Below are positions 1-64,000 of a stretch of DNA of 64,000 bases, in pieces. The stretch comes from an uncultured Pseudomonadota bacterium. Its GTDB lineage: Bacteria; Myxococcota_A; UBA796; SXON01. Where the stretch lies: the NCBI GenBank assembly GCA_903885375.1, contig CAISIK010000046.1, forward strand, positions 1 through 64,000, read 5' to 3'. The number at the start of each line of letters is the position of its first letter. Positions within the stretch are counted from its first letter, which is position 1. The notes beneath the pieces are model-generated. The model searched no databases, had not been told where the DNA came from, and saw only the letters and a list, made by a program, of their open reading frames with translations. The translations under genes and the position numbers were made by a program.

Positions 1-140
1 CACTCCAGCCACGCGAAGCCCGCCGACGGATCGCCGCACCCCAGATACGCCGAAAACTCCCGCTCCACATGCCGCGGCAGCACCCGATCATGACCCGCCA
101 ACGCCCGCACCAACAGCGGGAACCCCTGCTCTGGGCGGCC
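1..140 (-). mobile_element. IS91-type transposase, N-terminal fragment (runs off left edge)
   Basis: Read on the minus strand, the first 140 bases encode a stretch with RPEQGFPLL, then LPRHVEREFSAYLGCG, then GFAWLE. This matches the start of IS91-family transposases, whose zinc-binding N-terminus has a conserved 'HVE-EF--YL-CG----GF' block. Codon choice (cgg, gtg, ctg, cat) differs from neighbouring genes. No in-frame ATG lies just upstream of the homologous part and the frame stays open for several hundred bases, so the true start is uncertain and the 5' end may be damaged. The catalytic part would lie outside the window. Confidence 0.7.
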
Positions 141-167
141 GGGCCGGTGGCGTGGGAGGGGGTGAGC

Positions 168-569
168 GTGGGCACGGTGGCGCAGCCGGAGGTCGTGCCG
201 GTTGCGGAGGACGAAGGTGGAGAAGCGCCATGCGTCCGACCCCGCATCGCGGTGCTTCCGCGATCGGAGCGGCAGCGAGCCTCCGCGGAGGTACCGGCGG
301 CGCTGCTCGCCGCGATCCTTGCGCGTCTGGAGATGGCCCCGCCGCCGGTCAGCGCCGGGCCCGCGTGGTTGACCGAGGCCATCGGGAACCCGCTGACCTA
401 CGACGCGGCGGCACCGAACCGGAAGGACGTTTGCGCGCGGGTGGACCCCGCGCTGTACCGGAGGTTGCAGGTGGCGAAGGCGCGCCTCGGGCTTCGGACT
501 ACGGCCGGCGCGTGGGAGTACGTGCTGAGGGCGGGGCTGGCGGCGGCGGAGCGGGGGGTTGGGCGGTGA
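168..569 (+). CDS. Small protein with a ribbon-helix-helix-like C-terminus
   Basis: I do not recognise the whole 133-residue protein. Residues about 85-128 contain 'ARVDPALYRRLQVAKARLG' followed by a helix rich in Ala and Leu. This is the strand-helix-helix pattern of CopG/Arc-type ribbon-helix-helix DNA-binding proteins, often antitoxins or accessory genes. The N-terminal 80 residues are Ala/Pro/Glu-rich and look disordered. GTG at 168 is preferred because a GGAGGGGG tract lies just upstream and this start avoids overlap with the divergent transposase fragment; an ATG at 69 is possible. No toxin-like gene is adjacent, so a toxin-antitoxin role is not supported. Confidence 0.45.
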   Translation: MGTVAQPEVVPVAEDEGGEAPCVRPRIAVLPRSERQRASAEVPAALLAAILARLEMAPPPVSAGPAWLTEAIGNPLTYDAAAPNRKDVCARVDPALYRRLQVAKARLGLRTTAGAWEYVLRAGLAAAERGVGR

Positions 570-754
570 TCCAGTAAAAACAAGCCCTCTACGCTATGCG
601 GTGCCCCTGGTGCCCGAACCCACCGGCTCGCCATCGAGTGACGGGCGCTGGTGCGGGCGGGACGGGCGGCGAGGCCGAGGGGGCCGATGAACGACTGCAA
701 GTCCGGGACTGCGTGTGCCGGCATGTAGAGCCCGGGGGGCTCTGCAGCGACCTA

Positions 755-1261
755 CTATTCTTCGCGCACCCAATCAGTGACCACCACGCCCGCGTCGTCG
801 GCGCTCCCTCCGACCAGCACCGCGCCGAAGGAAGCGCTCATCGCTCCGTCGTCATCAATATCGATCTGCCACGACCCGAGCTCCGCCTCGAACTCACACC
901 AAGCCGGGTCTGATTCCAGCGTGACGAGATTGCACTCCCCGGAGCTGTCGGTGACAGCGGTACCGTCCTGGACCTCGACGCTGCTGGTCGCGGGTCCTCC
1001 TCCTCCGCCACAAAGCCCTTCCCCCAGGTTGACCTCCACGGAATCGACGTCCGTGGAAAGCATGAGGGTCACTGCCTTATCGTCGACCGTAGCTCCCCAG
1101 GTCCCCACGGCATCGGCGAGAGCGGCCGCCTGTTCAGCGAGGCCCGTGGGCATCTCCGACTCAGCCACGTCTCCGAAGGCATGAGTGTTGCACGTGTCAC
1201 TGTCCGCCTCGCACGCCAGTAAAGCGAATGGGCATGCCGCCACGATGAGGATTCGCATCAT
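755..1261 (-). CDS. Putative lipoprotein of unknown function
   Basis: A 168-residue protein with a lipobox LLAC, Cys17 being the lipidation site, followed by an acidic Cys-containing mature region with a Gly5 run (about residues 86-90). I recognise no family. It is the last gene of a three-gene minus-strand set: its ATG (1261) overlaps the stop of the upstream gene as ATGA, so translation is probably coupled. The mature protein is beta-rich and strongly acidic, as is usual for the exported proteins of this window. A 185-base gap holding nothing I recognise separates it from the gene ending at 569. Confidence 0.7.
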   Translation of the reverse strand: MMRILIVAACPFALLACEADSDTCNTHAFGDVAESEMPTGLAEQAAALADAVGTWGATVDDKAVTLMLSTDVDSVEVNLGEGLCGGGGGPATSSVEVQDGTAVTDSSGECNLVTLESDPAWCEFEAELGSWQIDIDDDGAMSASFGAVLVGGSADDAGVVVTDWVREE

Positions 1262-2052
1262 TCCTCACCTCCCCAGAGCGGCGTAGCGCCCTCGAAGTAG
1301 ACGCCGATCGCTGCCGTGCTGCCCTCCGGCCCCTGCACGCGCCATGTGACGTAACTGACGGTCCTCGCGCTCAGGACGTGAGCTTCCGTGATGGCGTAAG
1401 GCTCCAAAGCGGCCCTGACGTCGATCATGGAATCGATGTCGACGTCGAGAAGCGACGCATACTCTTCGATGGAACGAGGTTCGTCCGCGTCCCGGAAGTC
1501 CGTGTACAGGTCCAACTCCGGCCATGTGCCGCCGATCTCCAGAATCTCGCCCTTCGCGTCTCGAGTCACCGTCAGCCGACTGCCAGGAACCCAGTAGTCA
1601 CCGAACGACCGTTCAACCACGGTGAGGGTGCCCAGGTAGGACCGATGGGAAACCCCGCTCTCGTCATCCCGGTCTTCGACGACGATGTCCCGGGTGAACG
1701 AGTACCCAAGCTCAGCGAGATCGAAGCCGAGGGAGACGAGGACATCGAGATCCGAACCGTTTACGCGGTCTCGGTCGTCAATGCTCGTCCTGAGTTCGCG
1801 TGTTCCGCTGTCGTCCGCCTCCAGGAACCGGATTGTGAAACGCCCTGGATCCGCGAGATACTGCCCATCGCAGGTCGCCGTCGCGAACTCGGTGCGCGTG
1901 GAAATCGGCGCCGTATCCGACCACTTGATGTCGCCACAGACATCCTCCAGCATCCGGCTGTAGTCCGACAAGGACGCCAACGGCTGGGGCGCGGCCGAAA
2001 TCCGAGAGTCGAGGCTGGCTGCGTTCGCTGGCAACATTAGGAGCAAAATCAC
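1258..2052 (-). CDS. Secreted protein of unknown function
   Basis: A 264-residue protein starting at GTG 2052, which overlaps the upstream stop as GTGA. The N-terminus MILLLMLPANAAS is a very short hydrophobic export signal with a plausible Ala-x-Ala cleavage site near residue 12. The mature part is acidic and rich in Asp, Arg and Thr, with two Cys (in EDVCGDI and ATCDGQ). I recognise no domain. Its place between two other exported proteins, with overlaps on both sides, suggests that the three act together at the cell surface, but nothing in the sequence shows how. Confidence 0.65.
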   Translation of the reverse strand: MILLLMLPANAASLDSRISAAPQPLASLSDYSRMLEDVCGDIKWSDTAPISTRTEFATATCDGQYLADPGRFTIRFLEADDSGTRELRTSIDDRDRVNGSDLDVLVSLGFDLAELGYSFTRDIVVEDRDDESGVSHRSYLGTLTVVERSFGDYWVPGSRLTVTRDAKGEILEIGGTWPELDLYTDFRDADEPRSIEEYASLLDVDIDSMIDVRAALEPYAITEAHVLSARTVSYVTWRVQGPEGSTAAIGVYFEGATPLWGGEE

Positions 2053-2917
2053 ATCGCACCCCCTTCGTCCGGATCGCAGTCGTCAATGAAGACGCGTCGG
2101 TGTACCGCGTGTGGCGTGTTGTTGAAGCGATCCGCGAATCCCCCGCTGTTGTGGAACGAGGTCGCGTCCGTCGTAGTCGTGCCGAAGGTGATGGCGACGG
2201 GGCACTGATCGTCGTTGCCAAGGATCCCAATCCACACCCGCTCCGACAACCAGTGCGAACCGATCCCGGACGTAAGGGAGGTGGTGACGTAGGCGTTCAT
2301 CTCACCTGGTGTCCCAGGTGACGAGTAGCCCACGCCGTGGAAGCCGAGGTACATGCGGAGGTCGGTGCCTCGCAGCCCAGTGGTATTCGTGAGTGAAAAC
2401 GCTCCGTTGTCCCAGGCGCACGTGTCGGCACCGTGACATGCGTCGTTCACGACGATTTCGAGATCGTCTGAGTCGTCACCGAACCGCCACTCTCCGTTGC
2501 TGTCGGGGGAGCACATGTCGCTGTATGTGCCTTCATCGTTGAACACCCCCATGACGAACGAGAGCTGGTCACCCGTGCCGTCTGAGAAGCAGTCTGACGT
2601 GCCGTGCGTGAAGATGAACGCGACGTCCGCGCTGTCAGCCCCCCATGGGTCCACATTGTCGTCGCCAAACGAGGGATCCTCGTCGTCGTCGATCCAATCC
2701 TCCGGGTCCACCGCGGCATTGTTGTTGCTCCGGGCGACGTCCCAGTCTGAGTCGTCGATGAAGTCGCTGAAGTCGTCGAACACCTTGTCCGACGCATCGA
2801 TCGACCAGGGGATGACGCCGCAGGCGTCACAGCACTCCGGGTCTGCGCCGAACGCCTCAACTCCATAGGTGTGCATCTCGTCCAACGCCATGGCATGGGG
2901 GAGAAGAGAAGAAGCAT
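2049..2917 (-). CDS. Putative secreted DUF6345-like protein, signal peptide out of frame
   Basis: From ATG 2891 the frame gives 280 residues beginning MALDEMHTYGVEAFG. The order of features (YGVEAFG, a Trp/Asn-rich middle, 'VAFIFTHGTSDC', then 'VVNDACHGADTC') recalls DUF6345-type proteins, and the THG/DAC pair resembles the His and Cys positions of clan CD (caspase-like) peptidases. This is family recollection, not a search result. A better translation start (ATG 2917 with AGGTGGA about 7 bases upstream) gives a signal-like MLLLFSP in another frame, while the main frame reads SSLLPHAMALDE just before 2891. The signal peptide therefore seems split by an indel in the CT/C tract at about 2892-2914. 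It overlaps the next gene as GTGA. Confidence 0.5.
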
Positions 2918-3256
2918 CCGGGTTCCACCTACGAGCTTCGGCCGTAGCTCATGCGCGGCCGTCGGACCGGGCATGCCGTCTCGGCGTCCACTCTTCGTGA
3001 CATTTTGAGACAATTCGCTCGCCGGAACGGTCTCGCCGCGCGTCGCGAGCCGATGGCTTCGCCGGAACCAGTGCGGCCTTCGCGACGGTGCTCGGGGCCG
3101 CTGAGCACCTCCGACGTCCGCCGCTCGTGGCAAGCGGTGGGCACCCTCCGGCGACAGCTCATCCGGCGTGACCTCGAGCGGGACCCGCCGTGCGCGCGCC
3201 GTTCTACCCGCGGCGACGAGGGATGCCGTCGTCGCCCTTCCCCCGCCTGACACCTC
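2918..3256. other. Intergenic stretch without a supported gene
   Basis: About 340 bases between a minus-strand secreted protein and a small plus-strand ORF. Open frames on both strands are Arg-rich and biased like antisense of GC-rich DNA. I see no RNA gene, insertion-sequence end or convincing promoter. It may contain decayed coding sequence, since the following ORF looks like a gene 3' end. Confidence 0.4.
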
Positions 3257-3664
3257 GTGTTCTGCTTTGTAGGGGGATCATTTCAGTTACGCAAAACGAA
3301 ACTCTCCCTGTACATCCTCACCGTCACGTCCGAGGAATCGGCCGCCAAGTGTGGCGATGCCGCCAAGTGCATCTCCTACGAAACGATGAACCCGCTCTTG
3401 GGCGGCCGCGTGGTGGCCGACACCGCCGTGACCATCGCGGGCGCCGAAGTGGCCGCGGGCGAGGACCTCGCCCGGCAGGCCATCTGGACCGCCGACTTCC
3501 CCGTTGAGCTGTACTCGCACGAGGAGTTCGCCCTCGGCTTCGACGACGCCGCGATCACGTTCGCGGAGGGCACCACCACGCTCACGTTCGCGTGGGACGA
3601 CGAGGACGGCACCAGCTACGAGGACACTGTCACCGTGACCGACGGCGTGATCGCCGAGGGGTGA
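3257..3664 (+). CDS. Hypothetical protein, possibly the 3' remnant of a longer gene
   Basis: A 135-residue frame starting at GTG. From about residue 20 the composition is that of a real exported beta-rich domain: alternating Thr/Val, acidic, with a 'CGDAAKC' pair and 'TFAWDDEDGTSYEDTVTVT' near the end. The first 20 residues do not look like a signal peptide, no Shine-Dalgarno site precedes the start, and the same frame upstream is closed by a stop at about 3250. I therefore suspect that this is the C-terminal part of a larger secreted protein that has lost its 5' end. No family recognised. Confidence 0.4.
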   Translation: MFCFVGGSFQLRKTKLSLYILTVTSEESAAKCGDAAKCISYETMNPLLGGRVVADTAVTIAGAEVAAGEDLARQAIWTADFPVELYSHEEFALGFDDAAITFAEGTTTLTFAWDDEDGTSYEDTVTVTDGVIAEG

Positions 3665-3679
3665 GCCGGCGGACTCCGC

Positions 3680-6600
3680 CTACAGGTTCCCCGAGATGTG
3701 CACGCTGCCCCCCACCGTGGGCGAGCCATCGGCGAGGTCGTTGGCATCCGACGTGAGCAGGGAGAGATTGTCGACGACGTAGAGCGCGCCGCCCACCGAC
3801 GCGAGGCCGTCGAGGGCGTCGATGTCACTGAGCAAGGCATGGTCCTGGATGACCAGCGCATCCCCCACCGTCTGGAGCGAACCGAGCCCGTCGAGCGAGA
3901 GCAGCGCGGCGTTCCCCTCCCCCCACGCCCAGCTCACCTGGTACCCGATCTCGAGGCTCTCGCCGACGGACTCCAGGGAGTCGAGCCCGGTAAGGTCCAG
4001 GAGGGAGTCGCAGTCGCAGATGCGGAGGTCGGCGCCTACGCTCTGCACGCCTGCGAGGCCGCCGAGGTCGGCAAGCGAGGGGAGCCGGTAGAGCACGAGG
4101 TGGTGGGACACGGCGGTCACGCCTTCGAGCCCATCCATCGAGGTGAGCGAATCGCACGCCGACACCCAGAGCGAGCTGCCGAGCGTGGGGCTGCCGAGGC
4201 CGGAGAAGTCCTCCAGCGCGGCGTTGGACTCCACCCAGAAGTCGCGGCCGATCGACTGGAGCGCCCCGAGGCTGTCCGGCCGCACCAGCGCGCTGTTGTT
4301 TTCGAGGGTGAGGTCACGGCCCACCGTCTCGAGGGAATCGAGCCCCTGCAGGCTCAGGAGGGCGGGGTGGCCATCCACGTGGAGGTCGGTGCCCACCGCC
4401 TGGAGTGCGCCGAGGCCCGTGAGCGTGGTGAGGTCGTCGTTGCGCTCGAGGATGAGGCTGCCCTCCACGGCTTCGAGCGCATCGAGGCCCGACAGGTCGG
4501 CGAGCAGATCGAGCTGGCTCACCCAGAGGCCCCCGACGGACCGCAACGATCGGAGCCCGGACAGGTCCGGCAGGCGCTCGAGGTACTCAAGCGCCACATC
4601 GCCCCCGACCGACTCCAGCGCGCCGAGGTCGAGGCTGGCGAGCACGTCGAGATCGCGCAGGGAGAGCGCGCCGGCCACGCTCCGGAGCGCGGGTGCGGAG
4701 AGGTCCGCAAGCGCGGCGTTGTCCATCACGGTGAAGGCCGCGCCGACCGACTGGAGCGCGTCGAGCCCATCCGTGCTCGCGAGCGCCCGGTTGTCGGTGA
4801 TGACCAGCGAGCCGGCCAGGTCGGTGGTGCCGGCGAGCAAGGCGAGGTCGGTCAGCGCGGAGAGGTAGGTGAGGCTCACCTCGCCGGTGAATGCGGTGCC
4901 GGAGAGGCCGTCGGCGCCCGCCAGCCGCTGCAGCGAGTACATCTCCAGATCGCCGCAGCTCTCCAGCGCACCGAAGCCGCTGATGGTGGTGAGACTGGAC
5001 GCACCGGTGATGGAGAGCCCATCGCCGATGGCGGTGAGCGCGCCGAAGCCCGAGGCGTCCGTCGGGCCGGAGCCCGACAGGCGCACGCGGCCCGCGACGC
5101 TTTCGAGTGACGAGAAACCAGCCCAGTCGACGAGGGCGGGGTTGTTGGAGAGCGTGAGGTCGCCGCCGATGGTGACGACGCCGTCGAGCGCGGACAGATC
5201 GGCGAGGAGAGCGTTGTCGCTCACCACGGCATCCCCGGCCACGGCCCCGAGGACTTCGAGGCCCCCGAGGTCGGCGAGGTCGGTCTGCGACACCCAGAGG
5301 GCGCCCACCGATGCGGGGAGCGTCCAGCCCGTGTTGGCGCCCGTGGGCAGCTCCACCAGCCCGAGCGTCCCAGGGATGTCCACAGGCCAGTCCACCGTGA
5401 AGCTGCCGGAGGTGGCCGCCACGCGCTCGAACCAGAGCCCGCCGCCCATCGCAGTCAGCTCGGGGGCCTCCACGGAGGCGAGGTACGGCAGGTTCTCCAG
5501 CCAGAGCCCTACGCCGAGGGAGGTCATGGGAAGGGAAACATCGACGAGCGGCAGATCGTAGAGCACCACGCCGCCGCCCACCTCGACGAGCCGGGGCGTG
5601 CCCCCGAGGTCGGCCACCTCGTTGTCGGCCACCCAGAAATCGCCGCCCACCGAAGAAAGGCGGTCGAGGCCCAGGAGGGAGCCGAAGGTGCTCGGCTCGA
5701 GCCACTTTGCGCCGCCGAGGTCGCCCCCGAAGAAGGTCGTGCCGCCCACCCAGGCGAGGCGCTCAAGGCCGTGCAGGTCGGGCGCGGACACGCCGGACAC
5801 CCGCAAGTCGCCGCTGACCGCGCGGAGGCATTCGAGGGCCCGCAAGGACGGGGTGTGGTCGAGGTCCAGACTGCCCTCCACCGAGGCGTAGCTCGCGCAG
5901 AAGGTGTCGATGTCGGCCGCGGAGGAGAGCGAGAGGTCGCCCACGTACTCATCCACGAGGCCATCGCAGTCGTCGTCGTCGCCATCGAGGCGCTCGACGG
6001 CGCCGGGCGCCTCGGCCGCGTCGGTGTCGTCGCAGTCCTCGCAGGACACGGCACCGTCCCCATCGTGGTCGGTGGTGCCCACGAGGCCATCGCAGTTCTG
6101 GTCGGCCGTGGCCTCGCAGGCTTCGGTGGCGCCGGGGTGTACGGCGGCATCGGCATCGTCGCAGTCGGAGGCATCGGAAACAGCGCCGGCCGGCGCGCAG
6201 GTGGCGGAGAGGGGGGAGCCGGCATCGCCGAACCCGTCGAGATCGGCGTCGGCGTACCAGGTGCCGCTGCCCACGAGGTCGGGGTCGGCCTCGTCGGCGA
6301 GGCCATCGCAATCGTCGTCCACGTCGCCGAAGTCGCAGCGCTCGGCCGCGCCGGGCGAGACGCCGGCGTCGGTGTCGTCACAATCGGCGGTGTTGTCCGT
6401 GAAGCCGACCGGCGCCGCGCAGGCCGAGGTGGTTGGAGTGGCCACACCGTACCCGTCGCCATCGGCATCGGTGTACCAGATCGTCTCGCCCACGGAGCCG
6501 GCCTCGTCGGTGCGACGGTCGCAGTCGTCGTCCACACCGTTGCAGCTCTCGGTGGCGGCGGGGCTCACCGCGGCGTCGGCGTCGTTGCAGTCGTCGTTGT

Positions 6601-7360
6601 TGTTGGCGTAGCCCGGCGAGAGGGTGCACGCGCGCGCGCTCGTGGTGGACCCGTAGCCATCGCCATCGGCGTCGAGGTACCAGCGCTTCTCGCCGCTGGC
6701 GCCCGCCTCGTCAATTGCGCCGTCGCAGTTGTTGTCGACCGCATCGCACTGCTCGTCCACGCCGGGGGAGGCGCTCGGGTTGCGATCGTCGCAGTCTCCG
6801 CCCTCGGCGACGTAGCCGCGGGGGGCTTCGCAGCCGCCCCAGGAAACCGCGTCGTCGCCGTACTCGTCACGGTCGGCATCGCGGTACCAGAGGGTGGCGC
6901 CCTCGGCGTCCTCACCGTCGGCGTTGCCATCGCAGTTGTTGTCCAGGCCGTCGCAGATCTCCTCGGCCGCGGGGTTCAGTTCGGCGTCGTAGTCATCGCA
7001 GTCGCCGCCCACGGCGGCCCGGCCCGGGGGGAGGTCGCAGCCGAGCTCGGCGGTGCCATCGTCGCCGAACGTGTCGCCGTCGGCGTCGGCGTAGGAGGGC
7101 ACCGCGTCGGCAGCGTCGGCGCCATCGATCGTGCCGTTGCAGTCGTTGTCCACGCCGTCACAAACCTCGATGGCGCCGGGGTACACGGCGGCGTTCGCGT
7201 CGTTGCAGTCCTCGCCCTCGGGCGCGCCGTCGCCGTCGCCGTCCACCAACCGCGCCCCCCCCGTATCCACCGGCTTCTCCGGTTCGGGTTCGCCACCGGC
7301 GCAGCCGATCAGGACGAGGGGGAGCAGGAGGGACCGGACACCGCGCGCGAGGAACGCCAT
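3680..7360 (-). CDS. Giant lipoprotein: MopE-type repeats followed by receptor-L/leucine-rich-like repeats
   Basis: A 1226-residue lipoprotein. The signal ends in LIGC (Cys20). Residues about 38-472 hold seven MopE-type units, each with Asp-rich 'DADGDGYG', a 'CDD-D--V-PGA-E' block and a 'CDGVDNDCDG' block. Such repeats are known from myxobacterial and methanotroph surface proteins, where calcium or copper binding has been proposed. Residues about 473-1226 are a long array of 'L--L--V-G-L-V--N--L--L' units resembling receptor-L-domain or leucine-rich solenoid repeats, probably a beta-helix. ATG 7360 is chosen because it gives the lipobox and lies 14 bases after the hydrolase stop; the frame extends upstream only as antisense-like sequence. 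It is the last gene of a four-gene operon. A role in surface binding is inference. Confidence 0.85.
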   Translation of the reverse strand: MAFLARGVRSLLLPLVLIGCAGGEPEPEKPVDTGGARLVDGDGDGAPEGEDCNDANAAVYPGAIEVCDGVDNDCNGTIDGADAADAVPSYADADGDTFGDDGTAELGCDLPPGRAAVGGDCDDYDAELNPAAEEICDGLDNNCDGNADGEDAEGATLWYRDADRDEYGDDAVSWGGCEAPRGYVAEGGDCDDRNPSASPGVDEQCDAVDNNCDGAIDEAGASGEKRWYLDADGDGYGSTTSARACTLSPGYANNNDDCNDADAAVSPAATESCNGVDDDCDRRTDEAGSVGETIWYTDADGDGYGVATPTTSACAAPVGFTDNTADCDDTDAGVSPGAAERCDFGDVDDDCDGLADEADPDLVGSGTWYADADLDGFGDAGSPLSATCAPAGAVSDASDCDDADAAVHPGATEACEATADQNCDGLVGTTDHDGDGAVSCEDCDDTDAAEAPGAVERLDGDDDDCDGLVDEYVGDLSLSSAADIDTFCASYASVEGSLDLDHTPSLRALECLRAVSGDLRVSGVSAPDLHGLERLAWVGGTTFFGGDLGGAKWLEPSTFGSLLGLDRLSSVGGDFWVADNEVADLGGTPRLVEVGGGVVLYDLPLVDVSLPMTSLGVGLWLENLPYLASVEAPELTAMGGGLWFERVAATSGSFTVDWPVDIPGTLGLVELPTGANTGWTLPASVGALWVSQTDLADLGGLEVLGAVAGDAVVSDNALLADLSALDGVVTIGGDLTLSNNPALVDWAGFSSLESVAGRVRLSGSGPTDASGFGALTAIGDGLSITGASSLTTISGFGALESCGDLEMYSLQRLAGADGLSGTAFTGEVSLTYLSALTDLALLAGTTDLAGSLVITDNRALASTDGLDALQSVGAAFTVMDNAALADLSAPALRSVAGALSLRDLDVLASLDLGALESVGGDVALEYLERLPDLSGLRSLRSVGGLWVSQLDLLADLSGLDALEAVEGSLILERNDDLTTLTGLGALQAVGTDLHVDGHPALLSLQGLDSLETVGRDLTLENNSALVRPDSLGALQSIGRDFWVESNAALEDFSGLGSPTLGSSLWVSACDSLTSMDGLEGVTAVSHHLVLYRLPSLADLGGLAGVQSVGADLRICDCDSLLDLTGLDSLESVGESLEIGYQVSWAWGEGNAALLSLDGLGSLQTVGDALVIQDHALLSDIDALDGLASVGGALYVVDNLSLLTSDANDLADGSPTVGGSVHISGNL

Positions 7361-7374
7361 GGCTGAAACATAGC

Positions 7375-8169
7375 TCACGGCTCGGCGATGAAGCGCCCGA
7401 TGGTGGCCCAGAGCTCGCGGTCGCGGATGTCGTTGTGGCCGCGGTCCACCACCACGAAGCGCGCCTGGGGGAGGGCGACGGCGAGGGCTTCGCCCATGGC
7501 GGAGGGGATGAGCGGGTCGAGACGCCCATGCACGACCAGCGTGGGGACGGTGACGGAGGGCGCGCGACCCAGCGAGTCGTACCGGTCGAGGACGAGCCAG
7601 CGAGCGGGGAGCCAGGGGTAGTACGCCGACGCGAGGTCGACGACCGAAGTGTACGCCGAGATCGCCACCAGCTTGCGGCAACGCCCCTCGGCCGCCATCG
7701 CCACCGCCACCCCCGACCCGAGGGAGTGCCCCACGCACACCGGCGGCGGCTCACCCTTCCCGGCGAGCACGGCCAACGCGGCCCGCGCGGCCCCGAGGAT
7801 GGCCTCCTCGTTCGGCGTGCCGGCGTGGGCATCGCCGTAGCCGGGGTACTCGATGGCCGCGAAGGCGAGGCCCTGGGCCTCGGCGAGGGCGGCATCGCCC
7901 CGCGTCTGACCGATCTGCTCGGCGTTGCCGTGGAAGAAGGCCACCCGCGGCGCGCCGGCGGGGCCCGAGAGGTCCATCGGCACCGTGCCGTCCGGCACCT
8001 CGACCTGCACGCGTTCGGCACCGGCGAGGTCCAGGAAGGGGTCGGAAAGCGCCAGCGGGTAGAGGATCGGCCGCTGGAAACCGAACAGGGCGAGCACGGC
8101 GAGCCCGTACACTCCGGCGAACGCGCCAACCACGAGGCCGAAGAGGCGGAGGGCGGGAGCCTTCCCCAT
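7375..8169 (-). CDS. Membrane-anchored alpha/beta hydrolase
   Basis: A 264-residue serine hydrolase of the alpha/beta fold (ABHD/'YqkD-BEM46'-like). A hydrophobic helix at residues about 8-30 anchors it in the membrane. The catalytic triad is visible: Ser149 in GHSLGSG, Asp218 in HGRLDPLIP and His245 in DRGHND. HG at 80-81 (FFHGNAEQ) supplies the oxyanion region, and EYPGYG at 108-113 is typical of this family. ATG 8169 shares its first base with the TGA of the small upstream gene (TGATG), so translation is likely coupled. The substrate is unknown; family members act on esters, lipids or peptides. The next gene, encoding the giant repeat lipoprotein, starts 14 bases downstream. Confidence 0.88.
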   Translation of the reverse strand: MGKAPALRLFGLVVGAFAGVYGLAVLALFGFQRPILYPLALSDPFLDLAGAERVQVEVPDGTVPMDLSGPAGAPRVAFFHGNAEQIGQTRGDAALAEAQGLAFAAIEYPGYGDAHAGTPNEEAILGAARAALAVLAGKGEPPPVCVGHSLGSGVAVAMAAEGRCRKLVAISAYTSVVDLASAYYPWLPARWLVLDRYDSLGRAPSVTVPTLVVHGRLDPLIPSAMGEALAVALPQARFVVVDRGHNDIRDRELWATIGRFIAEP

Positions 8170-8381
8170 CAACGCAGCGCCCGGCCGCGACGCCGCCCGG
8201 ACGCAAGGGGAGCAGGCGGGCGCCCGATGAACCCCACCCAGCCGGCGAGCCAGGGGAGCAACGGGCCAGCGGTCGGGGTCACGACCCGCGTGCCGGCCGG
8301 CAGGACCATCGTGGCCGGGCCGGACGCGGTCCAGACCAAGCAGGCGGGCTCGGTGGGCGGCGGTGGGGTGCTTGGGGCCAT
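8169..8381 (-). CDS. Small proline-rich protein with one possible membrane segment
   Basis: A 70-residue frame that I do not recognise. It has a Pro-rich start (APSTPPPPTEP), a beta-like middle and one hydrophobic segment (PLLPWLAGWVGFIG) followed by a basic tail. Position is its main support: the ATG lies three bases after the stop of the upstream lipoprotein gene, and its TGA overlaps the hydrolase ATG as TGATG. Such tight packing on both sides suggests a real gene, perhaps a membrane partner of the hydrolase. Confidence 0.5.
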   Translation of the reverse strand: MAPSTPPPPTEPACLVWTASGPATMVLPAGTRVVTPTAGPLLPWLAGWVGFIGRPPAPLASGRRRGRALR

Positions 8382-8384
8382 GGA

Positions 8385-9386
8385 TCAACCGGCCTCGCCA
8401 GTGGGCTCGATGACGGTCACGGACAGCGGATACGAGGGGACGAACCAACCGGATTCGCGCAACTCCAACAGCCACAGTCCCTCGCCCGAAAACCCGGCGA
8501 AGGGAACCCCGAGGGCGCTCGCGGCCTCGGCGAGGTCGGCGCGGGTGCCCTCCACGGCGAGGCTGTAGCGCTCCGCGGCGAGAGCGTCGCGATCGGAAAA
8601 CGCGGCCTCCAGCTCGGGGACGGGCATGGTGTACCGGGCCAGGACCAGCTCGTCCGGGCGGTCACCGAGCCCGCCCCAGTCCACCGGCCATGAAGGCTCC
8701 GCCTCGCCGGAGCAGGTGGCGGCTTCCTCGAGCGGGAGCGCGCGGGTGGTGGGTACACCACCGCCGGCGGCGGAGATGCGAGCCGGGTCGGAAAGATCGA
8801 GTTGAGCGGTGAAGGTGAACTGGGGACACGACGGCACCACCGCGGCCAACGTGACCGAACTGTCGGCGCGGGGACTCAGGAAGGCAAAATAGCGGAGCGG
8901 GTAGGACACATCCGCGCCGTCGTGGAAGGTGAGCAGCCAGGTGCCGGCCTCCTCGGCGTAGGTATCCACCACGTCGTAGCCCGCACCGCCAAAGCCGAAC
9001 TCCGAGAGCCAGCACCGGGTTGTCTCCCCCGGCGAGCAACTCAAGTACCCGTTGGTGTCACTTTGCAGCAGGGTGTTGTCCGCAAGCGCGGACGCCACCT
9101 CCCCCTCGGAGAGCCTCGGAAATCGCGTGAGCGCCACCAGGTCGATGTCGCGCACGGGGTCGAGCGGTAGGCAGTCGAGGTCGGAGGAGAGCGCCGCCCA
9201 GTCCACGAGGATGTCCACCCGCTCCGCGGTGACGTAGCTCGGGAGTTCGACCGTGCTGGCCAGCTCCGCGTGGTTCTCCAGCGCGGTGGGAACGAAGCCC
9301 ACGCAGGGTTGCGAGGCGCAGCCCCCGGCAGGCGCGAGGGCACTCCCGAGGATGCATACCAGCGGGAGGCGAAGCGCGCGAAGCAT
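8385..9386 (-). CDS. Putative lipoprotein of unknown function
   Basis: A 333-residue exported protein, first gene of the four-gene minus-strand operon that continues with a small protein, an alpha/beta hydrolase and the giant repeat lipoprotein. The signal ends GGC (Cys23), after a basic start (MLRALRLP). The mature part has several Cys pairs (for example CSPGETTRC) and is acidic, which suggests a disulfide-stabilised periplasmic or surface domain. No known domain is apparent. Because the operon starts here, its promoter should lie in the 9387-9731 interval, which also holds a degraded gene copy. Confidence 0.7.
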   Translation of the reverse strand: MLRALRLPLVCILGSALAPAGGCASQPCVGFVPTALENHAELASTVELPSYVTAERVDILVDWAALSSDLDCLPLDPVRDIDLVALTRFPRLSEGEVASALADNTLLQSDTNGYLSCSPGETTRCWLSEFGFGGAGYDVVDTYAEEAGTWLLTFHDGADVSYPLRYFAFLSPRADSSVTLAAVVPSCPQFTFTAQLDLSDPARISAAGGGVPTTRALPLEEAATCSGEAEPSWPVDWGGLGDRPDELVLARYTMPVPELEAAFSDRDALAAERYSLAVEGTRADLAEAASALGVPFAGFSGEGLWLLELRESGWFVPSYPLSVTVIEPTGEAG

Positions 9387-9406
9387 GTGCAGGCAGTCAC
9401 GCGCGC

Positions 9407-9683
9407 GCCGACCCCCTCACCCGCCCCCGCACCGCCAGCGAGCCCGTGAGGCACGACGCCATCGGAGTCCATCGCACGAAGGACACATCCACCTCGCCGT
9501 GGGTGGCGTGCGCGCTCACGGCGGCGGAGGACGCACGGCATGGTGTTGGCGCTGCCCGCCGCCGCATCCTGCAAGCGGGCGAGCGCTCCTCTCACCTCCC
9601 CTTGCTGATGAACTCCGTGCGGCCACCGGGATGAACACGAGCGAAGGGGCGGCGAACAAAGCGAAGTCGAGAATTCTACGCAT
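9407..9683 (-). pseudogene. Collapsed copy of the mutase-tail/lipoprotein locus, preceded by a signal-peptide stub
   Basis: On the minus strand a signal-like start (MRRILDFALFAAPSLVFIP, ATG 9683) runs into sequence nearly identical to the 3' end of the methylmalonyl-CoA mutase gene (9505-9605 matching about 13260-13370). Next come pieces of the lipoprotein gene that follows it (9440-9500 matching about 12890-12965, and 9407-9435 matching about 12542-12568). Order and orientation are those of the parental locus, but intervening coding sequence is missing and frames are broken. It lies about 3 kb from its apparent source. I infer a duplication eroded by internal deletions; no function is expected. 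Confidence 0.75.
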
Positions 9684-9731
9684 CGCCGCTCCGGTGCGTC
9701 ATCCTAACGGATGGCCATTCAGTCTCGGCCC

Positions 9732-10850
9732 CTACGCCAGCCCCAACTCCTCACCGCGGTCGTAGCGCCGCTTCACGCCGTCGGCGGCGAAGACGTAGAC
9801 GCCGTCGTTGCCGAAGGAGGTGGCGGTCTGCCGGGCGAGGTCCATGAGCAGGTAGGACTCCCGGTTGAGCCCCACGCAGAGGCGATCGCCGAATCGGCGA
9901 GCCAGGTAGGCGAGGTTGTCCGGGTCGTCGGTGTGGATGCGGTCCATGCAGTGGGGGAGCACCTGGAGGCCGCCCACCAGGCCGAGGCCGCGGTCGAGGA
10001 GCTGGAAATGCCGGTTGATGGGGTCGGGGTTGCGGTCGTCGAAGACGATCATCCGTTCGCACATGACCAGCGCCCCGGCGGAGGAGCACACGAAGGTGGC
10101 GCCCCGGCGCAAGGCTTCGAGCAGCGCCGGTTGAAGGTCGAAGAAACGAAGCGGCTCGAGCAGCGACGTGGGGTTGCCGCCGAAGAAGAAGATCCCGTCG
10201 GCGGCGAGGATGCGGTCGGCCATCCGTGCCCGTTCCGCCTGCCAGTCGGGGTCCATGCGCAGGCCCGTCCGCGCGAGCACCTGAAGTTCGGCCTGGACGA
10301 GGCTGTCGAGCATGCGGACGTCGTTCTGGACCAGCGTTTCGACGGAAGCGAGGATCTCCCGGCCGAGCGCGAGGGTGACGAGCTCCGCGCCGCTCCGTAC
10401 CGCGTCGGGCCCGATGGGCTCGCGACTGCCCAGCGCGCCGAGACGGAAGCGCCGCGAGCGCTGCCGCGAGAGGGCGGCGGCCTGGCGCACCATCTCCGCG
10501 TCGAAGCGGGTGCGCTCCTGGTACCAGCCCCGGATGATCGAGCGGGCGGCGTCGACCTCGGCGCACACCCGCGCCACGTCGGGGCGACGCTGCAGGAAGG
10601 CCGACCACACGTGCCACGCACAGAGGTTCGTCACCGCCTGGTCGAATCCCCCCTCCATCCGCGGGCGCACGCCTTGCCCGTACAGCGCCTCCTTGATGCC
10701 CCCCTCCCCGTACTCGCCCGGCCCCCAGGCCGCGGTGACGAGGAGCACCTGGGGTGAGCCGCCGTCCGCCGCCTTCAACAGCGGGGCGACGCGCTCGATC
10801 AGCTCGCCCCCGCCGTTGCCGTTGAACACGATCTTCCCGCGCATCCCCAC
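9732..10850 (-). CDS. Peptidase S51 / cyanophycinase-like class I glutamine-amidotransferase-fold protein
   Basis: A 372-residue protein with the fold of the dipeptidase E/cyanophycinase group. Residues 220-231 (IFFFGGNPTSLL) and 253-263 (FVCSSAGALVM, nucleophile probably Ser257) are the diagnostic elbow. LPHC at 298-301 supplies a candidate catalytic His300. Family members hydrolyse aspartyl or cyanophycin-type peptide bonds. The middle (residues about 70-200) is a long helical insertion not seen in the roughly 230-residue E. coli PepE, so substrate choice may differ. There is no signal peptide, so it acts in the cytosol. It is monocistronic, and divergent from the lipoprotein gene starting at 10927. 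Confidence 0.75.
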   Translation of the reverse strand: MGMRGKIVFNGNGGGELIERVAPLLKAADGGSPQVLLVTAAWGPGEYGEGGIKEALYGQGVRPRMEGGFDQAVTNLCAWHVWSAFLQRRPDVARVCAEVDAARSIIRGWYQERTRFDAEMVRQAAALSRQRSRRFRLGALGSREPIGPDAVRSGAELVTLALGREILASVETLVQNDVRMLDSLVQAELQVLARTGLRMDPDWQAERARMADRILAADGIFFFGGNPTSLLEPLRFFDLQPALLEALRRGATFVCSSAGALVMCERMIVFDDRNPDPINRHFQLLDRGLGLVGGLQVLPHCMDRIHTDDPDNLAYLARRFGDRLCVGLNRESYLLMDLARQTATSFGNDGVYVFAADGVKRRYDRGEELGLA

Positions 10851-10926
10851 TCCCGACGCGGGCGCCTATCCCGCGGCGCGCCCCTGCCCGGCCGGCGGGC
10901 TATCCTGCACGCAGACGCAAGTGCCG

Positions 10927-11610
10927 ATGCTGCCCAGCCTTCTTTTCGTCATCGCCTGCGGCACCTCCCCCGCGCTGCTCTCCGACATGGGCGAAGTGGA
11001 CGCGACCGTCGTCTACCGCTCCTCGAACGGCGTGGCGGCCGGCTCGACGGAGGTGAGTCTGGTGGCGCACGAGGGCTGCCCGACCTTTCTTGGCGAGGCG
11101 TTGCTGAATGACGAGCCCATGGTGGTCGACGACGGGGGGCACTCGGACCTGCAGTGGGTGCTCCTGATCATCCCGCTCCCCTACTGCGCCGGTCCCCATT
11201 TCAGCCTCGCGGAGCCCGCCGAGGAGGACGACGTAGGGCTTACGGTCACGGTCCAAGACCTCTCGGACTCCTGGCAGATCGGCTCCGATGACGCCTACGC
11301 GTTCGGCTACGAGATCGACGTGACCGAGGTCGAGTTCGGCTCGGACCTCGTGATCCCGTGGACCGGCCCTGTGGCTCCGACGAACGTCGCGGTGATGGCG
11401 GAGAGCGACGGCGGCACGGTGTACATCGATCACGTCACCGGCGATGACGGCACGCTCACGTTCAGCTTGCCGGAGGACGACCTGGCCCCTGGCCCGATCA
11501 TGCTCACGATCGACGCCGACGTCTGGTCGGCCGCGCCGAACTGCAGTGGCTTCGCCGCCTGCGAGCTCATTCACGTGAGCAGCTGGGATTGGGACCTCGT
11601 CGTGGGGTGA
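10927..11610 (+). CDS. Putative lipoprotein of unknown function
   Basis: A 227-residue exported protein whose signal, MLPSLLFVIAC, places the lipid Cys at residue 11. The mature part is acidic and beta-rich with paired Cys near the C-terminus (CSGFAAC). I recognise no domain. ATG 10927 gives a clean lipobox; earlier in-frame codons would run into the divergent S51-like gene. The next gene starts 23 bases downstream on the same strand and also encodes an exported protein, so the two are probably co-transcribed. Confidence 0.65.
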   Translation: MLPSLLFVIACGTSPALLSDMGEVDATVVYRSSNGVAAGSTEVSLVAHEGCPTFLGEALLNDEPMVVDDGGHSDLQWVLLIIPLPYCAGPHFSLAEPAEEDDVGLTVTVQDLSDSWQIGSDDAYAFGYEIDVTEVEFGSDLVIPWTGPVAPTNVAVMAESDGGTVYIDHVTGDDGTLTFSLPEDDLAPGPIMLTIDADVWSAAPNCSGFAACELIHVSSWDWDLVVG

Positions 11611-11633
11611 GCCGCCCGGCATACGTTCCACCC

Positions 11634-12401
11634 ATGGTGCTGCTCGCCATCGGCTGCGTCCGGGTGCTCGAGGGCTTCTCCACCCCCGAGGCCGCGCTCC
11701 ACGACCCCGACGCCGACCTGTACCTGCTCACCAACATCGCCGGCCACGATTTCGACGACGTCGGCTGGATCGCCCGCATCGATCCGGACGGCGAGGTGGT
11801 GGACGAGCGTTGGATCGACGCCGGCGAGGCCGACGTCACCCTCGACACCCCCAAGGGCCTCGCTTTCGACGACGACGGTGTGCTCTACGTGGCCGACGGC
11901 GCCCACGTCCGGCGTTTCGACCGCCACAGCGGGGCCCCGTTGGGCGACTGGCTCGTGCCCGACGCCGAGGGCCTCAACGACCTCGTCTGGACCGGCCACG
12001 GCCTGCTCGTCACCGACCTGCCCGGCGGCGCCCTCTTCGCCCTCGCCCGCGACGGAGAAGCCGCCCGCTTCGACGTGGGCGGCGCCCCCAACGGCATCGT
12101 CCAGTGCGACGGCGTCGTCACCGTGGCCGACTGGGGGACGGGGGCGCTCTCCGACTGGAACGGCACCTCCCTCACCAAGCGCACGACGCTGAGCGCCGCC
12201 CGCCTCGACGGCATGGCCTGCGACGGTGACGGGCTCCTCGTGGCCTCCTGGGACGCCGGCGCCGTTCTGCGCTGGGGGCCCGAAGGCGAGTCCGTGGTGC
12301 TGGCCGCGGAGGAGCCCGCGGATATCGGCCTCGACATCAGCCGCGACCGCCTGCTCGTGCCCGAGTTCGGCAGCGGCCGTTTCCTGATCGCGCCGCGCTG
12401 A
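11634..12401 (+). CDS. Beta-propeller lipoprotein, SMP-30/gluconolactonase-like
   Basis: A 255-residue protein beginning MVLLAIGC, which makes Cys8 the lipidation site and the signal exceptionally short. An alternative in-frame start at 11589 would add a basic segment but overlaps the preceding gene by 22 bases. The mature part is built of repeated 'GLAFDDDGVLYVADG', 'GLLVTDLPGG', 'GVVTVADWGTG' and 'GLLVASWDAGAV' strands. This is the blade pattern of SMP-30/LRE-like six-bladed propellers, which include lactonases and sugar or lipid esterases. Metal-binding residues cannot be assigned with confidence, so it may be a binding protein rather than an enzyme. Confidence 0.72.
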   Translation: MVLLAIGCVRVLEGFSTPEAALHDPDADLYLLTNIAGHDFDDVGWIARIDPDGEVVDERWIDAGEADVTLDTPKGLAFDDDGVLYVADGAHVRRFDRHSGAPLGDWLVPDAEGLNDLVWTGHGLLVTDLPGGALFALARDGEAARFDVGGAPNGIVQCDGVVTVADWGTGALSDWNGTSLTKRTTLSAARLDGMACDGDGLLVASWDAGAVLRWGPEGESVVLAAEEPADIGLDISRDRLLVPEFGSGRFLIAPR

Positions 12402-12552
12402 GCGCAGCGCGGGGAGAGGAAAAACGAACGCTCTTTCCGAAGGGGCACCCCGGCACCGGTCCCCGCCACGCACCGCGCCGTCCCCACCTCCGCGGCCCCG
12501 GCGCGCTACCCGCTACGCCCCCCTGTCCGCGGCCACGCCCGCGCCAACCCCC

Positions 12553-13203
12553 TCACCCGCCCCCGCACCGCACCACCAACCCCGCCGCCGCCTCGCCGTT
12601 GGTGGCCGACACCGACCACCACACGCCGTTCTTGCGCGTGAGGTTGATCGCGAGCGGGCCCGCGGGGTCGGTGAGCGCGAGGGTCACGCGGTTGCTGGGT
12701 GGATCGGCGTCGAGCCTGGCGAACAGCGAGGCCACCGCGGCCGACCCTGCCGACTCCGAGCCGGCCGCGAGCGCCGCGCCCGTGCCCACGACGCGCCCCT
12801 TGCGGTACACGACGCCCTCGAACGGGAGACCATGGTCGTGCGGATCCGGGTCGTCCACGGTTTCGGAGCGCCCCACCGCCACCCGCCACGGCACCGCCAG
12901 CGAGCCCGTGAGGCACGACGCCATCGGCGACCAGCGCTCGAAGGACACATCCACATCCTTCATCCGCGTGTCGGGCACCCCATCGAGGAGCGCGGCGGCT
13001 TCGGTGAGATCGACCAGCACGGCCATGGTGATCCACGGCTCACCGGGTGCCCGGACGGCGAGCGCCTGCGCCGTGGCGTGACGGGCCGGAACGGGGCGCC
13101 CGCCCGCGGCCGTCCATGCGGAGAGCGCCTCGTCGAAGCGCCCCTCCCGCAGGAGGGCATCCGGGGTCGGCGCGGTGCACGCGAGCAGCAGGAGGAGGCT
13201 CAC
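12553..13203 (-). CDS. Putative lipoprotein downstream of methylmalonyl-CoA mutase
   Basis: A 216-residue protein starting at GTG 13203, which overlaps the mutase stop as [13 protein letters not shown] makes Cys9 the lipidation site. After a short '[16 protein letters not shown]' stretch that could be a single TPR-like helix pair, the rest has no recognised fold. The functional link to the mutase is unclear; overlap may reflect gene packing rather than shared function. Fragments of this gene reappear in the collapsed copy at 9407-9683, so the locus was once duplicated. About 150 bases with no feature I can name separate its end from the convergent propeller gene. Confidence 0.68.
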
Positions 13204-14702
13204 ACCACCACGGATTCCTGGTACACGCCGAACACGCCCCGCAGGGTGTCCGCCACCTCGCCGAGCGTGGCGTGCGCGCTCACGGCGGCGAGGACGCACG
13301 GCATCGTGTTGGCGCTGCCCGCCGCCGCATCCTGCAAGCGGGCGAGGGCTCCCCTCACCTCCCCTTCGTTGCGCGCCGCGCGGAAGGCCTTCAAGCGCGC
13401 CACCTGCGCCCGCTCCAGCGCCGCATCCACGCGAAGCAGCTCGCCGCCGGGAGGCTCCGCGTCCACGTACTCGTTCACCCCCACCACGATCTGCTCGCGC
13501 TTGTCGACCGCGCGCTGCGCCTTCCAGGCGCTGTCCTGGATTTCGCGCTGGGGGAAGCCGCGCTCGATGGCGGCCACCATGCCGCCCAAGCCATCGATCT
13601 CCGCGATGAGGGCGAGCGCTTCGGCTTCGAGGCGGTCGGTGATGCCCTCCACCACGTGGCTGCCGCCGAACGGGTCGGGGTGCGAGGCCACGCCGGACTC
13701 GTAGGCGATCACCTGCTGCGTGCGGAGCGCGAGGCGCGCGCTCGCTTCGGTGGGCAGCGCCAGCGCCTCGTCCTTGCTGTTGGTGTGGAGCGACTGGGTT
13801 CCGCCCATCACGGCTGCGAGGGCCTGGAGCGTGACGCGGACGACGTTGTTGTCGACCTGCTGGGCCGTGAGCGTGCTGCCCGCCGTTTGCGTGTGGAAGC
13901 GGAGCATGAGCGACTTCGGATCGCGCGCCCCGAACCGATCGCGCATGATGCGCGCCCACATGCGGCGGGCGGCGCGGAACTTGCCGATCTCCTCGAGAAA
14001 ATCGTTGTGGGCGTTGAAGAAGAAGCTGAGCCGCGGCGCGAAGGCATCCACGTGCAGGCCGGCGGCGATGGCGGCATCCACGTAGGCGATGCCATCGGCC
14101 AGCGTGAAGGCGATCTCCTGGGCGGCGCTGCTGCCGGCCTCGCGGATGTGGTAGCCGCTGATGGAGATGGTGTTCCACTGCGGGGTGTGCTCGCCGCACC
14201 ACGCGAAGAGGTCGGTGATGAGGCGCATGCTCGGGCGCGGCGGGTAGATGTAGGTGCCGCGCGCCATGTACTCCTTGAGCACATCGTTCTGGATGGTGCC
14301 CCGGAGCGCGCTCGTGGGCACGCCGCGCTCCTGGGCCACGGCCGCGTAGAAGGCGAGGAGCGTGCCGGCGGTGGCGTTGATCGTCATCGACGTGCTCACC
14401 TCGCCGAGCGGGAGGCCATCGAGGAGGGTGGCCATGTCGGCCACGCTGGCGATGGCCACGCCCACCTTGCCCACCTCGCCAGCGGCCATGGGGTGATCGC
14501 TGTCGTAGCCCATCTGCGTGGGCAGATCGAAGGCGCAGGAGAGGCCGGTCTGGCCCTTCTCGAGCAGGTACTTGAAGCGGCGGTTGGTGTCGGCGGCATC
14601 GCCGAAGCCGGCGTACTGCCGCATCGTCCACCTCCGCCCCTGGTACATCGTGGGGTGGATTCCGCGGGTGTAGGGGAAGTCGCCGGGGCGCTCGATGGAC
14701 AT
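13200..14702 (-). CDS. mcmA1: Methylmalonyl-CoA mutase, catalytic (large) subunit
   Basis: A 500-residue enzyme that carries the TIM-barrel substrate domain of adenosylcobalamin-dependent acyl-CoA mutases without the B12-binding domain. This is the split architecture known from archaea and some bacteria. It interconverts methylmalonyl-CoA and succinyl-CoA in propionate and odd-chain fatty-acid metabolism. Diagnostic segments are '[20 protein letters not shown]', '[18 protein letters not shown]', '[12 protein letters not shown]' and '[16 protein letters not shown]'. The Tyr in 'RGIHPTMY' and His in 'SGYHIREAG' match substrate-binding positions. The cobalamin subunit is most likely the gene at 60113-60514. 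The C-terminus ends ESVVV and overlaps the next gene; the upstream lipoprotein gene ends only 10 bases before its ATG. Confidence 0.95.
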
Positions 14703-14712
14703 GCCCGCGGAG

Positions 14713-15888
14713 CTAACCGGACCGGCTCCGCGAGGCCCTGCGCCGCCGCGCGAGCAGCACGAGCCCCCACCAGGCGAGCGGCGCCCCGGCCGACACGGTG
14801 GCGCAGGCGGCGCTGCCTTCGGTGACCTCGACCACGTCGACGTCGGGCGCCCATTCCGCGGTGAGCTGGTCCACCACGTAGTCGAGGCAGAACGCCTCGC
14901 CATCGGCGCAGGGGATGCAGGCGAGGCCCAGCCCGAGGGCGACGTCGCAAACCGCGTGGGGATTGCCCTCCTCCACGAGGTCGGCGATCGAGCGCGTGTC
15001 CACCCGGCCCGCGAAACGCATGCCCCCGATGTAGGTGCCGTCCGCGGCGAACGTGCCTTCGAGGCTGAGCGCCTCGACGTCCACCGGGATGTCCGCCAGG
15101 GAAAGGGTGGCGTGGTCCGCGGCGAGCTGGAAGAACCCGTCGGCGCCCAGCTCGACATCGGCGAAGGCCGCGGTGTTGACGAGCAGGTCCTGCCCGCCTC
15201 CCGGAAGGCCGGCGGCGCCGAGGATGCCGAGGCGGGACGACGTGGCGGACTGGACCTGCAACAGCCCGCCGCGGTCCACGCTCGACGCCGCGAGCGCGCC
15301 GATTCCGGGTGGCGTGGCCCAACGGCCCGACGTGGCGTCGATGGGGTAGGCGCGGCCGACGAGCGCGGTGGGATCGGCCACGGGCGTGCCGAGCGCGGAG
15401 GTGGTGAACGAGAGCTCGACCGAGCCAAAGCAGCCGTGCAGGGTGACCGAATACCCGGTGGACGGCGAAAGCGGCGCGACAGGAGTGAAGGTTACGGTCC
15501 GAGCATCCGACGACAGCGACATCGTGCCGCCGAGGACCGACTCCACCTCCACGGTGGGGTCCGGATTGGAGAGCACGAACTCCAGCGGCGCCCGGTAGTA
15601 GGCCTCGACGGAGCCGGCAGCCGGCACCGTGGACGTGACGACGGCCCCACAGCCGCCGGTGTCCTCACCGGTGTCGGTGTCCTCGCCGGTGTCGGTGTCC
15701 TCGCCGGTGTCCGTGTCCTCGCCGGTGTCGCGCGGCTGCTCGTGGCAGGCCGGGGCGGCTTCGCAGTCCTGGTCGTCGCAGTCCACGTGGCCATCGCCGT
15801 CGTTGTCCTCGCGGTCCTGGCAGGCGCCACGCTCCTCGGCGGGGGAGTCGGAGAGGAAGATGCAGCCGACGAGGAGGAGGAGGCTCAT
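14713..15888 (-). CDS. Lipoprotein with Asp-Thr-Gly linker and Ig-like domain, C-terminal sorting-like tail
   Basis: A 391-residue protein starting MSLLLLVGC (Cys9; a GTG six codons earlier is possible). Order: one Cys/Asp motif of the '[18 protein letters not shown]' kind (residues about 22-40), a linker of repeated DTGEDT units, an Ig-like domain starting at '[20 protein letters not shown]' and ending near 'SFTTSAL', then a long domain without known relatives. It ends in a hydrophobic segment and RRRR cluster (about residues 372-385), resembling MYXO-CTERM sorting tails, which is odd for a protein that is also lipidated. It is the first gene of a minus-strand operon with the mutase. A paralogous N-terminus occurs in the chimera at 18059-18596. 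Confidence 0.75.
15658..15729. repeat. Four tandem 18-bp units inside the lipoprotein linker
   Basis: Four consecutive near-identical 18-base units (ggtgtcctcgccggtgtc, with one or two changes) encode the repeated DTGEDT linker on the minus strand. The unit length keeps the reading frame, so copy number can change by slippage without disrupting the protein. Confidence 0.9.
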
Positions 15889-16003
15889 CCGCCCGATGTA
15901 AGCCACGCGGCGGCGCGCGGCAGCGGGCGATCGGAGAGCCGCAGGCTCGCAGGGAGCACGCGGTGCCCGAAGGGCAGCCGCCACCGGATAGGTTCCCTCC
16001 CCC

Positions 16004-16747
16004 ATGCGGCCCCCCCTCTTTTCGCCCGACCGCGCCCGCACGCTGGCCGAACGTGCGCTCCGGGTGTGCGCGAACCCCGATTGCCAGCTGCCCGCGCCCG
16101 AGGGCGTGGCCACCGCGATCGTGGCGCCCGTACGCGCCGAGGCGAACCCCGCCGAGTTCGGCACCCTCGACAACGGCGTGTGGCTGTGCGCCGCCTGCGC
16201 CGTGCTGGTCGAGGCCAACCGGGCGCTTTGGCCGAACGGGCGGCTGCGGGCGTGGGCGCAAGAGCAGGCGAGGCTGCTCAGGGTCCACCTCCCGCCGCTT
16301 CCGACCGTGGGAGTGCGTCCGATGCGGGGCGAGCCCGGTGCGCACGAGCTCCGGTTCGCAAATTACTGGGAGGGTGGCGGGACGCTGGTCTCCGTGGCCT
16401 GGCAATGGCCGGGTCGCGTGGAGCGGATGGAGGGGGCGGAGGCCCTGGCGCGGGTGGGCGAGGACGGGATGTCGTTCACGAGCGAGGCGGAATTGGCCCC
16501 GGGGGACTGGGAAACGGTGCGGGTGCGCTGGCGGGCCGAAGCCGGGGTGGAGGTGCTCGAAGGGGGGCCCCGCGCGGCGCGGCTGTGCTTCGGGCGGGGC
16601 GTGATGCGCTACACCACCGCGGGGCTGCAGGCCGAGCGGACCTTCGTGGTCCCGCTCGAGTTGGACGCTGCGCGCGGGGAGCTGCTCTCGATCGCGGTGG
16701 ACGACGACGTGGCGGCGTGGGCCTTGCGGGGGCGGTGGCGGGGGTGA
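16004..16747 (+). CDS. Protein with degenerate HNH-like zinc-binding domain
   Basis: A 247-residue protein. Residues about 20-90 contain Cys22 and Cys27 (CANPDC), then 'IVAPVRAEANPAEF', 'LDNGVWLCAAC' (Cys62, Cys65) and 'WPNGRLRAWAQEQA'. This is the layout of HNH-type domains in which 'AHIRA', 'ENGI-LC--CH--ID' and a 'L--WK' helix follow a CxxxxC pair. The histidines expected in 'AHIRA' and after the second Cys pair are replaced (AP, CA), so nuclease activity is unlikely and a zinc-ribbon structural role is inferred. The remaining 150 residues are unrecognised. Its stop overlaps the next short frame as TGATG. Confidence 0.55.
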   Translation: MRPPLFSPDRARTLAERALRVCANPDCQLPAPEGVATAIVAPVRAEANPAEFGTLDNGVWLCAACAVLVEANRALWPNGRLRAWAQEQARLLRVHLPPLPTVGVRPMRGEPGAHELRFANYWEGGGTLVSVAWQWPGRVERMEGAEALARVGEDGMSFTSEAELAPGDWETVRVRWRAEAGVEVLEGGPRAARLCFGRGVMRYTTAGLQAERTFVVPLELDAARGELLSIAVDDDVAAWALRGRWRG

Positions 16748-16914
16748 TGGGGGGGTACGCCTCGTCGGAGAAGGTGCGGGGCGGCTTCAGCTCGCGGTGC
16801 GGCTGCTCCCTGTTTTTCGACCCCATCCACCACGACTGGATCGGCGTGGCGATGGGGGCCTTCGACACGCCCAGGGAAACCCACCTCGCGGGGGTGCGGC
16901 AGAACGAGCGGTAG
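16747..16914 (+). pseudogene. C-terminal fragment of a GFA/CENP-V-type protein
   Basis: A 55-codon frame whose product contains 'RCGCSLFFDP', 'DWIGVAMGAFDTP' and 'THLAGV'. These correspond to the last zinc-ligand Cys pair and C-terminal strands of GFA (glutathione-dependent formaldehyde-activating-like) domains. The N-terminal half with the first Cys motifs is missing. ATG 16747 overlaps the preceding stop as TGATG, but nothing shows that the fragment is functional. It looks like a gene 3' end left in intergenic space. Confidence 0.6.
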
Positions 16915-16985
16915 GGGGGGTTGAACCGTCGATGCAAGTGCGCTCCCGGATGCCCGGCGGGATCATCCGGAGCTACACTCCGCGA

Positions 16986-17993
16986 ATGGTGCTCCTGCTT
17001 CCCTTCGCGTTCGCCGCCGACCTCACCTGGCCGGTCCTCGAACTGTCGGCGAGCACCCGTAACTTCGGGCTGGTCCCGCTGGGGAGCAGCGCGTTCGATA
17101 GCGTCGAGGTCAGAAACGGCGGCGATCTCCCGATGGGGTTGCGTGTGGAGCTCGTGGCCCAGCCATCCGCGGACTTCAGCTTCTCTTGGGACACAACCGC
17201 CTGCGACTCAGGGACACCGCTCCTCCCCGGAGCCGAGCTTCAGGCCGACACCGGCGGGAGCCAGTCGGCGTGGGAGGACGAAGCCGAGCCAGGCGCCGAC
17301 GCGGTGCTCCCCGCCGGCTGCTCCGTGACGATCTACCTCGGTTATGCCCCGACCGAGGGCGGGGAAGCGCTCGGCGCGTTGGTGCTGACCACGAGCGGGG
17401 ATTATCCCCACGGCCGCAGTGATTTCCAGACCGAACTGCCCGGATACGCCGAGGACCCCGTCGAGGTCCGCCGCGTGGTCACGCTGAAGGGGCGGACCGA
17501 CGGCGAGGCGCCCGGCAACAGCGGGCCAGCGATCCTGGCCGTGGACGCTTCGCCCGACGTGTGCCGCGAGGGCGAGTCGGTCAAGCTGCAGGCCTGGAGC
17601 GTCGATCCCGACGGAGGAGGGATGGCCTACATCTGGGGGACCGATTCGGAGCGCGGACCCGATCTCCTCGACAACCTGTACGGTCTGGGTCCCACCTTCA
17701 CCTGCCCGGCGGTGGACGCGGAGTGCGGGTCGGAGGAGGTCGTCGTCTACTTGCTGGCCACGGACCAGGACGGACACGAAGCCTGGGGTGACACGCGGGT
17801 GTGGGTGATCGACGAGCGTCGAGACCGTACCGAGGCGTTCGTCGCCGGGCAGGACAGCTGCCGACCGGCGTCCACGTCCGACGAGCCGGAGCGCCCCTGC
17901 GGGTGCGCACACTCTGCTGCGGGGCTGCCGCTCGCAATGGCCGCGGGGGTGATCGCGAGTCGGCGGCGCGAGCCGCGGGCGCAGCGGCGGTGA
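16986..17993 (+). CDS. Secreted protein with MYXO-CTERM-like tail
   Basis: A 335-residue protein with a very short signal (MVLLLPFAFAA). Residues about 18-45 'STRNFGLVPLGSSAFDSVEV' resemble the opening of ASPM/SPD-2/Hydin-type or choice-of-anchor Ig-like domains. A second region after about residue 180 ('LAVDASPDVCREGESVKLQA') looks like a PKD/cadherin-type Ig domain. The end carries a Cys-Gly-Cys followed by a hydrophobic segment and an Arg cluster (GCAHSAAGLPLAMAAGVIA, then RRR), as in MYXO-CTERM sorting signals cleaved and anchored at the surface in myxobacteria. It is transcribed alone, with the collapsed chimera immediately downstream on the other strand. Confidence 0.75.
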   Translation: MVLLLPFAFAADLTWPVLELSASTRNFGLVPLGSSAFDSVEVRNGGDLPMGLRVELVAQPSADFSFSWDTTACDSGTPLLPGAELQADTGGSQSAWEDEAEPGADAVLPAGCSVTIYLGYAPTEGGEALGALVLTTSGDYPHGRSDFQTELPGYAEDPVEVRRVVTLKGRTDGEAPGNSGPAILAVDASPDVCREGESVKLQAWSVDPDGGGMAYIWGTDSERGPDLLDNLYGLGPTFTCPAVDAECGSEEVVVYLLATDQDGHEAWGDTRVWVIDERRDRTEAFVAGQDSCRPASTSDEPERPCGCAHSAAGLPLAMAAGVIASRRREPRAQRR

Positions 17994-18058
17994 TTGCGGC
18001 TCCCTGAAAGCGACGGAACGGGGACATGGCCCCGCCCCCCCCTCACCCCACCGAAAAC

Positions 18059-18596
18059 CCCTCCACGAACGCTTCCTGCCCCCGCGTTTCCACCGCGCCG
18101 GGTCGGGCCGCGGAGCCAGCCGGAGCCGAAGGCGGAGGCGGAGGCGAGGGGCGGCGTGACGGGCTTCGTCGGCGCGCCAGGCGAGAGGCACGACCGCCTC
18201 GCGGTGGGCGCCGCCGAGGAGCGTGCCCGTGAGGCAGGCCACGGAGTCGCTGTCCCCTTCGATGCGGGCCGCCTTCTCCACGGCGAGGGCGAAGGCTTCG
18301 GGCGTGGCGCCGCCCCAGCGGAGCTCGGCCGCCACCAGCGGCGCCCGGTAATCGGCATCGACAGCGCCCGAAGACGGCACGGTTGACTCGATGACGACGT
18401 CACACCACTCCGGTTCTTCGCCAGTGTCGTCGCCCCCGCCCTCCGATGAACTGCAGGACCGCGCGCCCTGGCAGTCCGGGTCGTCGCAATCGACGACGCC
18501 GTCGCTGTCATTGTCCGCTCGGTCGTGACAGACGCCGACCTCCGACTCGGGGGCGCCGACTTGGAGGAGACAACCCGCGAGGAGGAGGAAGCTCAT
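18059..18596 (-). pseudogene. Chimera: lipoprotein N-terminus fused to a collapsed copy of the ADP-ribosylglycohydrolase gene
   Basis: ATG 18596 begins MSFLLLAGC, a lipobox, followed by a Cys/Asp motif, a DTG linker and 'STVPSSGAVDADYRAPL', paralogous to the lipoprotein at 14713-15888. At about 18345 the frame switches directly to sequence nearly identical to the hydrolase/phosphatase gene at 20208-21707. 18172-18336 matches about 20812-20977 and includes EGDSDSVACLTGTLLGGAH; shorter blocks match about 20730-20760, 20616-20645 and 20225-20278. Order is preserved and the sequence between blocks is absent. There is no stop near the parental end. I infer a rearranged, internally deleted duplicate; expression is possible because the lipoprotein part and first hydrolase block are in frame. 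Confidence 0.75.
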
Positions 18597-18722
18597 CGCT
18601 CCAGCGCAAGCCGCCCGGCACGCTCCGAGACCGTCGGACTTACACCACCCTAACAGCACGCCCGGCGCCCGTCGGAACTCCGGAACGGACCGGGTAGGGT
18701 GACCGCACCACCCTGGAGCCCC

Positions 18723-20183
18723 ATGTTCTTCCGCACGTTCTCCCTGCTCGCTGCGCTCGCCCTCACCACCGGCTGTTCCCCCGACCACGTGGAGGTGGGC
18801 GACGACACGTCCACGCCCACCGACGCCGACGGCGACGGCTACACGAGCCTGCTCGACTGCGACGACGACGACGCCAGCGTGTACCCCGACGCAGAGGAGG
18901 TGGCCTACGATGGCATCGACCAGGACTGCACCGGAGCTGACCTGGGCGACGTGGACGGCGATGGGTTCGACGCCGTGGAGGCGGGCGGCGACGACTGCAA
19001 CGATGCCGACGCCCAGATCTTCCCCGGCGCCCCCGAGTACGCCAACGAGGTGGACGATGACTGCAACGGGCTGGTGGACGACGCGCTGGACACCAGCGAC
19101 GACGATGGCGACGGCTACAGCGAAGCCCAGGGCGACTGCGACGACGCGAGCGCCGTGCGCTACCCGGGCGCCTACGACCTCCCCTACGACGGCATCGACC
19201 AGGACTGCCAGGGCGGCGACAACCTCGACGCCGACGACGATGGCTACGACTCCGCCGTGCACGGAGGCGACGACTGCGACGACTACGATGTGGCCTTCCA
19301 CCCCGGCGCGGAGGAGGTGGCGTATGACGGCCTCGAGCAGGACTGCGACGGCGCCGACCTCACCGACGTGGACGCCGACGGCTTCGACAGCATCGGCGCG
19401 GGCGGCGACGACTGCGACGACCACGACCCGGAGAGCTTCCCGGGCAACCCGGAGTACGCGGATGGCCGCGACAACGACTGCAACGGCGTGGTGGACGACA
19501 ACATCGACACGACCGACGACGATGCCGACGGCTACAGCGAGGCGGGCGGCGACTGCAACGACGCCGACGCCAGCGTGAGCCCGGGCACCGCGGAGGTTCC
19601 CTACGACGGCATCGACCAGGATTGCAGCGGCGCCGACCTCCTCGACGCCGACGGCGACGGCTACGACGACGCCGCGCACGGAGGAATGGACTGCGACGAC
19701 TACGACCGGAGCGTGCACCCCGGAGCGGCCGAGGTGGCGAACGACGGGGTCGATCAGGACTGCGACGGCACCGACGTGACCGACGGCGACGGCGACGGCT
19801 ACAAGGCCGCCGATGACTGCGACGATGGGGACGCCGACGTGCACCCCGGCGCGAGCGAGGTGGCCTACGACGGCATCGATCAGGACTGCGACGGCGCCGA
19901 CGTGACCGACGTGGACGCCGATGGTTACGACGCCGAGGCGGCTGGCGGCTCCGACTGCGACGACCACGATGCCGCCGTGTCGCCGGCGGGCACCGAGACG
20001 CCCTACGACGGAATCGATCAGGACTGCAGCGGCGACGACCTCACCGACGTGGACGGCGACGGCTACGACGCCAGGGCGGCCGGCGGCACCGACTGCAACG
20101 ACACGGACGCGGCGGTGAACCCGGGCGAGCCCGAGGTGCTCGGCAATGGTGTGGACGACAACTGCGATGGCTTGACCACCTGA
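18723..20183 (+). CDS. MopE-type repeat lipoprotein (ten repeats)
   Basis: A 486-residue lipoprotein, signal ending TTGC (Cys18). The rest consists of ten units of about 45 residues, each with 'DxDGDGY', 'GGDDCDD-D---PGA-E' and 'YDGIDQDCDG'. The Asp-rich loops look like EF-hand/dockerin-type calcium sites, and each unit has a Cys pair. Known MopE-like repeats occur in surface-exposed proteins of myxobacteria and methanotrophs; metal binding there is partly demonstrated, here it is inferred. Units alternate between 'YDGIDQDC' and 'DNDCNGVVDD' subtypes, which suggests expansion by duplication of two- or three-unit blocks. ATG 18723 is chosen over GTG 18699 because it gives a normal signal peptide. 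Confidence 0.88.
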   Translation: MFFRTFSLLAALALTTGCSPDHVEVGDDTSTPTDADGDGYTSLLDCDDDDASVYPDAEEVAYDGIDQDCTGADLGDVDGDGFDAVEAGGDDCNDADAQIFPGAPEYANEVDDDCNGLVDDALDTSDDDGDGYSEAQGDCDDASAVRYPGAYDLPYDGIDQDCQGGDNLDADDDGYDSAVHGGDDCDDYDVAFHPGAEEVAYDGLEQDCDGADLTDVDADGFDSIGAGGDDCDDHDPESFPGNPEYADGRDNDCNGVVDDNIDTTDDDADGYSEAGGDCNDADASVSPGTAEVPYDGIDQDCSGADLLDADGDGYDDAAHGGMDCDDYDRSVHPGAAEVANDGVDQDCDGTDVTDGDGDGYKAADDCDDGDADVHPGASEVAYDGIDQDCDGADVTDVDADGYDAEAAGGSDCDDHDAAVSPAGTETPYDGIDQDCSGDDLTDVDGDGYDARAAGGTDCNDTDAAVNPGEPEVLGNGVDDNCDGLTT

Positions 20184-20207
20184 GCCTCCGGGTGGGGGAA
20201 GGGCGGG

Positions 20208-21707
20208 TCACCCAGGGCTGAACGCCTCGACGAACGCCTCCTGCCCCCGCGTTTCCACCGCGCCGGGTCGGGCCGCGCGCACCTCGGCCAGGGCCGCCGC
20301 GGGCGTGCGACCCAGGCCGATGAGGATGCACGCCGCGATGGTGCCGGCCCGACCGAGCCCGCCCCGGCAGTGCACCACCACCCGGCCGCCGGCGGCGATC
20401 TCCTCGGTGGCGGCGGCCACCAACGCTCTCGCCAGCGCGACCGAGGGCACGCTCACGTCCACGATGGGGCCGCGCACCACGCGGATGCCACGGGCCTCGG
20501 CCTCCGGGACGAGCGCAGTGGACCCGAGCTCGACCAGCTCGTGGTCCTCCACGAGCGAGAGGAGCAGCGTGGTGCCGGCGGCGGCGAGGGCATCGAGGTC
20601 GGTGTCGAGGTCGCGGAGCCAACCAGAGCCGAAGGCGGAGGCGCCGCGCTTGCCCGGGAGGAAGGTGATGCCGAGGGAGCCGGGGATGACGTCGTTCACG
20701 CGCAGCGGGTCGGAGAGGCTGGTGCGGAGGCGCGGGGGGGCGTGACGGGCTTCGTCGAGGGCGCGGAGGCGGTGGGCGAGGGCCCGCATCCGCGCGGCCT
20801 CGGGGAGGGCGGCGCGCCAGGCGAGGGGCACGACCGCCTCGCCGTGGGCACCGCCGAGCAGCGTGCCCGTGAGGCAGGCCACGGAGTCGCTGTCCCCCTC
20901 GATGCGGGCCGCCTTCTCCACGGCGAGGGCGAAGGCCTCGGGCGTAGGGCCGCCCCATCGGAGCGCGGCCGCCACCGCGAGGCCGAGCGCGCTGGGCGAG
21001 CGCCACCCGCCATCGCCGGCGGGCACCTCCTTCTCCTCCAGCCACTCCCCCGAACGGGCGCCGAGCCCGATCGCGGCGCGGAGCGCGAGGGGCACGTCGG
21101 TGCCCTCGGGGCAGCGCTGCGCCACCGCAGCCGCCACCTCCTCCACCATCCCGGGCGTGAGCGCCCCCGCCTCCATCACCCGCCGCAGGAGCCAGGCCCC
21201 CGCCACGGCGGCCGCCACGGCGTTGGGGTGGGCGTGGGTGACGCGCGCGCTGATGTCGGCCGCCTGGGCCAGCTCCTCGCCCGACAGCGCGATGGCCAGG
21301 GGTGTGATGCGCATGACGGCGCCGCACCCATCGGAGCTCTCGATGCCGGACTTCCGCCAGTCGGGGCGGCGCTCGTAGCGCGCGGTGCCCGCGAGACAGG
21401 TGTTGCCGGGCGCGGTGGAGGGCGTGAGCGGGTCGTGGCTCCAGGTCACGAAGCGGCGGGCAATGGCGTGCCCGAGGGCATCCTCATCGACCGCGCCGGC
21501 CGCGAGCGAGCGCGGCGGGAGGTCGAACAGCGCCTCCGCGAGGTAGAGCGCCATGTGGGTGTCGTCGGTCCAGCGGAAGTGGCCCGGCCGGGTGTCCACC
21601 GTGGCGGTGCGCACGCCGGGGAGGCGCAGGAACTCGAGCGGACGCCCCCAGGCATCCCCCGCCGCGAGTCCGAGAAAAGCGCCCCGCGCACGTTTGGATT
21701 CGACCAT
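20208..21707 (-). CDS. ADP-ribosylglycohydrolase fused to a dual-specificity/tyrosine phosphatase domain
   Basis: A 499-residue two-domain enzyme without a signal peptide. Residues 8-325 are an ADP-ribosylglycohydrolase (DraG/ARH) domain: GLAAGDAWG at 13-21, WTDDTHMAL at 46-54 and EGDSDSVACL at 270-279 carry the acidic residues that bind the two magnesium ions. Such enzymes remove ADP-ribose from proteins or small molecules. Residues about 335-499 are a cysteine phosphatase related to CDKN3/DSP enzymes, with the P-loop HCRGGLGRAG (Cys447, Arg453) and a probable general acid Asp418. Both active sites look intact. It stands alone, convergent with the ten-repeat MopE gene. Joint action on ADP-ribosyl/phosphoryl modifications is inference. 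Confidence 0.88.
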   Translation of the reverse strand: MVESKRARGAFLGLAAGDAWGRPLEFLRLPGVRTATVDTRPGHFRWTDDTHMALYLAEALFDLPPRSLAAGAVDEDALGHAIARRFVTWSHDPLTPSTAPGNTCLAGTARYERRPDWRKSGIESSDGCGAVMRITPLAIALSGEELAQAADISARVTHAHPNAVAAAVAGAWLLRRVMEAGALTPGMVEEVAAAVAQRCPEGTDVPLALRAAIGLGARSGEWLEEKEVPAGDGGWRSPSALGLAVAAALRWGGPTPEAFALAVEKAARIEGDSDSVACLTGTLLGGAHGEAVVPLAWRAALPEAARMRALAHRLRALDEARHAPPRLRTSLSDPLRVNDVIPGSLGITFLPGKRGASAFGSGWLRDLDTDLDALAAAGTTLLLSLVEDHELVELGSTALVPEAEARGIRVVRGPIVDVSVPSVALARALVAAATEEIAAGGRVVVHCRGGLGRAGTIAACILIGLGRTPAAALAEVRAARPGAVETRGQEAFVEAFSPG

Positions 21708-21817
21708 GCCGCCCCCTCCGGCAACCTAAGCCGCCCCCCGCGGCGGCGAGGCCCCACGCGCACGATCCGCCCCCGATCGGGAGGGTGCGCACGCCCGGAG
21801 GACGATAGCCGGCACGG

Positions 21818-23560
21818 ATGACCGCTCCCCGCCCGCAGAACTCGTCGCTGATCGCCCAGATCCGCTCTTTCGACCCGATCTTCTGGATCTGCATCTTCAT
21901 GGAGCTCATGGAGCGCATGGCCTACTACGGCGTGCGGCTCGTCACGCCGGTGTTCATGGTGCTGGCCGTGAGCGAAGGCGGCGCGGGCCTCACCCACGGC
22001 GACAAGGGGCTGATCTACGGCGCCTGGGCCGCGATGCAGAGCTGGCTCCCCACCTTCGCGGGCGGCTTCTCCGATCGGTACGGGTACAAGCGCACCATCG
22101 CCGTGTCGGTCTTCCTGAAAGCCGCGGGCTACGCGCTCATGTCGCAGGCGGGCGCGGCCGACAGCCCCTTCTTCGTGATGCTCGCGGGCACACAGCTCCT
22201 CGCAGCGGGCACGGGCCTCTTCAAGCCCGGCATCCAGGGCACGATGGCCCACTCCATCGCCCGCTCCAACGGCTCCGAGTCGATGGGCTGGGGCCTGTTC
22301 TACCAGTCGGTGAACATCGGCGCCGCCGTGGCCGCGTTCGTGCCCGCGTTCGCGAAGGACACGATGGGCTGGGGCTGGAGCGGCGTTTTCGCCATGTGCT
22401 CCGCGCTCGTCTTCTCCAACCTGATCCCGCTGTTCTTCTACGCCGACCCGGTGGACGAGCGCCAGGGCGCCCGCGCCACCGGCTCCCCATTCGCGCTCCT
22501 GACCGACAGCCTCCGCGAGCTGTTCTCGAGCCCCATCCTGCTCGGCTTCATCGGGATCTCCTCGGGGTTCTGGTTCGCCTTCCACCAGCTCTTCGACCTC
22601 CTCCCCAACTTCGTGGACGACTGGACCGACTCCAGCATCCTCCTCGGCCAGATCGGCGGGCTGTTCGGCAACCAGGGTTGGATCGAGGAAGCCGCCCGTG
22701 GCGTGAACATCCCGCAGGAGAAGCTGCTCAACATCAACGCGCTGATGATCATGTTCACCATGTTCATCTTCGCCTGGCTCTCCTCTCGCGTGAGCACGCT
22801 CGTGAGCACCATCCTCGGCATGGCCATCGCGAGCCTCGCGCTCATCTCGTTTGTGTACACCGCCAACGTGTACGTGATCCTCGCCGGCGTGGTGGCCTTC
22901 ACCGTGGGCGAGATGCTCGCTTCGCCCAAGCGCATGGAGTACATGGCCTCGCTGGCGCCTCCGGGCAAGCGGGCGCTCTACCTGGGCTATGCGAACATGC
23001 CCGACGGCCTCGGCTGGGTGCTGGGGAGCCTCATCGCGGGTGCGGCGTACGAGGAGTCGGGCGACAAGGTGAACCTCACGCGCCGGTTCATCGCCGAGCA
23101 CGGTCAGGTCGAGGCGGTAGACGGTTGGCTGCGCCAGGCCGAGGCCGGAAAGGTGGACGAGTCCGCGGTCAAGGAGCTCGCGAAGAACCTCGAGGTCGCC
23201 GACGGGCCCGCCGCGGTCGCGAAGCTGCGCGCCCTCGAGGGCCCCGCTCGCCTGCACACCTTCGCGGAGGAGATGCCGCGCGGTTCGGTCATGGACTTCG
23301 CGCTCGTGGCGGTGCCCACCCTCCCCGACGGCGAAGCGAGCACCCCCAACGCCCTGCGCGCGTGGCTGTTTGCCGCCCGGAAGCCCGGCGCCGTGTGGTG
23401 GCCCTTCGTCTTCACGGGACTGGCCAGCTCCATCCTGATGATCGCCTACGACCGCTGGGCCCGGAGCGCGGCCAACCGCGACCTGCGCATCAACCCCTGG
23501 TACGCCGGCGGCGTCTTTGCGATCGGGGTCGTGGCCGTGCTCGGCTACCTCCTCGGCTGA
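21818..23560 (+). CDS. POT/PTR2-type major facilitator transporter
   Basis: A 580-residue permease with about 12-14 membrane helices. 'FMELMERMAYYGVRL' (residues about 27-41) matches the E-x-x-E-R-F-x-Y-Y-G signature of proton-coupled oligopeptide transporters, and 'GGFSDRYGYKRTI' is the MFS loop 2-3 motif. Unusually, a hydrophilic insert of roughly 95 residues (about 405-515, from 'YEESGDKVNLTRRF' to 'PTLPDGEASTPNALRA') separates the last helices; no domain is recognised in it. Substrate is probably di/tripeptides or related small molecules. The promoter region is shared with the divergent hydrolase/phosphatase gene. Confidence 0.8.
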   Translation: MTAPRPQNSSLIAQIRSFDPIFWICIFMELMERMAYYGVRLVTPVFMVLAVSEGGAGLTHGDKGLIYGAWAAMQSWLPTFAGGFSDRYGYKRTIAVSVFLKAAGYALMSQAGAADSPFFVMLAGTQLLAAGTGLFKPGIQGTMAHSIARSNGSESMGWGLFYQSVNIGAAVAAFVPAFAKDTMGWGWSGVFAMCSALVFSNLIPLFFYADPVDERQGARATGSPFALLTDSLRELFSSPILLGFIGISSGFWFAFHQLFDLLPNFVDDWTDSSILLGQIGGLFGNQGWIEEAARGVNIPQEKLLNINALMIMFTMFIFAWLSSRVSTLVSTILGMAIASLALISFVYTANVYVILAGVVAFTVGEMLASPKRMEYMASLAPPGKRALYLGYANMPDGLGWVLGSLIAGAAYEESGDKVNLTRRFIAEHGQVEAVDGWLRQAEAGKVDESAVKELAKNLEVADGPAAVAKLRALEGPARLHTFAEEMPRGSVMDFALVAVPTLPDGEASTPNALRAWLFAARKPGAVWWPFVFTGLASSILMIAYDRWARSAANRDLRINPWYAGGVFAIGVVAVLGYLLG

Positions 23561-23566
23561 GGCCGC

Positions 23567-23617
23567 GAGACGCGCGCCAGACCCGGCCCGACCGGGCGGA
23601 CGGTCGCGGCGCGTCTC
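23567..23617. terminator. Hairpin between convergent genes (shared element, copy 1)
   Basis: Arms GAGACGCGC (23567-23575) and GCGCGTCTC (23609-23617) are perfectly complementary and enclose an inner CCCGG/CCGGG hairpin. It lies between the stops of the POT transporter and the Rieske oxygenase, so it can terminate transcription from both sides. Its core (GCGGACGGTCGCGGCG) recurs at 46077-46092 inside a hairpin with different arms. Confidence 0.6.
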
Positions 23618-23620
23618 CCC

Positions 23621-24640
23621 CTACTCCTCGGTGAACCCGAGCGCGGACAGGCCGGTGTGGAGCGCCGCCACGCCCTCCTCCCAACCGCCGGCGAGCCGCG
23701 CGGGCCGGGCGAATCGCGAGCGGACGCCGCGCTGGACGGCCTCCACCACGGCGTCGTCCTCGGCCTCCACAACGTCGAGGCCGGCGCCAGCTCCCGCATC
23801 GAGCAGCTCGGGGCGGGCCACCCAGCGACGGTACCGGACCCGGGTGCGCGTGGGGCCCAGCGGCTGCACGAGGTTCAGCGACACGCCCCAGGGGTAGACG
23901 TTCACCATCGTGGTCGGAAAGAGCGCGAGGTACACGCCCGCCCACGTTTGCCCCCGCCAGGACACCGTGGGGCCCGCACCCGAAGGCGGCGCGAGCTGCA
24001 CGCTGCTCCACCCGGTGCGCTCCGTGCGGTAGCCCTTCCACTCGATGGCGCGGTTCAGGCCGGCGTGCACGAAGGGGATGTGCAGGCCCTCGAGGTAGTT
24101 CTCCATCCACAGGAGGGCGTGGGCCTCCAGCTCGTAGTCCACGGAGCCCGAGGGGTCGAACGCAGCGCCTTCGGGCCAGAGACCGTCGAGCTCGGCGAGC
24201 TCGGGGAAGGGCATGGCGGGATCGACGGCGGCAAAAACGAGCGGGCCCCAGCGGGCGAGCTGCACGGGGACGAGATCGTCGGCGCGGCCGAGCTCCCCGA
24301 AGCCGGGCGCCGATCGGCAACGGCCATCGAGGGTGAACTGGCGTCCGTGGTAGGGGCAGCGGAGAGGTCCGCCGGCTTGGGGCGCGGAGAGGAGCGGCGC
24401 CGAGCGGTGGCTGCACACGTTGGCGAACGCCCGGAGCTCCGGCTCGTGGAGGAGGAGGAGGGACTCGTCGAGCGCGCCGGGCAGGAGGGTGACGGGGGAG
24501 ACGGCGCCGGGCGGGCCCAGCTCCTCGATCGTCGCCACTACATGCCACGAGCGGGCGAGCACGCGGTCGCAGAACGAGGGCCAACGCTCGCGACGGACGA
24601 GCGCCGGGGTGGAGACGACGGAGGGCAGCGCGGTGGGCAT
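23621..24640 (-). CDS. Rieske-type aromatic-ring-hydroxylating oxygenase, alpha subunit
   Basis: A 339-residue Rieske non-heme iron oxygenase. The [2Fe-2S] site is Cys76-x-His78 (CSHRSAPL) and Cys95-x2-His98 (CPYHGRQF). The catalytic mononuclear iron site follows the usual N-x2-E-x2-H-x4-H spacing: Asn181, Glu184, His187, His192 in NYLEGLHIPFVH. Related proteins include choline monooxygenase and demethylases; the length (about 340) is shorter than naphthalene-type dioxygenases (about 450) and fits monooxygenase/demethylase groups. No reductase or ferredoxin gene lies nearby, so electrons must come from elsewhere. It is divergent from the MBOAT gene at 24727. The substrate is unknown. Confidence 0.88.
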   Translation of the reverse strand: MPTALPSVVSTPALVRRERWPSFCDRVLARSWHVVATIEELGPPGAVSPVTLLPGALDESLLLLHEPELRAFANVCSHRSAPLLSAPQAGGPLRCPYHGRQFTLDGRCRSAPGFGELGRADDLVPVQLARWGPLVFAAVDPAMPFPELAELDGLWPEGAAFDPSGSVDYELEAHALLWMENYLEGLHIPFVHAGLNRAIEWKGYRTERTGWSSVQLAPPSGAGPTVSWRGQTWAGVYLALFPTTMVNVYPWGVSLNLVQPLGPTRTRVRYRRWVARPELLDAGAGAGLDVVEAEDDAVVEAVQRGVRSRFARPARLAGGWEEGVAALHTGLSALGFTEE

Positions 24641-24726
24641 CGTGCGCCCCGCCTAAAGCACCGCGGCGGTCGGGGCACGGCGCGGTTGCCAACCGTCAAC
24701 GAACGTGGAATGGTCGCCCGCGACCG

Positions 24727-26085
24727 ATGAGCTTCGTCTCGCCCACCTTCGCCGTGTTCTTCGTGGTGGCGTTGGCGCTGTACCTCGTGCTGCGCCACCG
24801 GTGGCAGAACCTGCTCCTGCTGGTGACCGGCGCGATCTTCTACGGGTGGGAGCACCCCGAGTGGGTGCTCCTGCTCTACCTCTCCGCGGGCATCGACTAC
24901 TTCGCGGCCATCGGGATGGAGCGGTACCCCGAGCACAGGCGCCCGCTCCTCGCCGTGAGCGTCACCGCGAACCTCTCGCTGCTGGGCTGGTTCAAGTACG
25001 CGAACTTCGGTTCGTCCAACCTGCGGGCCCTCGGGTTCGACACCCCCGAGCTCGATGTGGTGCTCCCCGCGGGCATCTCGTTCTACACGTTCCAGTCGAT
25101 GAGCTACACGATCGACGTGTACCGCGGCCAGCTCCGCGCCTGCCGCAGCTTCACCGACTACTTCGCCTTCATCAGCTTCTTCCCGCAGCTCGTGGCCGGC
25201 CCCATCGAGCGCGCCCACGACCTCCTCACGCAGATCCAGTCGCCGCGCACCGTCACGCTCGAGGCCATCGGCAACGGGCTCGTGACCGCGGCGTGGGGCG
25301 TGGCGCTGAAGGCGGTCATCGCCGACAACGTGGCCCTCTACGTGGACCGCCTGTTCGGCCTGCCTCGGATGAGCCTGCCGATGCTCGCCGCCGGCGCCTC
25401 GGCCTTCTCGGTGCAGATCCTCGCCGACTTCTCGGGCTACACCACCATCGCCCTCGGGGTGGCCACCTGCTTCGGCTTCAAGCTCTCCCGGAACTTCCTG
25501 CACCCCTTCCTGGCGGCCAACCCCACCGAACACTGGACGCGGTGGCACGTGACCTTCTCGGGGTGGATCCGCGACTACCTCTACGTGCCGCTCGGCGGCT
25601 CGCGAGGGAGCAAGCTCCGCGTGGCCGGCGTGACCCTGCTCACGATGGGGCTGAGCGGGCTCTGGCACGGCGCCTCGTGGAACTTCGTGCTGTGGGGCCT
25701 GTACCACGGTTTTCTGGTGGTGCTCTACCGACCGCTCTGGCCCTGGCTCTCGCGCTTGCCGCGCTGGGTGACGGTACCGATCTTCTACGTGCTCCTCAAC
25801 CTGAGCTGGTTCCTGTTCCGCCAACACGACCTGGGCCGACTGGCCTACACGCTGCAGCACCCGGCCGCCACGCGCGAGGAGTGGGTGGTGGCCGCGGTGG
25901 TGGCAGGCGTGGGGTTGGCCGGCGGCGCCGTGCTCGTGGCGGCCATGCTGGTGGAGCTCTACGTCGTTCCCCGGCTGGGCCGGTGGAAGCCCGCGTTCGG
26001 CGCGGGCCTCGTATCGCTCGTGGTGTGTCTCCTCCTCTACTGGTCCCGGGCGGGTGCTGATGGCTTCATCTACTTCCGCTTCTAG
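24727..26085 (+). CDS. MBOAT-family O-acyltransferase (AlgI/DltB-like)
   Basis: A 452-residue polytopic membrane enzyme. The conserved block 'GLSGLWHGASWNFVLWGLYHG' contains the catalytic His (residue 314), and 'NPTEHWTRWHVTFSGWIRDYLYVPLGG' is the family's other signature. AlgI-type proteins transfer acyl groups across the inner membrane to extracytoplasmic polymers, usually with an SGNH partner. That partner appears to be the next gene, whose ATG lies inside the last 26 bases of this one. There are no alginate, cellulose or dlt genes in the window, so the acceptor is unknown. The third gene of the set is a polytopic glycosyltransferase-like protein. Confidence 0.9.
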   Translation: MSFVSPTFAVFFVVALALYLVLRHRWQNLLLLVTGAIFYGWEHPEWVLLLYLSAGIDYFAAIGMERYPEHRRPLLAVSVTANLSLLGWFKYANFGSSNLRALGFDTPELDVVLPAGISFYTFQSMSYTIDVYRGQLRACRSFTDYFAFISFFPQLVAGPIERAHDLLTQIQSPRTVTLEAIGNGLVTAAWGVALKAVIADNVALYVDRLFGLPRMSLPMLAAGASAFSVQILADFSGYTTIALGVATCFGFKLSRNFLHPFLAANPTEHWTRWHVTFSGWIRDYLYVPLGGSRGSKLRVAGVTLLTMGLSGLWHGASWNFVLWGLYHGFLVVLYRPLWPWLSRLPRWVTVPIFYVLLNLSWFLFRQHDLGRLAYTLQHPAATREEWVVAAVVAGVGLAGGAVLVAAMLVELYVVPRLGRWKPAFGAGLVSLVVCLLLYWSRAGADGFIYFRF

Positions 26086-27058
26086 GCCCCTCGCGCGCTT
26101 CGCGCTGGCGCTCTGCCTCGTGGCGGTGCCGGCGCTGGGGGCGTGGGTGGGCCTGGCGCCCTCCCGCGACGGGAGCGCGGTGCCGCCGCCGGCGCACTTT
26201 CCGCCCGTGGCCATGCCGGCCGACACCGACGTCGTGTTCATCGGCAACTCCAAGGCCGGCAGCGACTTCGACCCGCCCACCTTCGCGGCCGCCTTCGGCG
26301 AGGATGCGCCGCAGGTGGAGGTCATCTCCATCGGGTCGGCCACCCTCCCGATCTACTACGCGGTGGTGAAGAACCAGGTCTTTTCGAGGGCCACGCCGAA
26401 GCTCATCATCGTGTACGCCACCGGCGTGGAAATCCTCAACTCCGACCTCACGACCGACAGGCGCGAAATCCTCCTCCGCCGATACCTCGTGGAGGATGAG
26501 CCGGTCTTCGCCCGCAAGCTCTACCGGCACACGCCGGGCGGCTTCGAGGGCCTGCGGGAGCGGGCCGTCCGATCTCGCGATGCCACGCTGTCCGCCTTCT
26601 CCGCCGGCATCGCCGGCCTGATGACGGGCCGCCCCGGGCGCGAGGCGCTCGACGGGGCCTTCACCGAAGTGTTCGGCCAGAGCTGGGCCACCCGCCAGCC
26701 CGCGAACCTCGACACCATCCCGAAGGGCGGGTACCCGTCGGAGTCGGCCCTTCCGCAGCTCATCGAGGACAGCTTCGTGCTCGAGTTCGAGGCGATGGTG
26801 CACGAACACGGCGCGAAGCTCGTGTACGCCCGCGCCCCGATGACGGGCAAGATCCGCGAGCGCGAGGAGACCCGCCTCCGCGGCCTCGAACCCCTCCTCA
26901 CCCAGGCCGCCGCCCACGCCGATGCGTGGATCGAGATGCCCTACCCGGGCGACGGTCCGGAGTTCTGGCGCGACGACGAGCACATGCAGGCGGCCGCCGC
27001 CGTACCCAACACGCAAACGCTCGCCGCCGAGCTGCGGCGGCGCGGGCTGCTCCCCTGA
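26060..27058 (+). CDS. SGNH/GDSL-type hydrolase-fold partner of MBOAT (AlgJ/AlgX-like)
   Basis: A 332-residue protein with an N-terminal membrane anchor or signal (residues about 9-30). 'VVFIGNSKAGSDFDP' holds the nucleophile candidate Ser64 in a GNS motif, and 'FWRDDEHMQ' near the C-terminus supplies Asp305 and His308 in the DxxH arrangement of SGNH esterases/acetyltransferases. In alginate and cellulose acetylation systems, proteins of this fold work in the periplasm with an MBOAT channel enzyme. ATG 26060 is preferred; GTG 26054 is in frame. Overlap with the MBOAT gene indicates coupled translation. The middle region lacks a carbohydrate-binding module, unlike AlgX. Confidence 0.75.
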   Translation: MASSTSASRPLARFALALCLVAVPALGAWVGLAPSRDGSAVPPPAHFPPVAMPADTDVVFIGNSKAGSDFDPPTFAAAFGEDAPQVEVISIGSATLPIYYAVVKNQVFSRATPKLIIVYATGVEILNSDLTTDRREILLRRYLVEDEPVFARKLYRHTPGGFEGLRERAVRSRDATLSAFSAGIAGLMTGRPGREALDGAFTEVFGQSWATRQPANLDTIPKGGYPSESALPQLIEDSFVLEFEAMVHEHGAKLVYARAPMTGKIREREETRLRGLEPLLTQAAAHADAWIEMPYPGDGPEFWRDDEHMQAAAAVPNTQTLAAELRRRGLLP

Positions 27059-28767
27059 GCGGCCCTTCCCCCTCGCCCCGCACGCGCCTCGGGCTCCTCA
27101 CCGAAGCGGTGGGCGTGGCGGTGGTACTCGGGATGGCCGTGCGCTTCGAGTGGGTGTGGGTGGGGCGCAGCGGCGGGCCCGACCTCACCACCGACGACCG
27201 CGCCGTTGCCCGGCTCAGCCTCGCGATGGCCGACAGCATCGCGGGCGGCGGCGCCTACCACCCCGAGCCGGTCACCCTCACCCCCTACCCTCCGCTCGGC
27301 ATCTGGACCGGCGCCGTGGGCTCGCTGCTCGACCCGGCCGGCCCGATCACGGGCATGCTCCACGCCCAGTCCTTCTTCGTGGGCCTGCTCGTGCTCTGCA
27401 CCTGGGCGGCGTTACGAACCTCAATCGGCTGGCCCGTGGCGCTCGCGGCAGCCATGGCCGGGCCGATCTACGGTGTGTGGTCCACCCTGCGCGGGCAGGC
27501 CTTCCTGGAGCTGCAGCAGGGGGCCTGCCTCGCGCTGGTGGTGGCCGCCTACGTGGCGAGCGAGGGGCTCCGGCGCCCCGCGGGGGCCGCGCTGCTCGGC
27601 GTGGCGCTCGGGCTGGGCCTACTCACGAAGTTCTCGTTTGTGCTCTTCGTTGGCCTCCCCGCCGTGGTGGTCCTCGCGGTGGCGGCGGCGGGGGTCACCG
27701 CGAACCGGGCAGCGGCGCTCGGGGTCGGCGTGCTGACGGCGGCGGCGGGCGGCGTGGTCATCGCGGGGGGGCTCGGCTGGGTGGCGCCGGGGCTCGCCGC
27801 GGCGGGGCCGGGGCTCGCGCTCCTTGCCGCCGCGGGGGCGGCGCGCCGCTGGCCTTCCGGAGAGACCCGCACCCTGCTGATCGGGGCGGGCCTGGTGGTG
27901 GCCGGCGCCGCGCTGGTGGCAGGCCCCTGGTACCTCGGGCACCTCGATGCGCTGCGGAGCTTCCTCGGCGCGAACCTCCGTCAGGAGTTCGATGGCGAGG
28001 TGTTCCCGGTGGCCCGCATCTGGTGGACCTTCCCGGCCTTCCTCGGCCGCATAGTGCTGGACGACGCCGCGCTCTGCCTGTTCGTGGTGGGCGCCCTGCG
28101 GGTGACGTTTTCCAGCCGGCATCCGGGCGGGCGCCTCGCGCTCGGGATCGTGCTCGCCGGCCTGGTGCTCCTCACGCTCCAGCCCTACCGCACCCCCCGT
28201 TACGCCGCCCCGCTGGCCGCCCCGGCGCTGATGGTGGCGGCCCACGGCCTCTTCCTGCCGCGTTTCGCGCGGCCGGTGCTCGCCGCCCTGATCTTCGTGT
28301 GGTGCGCCCGGGTGGAGGCCGCCACGCTCGGCGGGCAGCCGGATCGGCCCGACTGTTGGAGCAAACACCTCTCCCTGCCGCCCAACAACGAAGGCGCGCT
28401 CACGCAGCTCCGCGACCAGGCCCTCTCGCCCACCTTCCACGTGCACACCCGTCTCCAGCCCCCCCGCAAGGCGCCGATGGCCTTCGGCCCCGTCGCCTCG
28501 GCCATCATGGAGGGCTCCGCAGCGCGCACCATCCGGTCGATTGCCACGGTGACCGAGGGCCGGGAAATTCACTGCGAGCGCCTCGCCCTCGCGGTGGTGG
28601 CGGAGGGCGCCAACCCCACGCTGGTTTGCAGCGATTCGCAGCACGCCGACGTGGTGGTGGGCTGGAAGGGGGGCTCGCGACCACGCCCCGGACTCACTAC
28701 GGTGGGGGACGGCGACCTGTCGGGGCTCCGCGTCTGGGTGGACCCCCGGTTTCTCGCCGCCGACTGA
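27055..28767 (+). CDS. Polytopic glycosyltransferase-39/ArnT-like membrane protein
   Basis: About 570 residues with some ten membrane helices and a soluble C-terminal domain of about 140 residues with conserved-looking Cys. 'TLTPYPPLGIWTGAV' and the 'TKFSFVLFVGLPAV' helix resemble GT-C glycosyltransferases of the PMT/ArnT group, which use lipid-linked sugars on the periplasmic side. The start is uncertain. The first helix begins before any ATG, and CTG 27055 would overlap the preceding stop as CTGA; several in-frame GTG codons lie around 27110-27125. Together with the MBOAT and SGNH genes it suggests a small module that glycosylates and acylates an extracytoplasmic acceptor; this is inferred from gene order. 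Confidence 0.65.
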   Translation: MSGPSPSPRTRLGLLTEAVGVAVVLGMAVRFEWVWVGRSGGPDLTTDDRAVARLSLAMADSIAGGGAYHPEPVTLTPYPPLGIWTGAVGSLLDPAGPITGMLHAQSFFVGLLVLCTWAALRTSIGWPVALAAAMAGPIYGVWSTLRGQAFLELQQGACLALVVAAYVASEGLRRPAGAALLGVALGLGLLTKFSFVLFVGLPAVVVLAVAAAGVTANRAAALGVGVLTAAAGGVVIAGGLGWVAPGLAAAGPGLALLAAAGAARRWPSGETRTLLIGAGLVVAGAALVAGPWYLGHLDALRSFLGANLRQEFDGEVFPVARIWWTFPAFLGRIVLDDAALCLFVVGALRVTFSSRHPGGRLALGIVLAGLVLLTLQPYRTPRYAAPLAAPALMVAAHGLFLPRFARPVLAALIFVWCARVEAATLGGQPDRPDCWSKHLSLPPNNEGALTQLRDQALSPTFHVHTRLQPPRKAPMAFGPVASAIMEGSAARTIRSIATVTEGREIHCERLALAVVAEGANPTLVCSDSQHADVVVGWKGGSRPRPGLTTVGDGDLSGLRVWVDPRFLAAD

Positions 28768-28819
28768 GGCGCCGCGCCGGCTCTCCCTCGGCCGCCCTCC
28801 GTTGCGGTACCCTGCGCCG

Positions 28820-30568
28820 ATGAACCCGCACGCCCTCCGCGGCCGCGCCCTCGCCGCCCTTTGGCTCCTCCTCCCCTCCGCCGCGCTGGCGGCGCCCACC
28901 CCGGCGGGGGCATCGGCATCGGGGGCGTCGGCCTCGGCGGCGGCGCCCATGACGCTCGCCCGCCTCCCCATTCCCGGGCCGCGCCCCTTCGTGAAGGTGG
29001 CCCGCGACATCCTCGACGTGGCCTTCACCCTCGACCCCAGCCTCGCCTCGGGCGCGGGCCTCTTCGACGATGCCCTGCGCGTGCCCACCTACGGCCCAGC
29101 GCCCGTCGGGGTGCTCTCCGCGCGGCTCGTGGCCGACCTCAAGGCGCTCCGCGCCCTGCCCTGGCGGAGCTACCCGGTGGACGTGCAGGTGGACGTCCGG
29201 TGGCTCTACGCCGTGGCCGAGACCCTGCACCGCCAGCTCACGGTGGAGCGGGTGTACGTGCGCCGGCCGGCCCAGTGGCTCGAGCCGCTCGCCAACAACC
29301 TCATCGCCCTCGGGAGCTACGCGCCGGGCCGGCCGGAGCTGCAGGACCGCGTGCTCGCGATGGTGCCCGCGATGCTGCAGGAGGTGCGGACGGTGGCGAC
29401 GGAGCCCACCCGCCGGGACCTCGAAACGGGGGTCCGCGTGGCCCGCGCCCTCGAGGGCATGTCCCGCCTCCGCAGCCAGACGCCGGTGGCCGAGGCCCTC
29501 GCGGCCTGGGCCGCGGAGGCCGAGCGCCTCACCCCCTCGCGCGACTTCGGCGTGATCGGGAAGGACAACTACGCTTGGCGGTACGAGCACAGCCTCCTTT
29601 TTCCGCGCTCGCCGGAGGAGCTCCTCGCCGACGCCCGCCTCGAGCTGACCCGCATCGACGCCGCTCTCGCCGCGCTGCCGCCCGTTCCCGAGGTCCTGCC
29701 CGACGAGGCGGCCCGCGCCGAGGCGGTCGCGCTCACGCAGGAGCGGCTCCTCGCCCTGTACGACAGCGTGCAGGCCGCCAACCGGGCAGCCACGATCGCG
29801 GGCGGGTGGGTGACCGTGCCCGAGGCCGTGGGGCCCATCCTCACGCGCCCCACGCCGGAGGCGATGATCCCGCTCACCGGCGACGGGGGCAGCATGAACC
29901 CCCCGCCCACCTACGCCCCGAGCAACATCGGCTACTGGAACGTGGAGCACTTCACCGCGGACTGGACGGAGGCCGCCCGCCTGCAAACGGTCACCGCTTG
30001 GCGCGGCTTCCGCGAAAACGGCGCCGGCACCTACGCCGCGCACGAAGGTTTCCCGGGCCACCACCTCCAGCTCTCCATCGCCCGCCTCAACCCCGACCCG
30101 ATCCGCTCCATCCTGCCGGACTGCCCGCAGAACGAAGGCTGGGGTCTCTACGCCGAGAGCGTCTTCGCGGCGCACGGTGGCCTCGGCTCCGGGCCGGGCG
30201 CGCAACGCGCCGTGCTGGGCTCGAGCCGCGGGCGCGTGGCGCGCGTGGTGTACGACGTGCAGATCGAACAAGGAACGTGGACGCTCCAGGAGGCCGCGGA
30301 CTGGAAATATCGGGCCGCGCCGGGGGAAGGCCGGATCGACGAGGACCTCGCGCGCGCCGTGAATTGGCCCACCCAGCTCGTGTGCTACCAGGGGGGCAAA
30401 TCGCAGATCATCGCGCTGCGGGAGGCGGTAGCCGCCCGCGAGGGGTCCGCGTTCGACGAGCGCCGGTTCCACGACGCCTTCCTCGCTGAAGGCTCCATCC
30501 CGATCGCGCTCATCCGCGCGAAGATGCTCGGCGAGCCCGTGCCGGACCTGCCGGCCGCGCTCCCCTGA
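28820..30568 (+). CDS. DUF885-family putative metallopeptidase, exported
   Basis: A 582-residue protein with an N-terminal signal (AALWLLLPSAALAAP) followed by an Ala/Ser/Gly-rich spacer. The diagnostic HEGFPGHH motif starts at His408, and 'NEGWGLYAE' follows with Glu439 as likely third zinc ligand. These are the features of DUF885 proteins, a family resembling carboxypeptidase Taq-type zinc enzymes. Most DUF885 proteins are 550-600 residues, so this is full length. It probably hydrolyses peptides in the periplasm. It follows the GT-like gene by 50 bases and could be transcribed with it. Confidence 0.82.
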   Translation: MNPHALRGRALAALWLLLPSAALAAPTPAGASASGASASAAAPMTLARLPIPGPRPFVKVARDILDVAFTLDPSLASGAGLFDDALRVPTYGPAPVGVLSARLVADLKALRALPWRSYPVDVQVDVRWLYAVAETLHRQLTVERVYVRRPAQWLEPLANNLIALGSYAPGRPELQDRVLAMVPAMLQEVRTVATEPTRRDLETGVRVARALEGMSRLRSQTPVAEALAAWAAEAERLTPSRDFGVIGKDNYAWRYEHSLLFPRSPEELLADARLELTRIDAALAALPPVPEVLPDEAARAEAVALTQERLLALYDSVQAANRAATIAGGWVTVPEAVGPILTRPTPEAMIPLTGDGGSMNPPPTYAPSNIGYWNVEHFTADWTEAARLQTVTAWRGFRENGAGTYAAHEGFPGHHLQLSIARLNPDPIRSILPDCPQNEGWGLYAESVFAAHGGLGSGPGAQRAVLGSSRGRVARVVYDVQIEQGTWTLQEAADWKYRAAPGEGRIDEDLARAVNWPTQLVCYQGGKSQIIALREAVAAREGSAFDERRFHDAFLAEGSIPIALIRAKMLGEPVPDLPAALP

Positions 30569-30571
30569 AGC

Positions 30572-31663
30572 TCAGCCGCTGGCGGCCTGCGACGGGGCGA
30601 AGTACCGAACGCCCCCGCCCTCCCGCTTGGCCCGGTACATCGCCATGTCCGCGCAATCGAGGAGCCGCTCGAAGCTCTGGCCATCGTGCGGAAACAAGGA
30701 GACCCCCGCGCTCATCGTGACCGGAATCGAACGGCCCGCGATCACGAAGGGACGGTGGAACGCGCGCGGCAGCCGCCCGACCACGGCGCTCAGCTCGTCC
30801 ACGCTCTCGCAGCCCTCGAGGAGGACCGTGAACTCATCGCCGCCGAGCCGGGCCACGGTGTCGGTGTCGCGAAACGACGACGAGAGGCGGCTGGCCACCT
30901 CCACGAGGAGCTCATCGCCGGCGAGGTGCCCGTGGGTGTCGTTGACCTCCTTGAAGCGGTCGATGTCGAGGAGGATGAACCCAAGCGGAACGCTGCCGCG
31001 GCGGGCGCGCGCGAGGCCATCGCGCAGCCGGTCCTGCAGCATCAAGCGGTTCGGGAGGCCACACAGCGCGTCGTACCGGGCGAGGCGCTGCAGCTCGACC
31101 TCGAATTGTTTTCGCGCCGTGATGTCCTCGAGTACGGCAATGTCGTACTCGGACTCCTGGCCGCGCGCATCCACGCGCACCACCTTGAGGTTTACCCACA
31201 ACGGGCTCCCGTCCCTCCGCAAATAACGCTTCTGGACAACAAATTCGCCAATCTCGCGGAGTCGGAGCCTCGATTCCAACTCGCGCGAGGAGGAGGCATC
31301 CTCGGGCATCGCAAGGTCGCCGATTCGTCGGCCGCGCAGCTCGGACTCGGTGTAGCCGAACATTTCGCACAAACGCCGATTGACGAGCAGGAGCTGGCCG
31401 CCCGGGGCAACATGGGCGAGCCCAACCGCCGCCTGATCAAAAGTGGTCAGAAATCGGTTTTCGCTGGCCGCCAACCGTTCCGCGTTCGCCTGCAACAACT
31501 CCTGCGAGGAGAGCTCCATCGCCCGTTCGAGGAGCATCCGGTCGTCGTCGAACTGGTGGTAGGCGCGGTTCACGGCCTCCACGAAGGCCAGCCAGCCCGG
31601 CGGAAGATCGTCCGAATTCAACTCCTTCAGTTGTCGCATCAACAGGCTGTGCTTGGAGTCCAA
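30572..31663 (-). CDS. PAS-GGDEF diguanylate cyclase
   Basis: A 363-residue signalling enzyme that makes cyclic di-GMP. Residues about 1-65 are helical, 66-186 form a PAS domain with its C-terminal cap (EDITARKQF), and 195-360 are the cyclase domain. The active site RLGGDEF (GGDEF at 274-278) is intact. RDTD at 265-268, five residues before it, is the canonical inhibitory I-site, so product feedback is expected. The start is set at TTG 31663 because GGGGAGG lies 7 bases upstream; ATG 31639 is an alternative. It begins 3 bases after the stop of the FIST sensor gene, indicating that the two form one signalling unit. Confidence 0.9.
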   Translation of the reverse strand: MDSKHSLLMRQLKELNSDDLPPGWLAFVEAVNRAYHQFDDDRMLLERAMELSSQELLQANAERLAASENRFLTTFDQAAVGLAHVAPGGQLLLVNRRLCEMFGYTESELRGRRIGDLAMPEDASSSRELESRLRLREIGEFVVQKRYLRRDGSPLWVNLKVVRVDARGQESEYDIAVLEDITARKQFEVELQRLARYDALCGLPNRLMLQDRLRDGLARARRGSVPLGFILLDIDRFKEVNDTHGHLAGDELLVEVASRLSSSFRDTDTVARLGGDEFTVLLEGCESVDELSAVVGRLPRAFHRPFVIAGRSIPVTMSAGVSLFPHDGQSFERLLDCADMAMYRAKREGGGVRYFAPSQAASG

Positions 31664-31665
31664 GG

Positions 31666-32799
31666 CTACACCTCCCCGAACGTGGTGACGGTCATGGTCT
31701 GGTTGTGGAGCGAACAATCGGCGCCGGGAGTGAAGGGGGAGATTTCGCCGTAGGAGTAGAACCCCCCGATCACGGGCGCATCGCCAAGGACCTCCCGAAC
31801 CGCCTCCACCTCTTCCTCGATCCGCTGTTTGAGGACCAGCTTGCGCCCCACGCAGCTGATGAGCACGGCCATCTGGGGAGCGGAGTCGAGGAGGCTCACG
31901 CTCCGGCGCGCCGCCAGCTTCGAGCCATCGATCAGCCGGTCGAAGTTGGCGCGCATGAGACGGGTGTACGCGCCCCGGGGCATGTCCCCCGCGAAGGTCA
32001 AGCTCCCGTCGGCCTCGCTGATGCCGAGGATGGTCCGCACCAGCCCCCCAACCTCGATGGGATCGCGCAGGCTCAGCGGGTAGAGGAGCGCGGTAGCCGG
32101 CAGCCCAGCGGAGTGCGGGCCGAGGTAGCGCTTGTAGAGCTCGAGGGCCGGCCGGCCATCGAGCTCGTAGAGCACGTTGGCAGAGGAGCGGGTGATCAGC
32201 CGTTCGGGGCCGAAGGGGTCCCAGCCTCCGAGGGAGGCCAGGCCCACGCGCAGCCGGGAGCCGTAGAAGGCCACCGCGGCCACGATCTGGCTCTCGGCCG
32301 GCCGGTCGCACATCACGACCGTGCGGGCGAAGGCCTCCCCATCGCCCGAGAGGCCGCCGGAGAGCGAAACGTGCGGGGGCAACGACTCGGTGAGGCCGAG
32401 CACGAGCTCGCTGCCGTTGATAGCCACGCCCTCCGACAGCACGAACACATGCACGAGCCCCGCCGTGGCGAAGGACTGGGCGAGCCGCCGCCCGGCGAGG
32501 CGACTGTCGCCCGGGCCCGCGACCGACACGGATTTCGCCACGACGCGCGTGCTCTCGAAGCGCGCCGCCGTGACCACGAGCGAATCATCCCCAACCTGCG
32601 TGCCGAAAATCTCGCCGGCCGTGGAGCAACCCACGATACGGGCCTGCGGGAGCCAGGCCCGCAGGGCCGGGTAGAGCTCCGGAGCAGATATCCGGCCGCG
32701 GCTGCCGAAAACGAGCGCGAGGTCGGCGCGGGTATCGAGTACTGCCAGTGAACCGTTCAGGTCCTGGCCAGGCTCCACACGAACGCTCCCCACCTCCAT
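31666..32799 (-). CDS. FIST-domain sensory protein
   Basis: A 377-residue cytosolic protein consisting of FIST-N (residues about 20-215, with 'VGCSTAGEIFG' and 'LSGGLSGDGEAF') and FIST-C (about 225-360, ending in 'VIGGFYSYGEISP'). FIST domains are thought to bind small ligands such as amino acids and usually pair with histidine kinases, chemoreceptors or cyclases. Here the cyclase gene follows at once, so ligand sensing is probably relayed to c-di-GMP. ATG 32799 is preceded by GGAGG; longer in-frame starts exist but add non-FIST sequence. The region upstream to 33044 contains no other gene. Confidence 0.88.
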   Translation of the reverse strand: MEVGSVRVEPGQDLNGSLAVLDTRADLALVFGSRGRISAPELYPALRAWLPQARIVGCSTAGEIFGTQVGDDSLVVTAARFESTRVVAKSVSVAGPGDSRLAGRRLAQSFATAGLVHVFVLSEGVAINGSELVLGLTESLPPHVSLSGGLSGDGEAFARTVVMCDRPAESQIVAAVAFYGSRLRVGLASLGGWDPFGPERLITRSSANVLYELDGRPALELYKRYLGPHSAGLPATALLYPLSLRDPIEVGGLVRTILGISEADGSLTFAGDMPRGAYTRLMRANFDRLIDGSKLAARRSVSLLDSAPQMAVLISCVGRKLVLKQRIEEEVEAVREVLGDAPVIGGFYSYGEISPFTPGADCSLHNQTMTVTTFGEV

Positions 32800-33044
32800 G
32801 CCACCTCCGCCGGACGATTCCAGTATTGCGAACCCGCCAGACGGGAGCGTCCCCTCGCGGCGAATGCCCTGTGCCCAAAGAACCAATTCCGCCTTGCTCC
32901 TGCACTTGCCGGAGGCGAACGTCCATGCGCCGGATGCGACCAACGGTCGCAGCGCGCCGCGGCGTCCGCTCCCGTGCTGGACGCGACGGGAACGGGGGCG
33001 CGGAGCGGGGCTGCCAACCCGCGCCGGAGAGAGTAGGGGCGTGG

Positions 33045-33776
33045 ATGGCCCATCGTGTTGCGCTCTGCCCGTTCGTATTCCTCCTCGTCGCTTGCAGCAC
33101 CGAGGCCGAGGTGCCCGGTCCGTGCGAGGGCGCCGGGGCGCTCTCCACCTGCCTCTCGCCGAAGGCCGACGACGCGCACTACATCGAACAGGGGGAGCGC
33201 TACTTCGACACGCTCGATGCGAGCGCCGACCCGGAGAGCGAGCCCGACTACGCGGAGACGGTGGCGCGGTGGGAGTGGCCGCCCTGGCTGCTCCTGACCG
33301 GCTGGGGCAAGGAATTCACCCTCGCCGCCGACGAGGTGATCCTCGCCGCCTACCCCGGCACCACGGTGCCCGAGCGCGACTGCCGGGCGTTCGGCGTGCA
33401 GCCCTTCGGCCGCTGCCGCGTGGTCATCGACTACGAAGGCAAGCCCTGCCCCATCTACGAGGAGTTCACCTTCAACGACGCCGGCCTGGTCACCTTCGTG
33501 GAGGCCTGGTCCGACCAACCCGCCCTTTTGCCCATGGATGCCGAAGCCGACCCGTGGGGCGAAGGAACGGCCGTGAGCCGGCTCTCCACGCGCGTTCCCG
33601 GACTCGGCACGTCGGAGGGCATCATCGATCCCACGGGCGAGGACATGCAACAGGCCGCGGAGAACGACCCGGAGCTGGCGGACTTCGCCGCGCGAACGCA
33701 GGACTTCTGGGTCTACTGGGCGGAGGCCTACGAGGCGGCGGGCGAGGACATGTTCGCGCGCGGCTGCGGCTGGTGA
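33045..33776 (+). CDS. Putative lipoprotein of unknown function
   Basis: A 243-residue exported protein with signal MAHRVALCPFVFLLVAC (Cys17) and a GGAGAGAG ribosome site upstream of ATG 33045. The mature protein is acidic, rich in Trp, Pro and aromatic residues, with three Cys pairs (for example 'CRAFGVQPFGRCRVV' and 'GKPCPIYEEF'). The middle part 'WLLLTGWGKEFTLAADEVILA' is amphipathic. I do not recognise a family. It is monocistronic, divergent from the FIST-cyclase operon. Confidence 0.7.
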   Translation: MAHRVALCPFVFLLVACSTEAEVPGPCEGAGALSTCLSPKADDAHYIEQGERYFDTLDASADPESEPDYAETVARWEWPPWLLLTGWGKEFTLAADEVILAAYPGTTVPERDCRAFGVQPFGRCRVVIDYEGKPCPIYEEFTFNDAGLVTFVEAWSDQPALLPMDAEADPWGEGTAVSRLSTRVPGLGTSEGIIDPTGEDMQQAAENDPELADFAARTQDFWVYWAEAYEAAGEDMFARGCGW

Positions 33777-33857
33777 GCCCGCACGCGACAATTCACCGCT
33801 GGCCATGAGCTTGTCGGTAGGCGAAGTCACCGATACTGCCGCGCCACCGAGGTTGCG

Positions 33858-35198
33858 ATGAAAACCCAGACGACGACTTCCACCGAACGTGAGGCCGGGG
33901 TGCAGGCCGCACCGCCGGCCATGGCGGCTCGGGCCCCGGCTGGCGCCTCCCGCGGAAACTCCTTTGCCGCTGAGCAGTTGCTCGCGCGCAACGACGGTGC
34001 GGGCGCCGCCCCGAAAACCCTCGGCACCGCCGCGCTCGACCCGCTCAAGGGCAAGCTCACCGGCCCGGAGCTGATGATCAACGACAACCCGGAAACCTTC
34101 CGTTCGCCGGGCCTCATCGGCTCCACGATCGCGCCCATGCAGGATCGTGGCGATGCCACGCACGACTTCACCGGCAAGATGCGGTACTTCGGCCTCGCGC
34201 AGAACGGCAGCGGCAAGGCCCTGAAGAACTCGCTGGTGGTGAAGAACCTCGAGGATCGTCCCCTCACCTTCACCCTGAAGGGCGTGATCTTCGGCAAGAA
34301 CGTGACGCCGACCGATGGCAAGATTCCCAAGGGTTACGGCCCCAGCGGCTTCCGCGGTCCCCACGCGGTGGCCGCCTCCTCCTTCCTCGATGCCAAGCCC
34401 GGCCAGAACGGCTTCGTGGAGCGCAAGGTGAAGGTGGGCGCCCGGGAGCTGAAGGTGCTCAACGAGCAGTACCACGAAGCGGGCGACGAAATCTTCTCCC
34501 TTGTGGACATCGTGTGCGACGACCCGAAGGCGAAATTCCGGGTGGCGGCGTCGGAGTCGGAAGCCAGCCTCGGCGCGCGCGACCTCGCCGCGATCGATCA
34601 GGGCAAGTACCCCTCGGCGGGAAAGCCGGGCGACAAGGACTTCGCCGACGCCGGCCCCAACAAGCTCGGCCGGCCGAACGGCGTGGCTGCGGGGAGCGTG
34701 TTTGCTGGCGGTCGCACGATCACGCTGCGCCCGGGGCTGCAGGAGGGCGATCTCGCGCTCGGCACGCGCTTCAAGAACGCCGGCGAGGGCGACCGGGAGA
34801 GCGCCCGTCTCCAGGCGGTCCCGGCCAACAAGCCCGCCTCCGGGAAGGCCGCCACCATCGATGAAGGCAACTACGGGCTCGAGTACAAGCTCGACTACGT
34901 TTTGGACAACCCCACCGCCTCGGCGCTCACCTGCACCGTGGTGTTCACCGCGCCGCAGTCCCGCGCGGGCGAAGCGCACAAGCCGCTCGGCGGCGAGCTC
35001 ACCATCCCGATGGACGTGAACGGCAAGCGCCACAACGTGCGCGTGAACGCCCGCGGCGAAGGGGTCACCATCGGCTCCTTCAAGGTTGCGGCCGGCGAGA
35101 GCCAGAAGCTGGCGGTGCGGTTCGTGCACATGGGCAACACCTTCCCGCCGGCCGGCCTCGAGTTCCGCGTGCCCGGTTCGGGCTCGGCGGTGGCCTGA
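33858..35198 (+). CDS. Large cytosolic-looking protein of unknown function
   Basis: A 446-residue protein without signal peptide or membrane segments, with only two Cys in the whole chain. The first 55 residues are Ala/Thr/Gly-rich and probably disordered. The rest reads as two beta-rich halves: 'LKNSLVVKNLEDRPLTFTLKGVIFGKNVTP' (residues about 115-145, quoted in part) and a later 'YKLDYVLDNPTASALTCTVV' (about 338-357), which look like related Ig/C2-like folds of a duplicated domain. Charge is balanced, unlike the acidic exported proteins nearby. I recognise no family. It precedes the DUF2177 gene by 22 bases on the same strand. Confidence 0.7.
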   Translation: MKTQTTTSTEREAGVQAAPPAMAARAPAGASRGNSFAAEQLLARNDGAGAAPKTLGTAALDPLKGKLTGPELMINDNPETFRSPGLIGSTIAPMQDRGDATHDFTGKMRYFGLAQNGSGKALKNSLVVKNLEDRPLTFTLKGVIFGKNVTPTDGKIPKGYGPSGFRGPHAVAASSFLDAKPGQNGFVERKVKVGARELKVLNEQYHEAGDEIFSLVDIVCDDPKAKFRVAASESEASLGARDLAAIDQGKYPSAGKPGDKDFADAGPNKLGRPNGVAAGSVFAGGRTITLRPGLQEGDLALGTRFKNAGEGDRESARLQAVPANKPASGKAATIDEGNYGLEYKLDYVLDNPTASALTCTVVFTAPQSRAGEAHKPLGGELTIPMDVNGKRHNVRVNARGEGVTIGSFKVAAGESQKLAVRFVHMGNTFPPAGLEFRVPGSGSAVA

Positions 35199-35220
35199 CC
35201 CGCTCGCGTTAGGGCGAGGC

Positions 35221-35598
35221 ATGCGCACCGCCGTCGCCGTTTTCGCCGCCGCCCTCCTGATGCTGGCCCTCGACCTCACGTGGCTCGGGTTCGTCGCCAC
35301 GCCGGTGTACGCGCTCCTCGGCCCGCTGCAGCGCCCGGAGCCCTACTGGCCCGCGGCGCTCCTGTTCTATGCGATGTACCTGGGCGCCATCTTCGTGCAC
35401 GCCGTGCTCCCCTCCCCGAACGTGGCCATCGCGGCCCGCCGCGGCGCCGGCCTCGGTTTTGTCGCCTACGCCACCTACGAGCTCACCAACTGGGCGGTGC
35501 TCGCCGGGTGGCCGGCCGCGCTCGTGCCCGTCGATCTGGCCTGGGGCGTTTTGCTCACCACCACTACCGCCGCGTTCGCCCGGCGCGTGATCGGCTGA
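35221..35598 (+). CDS. DUF2177 family membrane protein
   Basis: A 125-residue inner-membrane protein with four predicted helices. 'LDLTWLGFVATPVYALLG', 'AALLFYAMYLGAIFVHAV', 'GLGFVAYATYELTNWAVL' and 'PVDLAWGVLLT' line up with the conserved positions of DUF2177, a small family of unknown function. Length is typical. The last 35 bases overlap the 3' end of the convergent glycosidase gene, so the two transcripts are antisense there. Confidence 0.85.
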   Translation: MRTAVAVFAAALLMLALDLTWLGFVATPVYALLGPLQRPEPYWPAALLFYAMYLGAIFVHAVLPSPNVAIAARRGAGLGFVAYATYELTNWAVLAGWPAALVPVDLAWGVLLTTTTAAFARRVIG

Positions 35599-37258
35599 AC
35601 GCCCCCGACAAGAGCGCCAGCCCCGCGAGCCAGCCCGCCCCCATCGTGCTCCCCGCGCTCTGGCAGCCGCAGTCGCCCGGCCGCTCCGCCACGCGCGCCT
35701 CCCCGCTGGATTGTCCGGCGGAGCCCCCGCCGTCGGGCGCGCCGGTGTCGTCCCCTCCCCCGGCGGCCTCGTCCACGGCGCCGTCGCAGTCGTCGTCCAC
35801 GGCGTTGGCCGGGACCTCGTCCCCCACCGGACAGTCGCCGCACACGCAGCGTTCGAAGTCGGCGCACACGCCGTCGCCGCACCAGTCCCCGAGGCGCGCG
35901 AGCTTCACGGCGTCGGCCGCGATGTGCTGGTTGCTCCCCGGCGCGCTCGCCTGCTGGTCGAACACCGCCACCCACTGCCCGCCGCCGGGCGAAAAGGTGT
36001 AGCTGCCGAGGCTCAGCCAGCCGGCGCCTCCAGAGGGGTCCACTCGAACCGTGTGGTCGCTGCCCGAGGCGCGCACCTGGTACTCCACGTCGTTCCAGAC
36101 CGAGAACGCCTCGCTCGTGGACACGAAGACCTCGTACTCCCCGCCCTCCTCGAGCTCGAGGCGCCACCAGGCCCAGTTGTCGGCCTGCCCGGACTCGAAG
36201 GCGTTGGTCCAGAGCAGGTCGCCGCCCTCGCCGCTCGACTCGGACCGCCAGTACTGCTGGTCGCCGAAGGCGCGGAAGCAGGCGTCGCCGTCATCCACGG
36301 TGCCGCCGGCGGGCGGCAGGCTCCCGCAAGCCGGTGCGGCGGCGCAGTGCCCGGGACGCGCGGCGAGGTAGTCCCGACCGCCGGCAAAGACGCCCCAGTG
36401 GTTGGCCACGGTGCGCGTGCCATCGCCGTAGTTGTTGCCGTCCTTGTCGTTCTCGTAGCCGCCCGAATCCGTCCACAGCTGCGAGCTGCCGCCCCCATCG
36501 AGGTTGAAGGCCTCCCAGGCGCCGAGCTGCCCGAGGATGTCGGCGAGCTCGCTGCCATGGAGCCCCGCGTTCTCCGTGGTGCGGCCATCGGCCACCACGA
36601 GCAGGAGCGTGCCGAGGTCCTCGGTGATGCCCATGGCGGTGCGCGGGTGGCGGTCGCGCATGTCGCTCCGGTCGGGGAAGCAGTCGCTGGACTCCGGGTC
36701 GGCGCACACCATCGGCGTGCCCTCAACCACGAGCTCCGGAAAGCCGCTCACCAGCGCGAGGGTGCCGCTCGGGAGGTCGGGGGTGAGGTCGTCGTTCTCC
36801 AGCCCGGCGAGCAGCCCCGACACGTTCTCCTTCACCCAGCCGGTGTGGCTGAACCGCACGCCATCGTGCTCGAACGCGATCCAGCCGTAGTGCTCCCAGT
36901 ACCACTCGTCGTCGTAGGCGCTGTCGCGGCCGGTGTTCTCCTCCGGCCACCGCACGCCGCCGCCCACGGCATCGCCGTATACGCGCACCGGGTCGGTCTT
37001 GTAGAAGTCGCCGTTGGTGGCGGCCGTGAGCTCCATGCTGTCGGCCCATTCGCCCGTGGTCTGGTAGCTGTCGGTTTCCCGGGTGGCGTCGACGTAGACG
37101 TTGTCGGCGCAGAGGTCCACGCGCAGCACCCGTACGTCGGTGGAGGGCGAGGAGGCGCGGTACTCGGTGAGCGTGACCCCCGGCTCGAGGGTGACGGTGG
37201 AGACCTCCGAGAGCGTGGTGGCGCCCGCGAAGGCCGCGAGCAGGGGCAGGGGCATCAT
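35564..37258 (-). CDS. Secreted phosphodiester glycosidase-domain protein with MYXO-CTERM-like tail
   Basis: A 564-residue protein with a short signal (MMPLPLLAAFAGA). Residues about 20-290 match the NAGPA-type phosphodiester glycosidase domain found in uncovering enzyme and bacterial exopolysaccharide proteins: 'TNGDFYKTDP', 'LLLVVADGR' and 'AFNLDGGGSSQLW'. Residues about 330-460 look like a beta-sandwich of the golvesin/xanthan-lyase-like type ('WWRLELEEGGEYEVFVSTS', 'VKLARLGDWC'). A MopE-like 'DDDCDGAVDE' motif and a DTG linker follow. It ends with CGC, a hydrophobic segment and basic residues, a MYXO-CTERM-like sorting signal. It probably acts on sugar phosphodiesters outside the cell. 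Confidence 0.82.
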   Translation of the reverse strand: MMPLPLLAAFAGATTLSEVSTVTLEPGVTLTEYRASSPSTDVRVLRVDLCADNVYVDATRETDSYQTTGEWADSMELTAATNGDFYKTDPVRVYGDAVGGGVRWPEENTGRDSAYDDEWYWEHYGWIAFEHDGVRFSHTGWVKENVSGLLAGLENDDLTPDLPSGTLALVSGFPELVVEGTPMVCADPESSDCFPDRSDMRDRHPRTAMGITEDLGTLLLVVADGRTTENAGLHGSELADILGQLGAWEAFNLDGGGSSQLWTDSGGYENDKDGNNYGDGTRTVANHWGVFAGGRDYLAARPGHCAAAPACGSLPPAGGTVDDGDACFRAFGDQQYWRSESSGEGGDLLWTNAFESGQADNWAWWRLELEEGGEYEVFVSTSEAFSVWNDVEYQVRASGSDHTVRVDPSGGAGWLSLGSYTFSPGGGQWVAVFDQQASAPGSNQHIAADAVKLARLGDWCGDGVCADFERCVCGDCPVGDEVPANAVDDDCDGAVDEAAGGGDDTGAPDGGGSAGQSSGEARVAERPGDCGCQSAGSTMGAGWLAGLALLSGAFSRSRAGRTRR

Positions 37259-37335
37259 CGGGGCCGCCGGGAACGGAGGGCGAGGAGGGCGGTCACCGCG
37301 CGAGCATAGCGCGGACACGGCGGGGGGAAGCGGCC

Positions 37336-39096
37336 TCAGGCCGGACGCGGCGTGCCCTCCCGCCGCAGCAGCTCGTTCGCGAACGTCACCGCCATCGCGG
37401 TGCTCGTCTGCCGGACGGCCGCCTCGCGGAAGACGTGGGCATCGCCGAGGCGGGCGCCGAGCCCGGTGCGACGGAGCACCTCCGAGAACTCCTCGCGCAC
37501 GCCGCACAGGAGCACGGTGACGCCGCGCGCCGAAACGCGCTCTACGAACTCGTGGAGGAGGTGCATCCCCACGGCGTCGGGGCTGCGCACCCGCTTCACC
37601 CGAACGAGCAGGATCCGGGTGTCGGGGGTGAGGGTCCGTTCGATGGTGTCGAAGTGCGATTCGAGGGCCGGGCCGGCGCCGAAGAACATCTCCCCCTCGA
37701 GACCGAAGATGAGGAGCTGCGGGTCGGTGCGGTCGCCGTCGAGGCGCTCGTGCACGAAGCCCTCCTCCCCCACCACGAAGCGGGTCAGGAGCATCCGACC
37801 CGCGCGCGGCACGGCCAGCGCAAAGCTGAGGAAGACGCCGATGAGGATGCAGAACTCGATGGAGACGAAGACCGCCGCGAACGCCGTGGCCCCCACGAGG
37901 ATGGCATCGAAACGGGTGGCACGCACCGCGTAGGCCAGCGCCTTGCGGTCCACCATGCGCCACGCGGTGACCATCAGGATGCCGGCGAGGGCGGCCCGTG
38001 GGATGTACCGCGCCCAGGGCGCGAACAGGAACATGATGACCGCCACCGCCACCGCGGACCACACGCCCGACCACTGGGTGAGCGCGCCGGCCTGCTGGTT
38101 GATGGCGCTGCGGGTCAACGAGCCGCTGCCGGGGATGCAACGGAAGAAGCTGCCCACGAAGTTGGCGATCCCTTCCGAGAAGCACTGCTGGTTGAGGTCG
38201 AGCCGCTGACCGGTGTGGGCGGCGATGGCCTTGGCCATGGCGAGCGCTTCGAGGAGCCCGAGGAGCGCGATGGCGAAGGCGCTGGTGGAGAGCTGCTCCA
38301 TGAGCCCGAGGTCGAGCGTGGGCACCTGGAAGGGGGGAAGCGACTTGGGCAGCTCGCCGGTGACGCGCACCCCGAGGGCCTCGAGCCCGAGCCAGCGCGT
38401 GGCCACGGCGGCCGCCACCACGACGAGCAGGAACTCGGGCAGGAGCGTCCAGCCGAGGCGCTCCTTGAGGGCACGGAGCGCCAGCACGGCGGCGATGCTC
38501 CCGACGCCCACGGCCACCGTCGGCCAGTGCACCCCGCCGCTCTCCACCACGGTGCGCACGAAGCGCACGATGAAGTGGTCGTGCGCATCGCCCACGCTCG
38601 GGAGGCCGAGCAGGTTCTTCACCTGGTCGAGCACGAGCAGCGTTCCGGCCCCGGCCGTAAAACCCACGATCACGCTGTGGGAGATGAACCGGGTGAGGTC
38701 GCCGAGGCGGAGGAAGGTGATCGCCAGCTGCACGGCGCCCACGAGAAAGCCCAGCAGGACGACCGCCTCGAGCTTGGCCTCGGCCCCGACGATCGCGGCG
38801 GTGGCGCTCAACGCGGCGATGCTCGTGGCGTTGGTGGGGCCGTTGATGAGCTGCCGGCTCGAGTCGAAGATGGCGCCGACTGCGGTCATCACGATGGCGG
38901 TGTAGAGGCCGTACTGGGGGGGAACACCCGCCACCATCGCGTAGGCCATGGCCTGGGGGACGGCCACCGCCGCCACCGAGAGGCCGGCCAGGAAGTCGGC
39001 GCGCAGCTCCACCGTGGAGTAGCCCCGGAGGACGGCGATGGCGGGGAAGAAGCGCAGCAGGCCGGCTGGAGGGGCCGTGGCGTCAAGGGTCGGCAC
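37336..39096 (-). CDS. SulP-family anion transporter with STAS domain
   Basis: A 586-residue SLC26/SulP transporter. 'ADFLAGLSVAAVAVPQAMAYAMVAGVPPQYGLYTA' (quoted in part) and 'GPTNATSIAALSA' are the substrate-site segments. A second repeat includes 'NFVGSFFRCIPGSGSLTRSAIN'. Residues about 455-565 form a C-terminal STAS domain with 'LLIFGLEGEMFFGAG'. Known substrates are sulfate, bicarbonate or dicarboxylates; the sequence does not decide. GTG 39096, preceded by GGGAGG, is chosen because upstream in-frame sequence is not transporter-like and reaches into an inverted repeat. It is divergent from the TerC-like gene. Confidence 0.87.
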   Translation of the reverse strand: MPTLDATAPPAGLLRFFPAIAVLRGYSTVELRADFLAGLSVAAVAVPQAMAYAMVAGVPPQYGLYTAIVMTAVGAIFDSSRQLINGPTNATSIAALSATAAIVGAEAKLEAVVLLGFLVGAVQLAITFLRLGDLTRFISHSVIVGFTAGAGTLLVLDQVKNLLGLPSVGDAHDHFIVRFVRTVVESGGVHWPTVAVGVGSIAAVLALRALKERLGWTLLPEFLLVVVAAAVATRWLGLEALGVRVTGELPKSLPPFQVPTLDLGLMEQLSTSAFAIALLGLLEALAMAKAIAAHTGQRLDLNQQCFSEGIANFVGSFFRCIPGSGSLTRSAINQQAGALTQWSGVWSAVAVAVIMFLFAPWARYIPRAALAGILMVTAWRMVDRKALAYAVRATRFDAILVGATAFAAVFVSIEFCILIGVFLSFALAVPRAGRMLLTRFVVGEEGFVHERLDGDRTDPQLLIFGLEGEMFFGAGPALESHFDTIERTLTPDTRILLVRVKRVRSPDAVGMHLLHEFVERVSARGVTVLLCGVREEFSEVLRRTGLGARLGDAHVFREAAVRQTSTAMAVTFANELLRREGTPRPA

Positions 39097-39194
39097 GCCT
39101 CCCACGATGCAAGCCCCGTGCCGCGAGGTGGGCCCCCGATCCCGGCGCTTTCCCTCCCCCCGCGGCGGCGTCCCGGGGGGCCACCGCGGTAAAT

Positions 39195-39225
39195 CCGTCA
39201 CGGATAATCCGCTAACCCGTGACGG
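39195..39225. promoter_or_regulatory. Inverted repeat in the sulP/terC-like intergenic region
   Basis: CCGTCACGG (39195-39203) and CCGTGACGG (39217-39225) are perfect 9-base inverted arms around a 13-base spacer. The left arm also overlaps a second symmetric element, CGGAT-A-ATCCG (39201-39211). The surrounding bases are unusually AT-rich for this genome. Lying between two divergent transporter genes, it is a candidate operator for a dimeric regulator, or a promoter-proximal hairpin. No regulator gene is nearby. Confidence 0.55.
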
Positions 39226-39324
39226 TTTCTCGGGCGCCCCTCCCCACGCGGCTACCGCGGCCGCCCGCGAGCCGCGCCCACACGATGCCGGGCGGCGGGG
39301 ACGGCGTTAGAGCGCGGCCAAATT

Positions 39325-40368
39325 ATGCTGAAGTACTTCACTGGCAGTCTCCTCTTCACCGTCATCGGGCTCGTCGCGGGCTTCGGCGCGGGCTGGCAAG
39401 CCAGCGGCACCCTCACGGGCGCGCTCTCCGCGCTCTTCATCGTGGTGGTCCTCGGCATCCTCGAAGTGAGCCTGTCCTTCGACAACGCGGTGGTGAACGC
39501 CACCGTGCTCCGTGACATGGATGCCATCTGGCGCCACCGCTTCCTCACCTGGGGCATCGCCATCGCCGTGTTCGGGATGCGCGTGGTGTTCCCCGTACTC
39601 ATCGTCGCCGTGATCGCGCACATGTCGCCGTGGGCGGCCACGGCGCTCGCGTTCACCGACCCGAAGGAGTACGCGCGAATCCTCACCGAGGCCCACATCT
39701 CGGTGGCCGCCTTCGGCGGCGCCTTCCTCGTGATGGTGGGCTTCAAGCACTTCATCGACGAGGAGAAGGACATCCACTGGCTGGCGTGGATCGAGCGCCC
39801 CCTCGCCCGCCTCGGCCGGGTGGACAGCATGCAGATCGGACTCGTTCTCGTGCTGCTCTACGCCGCCTCCACCCAGATCGAGCCTGCCCACACCGTCGAG
39901 TTCCTCGTGGCGGGCATCCTCGGGCTGGTCACCTACATCGCGGTGGATGGCGTGTCGGCGCTCATGGAGGCGCCTTCGAACGAGGCGGGTGCGGCCGTGG
40001 CGCGCTCGGGCCTCGCATCGTTCCTGTACCTCGAGGTGCTCGACGCGAGCTTCTCCTTCGATGGGGTCATCGGCGCGTTCGCCCTCACCACCAACCTCGT
40101 CATCATCGCCATCGGGCTCGGCATCGGCGCGATGTTCGTGCGGAGCCTCACCCTGATGCTGGTGGAGCGCGGCACCCTCACGGAGTACCGCTACCTCGAA
40201 CACGGCGCGTTCTACGCGATCATCGCCCTCGGGCTCATCATGTTCCTGCAGGCCTTCGTGCACATTCCGGAGGTCGTGACCGGCATCATCGGCGCCCTGT
40301 TCATCGCGCTCTCCTTGTGGTCGAGCGTGCGCTACAACCGGGCCCATCCCGAGGCGGAAGCACCCTGA
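39325..40368 (+). CDS. TerC/DUF475-family membrane protein
   Basis: A 347-residue integral membrane protein with about nine helices. 'ILEVSLSFDNAVVNATVL' and 'LYLEVLDASFSFDGVIGAFALT' are the two internal-repeat signatures of DUF475/TerC-like proteins, with the acidic residues (EVSLSFDNA, EVLDASFSFDG) inside membranes as in metal-ion exporters. Family members are linked to tellurium resistance or manganese export; which applies here cannot be read from sequence. It starts from ATG 39325 and is followed by an overlapping lipoprotein gene. Confidence 0.87.
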   Translation: MLKYFTGSLLFTVIGLVAGFGAGWQASGTLTGALSALFIVVVLGILEVSLSFDNAVVNATVLRDMDAIWRHRFLTWGIAIAVFGMRVVFPVLIVAVIAHMSPWAATALAFTDPKEYARILTEAHISVAAFGGAFLVMVGFKHFIDEEKDIHWLAWIERPLARLGRVDSMQIGLVLVLLYAASTQIEPAHTVEFLVAGILGLVTYIAVDGVSALMEAPSNEAGAAVARSGLASFLYLEVLDASFSFDGVIGAFALTTNLVIIAIGLGIGAMFVRSLTLMLVERGTLTEYRYLEHGAFYAIIALGLIMFLQAFVHIPEVVTGIIGALFIALSLWSSVRYNRAHPEAEAP

Positions 40369-41885
40369 GCCGCGGGCTCCTCCTCCTCCTCGGCGGCTGC
40401 TGTTGTGGCTCCGCCCCTACCGAGTCGATCCTCGCAGTCCCCTCCTCCGTGGAGGAGGCCCGCGCCCTGAACGCGCCGCCCACCGTGGCCGTCACCGTCG
40501 TGCGCGAAACGCGCCCGGCCGGCGGTGCAGGCGGGTGCGCGAGCCCGGTGTGCGTCGTGCTGTTGCCGGTGCTGCTCTGGAGCGCCGTCTTCCCCCCGGA
40601 TGTCGATGTCATCGACATCCGCGAGGAGAGCGGCGCCAGCGTTCACGGCGAGTGGGAGCCCGACGGCGACCTCCTGTGGGCCGAACGCCGCGAGGGCGGG
40701 GTGGTTCGTGCTGCGCGCCTGCTGGACCTGCCCGTGCTGGGGCGCCGGCTGGTGGTGGAGGGCGGCCGCGCGCCGGTGCTGCCCGACGGCACCACCGGGC
40801 AGTTCGCCCCCACCGCGGTACAGTCCCAGCTCGACCTCGTGGGCGCCTACCGAACGGCGCTGGAGCTGCGCTCCGGCCAGCACGCCGACCTGCTCGCGGA
40901 GGCGCTCCAGGCGCTCGGCGCCGAATCCCGCCCCCTCCTCCTCGACTGGCTCGCCCGGCCCGACGAAGGCCCCGCCCGCGCCCGCATCCTCGCGGCGGCC
41001 TGCGGCGTGGCCGCCGAGCCCGACACGCTCCCGCTTCGCGAGGCGGTCCTCCACACCATCGCGCCCCTCGCCGAGCCGGAGGTGGCCGCCGCCGGCCTGC
41101 GCTGCGCGCTCGCCACCCCCTCCTCGACCGACGCGCCGCTGTACGCCAGCCACATCGTGGCCCACGTGTGCAGGACGGCCTCGACCGCCCGCACGAGCGA
41201 CCTGCGCGAGCTCTCCCCCGACCCCGCCGCGCAGGCGCTCCTCGAAGCGGCCATCCCCGCCTGCGCCTCCCCCACCCGCCGCACGCTCATGCGGCGGGCC
41301 GCTGCGCTGCCGGTCACCGACGCCGAGCTGCTCGCCATCGTCGAGCGCGATCCCGACGCCTCCGCCGCCCTCGTCCCCTACCTCCACGCCGCCGCCCCCG
41401 GCGACCGCGTCGCCCTCTTCGCGCAGCTCCGGTCCGCGGCCGAGGCCGGCCCCATCGTGGAGCGTTTGAACGAGGACGACGCGCTCGTGCCCACCGCCCC
41501 CGAGGCCGAGGCGCTCGTGGGCGCCTACCTCGCCTACGCGCCGAGCCTGCTCGGCCGGCGCGATCCGCAGGGTGTGATCCTGGCGCTCCTCTCCCGCGCC
41601 CTCCCCCCCGACCGCGGCCCCGCGCTCGCCCGCCTCTCCGCCTTCCCCGCCGACGACCGCCCGGTAGAGATTGCCGCCGCCGCGCTCGTGCTCGGCGACC
41701 GCTCCCGCGGCCCCTTCCTCGCCGACTCGCGGCGCGGCGCCGAGTGCATGGAGAGCGACACCCTCGTGGGCACCGGCGAGCTCGCTGCCCGGGCGCTCGG
41801 TCTGGCCGGCTGCACCTGCGAGGACTTCGACGCGATGGCGCGGGGCAAGGGCGAACGCATCGCCGCGGCCTGCCCGGCGCGCTGA
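40365..41885 (+). CDS. Helical-repeat lipoprotein, possible CTG start
   Basis: About 506 residues. The N-terminus (L)SRGLLLLLGGC gives a lipobox with Cys12, but there is no ATG, GTG or TTG close by. CTG 40365 overlaps the TerC-like stop as CTGA and has GAGG about 9 bases upstream. The nearest alternative, GTG 40317, would overlap that gene by 52 bases and add a longer n-region. A hydrophobic segment at about residue 55-70 (VCVVLLPVLLWSAVF) follows. The bulk is Ala/Leu-rich helices in pairs, with a HEAT/ARM-like look ('DLLAEALQALGAESRPLLLDWLA'). It ends with a small Cys cluster (GCTCEDF). Function unknown. Confidence 0.65.
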   Translation: MSRGLLLLLGGCCCGSAPTESILAVPSSVEEARALNAPPTVAVTVVRETRPAGGAGGCASPVCVVLLPVLLWSAVFPPDVDVIDIREESGASVHGEWEPDGDLLWAERREGGVVRAARLLDLPVLGRRLVVEGGRAPVLPDGTTGQFAPTAVQSQLDLVGAYRTALELRSGQHADLLAEALQALGAESRPLLLDWLARPDEGPARARILAAACGVAAEPDTLPLREAVLHTIAPLAEPEVAAAGLRCALATPSSTDAPLYASHIVAHVCRTASTARTSDLRELSPDPAAQALLEAAIPACASPTRRTLMRRAAALPVTDAELLAIVERDPDASAALVPYLHAAAPGDRVALFAQLRSAAEAGPIVERLNEDDALVPTAPEAEALVGAYLAYAPSLLGRRDPQGVILALLSRALPPDRGPALARLSAFPADDRPVEIAAAALVLGDRSRGPFLADSRRGAECMESDTLVGTGELAARALGLAGCTCEDFDAMARGKGERIAAACPAR

Positions 41886-41892
41886 ACCCGCT

Positions 41893-43167
41893 TCAGAGGC
41901 GCATGGCCTCCCGAATGCGGTCGGGCCAGCCGGCGATGGTGGTGAGCAGCTCCGCCCGCGCGGCCTCCACGGCGTCGAGCCGGAAGGTGCGGCGGGTGTC
42001 GGCGGCGAGCACCTCGGCGCTCGACGCGGCATCGAGGGCATGCCAGCCCGCCACGTCGAACGCGGCGAGCTGCTCCAGCCGCGCAGGCATCCGCGCCACG
42101 AACTCGGCCTTGCAGGCCTCGTTGCGCATGCAGCCGGCGGCGAGGGCCCCCGAGGCGGAGCTCCACACCGAAGGCGCGCCGGCGTTCCAGGACTCATCCA
42201 CCCCCCAGGGGGCGAACTGCAGCCGCGAGGCATCGAGCGGGTCGGCGTACACGTAGCAGTCGTTCAGCGTCCATGGGTAGCCGTCCACGTTGCCCACGAG
42301 CAGGCTCCACGCCCAGAAGTCGAAGAACTGGTCCATGTGCACGACGGTGTCGAGGTCGGCGAAGTAGTCGTCGCCGGCGCCGCGGAGGGCGGCCACCACG
42401 GCGTCGAGCGGGGCGGCATCGCCGGTGCCGCTGGCGCTCTCCCAGTTGCCCACGCCTCCGCGGGTGAAGTCGGCGCCGTCGTTGGCCTCGAAGAGCTCGC
42501 CCGACGGGTCTGCGAAGCGGGACCCAAGCCAGTGGTCGTCGGCGGTTTCGAGGTTGGTGTAGAGGCCGTACAGCTCGTCGTTCACGTAGAGCGCGGCGTG
42601 GTTGGCGCGCGAGCCGAGCACGCCGGCCTCGCGGAATATCCTGTAGACCAGCACCTCCTTGGTCTGCGTGCTGTCCTCCACCATGTTGTTGAGCGTGATG
42701 CGCTCGAGCCCGGCGAAGTCGCGGCCCTTCTCGAAGGCGTTGAACTTGATCTTCAGCGAGGGCTTGTCGTCGAAGTCGCGCAGCGTGGAGGAGCCCTTGA
42801 TGCGCACGCCGATGTGGTCGAAGCGCGCGCCGTTCACGACGACATCCCCCGCGAGGTACTCGGACTGGCCGCGTCGGGCGTCGCGGTTCAGCGCGTTGAT
42901 GGTGGCCTCGTCGAGGTAGAGGCGCACCTCCTGGAGCTCGCCGAAGGCGTAGAACTGCTCGGCGGCGAGGGCCTCCTCGACGGGATCGTCGTGGGGATCG
43001 GCGGTGTCGACCTTCGCCGTGTCCTCGCCGGTGTCCCCCGCCGTGTCGGTGTCGCCCGGGAGCCCCTCCGGCGCGCCCGTGTCGGCCGGCGCCTCGGGCG
43101 AATGGCCCGGGGGCGGCGAGGCATCCAGATGGCCTGCGATACACCCGAGAAGGACGACGACCCACAT
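41893..43167 (-). CDS. CotH-kinase-family lipoprotein
   Basis: A 424-residue protein beginning MWVVVLLGC (Cys9). The start is fixed, since an in-frame TAA lies 9 bases upstream and no other start codon intervenes. An Asp/Thr/Gly-rich linker (residues about 28-60) precedes a CotH domain: 'GVRIKGSSTLRDFDDKPSLK', 'ALYVNDELYGLYTNLETAD' and 'APWGVDESW' are the family's nucleotide- and metal-binding blocks. CotH proteins are atypical kinases that phosphorylate secreted proteins in spore coats and appear on surfaces of many bacteria. An outer-membrane location implies a substrate outside the cytosol and an unclear ATP source. Confidence 0.88.
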   Translation of the reverse strand: MWVVVLLGCIAGHLDASPPPGHSPEAPADTGAPEGLPGDTDTAGDTGEDTAKVDTADPHDDPVEEALAAEQFYAFGELQEVRLYLDEATINALNRDARRGQSEYLAGDVVVNGARFDHIGVRIKGSSTLRDFDDKPSLKIKFNAFEKGRDFAGLERITLNNMVEDSTQTKEVLVYRIFREAGVLGSRANHAALYVNDELYGLYTNLETADDHWLGSRFADPSGELFEANDGADFTRGGVGNWESASGTGDAAPLDAVVAALRGAGDDYFADLDTVVHMDQFFDFWAWSLLVGNVDGYPWTLNDCYVYADPLDASRLQFAPWGVDESWNAGAPSVWSSASGALAAGCMRNEACKAEFVARMPARLEQLAAFDVAGWHALDAASSAEVLAADTRRTFRLDAVEAARAELLTTIAGWPDRIREAMRL

Positions 43168-43193
43168 ACGGCCAGCTTAGCCACCGCGCCGAC

Positions 43194-43243
43194 CTACCGC
43201 CCGGGGAAGCTGGTCTTCCACGCGAGGAAGGCGGTGGAGGCCC
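43194..43243 (-). pseudogene. Residual 3' end of an enoyl-CoA hydratase gene
   Basis: On the minus strand this stretch reads ASTAFLAWKTSFPGR followed by TAG. It aligns base by base with the last 16 codons of the crotonase gene at 46112 (GMAAFLGRRKASFIGR, stop), including identical octamers accgcccg and gaagctgg. Upstream coding sequence is absent. It is a short gene-tail relic between two lipoprotein genes. Confidence 0.6.
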
Positions 43244-43330
43244 TGGGCCCGCGGGAAGCCGCGCCGCGACCCACCTTGGGGGTCCCTCAAGCGGGCGCGC
43301 GGCTCGGCGGAGCCGCAAACCGCGCCGTCC

Positions 43331-43975
43331 TCAATCCGTGCTGTAGTAGTCGTAGTGGTCCCGGCGTCCGTCCACGCAGCCGGCCACCTCCACGTCCACG
43401 CCGTACTCGTCGAAGTCCACGGTGGCTTCGAGGGTCACCGCGGCGGTGCGATCGATCCAGATGGCCTCGCCGGTGAGCGCCGCGGCGGTCGGGAGGTTCA
43501 CCGACGAGCGGACGCTGCGCCCGCCATCGTCGCGGAATTGGGTCTCCACCTCGAGGACCAGTGTGCCCGTCAGCACGAGGTCGGCCGGGTCGAAGGTGAA
43601 GCCGCGGTCGCGGTCGCAGGTCCCGCCCACGCCGGCGCAATCGAAGTCCTCGTCGAGCGTGGCCGCGTTCGGTGCGCCGTGGAACAGGACCTCGGCGAGC
43701 GACACCGTCACCCGCCAGGCGCCCGCAGTGCACCCGTCGCAGCGCTCCACCTCACGGTCGAGCGTGGACACCACAATGGGCACGCTCCCGTCGTACTCGT
43801 CGGGCTCCGAGAGGGCCGCGAGCGTGGCGGGATCGTCGCCGTTGGCGAGCGCGCCGCCCACGGCGAACGCGGCCGCCTCCGCGAAGGTGCCCGCGCCGAG
43901 AAGAAGCGCGCGGTCCTCCTCGATGCGCGTGCACCCGAGGAGGAGGAGCGGGAACGGGGACGCCAGGCGCAACAC
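43331..43975 (-). CDS. Putative lipoprotein of unknown function
   Basis: A 214-residue exported protein with signal MLRLASPFPLLLLGC (Cys15). The mature part is acidic and beta-rich with Cys pairs 'CDGCTAG' and 'CAGVGGTCD', and a C-terminus 'CVDGRRDHYDYYSTD' rich in Tyr. No family recognised. It stands between the crotonase-tail relic and a stretch containing another possible relic, and is transcribed divergently from the Cys-repeat lipoprotein at 44376. Confidence 0.68.
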   Translation of the reverse strand: MLRLASPFPLLLLGCTRIEEDRALLLGAGTFAEAAAFAVGGALANGDDPATLAALSEPDEYDGSVPIVVSTLDREVERCDGCTAGAWRVTVSLAEVLFHGAPNAATLDEDFDCAGVGGTCDRDRGFTFDPADLVLTGTLVLEVETQFRDDGGRSVRSSVNLPTAAALTGEAIWIDRTAAVTLEATVDFDEYGVDVEVAGCVDGRRDHYDYYSTD

Positions 43976-44142
43976 CCCCGGCGTATCCGACCGGGGGGAC
44001 GTGTGGGAAGGCCTCGACGGATGCGCACCCCCCGGGCTCCATCGCCACGCCGCGGCGATCCGCCTCCCCCTCGACGGGCGCGGCGCTCACCCCCTGGCCG
44101 GGAACGAGCACCAGCTACGTGAGCTGCGGGGGCAGGGCGTGA

Positions 44143-44299
44143 ACCCTGGCCACCGACCATCGCGCCCTCGAGGCCACCGACGCCGGTGGCGAAGTGCAGC
44201 GCGTATCGCTCGAGGTCTTCGACGAATCGGACATTGGCGCCGCCACGGGGCAGGCCTCGGCCCTGGCGCGTGGCCCTCGTGGACACCCTCACGCCCTGA
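44143..44299 (+). pseudogene. Possible coding relic in the 43976-44375 gap
   Basis: One plus-strand frame after a TGA at 44140 reads 'TLATDHRALEATDAGGEVQR' and continues with 'VSLEVFDESDIGAATG', which has the codon bias and amphipathic pattern of real protein. A one-base shift further on gives 'VALVDTLTP' and a stop. No start codon, ribosome site or family is evident. I read it as the frameshifted end of a lost gene. Confidence 0.3.
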
Positions 44300-44348
44300 G
44301 GGGGCCGGCGGCGCCGATCCAAAAGCGCACCCGCGATGGCACGTTTGG

Positions 44349-44354
44349 TACAAT
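44349..44354 (+). promoter_or_regulatory. Possible -10 element upstream of the Cys-repeat lipoprotein
   Basis: TACAAT, 21 bases before ATG 44376, sits in a locally AT-rich patch (acgtttggtacaatgccg). No good -35 match is visible at the right distance, so this is only a candidate. Confidence 0.25.
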
Positions 44355-44375
44355 GCCGAAACTTCCGGAGCCCCG

Positions 44376-46031
44376 ATGCGCGCCCTGTTGCCGATGTGTT
44401 GCCTGCTGGCGGGGGCGTGTGGTGAAGCCGCCAGCGATTCGGCCCCTGCACCCGTGGAGGACCCGACGCTTTCTTCCTCCAGCGCGGCAGCGCTGTACGG
44501 TCTGCAGGTGGGCGCGAAGTGGACCTTCCTCCGCACCGACGACGTGTTGCGTTGGAAGGAGATCACGGGCTGTGAGGATGTCCTGGTGATCGACCCGGAG
44601 ACGGGCGAACACAACGTCGTCCGCGCGTATGTTCGGGAGAATCGGAGCGAATTCGGCACCACCTCCGTGCACTACCTCATCGAGGATGACGAGGGCGTGA
44701 AGCGGGTCCGCCGCGACGATGTGGACGAGGGAGAGCTCACGATGATCGCCACCTACAAGCCGGCTGGCCCCCGGTTGTACAACGGTCCGTACCACGACGG
44801 GCAGCAGTGGTCGTTCTCCCAACTCAACGGAGAGTTCTATCCCTGGTCCTTCGAGAGCCGCGGTGCGTCCACAACCTCGGCGGTGGACGAGGTCCTCATC
44901 GTCGAGGACATCGAGGTGATGGCGGGCACCTTCACGACGCTACTGGTCGAGCGACAGTGGGACGCGAACACCGCCCACGGCGTGCAGAGCCACTACGCCA
45001 CCGCGGCGGGGGAGGTGCGCGAGCGCACGGAGTGGCCCACCACGCCGCTGCCCACTGTACAGATCGAGGAGCTCGTGGCCTACACCCCTGGCTATGGAAG
45101 CTGCGATGGGCGCGTTCCGCTGTTCGACGTACCCTGCGAACCACCCCTGGCCGTGGTGCCCCTCCCCTGGGGCCTCGGCCCGGTGGGCTGCACGGACTTG
45201 CGCGTGGACGCGGCCAATTGCGGGTCGGCGGGAAACACCTGCGAGAGCGGCGTCTGCGCGGGCGGCGTCTGCGTCGAGCCTGGCTGCGCGCTGGAGTGCG
45301 AAGGCAGCACCGTGTGTAGCATCAACGCTTGGGGATGGGGCACCGTGGGGTGCACCAGCCCCGCGCGCGACAAGTGGAACTGCGGCGGGAAGGGGGTCGT
45401 CTGCGGCGACGATGAGATCTGCGATCACGGCGAATGCGGCTGCGCGCCGGGAACAGGGGCGTGTGACACCGACACGTGCCAGGACCTGCTCGAGGACCCG
45501 TCCAACTGCGGCGCCTGTGGCAACGTGTGTGGCGGCGATACGCCCGTCTGCGACAAGGGGGTGTGCGTCGACACGTGCCTTTCCGTGGACCTGACCGAGT
45601 GTGGGGATGAGTGTGTGGACCTCGAGTGGGACAGCAACCACTGCGGGTCGTGTGACAACGAGTGTGGCAAGGGCACCGGCACCACTTCCTGCGCCCAGGG
45701 CGCGTGTGTCACGTGCGAGGCCGCGGGCCTCACCAACTGCGACGACACGTGTGAAGACCTCCGATGGTCGGACAAAAACTGTGGCGAATGCGGGCACGCC
45801 TGTGGCGACGAGGAGGTGTGCGTCCTGGGCGAGTGCGTGGGAGGCGACTCCACCTGCGCGGAGTCCTGCGCCGACGGGGACAAGATCTGCTGCGGCGGCG
45901 AGTGTGTCGATCCCATCACCAGCGATACCCACTGCGGTGGCTGCGGCGTGGACGAGTGCGTAGGCGGCTGTACGGAGGCGTGCCGCGAGGCAACCTGCCA
46001 GAATGCGGACTGCGGTGGAGGGGAGGACTGA
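44376..46031 (+). CDS. Lipoprotein with Stig1-like cysteine repeats
   Basis: A 551-residue exported protein. The signal MRALLPMCCLLAGAC probably makes Cys15 the lipid site, though the lipobox is atypical. Residues about 35-235 form a beta-rich domain ('LQVGAKWTFLRTDDVLRWKE') of a kind common in Myxococcota lipoproteins. Residues about 260-551 are a Cys-rich tail with repeated 'DPSNCGACGNVC', 'SNHCGSCDNEC' and 'KNCGECGHAC' units, the Stig1-like pattern with six to eight Cys per unit. Dense disulfides imply an extracellular position. Function of the family in bacteria is unknown. It is convergent with the crotonase gene, with a hairpin between them. Confidence 0.82.
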   Translation: MRALLPMCCLLAGACGEAASDSAPAPVEDPTLSSSSAAALYGLQVGAKWTFLRTDDVLRWKEITGCEDVLVIDPETGEHNVVRAYVRENRSEFGTTSVHYLIEDDEGVKRVRRDDVDEGELTMIATYKPAGPRLYNGPYHDGQQWSFSQLNGEFYPWSFESRGASTTSAVDEVLIVEDIEVMAGTFTTLLVERQWDANTAHGVQSHYATAAGEVRERTEWPTTPLPTVQIEELVAYTPGYGSCDGRVPLFDVPCEPPLAVVPLPWGLGPVGCTDLRVDAANCGSAGNTCESGVCAGGVCVEPGCALECEGSTVCSINAWGWGTVGCTSPARDKWNCGGKGVVCGDDEICDHGECGCAPGTGACDTDTCQDLLEDPSNCGACGNVCGGDTPVCDKGVCVDTCLSVDLTECGDECVDLEWDSNHCGSCDNECGKGTGTTSCAQGACVTCEAAGLTNCDDTCEDLRWSDKNCGECGHACGDEEVCVLGECVGGDSTCAESCADGDKICCGGECVDPITSDTHCGGCGVDECVGGCTEACREATCQNADCGGGED

Positions 46032-46047
46032 GCCCCCCGGAGGCGCC

Positions 46048-46098
46048 GCAAACCGCGCCGGCCCCGGCCCCGCCCAGCGGACGGTCGCGGCGGTTTGC
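46048..46098. terminator. Hairpin between convergent genes (shared element, copy 2)
   Basis: Arms GCAAACCGC (46048-46056) and GCGGTTTGC (46090-46098) are perfectly complementary. The enclosed core shares GCGGACGGTCGCGGCG and a CCCCGGCCC stretch with the element at 23567-23617, whose arms are different but equally complementary. It lies between the stops of the Stig1-like lipoprotein and the crotonase, so a bidirectional terminator is likely. Confidence 0.6.
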
Positions 46099-46111
46099 CC
46101 CCGACCCCCCT

Positions 46112-46879
46112 CTACCGCCCGATGAAGCTGGCCTTGCGCCGGCCGAGGAAGGCGGCCATGCCCTCCTTCTGGTCGGTGGTGGCAAAACAGAGCCCGAAGA
46201 GCTGCTGCTCGTTCACCAGCGCGGCGCCGAGCGGGACGCCGTCGTTGTCGAGGATGGCGCGCTTGGCGAGCTGCACGGCGACCGGGGCGTTCTGGGCGAT
46301 GGCCTCGGCCAGCGCGAGCGCTTCCTCGACCACCGGCCCGGCGGTGACCCGCAACGCCAGCCCGAGCTGCACCGCCTCCTCCGCCTTCACGTTCCGGCCG
46401 GTGAAGATGAGCTCGCGGGCCCGCTGGCTGCCCACCCGGCGCACGAGGCGCTGGGTGCCACCGAAGCCCGGAATCACGCCGAGCTTCACCTCGGGCTGCC
46501 CGAAGACCGCGTTCGGCGCGGCGAGGATGAGGTCGCACGCCATCGCCAGCTCGCAGCCGCCGCCCAGCGCAAAACCGTTCACCGCCGCGATGGTGGGGAT
46601 CGGGAGGGCTTCGAGCGCGTTGAGGATGGCCTGGCCTTCCGCGGCGAAGGTGTAGGCCGTCATCGCATCGAGCTCGGCCATGGCGCTGATGTCGGCGCCC
46701 GCCACGAAGGACTTCTCGCCGGCGCCGGTGAGCACCACCGCGCGGGCATCCCCCACTTGCGCGAGCACCGCGCCGAGCTCGCGCAGGAGCTCAAGGTTCA
46801 GCGCGTTGAGCGCCGCCGGACGATTGAGCGTGACGAGCAGGACGCCGCCGCGGCGCTCCGCGAGGACGAGCTCGCCCAT
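46112..46879 (-). CDS. Enoyl-CoA hydratase/isomerase (crotonase)
   Basis: A 255-residue crotonase of typical length. It hydrates 2-enoyl-CoA to 3-hydroxyacyl-CoA, or isomerises it. 'SFVAGADISAM' (GAD at 61-63) and 'GFALGGGCELAMACDLI' form the oxyanion hole; Glu110 and Glu130 ('GQPEVKLG') match the two catalytic glutamates of rat mitochondrial hydratase. The C-terminus ends KEGMAAFLGRRKASFIGR, as in many short-chain hydratases. ATG 46879 lies one base after the dehydrogenase stop, so the two consecutive beta-oxidation enzymes are translated together. In butanoate-type pathways the same pair is called crt-hbd. Confidence 0.93.
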   Translation of the reverse strand: MGELVLAERRGGVLLVTLNRPAALNALNLELLRELGAVLAQVGDARAVVLTGAGEKSFVAGADISAMAELDAMTAYTFAAEGQAILNALEALPIPTIAAVNGFALGGGCELAMACDLILAAPNAVFGQPEVKLGVIPGFGGTQRLVRRVGSQRARELIFTGRNVKAEEAVQLGLALRVTAGPVVEEALALAEAIAQNAPVAVQLAKRAILDNDGVPLGAALVNEQQLFGLCFATTDQKEGMAAFLGRRKASFIGR

Positions 46880-46880
46880 G

Positions 46881-47738
46881 TCAGCGGGCCTCGTAGGTGT
46901 AGAAGCCGCGGCCGGTCTTCCGACCGAGCCAGCCGGCCTCGACGTACTTCCGCAGGAGCGGGCTGGGGCGGTACTTGCTGTCGCCGAGGCCGTCGTGCAG
47001 CACCTCCATGATGGCGAGGCAGGTGTCGAGCCCGATGAAGTCGGCCAACGTGAGCGGGCCCATGGGCACGTTGGTGCCGAGCTTCATGGTGGTGTCGATG
47101 TCCTCGCGGGTGCCGATGCCCTCGAAGAGGGCCTGCGCGGCCTCGTTGATGTAGGGCATGAGGATGCGGTTCGCGATGAAGCCGGGGATGTCGCGCGAGA
47201 GCGTGGTGGTCTTGCCCATGCGCTCGGCAGCGGCCTTCACGGCGTCGTAGGTTTCGTCGGTGGTGGCCATGCCGCGGATGAGCTCCACGAGCTGCATGAG
47301 CGGCACGGGGTTCATGAAGTGCATGCCCATCACGCGCTCGGGGCGGTCGCTCCGCGCGGCGATGGCGGTGACCGAGATCGAGGAGGTGTTGGTGGCGAGG
47401 ATGGCGCCCGACTGCACGGTGCGCGAGAGCTCCTCGAAGATCTTGTACTTCAGGGAGATGTTCTCGGTGGCGGCTTCGATCACGAGGTCGCCATCGGCGT
47501 GGAGCTGCGCCTCGGTGCCCCAGCGGATGCGGCCGAGGATGGCGGCGGCGCCGGCCTCGTCGATCTTCTCCTTCTTCACGAGGCGGCCGAGCGAGCCCTT
47601 CACGGTGGCGAGCCCGCGGTCGAGCGCGGCCTGCGACACGTCGGACACCGTCACGTCGTAGCCGGCGGCCGCGGCCACCTGGGCGATGCCGTTCCCCATC
47701 TGTCCTGCGCCGACGACCCCGATCCGGATGATTGCCAT
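46881..47738 (-). CDS. hbd: 3-hydroxyacyl-CoA (3-hydroxybutyryl-CoA) dehydrogenase
   Basis: A 285-residue NAD(P)-dependent enzyme of standard length. The Rossmann motif [14 protein letters not shown] spans residues 7-20. 'TNTSSISV' carries Ser119, and '[15 protein letters not shown]' carries the catalytic dyad His140 and Glu152. The C-terminal helical domain ends '[15 protein letters not shown]', typical of short-chain dehydrogenases of the hbd/paaH group. It oxidises 3-hydroxybutyryl-CoA to acetoacetyl-CoA. It heads a two-gene operon with the crotonase; no thiolase gene is present in the window. Confidence 0.94.
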
Positions 47739-47860
47739 GAGTGCTCCTGAGCGGGCCGCCGCTAACAAGAAACCAGGGAAGGGGGGAGAGCCCGCAACTG
47801 CAGCCGCCGCACCCCCGCCCGCGATCACCCGGCCCGCGGCGCGGTGGTTACGCTCGCCGC

Positions 47861-49618
47861 GTGACTGCCCCCTGGCTGCCCATGCCCGCGAGCCTCCCCG
47901 GGCGGGAGGTGGCGATCCACCTCATCCGTCAGGAGCTGGAGTCCGCGGCGCTCGTGGGGCTGCATGGCCCGCCGGGCGTGGGCAAGACCTCCCTCGCCGG
48001 GGCCGTCGCGCACGCAACCGGGCGGCCGGTCGTGGCGGTGAGCCTGCGGGGCTGCCGGAGCGACGAAGATGCCCTCCGCGCCTTCGGCGATGCCCTCGGC
48101 GCCGCGCTCGCGGGCGATGAGGTGGCCGTCCTCGCGGCGCTGCGGCGTCGTCCGGGCGTGCTCCTCGTGGTGGATGACCTGCTGGCCCCCGAGCTCGTGG
48201 GGGTGGTCGAGCGCCTCGCGGCGGCCGTCTCGGAAGGGCGGGTGCTGCTGGTCAGCGAGCTGCCGGTCGTGCCGAGGCGGGTGGAGGTGGGCGAGCCCGG
48301 AGGGGCGGCCCCCGGGTCGATGCTGCTCACCCGCCTCGCCGCGGCCCTCAAGGTCGACTCCCCGGAGGCCGCGCTCGCGGCCCTCCCCGCCGATGCCACG
48401 CTCCTCGCGCGCTTCCCGTGCGGCCTGCCCAACGGCGTGCTCGGCCGCATCCCGTCGGCCGCGCTCGTGCCCGACCTCCGCGATCGGATCATCCTGCGGC
48501 GCGGCCTCGCGGCGCGCCTCCCGCCTGCCGACCCCACCGCGGCCGACTGGGAGCGCGTCCTGCGCGGGCTCCAGCCGCTCTTCGACGTGGTGCGGGGCGG
48601 CCACCTCACCCGCGCGCCCGACCTCCGCGACATCCTGCTGCTGCGGGAGCTCGCGGGCCTCCCGGAGGGCGAGCTGCCGGCCGACCGTCCCGCGGAGCTG
48701 CTCGCGGCGGCCGAGGCGCGCCTCCTCGTGCTGGCGGGGCAGCCGGAGGCCGCGGGCGCCCGGCTCAAGGCCGCCGGCGCGGGGGAGGGTTTTGCCGGTC
48801 GGGCGCTCCTGCACCACGCCCGTGTGGAGCTCGCGTTCGCCCTCGGCGACCTCGACAGCGCCTGGGCCAACGCCCTCGGCGCGGCCGACGCCTTCGGGGC
48901 CGCGGGGGATGCCGCGGGTCGGGCGGTTCTGTGGCGGCGGGTGGCCGAGCGGCTCTCCGAACGGGGGGAAGTGGAGCGGGCCGACGAGAGCTGGCGCCGG
49001 GGGCGGCAGGCCTCCCGCCTGCTCGGCGATGATGCCGGCCTCGCCGCCGCGCTCCGGGGGGCCGCCAGCCTCGCGCTCTCCCGCGGCGAGTGGGTGGGCG
49101 CGGGCGCGCTCTGCGAGGAGGCCACGGAGTCCAACCCCAGCCCCACCGAGCGCCTGAACCTGCGGCTGGCCGAGCTCGACCTCGCGCTTGTTCGTGGCGA
49201 AAGCTCCCGCCTCAGCCGCGCCCTCGACACGCTCGAAGCCGACGGCATCGACGATGCGCTCCTCCGCGCGAACCTCTGGCGCCGCCGCGCCGACGCGCTC
49301 GTGCGCGGGGGTGATCTGGAGGGGGCCGCCCTCGCCGCCGACCGGGCGGCCGGCCTCTACGGCGCGCTCGGCGAGTTCGTGGCGCGCGGGGCCACCCTCC
49401 GCCTCTCGGCCGACGTGGCGGCGCTCGCGGGCCACCACGCCGACGCCTTCGAACGGTACGAAGGCGCCCTCGCCGCGCAGGTCCGCTCCCGCGACTGGTC
49501 GGGCCTCGCCCGCACCCTCGAACACGCCGCCGCCCTGGCCGACGCCGCCGAGTGGCCCGACCGGGCGAGGCTCCTGCGCGAGCAACGCGCCGGCGTGCTC
49601 CGCCTCCGGCACGCATGA
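47861..49618 (+). CDS. STAND-like P-loop ATPase with helical/TPR repeats
   Basis: A 585-residue cytosolic protein starting at GTG 47861. Walker [10 protein letters not shown] at 36-44 and Walker B 'VLLVVDDLL' (Asp105, Asp106) define an AAA/NB-ARC-type ATPase core. From about residue 250 the chain is Ala/Leu/Arg-rich helices in 30-40-residue pairs ('[20 protein letters not shown]', '[20 protein letters not shown]'), consistent with TPR repeats. This is the architecture of STAND signal proteins, but no effector or DNA-binding domain is evident at either end. Its stop overlaps the following ATG (ATGA), linking it to a polytopic membrane protein of unknown role. Confidence 0.72.
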
Positions 49619-50883
49619 CGCCCGGCCCGCCCACCAGCCCCCTCGAGGTGCCTTTCCCGGCAGGATGGCAAGACCAGCCTGCGGCGTGGGGCGCCACGGT
49701 GGTCGTCGCGCTCGCGCTCCTGTGGTTCGGCCGCCGCTCCGCGCTCTTGACGGCCGCCGGCGGGGTGGCCCTCCTCACCGCCCCGGCGCTCGGCCTCGTG
49801 AGCCAGGCCGTCTGGGGGCACTACCCCACCATCGACAAGGCCGGCTCCCTGCACTTCTACGGCATGGGCGCCCACTGGCACGCCTTCGACGTGACGGCGC
49901 CCGCCACGCAGCTCATCGGCATGTCGATGGGGCACCTGTTCGTGACGGCGCTGTTCGACCTCGTGCTGCCCGCCTTCGGCGCGATGAACGCGCAGGCGCT
50001 GCTCAACCTCACGCTCGGCTGGTGGCTGGGCGCCTGCCTCGTGGAGGCCACGGGCACGCCGCGGCGGTGGGCGCTCGTGGCGGCGTTCCCGCTCGGCGTG
50101 GGGCTGCACGCGCTCCGCGACATCAACTGGTACACCATCGAGAAGTCGGGCCTGTGGCCGCTCGTGCTGTACGCGCTCACGCTCGTGCGGGCGCACCAGC
50201 GCGGCCGCGGGTGGATTGCGGCGGCGGTCGCAGCCTACTTCCTGGCCTTCTTCTACAACGCCTACTGGGGCGTGCTCGGCGCGGCCGTGGGAGCGGTGGT
50301 GCTGGTGGGCGGCAACCGGAACGCGCGGCTCGCCGTGCTCGCGAGCGTGCTCGGCGTGGTGCCCTTCGTGCTGGCCCAGCTCCCGGCCCTGAACAACGCC
50401 CAGCTCCCGCCCCCCGAAGCCTTCGCCGAGCGGGCGGCGCTCGATGTGCTCGCGCCCTGGGGCGGCGAGGGGTTCGGGCCCAACTGGAACCGCATCCCGC
50501 TCCTCGCGGCGCTCGACGTTCCCGTCACCCTCGCCGCGGGCGTGGCGGTGGTCCTCGCCCTGCGCGAGGCCCGGTCGTCCACCCCCTCCTCCCGGAGCCG
50601 GCTGGGGCTGGCCCTGGCCGCCGTCCTCGCCGCGGTCCTCGCCTGCGGGCCCGCCACGCCGCTATGGAGCGCCTTCGTGCACCTCCCCGGCATGTGGCGC
50701 TTCGCCAAGCCCGAGACCTTCTTCCACCTCACCATCGGCGCGAGCTGCATCCTCGCCGGCCCGGTCCTCGCCCGCCTCCGCATCCCCCCGTGGACGGTCC
50801 TGGCCGTGCAGGCCGCGCTCTGGCTCCTCCACGCGCGCGGCAGCACGGCCCTGTACCCGCAGTTTTCCGCGTGGGTCGGATGA
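49615..50883 (+). CDS. Polytopic membrane protein of unknown function
   Basis: A 422-residue protein with about eleven membrane helices and no recognised signature. Conserved-looking periplasmic loops include 'YPTIDKAGSLHFYGMGAHWH' and 'FHLPGMWRFAKPETFFHLT'-like sequence near the end (here VHLPGMWRFAKPETFF). The latter resembles 'P..R...KPE.......' segments of large GT-C type or YfhO-like membrane proteins in uncharacterised Myxococcota families. ATG 49615 overlaps the ATPase stop and its own stop overlaps the next ATG, so the three genes are translationally chained. It could be a glycosyltransferase-like or a channel protein; I cannot decide. Confidence 0.65.
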   Translation: MTPGPPTSPLEVPFPAGWQDQPAAWGATVVVALALLWFGRRSALLTAAGGVALLTAPALGLVSQAVWGHYPTIDKAGSLHFYGMGAHWHAFDVTAPATQLIGMSMGHLFVTALFDLVLPAFGAMNAQALLNLTLGWWLGACLVEATGTPRRWALVAAFPLGVGLHALRDINWYTIEKSGLWPLVLYALTLVRAHQRGRGWIAAAVAAYFLAFFYNAYWGVLGAAVGAVVLVGGNRNARLAVLASVLGVVPFVLAQLPALNNAQLPPPEAFAERAALDVLAPWGGEGFGPNWNRIPLLAALDVPVTLAAGVAVVLALREARSSTPSSRSRLGLALAAVLAAVLACGPATPLWSAFVHLPGMWRFAKPETFFHLTIGASCILAGPVLARLRIPPWTVLAVQAALWLLHARGSTALYPQFSAWVG

Positions 50884-51545
50884 GCGACGCCGCGGACTGG
50901 TACGCCCCCCCCACCGAGCCCTTCCTCACGGTGGTCTACCAGGACCGCGATGTCCTCGTCCTCGACAAGCCCGCCGGCCTCCTCTCCATGCCGGGCCGGG
51001 GCCCCGGCCTCGAGGACAGCGCCCTCTCCCGGGTGCGCCGCGATCACCCGGGCGCCTTCGACGTACACCGGCTCGACCTCGACACCTCCGGCCTGCTCCT
51101 GTTCGCCTTGCGCCGGGCCGCCGAGCGCGAGCTCAAGCGGCAGTTCCGCGAACGCGAGGTGGAGAAGACCTACCTCGCGCTGGTGGCGGGCTGTCCGGCG
51201 GCTTCCGAGGGCGAGATCGACCTCCCGCTCGGCCCGCACCCCACGGAGCCCGGCCGCAACTGCGTGGACGCTGCGGCCGGCAAGCCCGCCCACACCCGCT
51301 GGCGCGTGCTCCGAGCCGGCACCGACCACGCGCTGCTCGAGCTGCGCCCCACCACAGGACGCTCCCACCAGCTTCGCCTCCACCTGCTCGCGATCGGCCA
51401 CCCCATCCTCGGCGACCGCTTCTACGCCCCGCCCGAGGTGGTGGCCCGCTCCCCTCGCCTCTGCCTGCACGCGGCGCGCCTGCGCTTCACGCAACCCTGG
51501 AGCGGCGCGGCGGTGCAGCTCGAGAGCCCGGCCCCGTTCGGATAG
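50880..51545 (+). CDS. RluA-family RNA pseudouridine synthase
   Basis: A 221-residue enzyme converting uridine to pseudouridine in rRNA or tRNA. 'VLDKPAGLLSMPGRG' (residues about 28-41) and 'VHRLDLDTSGLLLFA' (catalytic Asp66) are the RluA motifs. 'TTGRSHQLRLHLLAIGHPILGD' (quoted in part) is the third. There is no S4 domain and length fits the RluA/TruC subgroup acting on rRNA 746/tRNA 32-like targets. It overlaps the preceding gene as ATGA. Confidence 0.92.
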   Translation: MSDAADWYAPPTEPFLTVVYQDRDVLVLDKPAGLLSMPGRGPGLEDSALSRVRRDHPGAFDVHRLDLDTSGLLLFALRRAAERELKRQFREREVEKTYLALVAGCPAASEGEIDLPLGPHPTEPGRNCVDAAAGKPAHTRWRVLRAGTDHALLELRPTTGRSHQLRLHLLAIGHPILGDRFYAPPEVVARSPRLCLHAARLRFTQPWSGAAVQLESPAPFG

Positions 51546-51555
51546 CCGCACCGGG

Positions 51556-51852
51556 TCAGATGCAGGTCCACACCTCGTCGCACTCGGCGGGGAATGCGAC
51601 GGACTGCCCATCGTCCAGCTCGGAGGCGCAGGGCAACTCCTGCACGCCTTCGGCACACGCCCCCGCGGCCTCCTCGTTGTAGGCGCACGAGTCCGGCGGT
51701 GGGGTGTACGCGGCGGTGGCGGCCTGCAGGCAAGCCCGGGCGTCCGGCACGAGGTCGGGGGTGCACTCGGCCTTCCACTCGCAGATCGCCGCGTCGTAGT
51801 CGACCTGGAATTCGGCCTCGGTGTAGCAGCCGAGGAACAGGAGCGCGATCAA
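51556..51852 (-). CDS. Small Cys-rich lipoprotein starting at TTG
   Basis: A 98-residue protein. TTG 51852 overlaps the preceding stop as TTGA and gives (M)IALLFLGC, with Cys9 as lipid site. No closer ATG or GTG exists in frame. The mature protein has eight further Cys, including 'CEWKAEC', 'CAYNEEAAGACAEGVQELPC' and a C-terminal 'CDEVWTCI', and is acidic. Similar small proteins with this spacing are frequent in Myxococcota genomes, but no function is known. It is cotranslated with the DUF2330-like gene. Confidence 0.72.
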   Translation of the reverse strand: MIALLFLGCYTEAEFQVDYDAAICEWKAECTPDLVPDARACLQAATAAYTPPPDSCAYNEEAAGACAEGVQELPCASELDDGQSVAFPAECDEVWTCI

Positions 51853-53189
51853 CGGCGGCGCCTCGCGCTCACGAGCGCCGGCACGAGCAGGAGGAAGGCG
51901 GCGCCGGCACAACCAGCGGCCCGCTCGCTCAGGGCGACCTCCTCGTCCACGTTGCCCTGCGCCTTCTCCCCCCACCAGTCGGCGGTGAAGCAGGTGCCGG
52001 GAAAGTCGGGCACGACGCCGGTGCAGAGGGGGAGGTCGCTCTCGAGCTCCGCCACGTGCTGGATGTAGCGCACCTGGTCGTTGTCCACGATGCCGGTGGT
52101 GTAGAGCGCGATGTCCTCGCCGACCGCATCGGGCGTGTAGCGCAGGTGGAGACGGGTGAAGTGGAACCCGTAGTGTCCCTGGATGCCCAGGCCGGTGGCT
52201 TCGTCGGGCGTGAGCGGCCCGCCGCTGGTGCAGGGATCGCACGTTCCGCCCGTCCAACTGTACTCGGTCACCCAGGACAGGCCCGTGCGGCCCCCAAGCG
52301 CGCCCGGCGTGGAGGGCAGCCCGGTGGCCTCCTCCAGCTTCTCCTCGTAGTAGGCGTCGATGTCCGAACCCTCCACCATGCACTCGTCGTCGGCGAGCTT
52401 CGACTCCGGGTAATTGGAGATGCCCACGCGGCCGTCTTCCGGCGGGGTGAGCAGGAAGAGCGTCAGGTCCTGGAGCCCCGTGGAGCTGGTGGCGCCGAGG
52501 CGAATCGGGAGCGTCCACTGCGGGGACGAGTAGCTGAATTGGAGGGGGCTCAGGAACCCGTCGTCGGGAGCACGGTCCAGGTCAACCCGGAGCGCGAGGA
52601 AATAATCTCCCCGATCGATGTACTCCTGCAAGACGGGGCCGGTGCTGTCGGGGACGGTGAAGCCGTTGTCGTCGAGCCACCCGCTCAGGCCGGCGCTCCC
52701 CCCGGCGGAGAGCACGAAGACGGTGTACTCCCCAAGGTCGAATTGCTCCCATACGGTGACGCCGCCGGTGTCCGCTGTGGACCCGCCGGACTCGAGAGAC
52801 GCGTCGGCGCTGAACTGCAAATCGGGGCCCCCGCAGCCCCCCGAACTGCTGGTGCCGCCCAGGCCGCTGTCTTCATGCTCCAGCGGGTAGAAATCGTCAC
52901 AGGTATAGGCCACGAGACGAGGCGCGCTGTAGGCCGCGGCCTTGTCGAGGAGCGCCCGATCAATTCGGCGAACGTCGTCCTCCCCGATCAACTCCGGGAT
53001 GGGCACGAGGAGCCCGAAGCTCTCGTAGTCCCCGTCCACGTCGTTGAACATCGTCAAGGTGGTGCTCCGCCCCTCCCGCGCGATCGCGATGCGGCTGGCG
53101 CCGTTTTTTGGCGTGGAGTCGACATCACCGACGTAGGCCCCGCAGAACGCATGCGCGGGGCTCACCAGGGAGAGGAGGAGGATGGTCAT
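51849..53189 (-). CDS. DUF2330-domain secreted protein with MYXO-CTERM-like tail
   Basis: A 446-residue exported protein with signal MTILLLSLVSPAHA and mature start FCGAYVG. 'ASRIAIAREGRSTTLTMFND' and 'FGLLVPIPELI' match the beginning of DUF2330 proteins, and 'LHLRYTPDAVGEDIAL' their end. The C-terminus has CAG, a hydrophobic stretch (AAFLLLVPALVSA) and RRRR, a short MYXO-CTERM-like sorting tail. An acidic Ser/Gly-rich insert at about residues 100-125 carries paired Cys. DUF2330 function is unknown. Its stop overlaps the TTG of the next small lipoprotein. Confidence 0.8.
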   Translation of the reverse strand: MTILLLSLVSPAHAFCGAYVGDVDSTPKNGASRIAIAREGRSTTLTMFNDVDGDYESFGLLVPIPELIGEDDVRRIDRALLDKAAAYSAPRLVAYTCDDFYPLEHEDSGLGGTSSSGGCGGPDLQFSADASLESGGSTADTGGVTVWEQFDLGEYTVFVLSAGGSAGLSGWLDDNGFTVPDSTGPVLQEYIDRGDYFLALRVDLDRAPDDGFLSPLQFSYSSPQWTLPIRLGATSSTGLQDLTLFLLTPPEDGRVGISNYPESKLADDECMVEGSDIDAYYEEKLEEATGLPSTPGALGGRTGLSWVTEYSWTGGTCDPCTSGGPLTPDEATGLGIQGHYGFHFTRLHLRYTPDAVGEDIALYTTGIVDNDQVRYIQHVAELESDLPLCTGVVPDFPGTCFTADWWGEKAQGNVDEEVALSERAAGCAGAAFLLLVPALVSARRRR

Positions 53190-53289
53190 GCCATCGGAGG
53201 TAGCACAGCGCGTGCCAACGCGAACCCAGCGAAGTCCTCGCCGCTCGCCCGCGCCGAACCCTGACATCCATGCCGCGGCGAACCGCCGC

Positions 53290-54072
53290 TCAGCCGACCT
53301 TCGCAACCGCCCCCTGCGCCCACCGGGCCAACTCGCCGGGATCCGCCGCCCAGGGGAACACATCCGCGCCGCGGGGCGCCCACGCCAGGTCGGTAGGCCC
53401 GAAGAGCGCAGCGGTCGGCGCGCCGCACCGCGCCGCGAGGTGGGTGGGTCCGGTGTCCGGCCCGATCCAGGCGCCGGCGCCGCTGGCGAGCGCCATCAGC
53501 TCGGCAAGATCGGGGCGGTAGTCCGCCCAGGGCTCCGCCGGGCCGCCGACGACCACCACCGGCAGCCCCATCGCCCGCACCGCATCGGCGAGCGCCGACC
53601 ACCGCGGCAGGGGCCAGCTCCGGACTGGATCACTCGCCCCGGGCGCGAGCACCACCGGCCGGTCGTGTCGCAACGGTGGCACCCGCAATCGCCAGTCCGG
53701 GTTCACGGCGGGCAAGCCCTCGGGCAGCCGAGGCGAGAAATGCACCGCGGCGGACACCCCGGGCGGGGGGCGCGCCGCCGACAGGAAGCGGGTCGACACC
53801 GGAAGGTCCGAGCGGGACGCTCCGAAACCCCATGCCGCCGCGAACCCCACCGGGTCGACCCCCCCGAACATCCAGAGCGTTTCGGGGCCGTCGATGTCCC
53901 ACACGCGGGCGGGACGGCCGGCGGCGCGCACCAACGGCAGGTGGCGGCGCGCGCAGGCCACGTGCACCTCGCGGCCCGAGGCGAAGAGCGCCGCGAGGAG
54001 CGGGAGGGTGAGCACGAAGTCGCCGAGCGCACCGCCCCGCACGAACAGGAGCGGGCCCGGGGCGAGGCTCAC
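53290..54072 (-). CDS. Glycosyltransferase family 9 (heptosyltransferase-like)
   Basis: A 260-residue GT-B enzyme. 'LLFVRGGALGDFVLTLPLLA' is the N-terminal GDxxLTLP signature of family 9, and 'VVLAPGASDPVRSWPLPRW' plus 'WIGPDTGPTHLAARCGAP' are the C-terminal donor-binding blocks. Family members add heptose or related sugars to lipopolysaccharide core. At 260 residues it is shorter than WaaC/WaaF (about 320-350). ATG 54072 overlaps the preceding stop (ATGA), so it is coupled to the radical-SAM-like gene. Confidence 0.88.
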   Translation of the reverse strand: MSLAPGPLLFVRGGALGDFVLTLPLLAALFASGREVHVACARRHLPLVRAAGRPARVWDIDGPETLWMFGGVDPVGFAAAWGFGASRSDLPVSTRFLSAARPPPGVSAAVHFSPRLPEGLPAVNPDWRLRVPPLRHDRPVVLAPGASDPVRSWPLPRWSALADAVRAMGLPVVVVGGPAEPWADYRPDLAELMALASGAGAWIGPDTGPTHLAARCGAPTAALFGPTDLAWAPRGADVFPWAADPGELARWAQGAVAKVG

Positions 54073-54962
54073 GCCGGCGCCGCCTCCACCGCGCGGAGCC
54101 GACCGTACGCCGGACGCCGCAGGTAGGTGGCGAACCAGCCGTCACACCGCTCGTTGAGCGTGCAGAACCGGCATTCCTCGCCCTTGTGGAAGGCCACCAC
54201 GTCGGGGAAGAAGAGGAGCGCGCGGGCGCACTGGTGGTCGGCGTCCACATACCAGCGGTTGCCCGTACGCCCGCCGAGGCGAGCGAGCTCCCCGAGCATG
54301 CACGAGGGCAGGCCGCGGATGGCCACGCGCACGCCCGCGCCTTCGAGGAGGGCGATGAGCTCGCCCAGAACGGCCATCACGCGGGCGGGGGGCGGGGCCT
54401 CGCCGGAGGCCGCGCCGTCGATCGGGAAGGGGTAGGTGAAGGTCATCGCACCCACGCCGGAGCGTGCCGCAACGCGAGCGGCCCCGGCGAGGCTGCCGAG
54501 CGCCGAGGACACGAGCAAGGTCTGCGCGATGGTGGGCAGGCCGGCGGCCCGGGCCGCCTCCAGCACGCGCGCCGCATCGGCCAGGTTGCTCCCCGACTCG
54601 CCCACCTGGAGCGGCAGCACCAGCGCATCCACCGGGGGGCGCGCGCGGGTGAGGCCCTCGAGGTCCTCCACGCCGGCGTGGAGGGTCACCCGCCGGATGC
54701 CCCGTTCGCGCGCGAGGGCCACCAACTCGGGCAGGTCGGGCCGCGAAGCCGCCCCCACCCCGCTGAACACCACGCTCTCCACGGGGCGGCCCCGCGGGCT
54801 CTGCTCGGTGAAGAACGTGAGGTTTTCCAACACCTCGGCGGTGGGCATGGAGCGGGTGGGGTTCGGCGCGCCCGCCCGCACCCGGCCCGGGTAGCTGCGC
54901 TGCAGGCGCACCTGCAACGCTCGCGGGCGCTCCACCGCCCCGGCCGGGGTCCACGTCAACAT
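54069..54962 (-). CDS. Radical-SAM-like protein without the SAM cluster cysteines, SPASM-like tail kept
   Basis: A 297-residue protein whose barrel-like part ('SVVFSGVGAASRPDLPELVA', 'IRRVTLHAGVEDLEGL', 'VDALVLPLQVGES') follows radical SAM topology. The N-terminal position of the CxxxCxxC motif reads LQRSYPGRVRAG, and there is no Cys before residue 221. The C-terminus keeps five Cys (221, 245, 264, 267, 273) in 'KGEECRFCTLNERCDGWF', as in SPASM/auxiliary-cluster tails of genuine radical SAM enzymes. It therefore probably cannot cleave SAM, yet may still hold an auxiliary cluster. It is translationally coupled to the GT9 gene. Confidence 0.72.
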   Translation of the reverse strand: MLTWTPAGAVERPRALQVRLQRSYPGRVRAGAPNPTRSMPTAEVLENLTFFTEQSPRGRPVESVVFSGVGAASRPDLPELVALARERGIRRVTLHAGVEDLEGLTRARPPVDALVLPLQVGESGSNLADAARVLEAARAAGLPTIAQTLLVSSALGSLAGAARVAARSGVGAMTFTYPFPIDGAASGEAPPPARVMAVLGELIALLEGAGVRVAIRGLPSCMLGELARLGGRTGNRWYVDADHQCARALLFFPDVVAFHKGEECRFCTLNERCDGWFATYLRRPAYGRLRAVEAAPA

Positions 54963-55014
54963 GCGGGCCCCTAACCCGCCGCCGATTGCCCTACATCGGC
55001 GCCCGCCGCGGCCG

Positions 55015-56754
55015 ATGCCCCGGCCGAGGCGACCCGTGCCCACCAGCCCCCTCCTGTTGTTCCTCGGCTGCTCCTCGCCTCGCGAGTCGGCCGAGCCTTC
55101 CACGCCCCCCGAGCTCTTCGTCGTCTCGCCCACGACCGACACCTCCGTGCCCGAAGGCACGCCCACGGTGCTCTCGGTGATCGTGGCCGACGCCGAGAGC
55201 GCCCCCACGGAGCTCACGCTGCGGGTGGAGGTAGCCGACAACGAGGTCGCCTCCGGCGCGGCCGACAAGGTGGGCCGCTACCGCACGGAGCTGGTGCTGC
55301 CCGCGGGGAGCTGGACCACGCGCGTGGTGGTCGTGGACCCCGCCGGCGACACGGCGGAGAAGGAGTGGGTACTCAACGTGGTTCCGCCCGACCTCGTGCC
55401 TCCGCAGCGTCCGCAGATCGACGGGAACGAGGGCGGAAACACCTTCGTGCGCATCGACGGCCCCGCGCAGCAGGCGGGTTTTGGGCGACACGTGGCCGTG
55501 GCCCCCGACGGCGACGCCGATGGCACCGCCGACCTCCTCGTCGGCGCCCCCGATCGTTTCGGCGGCGCAGTCTTCCTCTTCGCTTCCAGCGCGCTGGTGA
55601 ACGCCGACCGGTTGACGGCGAACGAGGCCGCGGCGAGCTTCCTCGCCCGCGACCCCGTCGACGGACTGGGCTCGGCGGGCGGCGCGGTGGACGATCTCGA
55701 TGGGGACGGCTTTCCCGAGCTGGCGCTGGGCGCGCCGGGGAACGCCGCGAACGGCGCCGAGGCGGGCGTCGTCTGGATCGTGCGGGGCGGCACGCCGCTC
55801 GGGCTGGGCGGCGACCCGGCCGAGCTGGCGTCGTGGTCGGTCGCGGGCGAGCCTGGCGACCGGTTGGGCACCCGCGTGGCCGGCGGAGACCTCGATGGGG
55901 ACGGCCTCGCCGAGCTCCTCGTGGGCGCGCCCGGCAGCGACCTCGGGGGCGCCGAGGCGGGCGTGGTGGCGGTCTTCAGCGGGACGGACGGCGCACGTGG
56001 CGGGAGCCTCGATCTCTCCGACAGCGCTGCGCTCCTCGCCGGTCGTCCCGGCGACCGGCTGGGCACCGCGCTCGCGGTGTGCGCCGACGCCGACGGCGAC
56101 GGCACCGCCGAGCTGGGCATCGGGGCGCGACACGCCGGCAACGGGGAGGCCCGCGGTGCGGGCAGCTTCCAGTACGTGGCCGGCGCCTCGCTCCCCGCCT
56201 GGGCCTCCGCGACCGATGCCGCCTGGCTCCACCTCGTGGGCGACCACGCCGGCGATGCCCTCGGCACCGACTTCGCCTGCCCCGGCGACTCCGATGCCGA
56301 CGGCCTCGGCGACACCTTCGTGGGCGCTCCCGGCGTGGACCGCGCCGGCAGCGACGGCGGGTCCGTCTTCGCGCTCTTCGGGCCCGGTCGCGCCGAGCTC
56401 ACGCTGGCCGCGTCGGAGGCCGACGCCCGCTTCGATGGCCCCCCGGGCGCCGGGCTCGGCGACCGCGTGTCCACCGGCGGCGACCTCGATCACGACGGAC
56501 TCCTCGACGTGATCTTCGGGTCCCCCGGCGGGGTGGGCTTCGTCGGCTTCGCCCACGGCGCGCGGGCCGACCACTGGGGGCCCGGCGGCAGCCCGCTCGA
56601 TGCAGCCCTCCCCGGCAACGACACGACCGGAGCGCTCGGCAGCGCGCTGGCCGGTGGGTTCGACCTCGGCCGCGACGGGTACGCCGAGGTGGCGCTCGGA
56701 GCACCGGGCGCCGACCTCGGCAACGGAGCCGTGTACGTGCTCTCGCCGCGGTAG
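55015..56754 (+). CDS. FG-GAP/integrin-like repeat lipoprotein
   Basis: A 579-residue exported protein; MPRPRRPVPTSPLLLFLGC ends in a lipobox with Cys19 (GTG 55036 is an alternative start). Residues about 35-125 form an Ig-like domain. Residues about 150-575 hold six to seven FG-GAP units such as 'AVAPDGDADGTADLLVGAPD', 'DDLDGDGFPELALGAPG' and 'GGDLDGDGLAELLVGAPGS', which fold as a beta-propeller with calcium-binding DxDxDG loops, as in integrin alpha chains. Such bacterial proteins usually serve in surface adhesion. It starts divergently 52 bases from the radical-SAM-like gene. Confidence 0.87.
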   Translation: MPRPRRPVPTSPLLLFLGCSSPRESAEPSTPPELFVVSPTTDTSVPEGTPTVLSVIVADAESAPTELTLRVEVADNEVASGAADKVGRYRTELVLPAGSWTTRVVVVDPAGDTAEKEWVLNVVPPDLVPPQRPQIDGNEGGNTFVRIDGPAQQAGFGRHVAVAPDGDADGTADLLVGAPDRFGGAVFLFASSALVNADRLTANEAAASFLARDPVDGLGSAGGAVDDLDGDGFPELALGAPGNAANGAEAGVVWIVRGGTPLGLGGDPAELASWSVAGEPGDRLGTRVAGGDLDGDGLAELLVGAPGSDLGGAEAGVVAVFSGTDGARGGSLDLSDSAALLAGRPGDRLGTALAVCADADGDGTAELGIGARHAGNGEARGAGSFQYVAGASLPAWASATDAAWLHLVGDHAGDALGTDFACPGDSDADGLGDTFVGAPGVDRAGSDGGSVFALFGPGRAELTLAASEADARFDGPPGAGLGDRVSTGGDLDHDGLLDVIFGSPGGVGFVGFAHGARADHWGPGGSPLDAALPGNDTTGALGSALAGGFDLGRDGYAEVALGAPGADLGNGAVYVLSPR

Positions 56755-56786
56755 GCTGCGCGGGGTCGGCATGATAGCCACCGGCC

Positions 56787-59396
56787 ATGAATTCGCTCCT
56801 TCTGCTGCTCCTCGCCCTCGGCTGCGGGGCCGACGAACCCGCTCCCAAGCCGGTGGAAAAGTCCGCGAAGAAGGTCTACGCGCCCGACTCCACGCCCATC
56901 GTGGCGCCCGAGGCGCCTGCCACTCCGCGCGCCGCCCAGCTCGACCGCCGTTCGGGCTCCGTGGCCTGGCGCCTGCTCGACCACCTCGCCGAGGGGGTCT
57001 ACAGCTTCCCCGCGGGTGAGGCCCCCGCCGGGGTGGATGGCCACTTCTCCCTCGGCTCGGAGTGGAAGAACGAGGGTCGGCGCAAGGGCGGCTGGAGCGC
57101 GTGGAGCGTGCCACTGCCCTTCCAGACGAGCATGCCGCGCCCCAACTACTCCCCGCTCGGCGCGCGGCTCTACGCGAACGGCAAGGAGGTGGCGTTCCGC
57201 ACCAGCATCGCCGCGCCCGCCACCGAGCCCACGGCGAGCTGGTACGTCGACCACGGCCGCATCATCATGCTCGCCCCGGCCGACCCGAAGACCTGGAGCG
57301 AAGCGCCCGAGCTGGTGGTGGATGAGCTGGCCACGCAGCTCAAGCAGCACCACCTCAGCAGCTCCGGCCTCACCGCGGCGCAGTTCGCCGCCACCACCCA
57401 CACCTTCGAGCGCCAGCACCGGCCGGGCCTGTTCCTGCCGGGCGGCGCCACCGCCGAGTTCAGCGCCGCCCTGCCCGCCAAGGGCTCCCTCCGCTTCGGC
57501 CTCGGCCTCCTCGACGATCCGCTCACCGGCGCCGTGAAGGGCGATGGCGTGGAGGTTCGGGTCACGCTCGACGGCGCAGAGCTGTGGAAGGGTCGCGTCG
57601 AGCCGAAGCCGGGCCACAACGACGTGGCCATCACGTTCCCCGACGGCGCCGAGCGCAGCGGGAAGCTCCGCTTCGAGTCCCTCGCCGGCGCCACCGCCGA
57701 GGGCGACGACCTCGTGCTCACCAGCCCCTACGTGGTGAACACCAGCGCCGGCGCCCCGCGCCGCATTCTCGTCGTGGGCATCGACACCCTGCGGTGGGAT
57801 GCGCTCACGGCCAACGGGTACGACAAGCCCACCTCGCCCGAGCTGGACCAGTGGCTCGCGCAGAGCGTGCAGTTCACCCGCGCCTGGTCGCCCGCGCCCC
57901 GCACCAAGCCGAGCTTCCGCACCGCGTTCACCGGGCGTTTCCCCGACCGCGCCGGCGGCGCGCCCACCGTGGCCGAGGTCCTCGCTCCCCAGGGTTTCGT
58001 GACCGGCGGCGTGGTGGCGAACGTGCACCTCGTGCCGCGCTTCCACTTCAACGACGGCATGGACTTCTGGGAGTACGAGAACGGCGCCAAGGGCACCGTC
58101 CAGGTCGACCGGGCCCTCGCCTTCCTGCAGGCCCACAAGGACGAGGACACCTTCACCTTCGTCCACATGATGGACCCGCACACCTTCTACAACGCACCCG
58201 ACTTCTGGAAGAAGCAGTTCGGCGCCGGCCTCGAGCGGCCGCCCAGCCTGCGCCAGCAGTTCAACCGCTGGCAGATCTACGGCCTGATGAAGAAGCGCCG
58301 CCTCGACGACGACGCCAAGGCCTGGATTCGCGCCCAGTACGACGCCGAGGTGGCCTACACCTCGCACGAGGTCTCTCGTCTGCTGGCCGAGGTCGAGAAG
58401 CTCCCCGGCGACACGCTCACCATCCTCCACTCCGACCACGGCGAGGAGATGTGGGACCACGGGGCCTTCGAACACAACCACTCGCTCTACAGCGAGCTGG
58501 TGCACGTGGAGCTCGCCGTGCGTCCGCCGGGTGGCTGGAAGGGCGCCCCGAAAATCGCCGACAACGTCGGCCTCGTCGACCTCGCCGCCACCATCTTCGA
58601 CTACGCGGGGGTGCCCGCCGATCGTCGTCCGCCCACCGACGGCGTGAGCCTCCGTCCGCTCATCGACCCCGCCGCGGCCGGCGCCGAGAGCCTCCGCGTC
58701 GCCCTGTTCACGCGCCCCCTGCCGCTCGGGCACATGCGCTACAACCGCGACCGCTGGGGCGTCGTGCTGCAGAAGTACAAGTACATCCTGCACACGGCCA
58801 GCGGAAACCAGGAGCTCTACGATCTCGAGGCCGACCCCGGCGAGAAGAACAACCTGAGCAAGAAGGCCGACGCCACGAGCCTGCAGCAGATGCGGGCGGC
58901 GCTCGCGCAGGCCACCGGCTGGCCGGTGCTGCCGGGCTACCGCATCCGCGTAGGGCCCACCCCCACGCTCACCACGTTCACCTTCAAGGCGCCCCTCGCG
59001 AGCGCGAGCGTGATGGACCCCGAGCTGAACGAGGAGATTCGCGCCAACCTCGAGTGGGGCGAAACGCCCAAGGCCCTGGCCTCCGACGTGGGCGCCCTCA
59101 CGCTGTCCGACGACAAGAAGACGATCACGTTCACGCCCGGCCCGCGCCCGCTGGGCGGCACGATCTTCGTCCAGTGCGTGGCCGACCCCTGCCCCGCCGG
59201 GACGCTCCAGATGGGCAGCGTCACCACGCCGGTGGAGCCCGCCACCAGCGCCGGCGGCACGCTCTACGCGATCCAGCCCGGCTGGATCCTCGTGCCCTCC
59301 GACAACCAGGACGAAGTCACCACCACCGCCACCATGACCGGCACCGAGGCCGACCAGCTCGAGAGCCTCGGCTACCTCCACCACGACGAGGACTGA
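56787..59396 (+). CDS. Sulfatase-fold lipoprotein lacking the formylglycine residue
   Basis: An 869-residue lipoprotein (MNSLLLLLLALGC, Cys13). Residues about 60-325 are an N-terminal beta-rich domain. Residues about 328-720 are an alkaline phosphatase-superfamily/sulfatase domain with 'ILVVGIDTLRWDALTANGY' (metal Asp), 'HMMDPHTFYNAP' and 'HSDHGEEMWDHG' (Asp550, His551). Where sulfatases have C/S-x-P-x-R, this protein reads RTKPSFR with Thr373, so formylglycine cannot form. Thr nucleophiles are known in phosphodiesterases and phosphoethanolamine transferases of the same superfamily, so a phospho-substrate is more likely. A C-terminal Ig-like segment ends in 'LESLGYLHHDED'. Confidence 0.78.
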   Translation: MNSLLLLLLALGCGADEPAPKPVEKSAKKVYAPDSTPIVAPEAPATPRAAQLDRRSGSVAWRLLDHLAEGVYSFPAGEAPAGVDGHFSLGSEWKNEGRRKGGWSAWSVPLPFQTSMPRPNYSPLGARLYANGKEVAFRTSIAAPATEPTASWYVDHGRIIMLAPADPKTWSEAPELVVDELATQLKQHHLSSSGLTAAQFAATTHTFERQHRPGLFLPGGATAEFSAALPAKGSLRFGLGLLDDPLTGAVKGDGVEVRVTLDGAELWKGRVEPKPGHNDVAITFPDGAERSGKLRFESLAGATAEGDDLVLTSPYVVNTSAGAPRRILVVGIDTLRWDALTANGYDKPTSPELDQWLAQSVQFTRAWSPAPRTKPSFRTAFTGRFPDRAGGAPTVAEVLAPQGFVTGGVVANVHLVPRFHFNDGMDFWEYENGAKGTVQVDRALAFLQAHKDEDTFTFVHMMDPHTFYNAPDFWKKQFGAGLERPPSLRQQFNRWQIYGLMKKRRLDDDAKAWIRAQYDAEVAYTSHEVSRLLAEVEKLPGDTLTILHSDHGEEMWDHGAFEHNHSLYSELVHVELAVRPPGGWKGAPKIADNVGLVDLAATIFDYAGVPADRRPPTDGVSLRPLIDPAAAGAESLRVALFTRPLPLGHMRYNRDRWGVVLQKYKYILHTASGNQELYDLEADPGEKNNLSKKADATSLQQMRAALAQATGWPVLPGYRIRVGPTPTLTTFTFKAPLASASVMDPELNEEIRANLEWGETPKALASDVGALTLSDDKKTITFTPGPRPLGGTIFVQCVADPCPAGTLQMGSVTTPVEPATSAGGTLYAIQPGWILVPSDNQDEVTTTATMTGTEADQLESLGYLHHDED

Positions 59397-59440
59397 GCGG
59401 GGGGAGCGCGGCGCCTGGAGGGCGGGCCGATCCGTCTCCC

Positions 59441-60055
59441 CTACGCCAGCCGGTCGAGAAACCCCTCGACCCCCGCGTAGGACCAGTCCGCGAGGTGGAT
59501 CGCCGCGCTCGCGCGCTCGGGCGGGATGCCGCGGGCGAGGCAGCGCTCGCGCACAAAACGCCGGCGGCCGGCGCCGACCGGGAAGCGCAGGAGGACGGTG
59601 GCGCGCAGCTCGAGCGCCAGCTCCGGGTACAGGAGCGTAACGGACGTGTCCGCCGGGCCCTGCGTGAGCGCCGTGAGCAGGCCATCGGCGGCCCGCTGCC
59701 GTACCAGCTCGCCGAGGAGGCGGATGGCGCCGTAGCGCCGGTGCAGGCAGTCGAGGCCGTGCAGCAGGAGCCCCGGTGCCCGCACCAGCTCCTCGCTCCA
59801 CTTCCGATGCCGCGCGGCGAGGGTGAGCTCACGACGAAGCTGGTCGGCGTCGAGAGGCAGCGCCATCGGCGGGAGCAGCCGCGCCGCCACCGTGCGCTTG
59901 CCTACACCCGCGGGCCCGAGCAGGAACGCCACGGGGCGCCGCTGGAGGACGCTGGGCAGCGGCCGCTCGCCGAGTAGCTCGCGCGAGGTACGCGTGAGCA
60001 GCGCCGGTTCAAGGCGCGGCTCGGCCAACGGTGGTGACGATGGGGTGGCGTTCAC
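59441..60055 (-). CDS. Small P-loop ATPase (DnaA/Hda-like AAA fold)
   Basis: A 204-residue cytosolic protein, GTG start at 60055. Walker A is FLLGPAGVGKRT (residues about 44-55). 'APGLLLHGLDCLHRRYGAIR' occupies the Walker B/sensor region as in DnaA/Hda-type AAA+ proteins, although the usual DD is replaced by HGLD. 'VLLRFPVGAGRRRFVRERCL' resembles the lid start. It does not resemble MeaB, despite following the mutase B12 subunit by 57 bases, because the G-domain motifs are absent. Partner unknown. Confidence 0.55.
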   Translation of the reverse strand: MNATPSSPPLAEPRLEPALLTRTSRELLGERPLPSVLQRRPVAFLLGPAGVGKRTVAARLLPPMALPLDADQLRRELTLAARHRKWSEELVRAPGLLLHGLDCLHRRYGAIRLLGELVRQRAADGLLTALTQGPADTSVTLLYPELALELRATVLLRFPVGAGRRRFVRERCLARGIPPERASAAIHLADWSYAGVEGFLDRLA

Positions 60056-60112
60056 GTGCCGGTTCCGCAGCGAGCAATACCGGAAAGCGATGCGCGGGGC
60101 AAGACCCCCGGC

Positions 60113-60514
60113 TCAATCTCGCGGAGTGGAGCGGGTGCGAACGAAGCTGACGATGTCATCGATGTTCGTGCCGGGGCCGAACACCATGGAAACCCCCGCG
60201 GCTTCGAGCGCGGCCACGTCGCCCGCCGGGATGATCCCGCCCACGAGCACCAGGGCATCGCCCCGCCCCTCGGCCCGCAGCCCGGCCACCACCTCGGGCA
60301 CGAGGCGGTCGTGCGCGCCGGAGAGCACGGAGAGGCCCACGACGTCGACATCCTCATCCACCGCCGCGCGCACGATCTGCTCGGGCGTTCGGTGCAGGCC
60401 GGTGTACACCACCTCCATGCCGGCATCCCGCAGGCCGCGCGCCACCACCTTGGCCCCGCGGTCGTGACCGTCGAGGCCGGGCTTGGCTACCAGTACGCGG
60501 ATGCGGCGGGACAT
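60113..60514 (-). CDS. mcmA2: Methylmalonyl-CoA mutase, cobalamin-binding (small) subunit
   Basis: A 133-residue B12-binding protein: '[20 protein letters not shown]' contains DxHxxG with His17 as lower axial cobalt ligand, then '[10 protein letters not shown]' (SxL) and '[10 protein letters not shown]' (GG), the full base-off/His-on signature. The sequence is that of the C-terminal domain of methylmalonyl-CoA mutase and pairs with the catalytic subunit at 13200-14702. The gene starts 8 bases after the acyl-CoA dehydrogenase stop, so it is cotranscribed with a fatty acid-oxidation enzyme. Confidence 0.94.
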
Positions 60515-60522
60515 GGGCGGTC

Positions 60523-61665
60523 CTAGGCGAGGTAGTTGCGAGAGATCACGATGCGCTGGATCTCGCTCGTGCCTTCGTAGAGGGTGGTGATGCGCGCATC
60601 TCGGAAGAGGCGCTCCACCTCGTATTCCTTGCTGTAGCCGTAGCCACCATGGATCTGCAGGGCCTTGTCGGCGCAGAAGTTGGCGGTCTCCGAGGCGGCG
60701 AGCTTGGCCATGGAGCAGAAGTGGCTCGCCCGGGCCTTGTCGCCCCCATCCTTCGCCACGGCCGCGCGCCAGGTGAGCAGCCGGGCCGACTCGATGCGGG
60801 TGGCCATGTCGGCGATCATCCACTGGATGGCCTGGTTGGTGCCGATCGGCTTGCCGAAGGCGATGCGGGTCTTCGCGTGCGCCACCGCGAGGTCGAACGA
60901 GCGCTGCGCGATGCCGAGCGCCTGCGCGGCGATGCCGATGCGCCCGCCATCGAGCGTGGACATCGCGATGCCGAAGCCCTTCCGCTCATCCGAGAGACGG
61001 TTGGCGGTGGGCACGAACAGCCCCTCGAAGTTGAGCTCGCTGGTGGCCGAGGAGGTGATGCCCAGCTTGTCCTCGGGCTTGCCCACCGAGTAGCCTTCCC
61101 AGTCGCTCTCGAGGATGAAGGCGGTCACGCCGCGGTGACGCTCCTCGACCGCGAGGTTGGCGTAGGCCACGCAGACCTGGGCTTTCGGGGCGTTGGTGAT
61201 CCAGATCTTGCTCCCATCGAGCCGGTAGCCGCCCTCCACGGGCGTAGCCCGCGTGCGCTGCGCGCCGGCATCGGAGCCCGCGTCGGGCTCGGTGAGCGCG
61301 TAGCAGCCCAGCTTGCGGCCGGAGGCAAGGTCGGGGAGGTACTTCTCCTTCTGGGCCTCGGTGCCGTAGGCGAGGATCGGCCAGCAGACGAGCGAGTTGT
61401 TCACGCTCATGGTCACGCCCACCGACGCATCGGCGTAGCAGACCTCCTCGAGCGCCACGACGTAGGCGAGCGTGGAGAGGCCGGCGCCACCGTAGGCTTC
61501 CGGCACGAACATGCCGAGAAAACCCATCTCCGCGAGCTGGGCCACCTGCTCGGCGGGGAAGCTGTGGGCGTGATCGCGCGCGGCGGCCCCGGGGAGGATT
61601 TCCGCACGGGAGAAGTCACGGGCGAGCTTCTGGATTTCCTGTACGTCGTCGGGCAGTTCGAACAC
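60523..61665 (-). CDS. Acyl-CoA dehydrogenase
   Basis: A 380-residue flavoenzyme of normal length. '[20 protein letters not shown]' and '[10 protein letters not shown]' are the FAD/substrate blocks, '[20 protein letters not shown]' the helix near the dimer interface, and '[21 protein letters not shown]' with '[15 protein letters not shown]' the C-terminal signature. The catalytic base is the Glu of 'YEGTSEIQ', placed as in short/medium-chain enzymes. GTG 61665 is chosen because GAGG lies five bases upstream and the product starts [12 protein letters not shown], as expected. It heads an operon with the mutase B12 subunit. Confidence 0.94.
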
Positions 61666-61722
61666 GCGGGCCTCGGAGGGAGGCGCCTCTAACGCGACCG
61701 CCCTCGTCACGGTGTGTCGCAC

Positions 61723-61733
61723 AATCGACGATT
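61723..61733. promoter_or_regulatory. Small palindrome between divergent genes
   Basis: AATCG-A-CGATT is a perfect 5-base inverted repeat in an AT-richer patch between the acyl-CoA dehydrogenase start and the gene at 61775. It could be an operator for a fatty-acid regulator; no regulator gene or second copy is seen. Confidence 0.3.
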
Positions 61734-61774
61734 CGCCAAGTCGGCTGCGTCCAACGGGCACAAGGGAGAGAAGG

Positions 61775-62296
61775 ATGCCGTTCGACGCTGACACCGACCT
61801 CGCTACCGCCGAGGTCGCGCCCATGCCGGAGGCCGAGAGCTACCGCCGCCGCCCGCCGCCGCCGCCCCCGCGGCGCCCGCACGCGGAGGCCCGCTACACC
61901 CCCGAGGCCTCCACCACGCTGAGCCTGTCGGCGCTGTACGAGGGCGCAAGCATGGCTTCGTTGTCGGTGTCCTCGCGGGTCGGCCCCTCGGCGGCCCTCG
62001 TGTTCACCGGCGCGGCCGGCGCGGGCGTCCTCCCGGCCTGGGAGCTCGCGGGCGGCTTCGAGGGGTTCGTGCTCGGCGACTTCCGCACCGGGCTGAGCGT
62101 GGGTTCCCTCGTGGGCGTGGCCGACCTCGGCATGGGCTTCGGCCCCTCCATCACGGTCACGCCCCGCGTGGGCGGCAAGCTGGCGGTCGCCGGCCCGCTG
62201 ACGCTCGAAGCCTACGGCGGCGTGGCGGTGCAGCCCACCGTGGGGGCGTTGGTGATCGCGCCCAGCCTGCGGGTCGGCGCCGGCTTCACCTTCTGA
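61775..62296 (+). CDS. Hypothetical beta-rich protein
   Basis: A 173-residue protein with GGGAGAG shortly upstream of ATG 61775. The first 45 residues are acidic and then Pro/Arg-rich (RRRPPPPPPRRPHAEAR) and are probably disordered. The rest consists of alternating hydrophobic strands with small residues ('LSVSSRVGPSAALVFTGAAG', 'VGVADLGMGFGPSITVTPRV') ending in Phe ('GAGFTF'), which is reminiscent of an outer-membrane beta-barrel C-terminus. No signal peptide is visible, so the barrel idea is uncertain. Its last 11 bases overlap the convergent MFS gene. Confidence 0.6.
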   Translation: MPFDADTDLATAEVAPMPEAESYRRRPPPPPPRRPHAEARYTPEASTTLSLSALYEGASMASLSVSSRVGPSAALVFTGAAGAGVLPAWELAGGFEGFVLGDFRTGLSVGSLVGVADLGMGFGPSITVTPRVGGKLAVAGPLTLEAYGGVAVQPTVGALVIAPSLRVGAGFTF

Positions 62297-63503
62297 CCGC
62301 GCCCGGCCAGAGCCACAGGAGGAGGGCCGCGAGCCCGGCGGTGCCGGCCCCGGCGGCGAAGGCCACGCCCGGCGAGGTGGCATCCCACAGCGCCCCGAAC
62401 CCGGCGGAGGCGGGCAGGGCCATGAGCCCCGTGACCATGTGGTAGGCGCCGAAGGCCGTGCCGCGTTCGTTGTCGGGCGAGGCCGCCGCCACGAGGGACT
62501 TTTCCGCGCCTTCGCTGAGCCCCGCCTGCAACCCCCACGCCGCGAACAGCCCCACCACGGCCACGACCGCCGCCGAAGGCACGCTCCCCGCGCCCTCCAC
62601 GAAGGCCCCGTGCCAACGCACGGCCGCGCCCGCGAAGCCCAGGAACACGACGGAGTGGGCGGCCCACCCGAGGGCCACGAGCGAACGCGCGGAGAGCTGC
62701 GTGCCGAGCGGAACGACCAGGAAGGAGGCCGTGGCCTTCACGAGGTGGAGCAGGCACCAGAGCAGCGGGACCTGCCAGGGCTCCACGAAACGGCCGGCGA
62801 GGAGCAGGAGGAACATCTCGCTCGCGAGGCCCAGCCGCGAGAGGGCGATGATGCCGAGGAGCGGGGAGAAGCCCCGACCAGGGCGCGGGTCCGGCACGAC
62901 GGCGACCGGCGCCGGCGGCGGCGCCACCAGGGCAGGGGACCGCACCGCGAGGATCGCCAGCACCACGACCAGCACGCCGGGAACGGCGCTCCATCCGAAC
63001 ACCTCGGCCGGCGAGAACCCGCCGTACCGGAGCAGGAGCGCCGCGGCGGCCGCGCCGAGGATGGTGCCCGCATGGTCGAGCCCGCGATGCACGCTGAAGG
63101 CAGCGGCCTGGGCCTCGCGCGGCGTGGAGGCCGCGAGAAGGGCATCGCGGGGCGCGGTACGGAGGCCCTTCCCCACCCGGTCGGCCACCCGGAGCACGGC
63201 CACGCCGAGCCCGCCGGTGGCGAGCGCCATGAGCGGGCGCACCAGGTTGCTCACCGCGTAGCCGCCGACCATCAGCGCCCGGTGCTTCCCGGTGCGGTCG
63301 CCCAGCCGGCCGAACGCGAGCTTGAGCCCGCTGGCCACCGCGCTCGCCACCCCCTCGATGGCGCCTAGCGAGGCGGCCGGGAGCCCCAGGGACCCCACCA
63401 TGAGCGCCGGGAGCAGCGGGAGCACCATCTCCGAGGCGGCGTCGTTCACAAAACTCACGGCCCCGAGCCACCAGGCCGCCGCGGGGATGCGGGGACGGCT
63501 CAC
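62286..63503 (-). CDS. Major facilitator superfamily permease
   Basis: A 405-residue transporter with twelve helices. GTG 63503 overlaps the upstream stop as GTGA. 'FGRLGDRTGKHRALMVGGYA' (loop 2-3 motif) and 'RVADRVGKGLRTAPRDALLA' (typical of an uncharacterised MFS group in delta- and cyanobacteria) are clear. Substrate unknown. A Pro/Ala-rich cytosolic loop of about 25 residues joins the two halves. Confidence 0.85.
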   Translation of the reverse strand: MSRPRIPAAAWWLGAVSFVNDAASEMVLPLLPALMVGSLGLPAASLGAIEGVASAVASGLKLAFGRLGDRTGKHRALMVGGYAVSNLVRPLMALATGGLGVAVLRVADRVGKGLRTAPRDALLAASTPREAQAAAFSVHRGLDHAGTILGAAAAALLLRYGGFSPAEVFGWSAVPGVLVVVLAILAVRSPALVAPPPAPVAVVPDPRPGRGFSPLLGIIALSRLGLASEMFLLLLAGRFVEPWQVPLLWCLLHLVKATASFLVVPLGTQLSARSLVALGWAAHSVVFLGFAGAAVRWHGAFVEGAGSVPSAAVVAVVGLFAAWGLQAGLSEGAEKSLVAAASPDNERGTAFGAYHMVTGLMALPASAGFGALWDATSPGVAFAAGAGTAGLAALLLWLWPGAVRR

Positions 63504-64000
63504 CCGCCACCGCCCGCTCGCCGGCGGCTTCCCGGGTCGGGGCGCGGGTGGGGAACGGGGTGCGTGGCGTCGGGCACGCAGCGGTGGGAGAGGGCGTCGT
63601 TCCAAGCCCGGAGCGCGCGCTCGGATCCCTCGGCCACCCAGCCCGGCGGCTCGCGGTCGGCCGCCGCGCAGGGAACCTCGAGGAAGTCGACCGTGGCCTC
63701 GATCTCCTGCTCCGCCGCACGACGGCAGGGCTCCGACGGGCAGGCCTCCACCGGCTCCACCGAGCCGGCTTCAATACGGCTTCGCCACCACGCCCGCCAG
63801 TACGGATGATTGAACCTTGATGAAGTGTGAGACATCAAGGATTCCCACCGCGCCACCGCCTCCGGCATGGTCTCCGCGCGCTTCGCCTCCTGACCCACGA
63901 CATGGGTGGCACAGCCGTTCTCGTAGACGGTGCTCGCGCACAAGTCCAACGCCGCCTCGCCATTCCCCGCCCGCTCGGTGGCCTCCGCCTGCCGAAAGCG
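63500..64000 (-). CDS. Hypothetical protein, 5' end beyond the right edge
   Basis: An open frame that continues to the window end (RFRQAEATERAGNGEAALDL at its visible start), so at least 166 residues are present and the N-terminus is missing. It contains Cys pairs ('CASTVYENGCAT', 'ACPSEPCRRAAEQE') and a basic Gly-rich C-terminus. The opening helix resembles a TPR-type repeat. No family recognised. Its stop overlaps the MFS start. Confidence 0.55.
   Translation of the reverse strand, partial: RFRQAEATERAGNGEAALDLCASTVYENGCATHVVGQEAKRAETMPEAVARWESLMSHTSSRFNHPYWRAWWRSRIEAGSVEPVEACPSEPCRRAAEQEIEATVDFLEVPCAAADREPPGWVAEGSERALRAWNDALSHRCVPDATHPVPHPRPDPGSRRRAGGGG

Follow-up and report, generated by a model that had tools for sequence, protein, structure and literature searches.

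According to a paper on bacterial pseudogenes (PMC522871), redundant duplicates and failed horizontal transfers are two of three named origins of such sequences. In the archaeon Haloquadratum walsbyi, one study (PMC3119063) describes repeat-mediated deletions, many with short direct repeats of 4-20 bp, that leave gene remnants, and homology-facilitated illegitimate recombination (PMC3240628) concerns the uptake of linear foreign DNA. The locus at positions 18059-18596 of the window (the whole 64,000-nucleotide stretch of DNA analysed) may have points in common with each. As with those pseudogenes, there is a disabled copy of a detectable intact gene, whereas the copy here is in frame with the start of another gene and a remnant of similar age lies 9 kb away, which are details and no new kind. 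As in H. walsbyi, internal deletions, here with possible short direct repeats at their edges, have left gene remnants, although two joints share just 2 bp and only one strain is available here; as in illegitimate recombination, one end of the DNA may have been joined where homology was slight or lacking. Among literature titles, none on this locus was noticed, which does not prove its absence. Judged from the sequence, the locus is probably (about 0.78) a dead sequence, scarred by deletions, in which two gene remnants meet, and not a functional gene. Very probably it amounts to ordinary pseudogene debris, if debris whose history can be read unusually well.

The locus and its parent genes lie on the minus strand. 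It begins with a truncated lipoprotein head of 87 codons (18335-18596) that contains a putative lipobox (LAGC), a Cys/Asp motif, a DTG linker and the beginning of an Ig-like domain; nothing of the lipoprotein homolog beyond codon 87 is present. The head is a paralog of the intact lipoprotein gene at 14713-15888: in nucleotides, 18335-18404 matches 15582-15651 (77%) and 18453-18597 matches 15745-15889 (73%), and head residues 1-62 are 52% identical to the product of that gene, which itself has a weak Big_5 match (21.8 bits, under the cut-off of 23.6). Behind the head, 18056-18336 is made up of four collinear blocks, approximately 90-95% identical by BLAST and ungapped alignments to the gene at 20208-21707, whose 499-aa product combines an ADP-ribosylglycohydrolase (PF03747, 166.3 bits, cut-off 26.2) with a dual-specificity-type phosphatase (PF22784, 52.7 bits, cut-off 27). 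In BLAST searches within the window and across the whole genome, blocks and head retain parental order and strand. The block and head matches score 51.8-257 bits, and when 18056-18596 was shuffled 500 times under a first-order Markov model no score exceeded 41.0 bits, so chance similarity is excluded and the earlier note's description of four hydrolase blocks in order is confirmed.

Block 4 (18170-18336), which bears the EGDSDS motif, corresponds to 20810-20976 (94.0% over 167 bp, with seven silent and three replacement differences), and the translation bears out the proposal that it stands in frame behind the lipobox, Cys/Asp motif and DTG linker. Block 3 (18138-18171, edge placed by eye; parent 20699-20757) keeps the hydrolase frame and is 79% identical as a gapped match of 63 columns, with an ungapped core at 18145-18169 that agrees with 20731-20755 in 23 of 25 positions. 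Block 2 (18109-18140, equivalent to about 20612-20643) is out of frame; 18102-18140 matches 20604-20643 at 90% over 40 columns, and its ungapped core (18113-18138, equivalent to 20616-20641) is identical in 24 of 26. Block 1 (18043-18112) is likewise out of frame in the fusion, with 18056-18112 matching 20221-20277 at 94.7%. The TGA at 18043-18045 lies where the offset of this block places the stop of the parent, and 18043-18048 is identical to 20208-20213 at that offset. Between this identical stop region and the 95% block, 18049-18055 mismatches the parent at seven of seven successive positions.

From one hydrolase block to the next the parental offset shifts by 54 bp, which keeps the frame, and then by 83 bp and by 338 bp, neither of which does; therefore only the first internal deletion preserves the hydrolase frame; the homolog has shrunk to 281 bp, against 756 bp in the parent (20221-20976). 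Read by eye from the alignments and without a chance model, the joints share 2 bp between lipoprotein and hydrolase (CC at 18335-18336), 2 bp between blocks 4 and 3 (CG at 18170-18171), 9 bp between blocks 3 and 2 (GCGGAGGCG) and 4 bp between blocks 2 and 1 (CGCG at 18109-18112).

From the ATG at 18596 a frame stays open for 462 codons, with its stop at 17208-17210. Its first 87 codons are those of the lipoprotein, the next 65 or so follow the hydrolase frame, and the tail is out of frame and later runs antisense to the gene at 16986-17993. GC3 is 0.79 in the lipoprotein head and 0.95 in block 4; GC2 is 0.71 over 18057-18170, and GC3 is 0.67-0.79 behind block 4, compared with 0.86-0.94 in five neighbouring genes. 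On this codon composition, the head and block 4 read as former coding sequence and the downstream part does not. Against PF03747 the fusion scores 21.1 bits, below the cut-off, and matches only positions 247-285 of the 287-position profile. An N-terminal TDD and a C-terminal GD.D are what we take to be the two halves of the ADP-ribosylglycohydrolase metal site. The parent has both TDDT and GDSDS, and TDDT is present in 17 of 18 aligned hydrolase rows (three of them repeats), whereas the remnant retains only GDSDS; the EGDSDS motif is thus kept, as had been claimed, but the metal site is not complete. In the same alignment, with the same three repeats, the remnant has Glu in place of Ala where 18 of 18 rows show A, V or L, and Arg in place of Gly where all 13 residue-bearing rows show G. 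The lipobox was read by eye as MSFLLLAGC, in which few residues, and no Lys or Arg among them, precede the Cys. A working fusion gene was rejected on frame, codon composition, motif and constraint. An expressed and exported novel lipoprotein, which the earlier note had envisaged, is highly improbable: the lipobox, the in-frame joint and the 462-codon open frame speak for it, but only two blocks keep the hydrolase frame, what follows them is read out of frame or antisense and has a non-gene composition, the profile score is below cut-off, the metal site lacks its TDDT half and two conserved positions are changed.

A second collapsed remnant, also on the minus strand, lies at 9398-9603, and here the claim of a further such case 9 kb away held up. 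Its three collinear blocks come from the lipoprotein gene at 12553-13176 and from the 3' portion of the mutase-like gene at 13200-14696, and it carries a 1-bp insertion that is found neither in the parent nor in seven relatives. By BLAST, the blocks derive from 12534-12571, 12880-12957 and 13253-13366 (91-95% identical) in a minus-strand parent stretch of 12534-13366, beyond which they have no match elsewhere in the genome. By eye, and again without a chance model, the joints share about 18 bp imperfectly (16/18) and 4 bp. The mutase piece carries His in place of Leu at a position where the parent and seven of seven relatives agree; at site 13347 it is the parent, and not the remnant, that deviates from most relatives, and three further sites are undecided. 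Between this remnant and its parent stretch is a minus-strand gene (9735-10850) whose relatives in the genus are only about 26-37% identical, and which could be newly acquired.

Most of the coding changes that separate the remnants from their parents are silent, with 12 silent to 4 replacement changes over 271 bp in the 18059-18596 case and 6 to 3 over 163 bp in the 9398-9603 case. Pooled, 18 of 25 are silent against 28.5% expected (P = 8e-6), in a test on only 25 differences in trimmed blocks; the count omits the 1-bp insertion, block edges, 18043-18059, the overlap at 9418-9435 and the 38-bp block of 9398-9603, part of which is non-coding. Had the copy been non-functional from the start, next to a parent under constraint (assumed parent dN/dS 0.02-0.2), such a bias would have P = 0.001-0.004. 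As the differences are mostly silent, the remnant copies appear to have diverged for the most part as working genes and to have collapsed late. The dS between remnant and parent is 0.19 for the hydrolase and 0.16 for the second case, based on 12 and 6 silent changes, with dN of 0.02-0.03. The lipoprotein head compared with 14713-15888 gives a dS of 0.48 and a dN of 0.27; judged by these values, the head is a paralog far older than the hydrolase copy, and the locus is therefore not one simple fusion of two present-day genes. The changes of Ala to Glu, Gly to Arg and Leu to His and the 1-bp insertion look like decay following the collapse.

The earlier note had suggested a search of relatives for intact progenitors, and no close relative of the hydrolase came to light: matches were found in 38 of 58 genomes, the best at 58% within the genus and at 54-55% full length outside it, and one scan of named genomes gave 53 loci with a best full-length match of 50%. 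Among named records the nearest belong to the MAG of an uncultured proteobacterium from a marine sample and to a Myxococcales MAG. Neither the hydrolase nor the genes flanking the remnant were found in 6-40 kb stretches of 10 genus genomes (16 window proteins tested). As there is no close hydrolase relative, dating through relatives failed. The lipoprotein head has matches in 45 of 58 genomes, mostly spanning the Cys/Asp motif. Genome G003 retains the lipoprotein-mutase-lipoprotein arrangement, at 69, 91 and 46% protein identity, and is the nearest relative for the mutase 13200-14696 (dS 0.62). Among the matches listed, one lies across the joint (G015:C19:14719-14764, 85% over 46 bp); it falls in an unrelated frame, presumably protease-like by motif, and was thus taken as chance.

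Further remnants were sought in 70 stretches of the source genome (1,104,210 non-N bases, 18% of the genome) as pairs on the same strand, at least 86% identical over at least 30 bp and within 12 kb. The scan gave 29 pairs, six of which are blocks of the two cases described, and no further collinear multi-block remnant in the 1.104 Mb sampled. Two genomes of the same genus, sampled over 400 kb (240 kb of one with five pairs, 160 kb of the other with two), gave only tandem or single-block pairs and no collinear multi-block remnant. As there are only two remnants in 1.10 Mb, the recurrent mutational mechanism proposed in the earlier note is unsupported on a genome-wide scale. Five candidates were rejected by eye. 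L054 11028-11209 is another local mosaic, though not a collinear one, with two neighbouring 80-bp pieces that match 17928-18007 and 15332-15412 at 86%, from two parents and in reverse order; C20 has a tandem repeat and a single 32-bp match, L058 a single 48-bp block, C207 a single 55-bp block of a dispersed repeat, and L208 a single 308-bp repeat at a contig end. Two contig ends, L058 10534-10925 and L205 1-392, share 392 bp at 93.6% identity, which looks as though the assembly had been broken by strain variants.

A palindromic repeat about 65 bp long, with the core CGAGGTGGGTCGCGGCGCGGCT, is also dispersed through the genome; it occurs at 43257-43278 on the minus strand of the window and on L192, L060, L083, L193 and C207. 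There are 25 genome copies at up to 2 mismatches, 13 of them exact (reversed-pattern control, 0), and of 10 genomes of the same genus three have a single copy; the repeat looks REP-like and nearly species-specific. It lies away from both remnants. At least three other types of short palindromic repeat, with conserved arms and variable loops, are found at C207 71055-71119 and 74765-74824, L051 9590-9649, L202 1050-1114, L196/L201 and L076/L205.

The 18059-18596 locus holds collinear fragments of an intact relative in which reading frame and constraint have been lost, as in a pseudogene. Probably a hydrolase homolog, whether this lineage's own second copy or a sister strain's version, stayed intact and under selection through most of its divergence from 20208-21707, turned redundant, and was then lost piece by piece through deletions between short similar stretches. 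One of these deletions would have extended into the lipoprotein gene, and the open frame across the joint would have arisen by chance; 9398-9603 fits the same kind of history. Some observations count against this account: the 2-bp joint overlaps are no more than chance in DNA of 72% GC, the changes from head to block 4 and from block 4 to block 3 are both in frame, and the seven mismatches at 18049-18055 are not explained by a uniform 5% divergence. Each mosaic might instead have been built by a single complex event, in which templates were switched or short segments integrated illegitimately, with no full-length second copy at any time. The multiple blocks and the short overlaps at the joints would suit such an event, but the silent bias requires a diverged functional donor, and the kept order and strand fit simple deletions with no added assumptions, which leaves it an unlikely explanation. 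It is quite improbable that the assembler created the joint from strain variants: this is a genome assembly of 224 contigs with strain-like contig ends, but overlaps of 2-9 bp are too short for graph joins, and all four joints here and both in 9398-9603 would have to be false. A 127-bp contig-end match at 100% also hints at a long k-mer, although it is no proof.

If the deletion account is taken, the odds between a local duplication and a sister strain as the source of the second copies are about even. Under a single import, which is a version of the deletion account, approximately 94% identical DNA of a co-resident sister strain would have entered a 12-kb region, after which the redundant versions were deleted. 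This is a tentative proposal, in keeping with the silent-biased divergence and similar dS of both cases and with two remnants 9 kb apart and none other in 1.104 Mb. At or near several contig ends there are matches to other contigs, 93.6-98.3% identical over 120-392 bp, of the kind that strain variants would give; these support a sister-strain source and also keep an assembly artefact possible, but they could be repeats as well. The dS values rest on few silent changes, and no such sister genome was found, the nearest same-genus hydrolase and mutase being 58% and 84% identical in nucleotides. Two duplications within the lineage, with copies that were functional for a while and later collapsed, are a comparably tentative alternative. 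Gene duplication is common, strand and order are the same, and the parents are 2-4 kb distant, but two duplications of similar age would be needed within 12 kb, with none elsewhere in the sample, and one copy is present in G003, the nearest genome that shares the lipoprotein-mutase-lipoprotein arrangement, although this relative is too distant for dating. Two remnants in 1.1 Mb, both within 9 kb, hint at a shared origin, a post hoc reading of a small count. The independence of the two events, asserted earlier, was not upheld, as the similar dS and the proximity make a shared origin, possibly in sister-strain DNA, at least as likely on these small counts. It is extremely improbable that one sister-strain influx doubled two gene clusters in the 12-kb region, that both collapsed through short-repeat deletion and that one in-frame fusion would now be transcribed and exported as a surface protein.

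The open frame across the joint is a caution for the calling of gene fusions in high-GC genomes, in which chance open frames are long. If the history proposed for the two remnants is true, they provide a clear snapshot of a redundant gene version being cleared in an uncultivated bacterium, in which a copy diverges as a gene, vanishes via deletions between short similar stretches, and may leave a fusion-like open frame behind.
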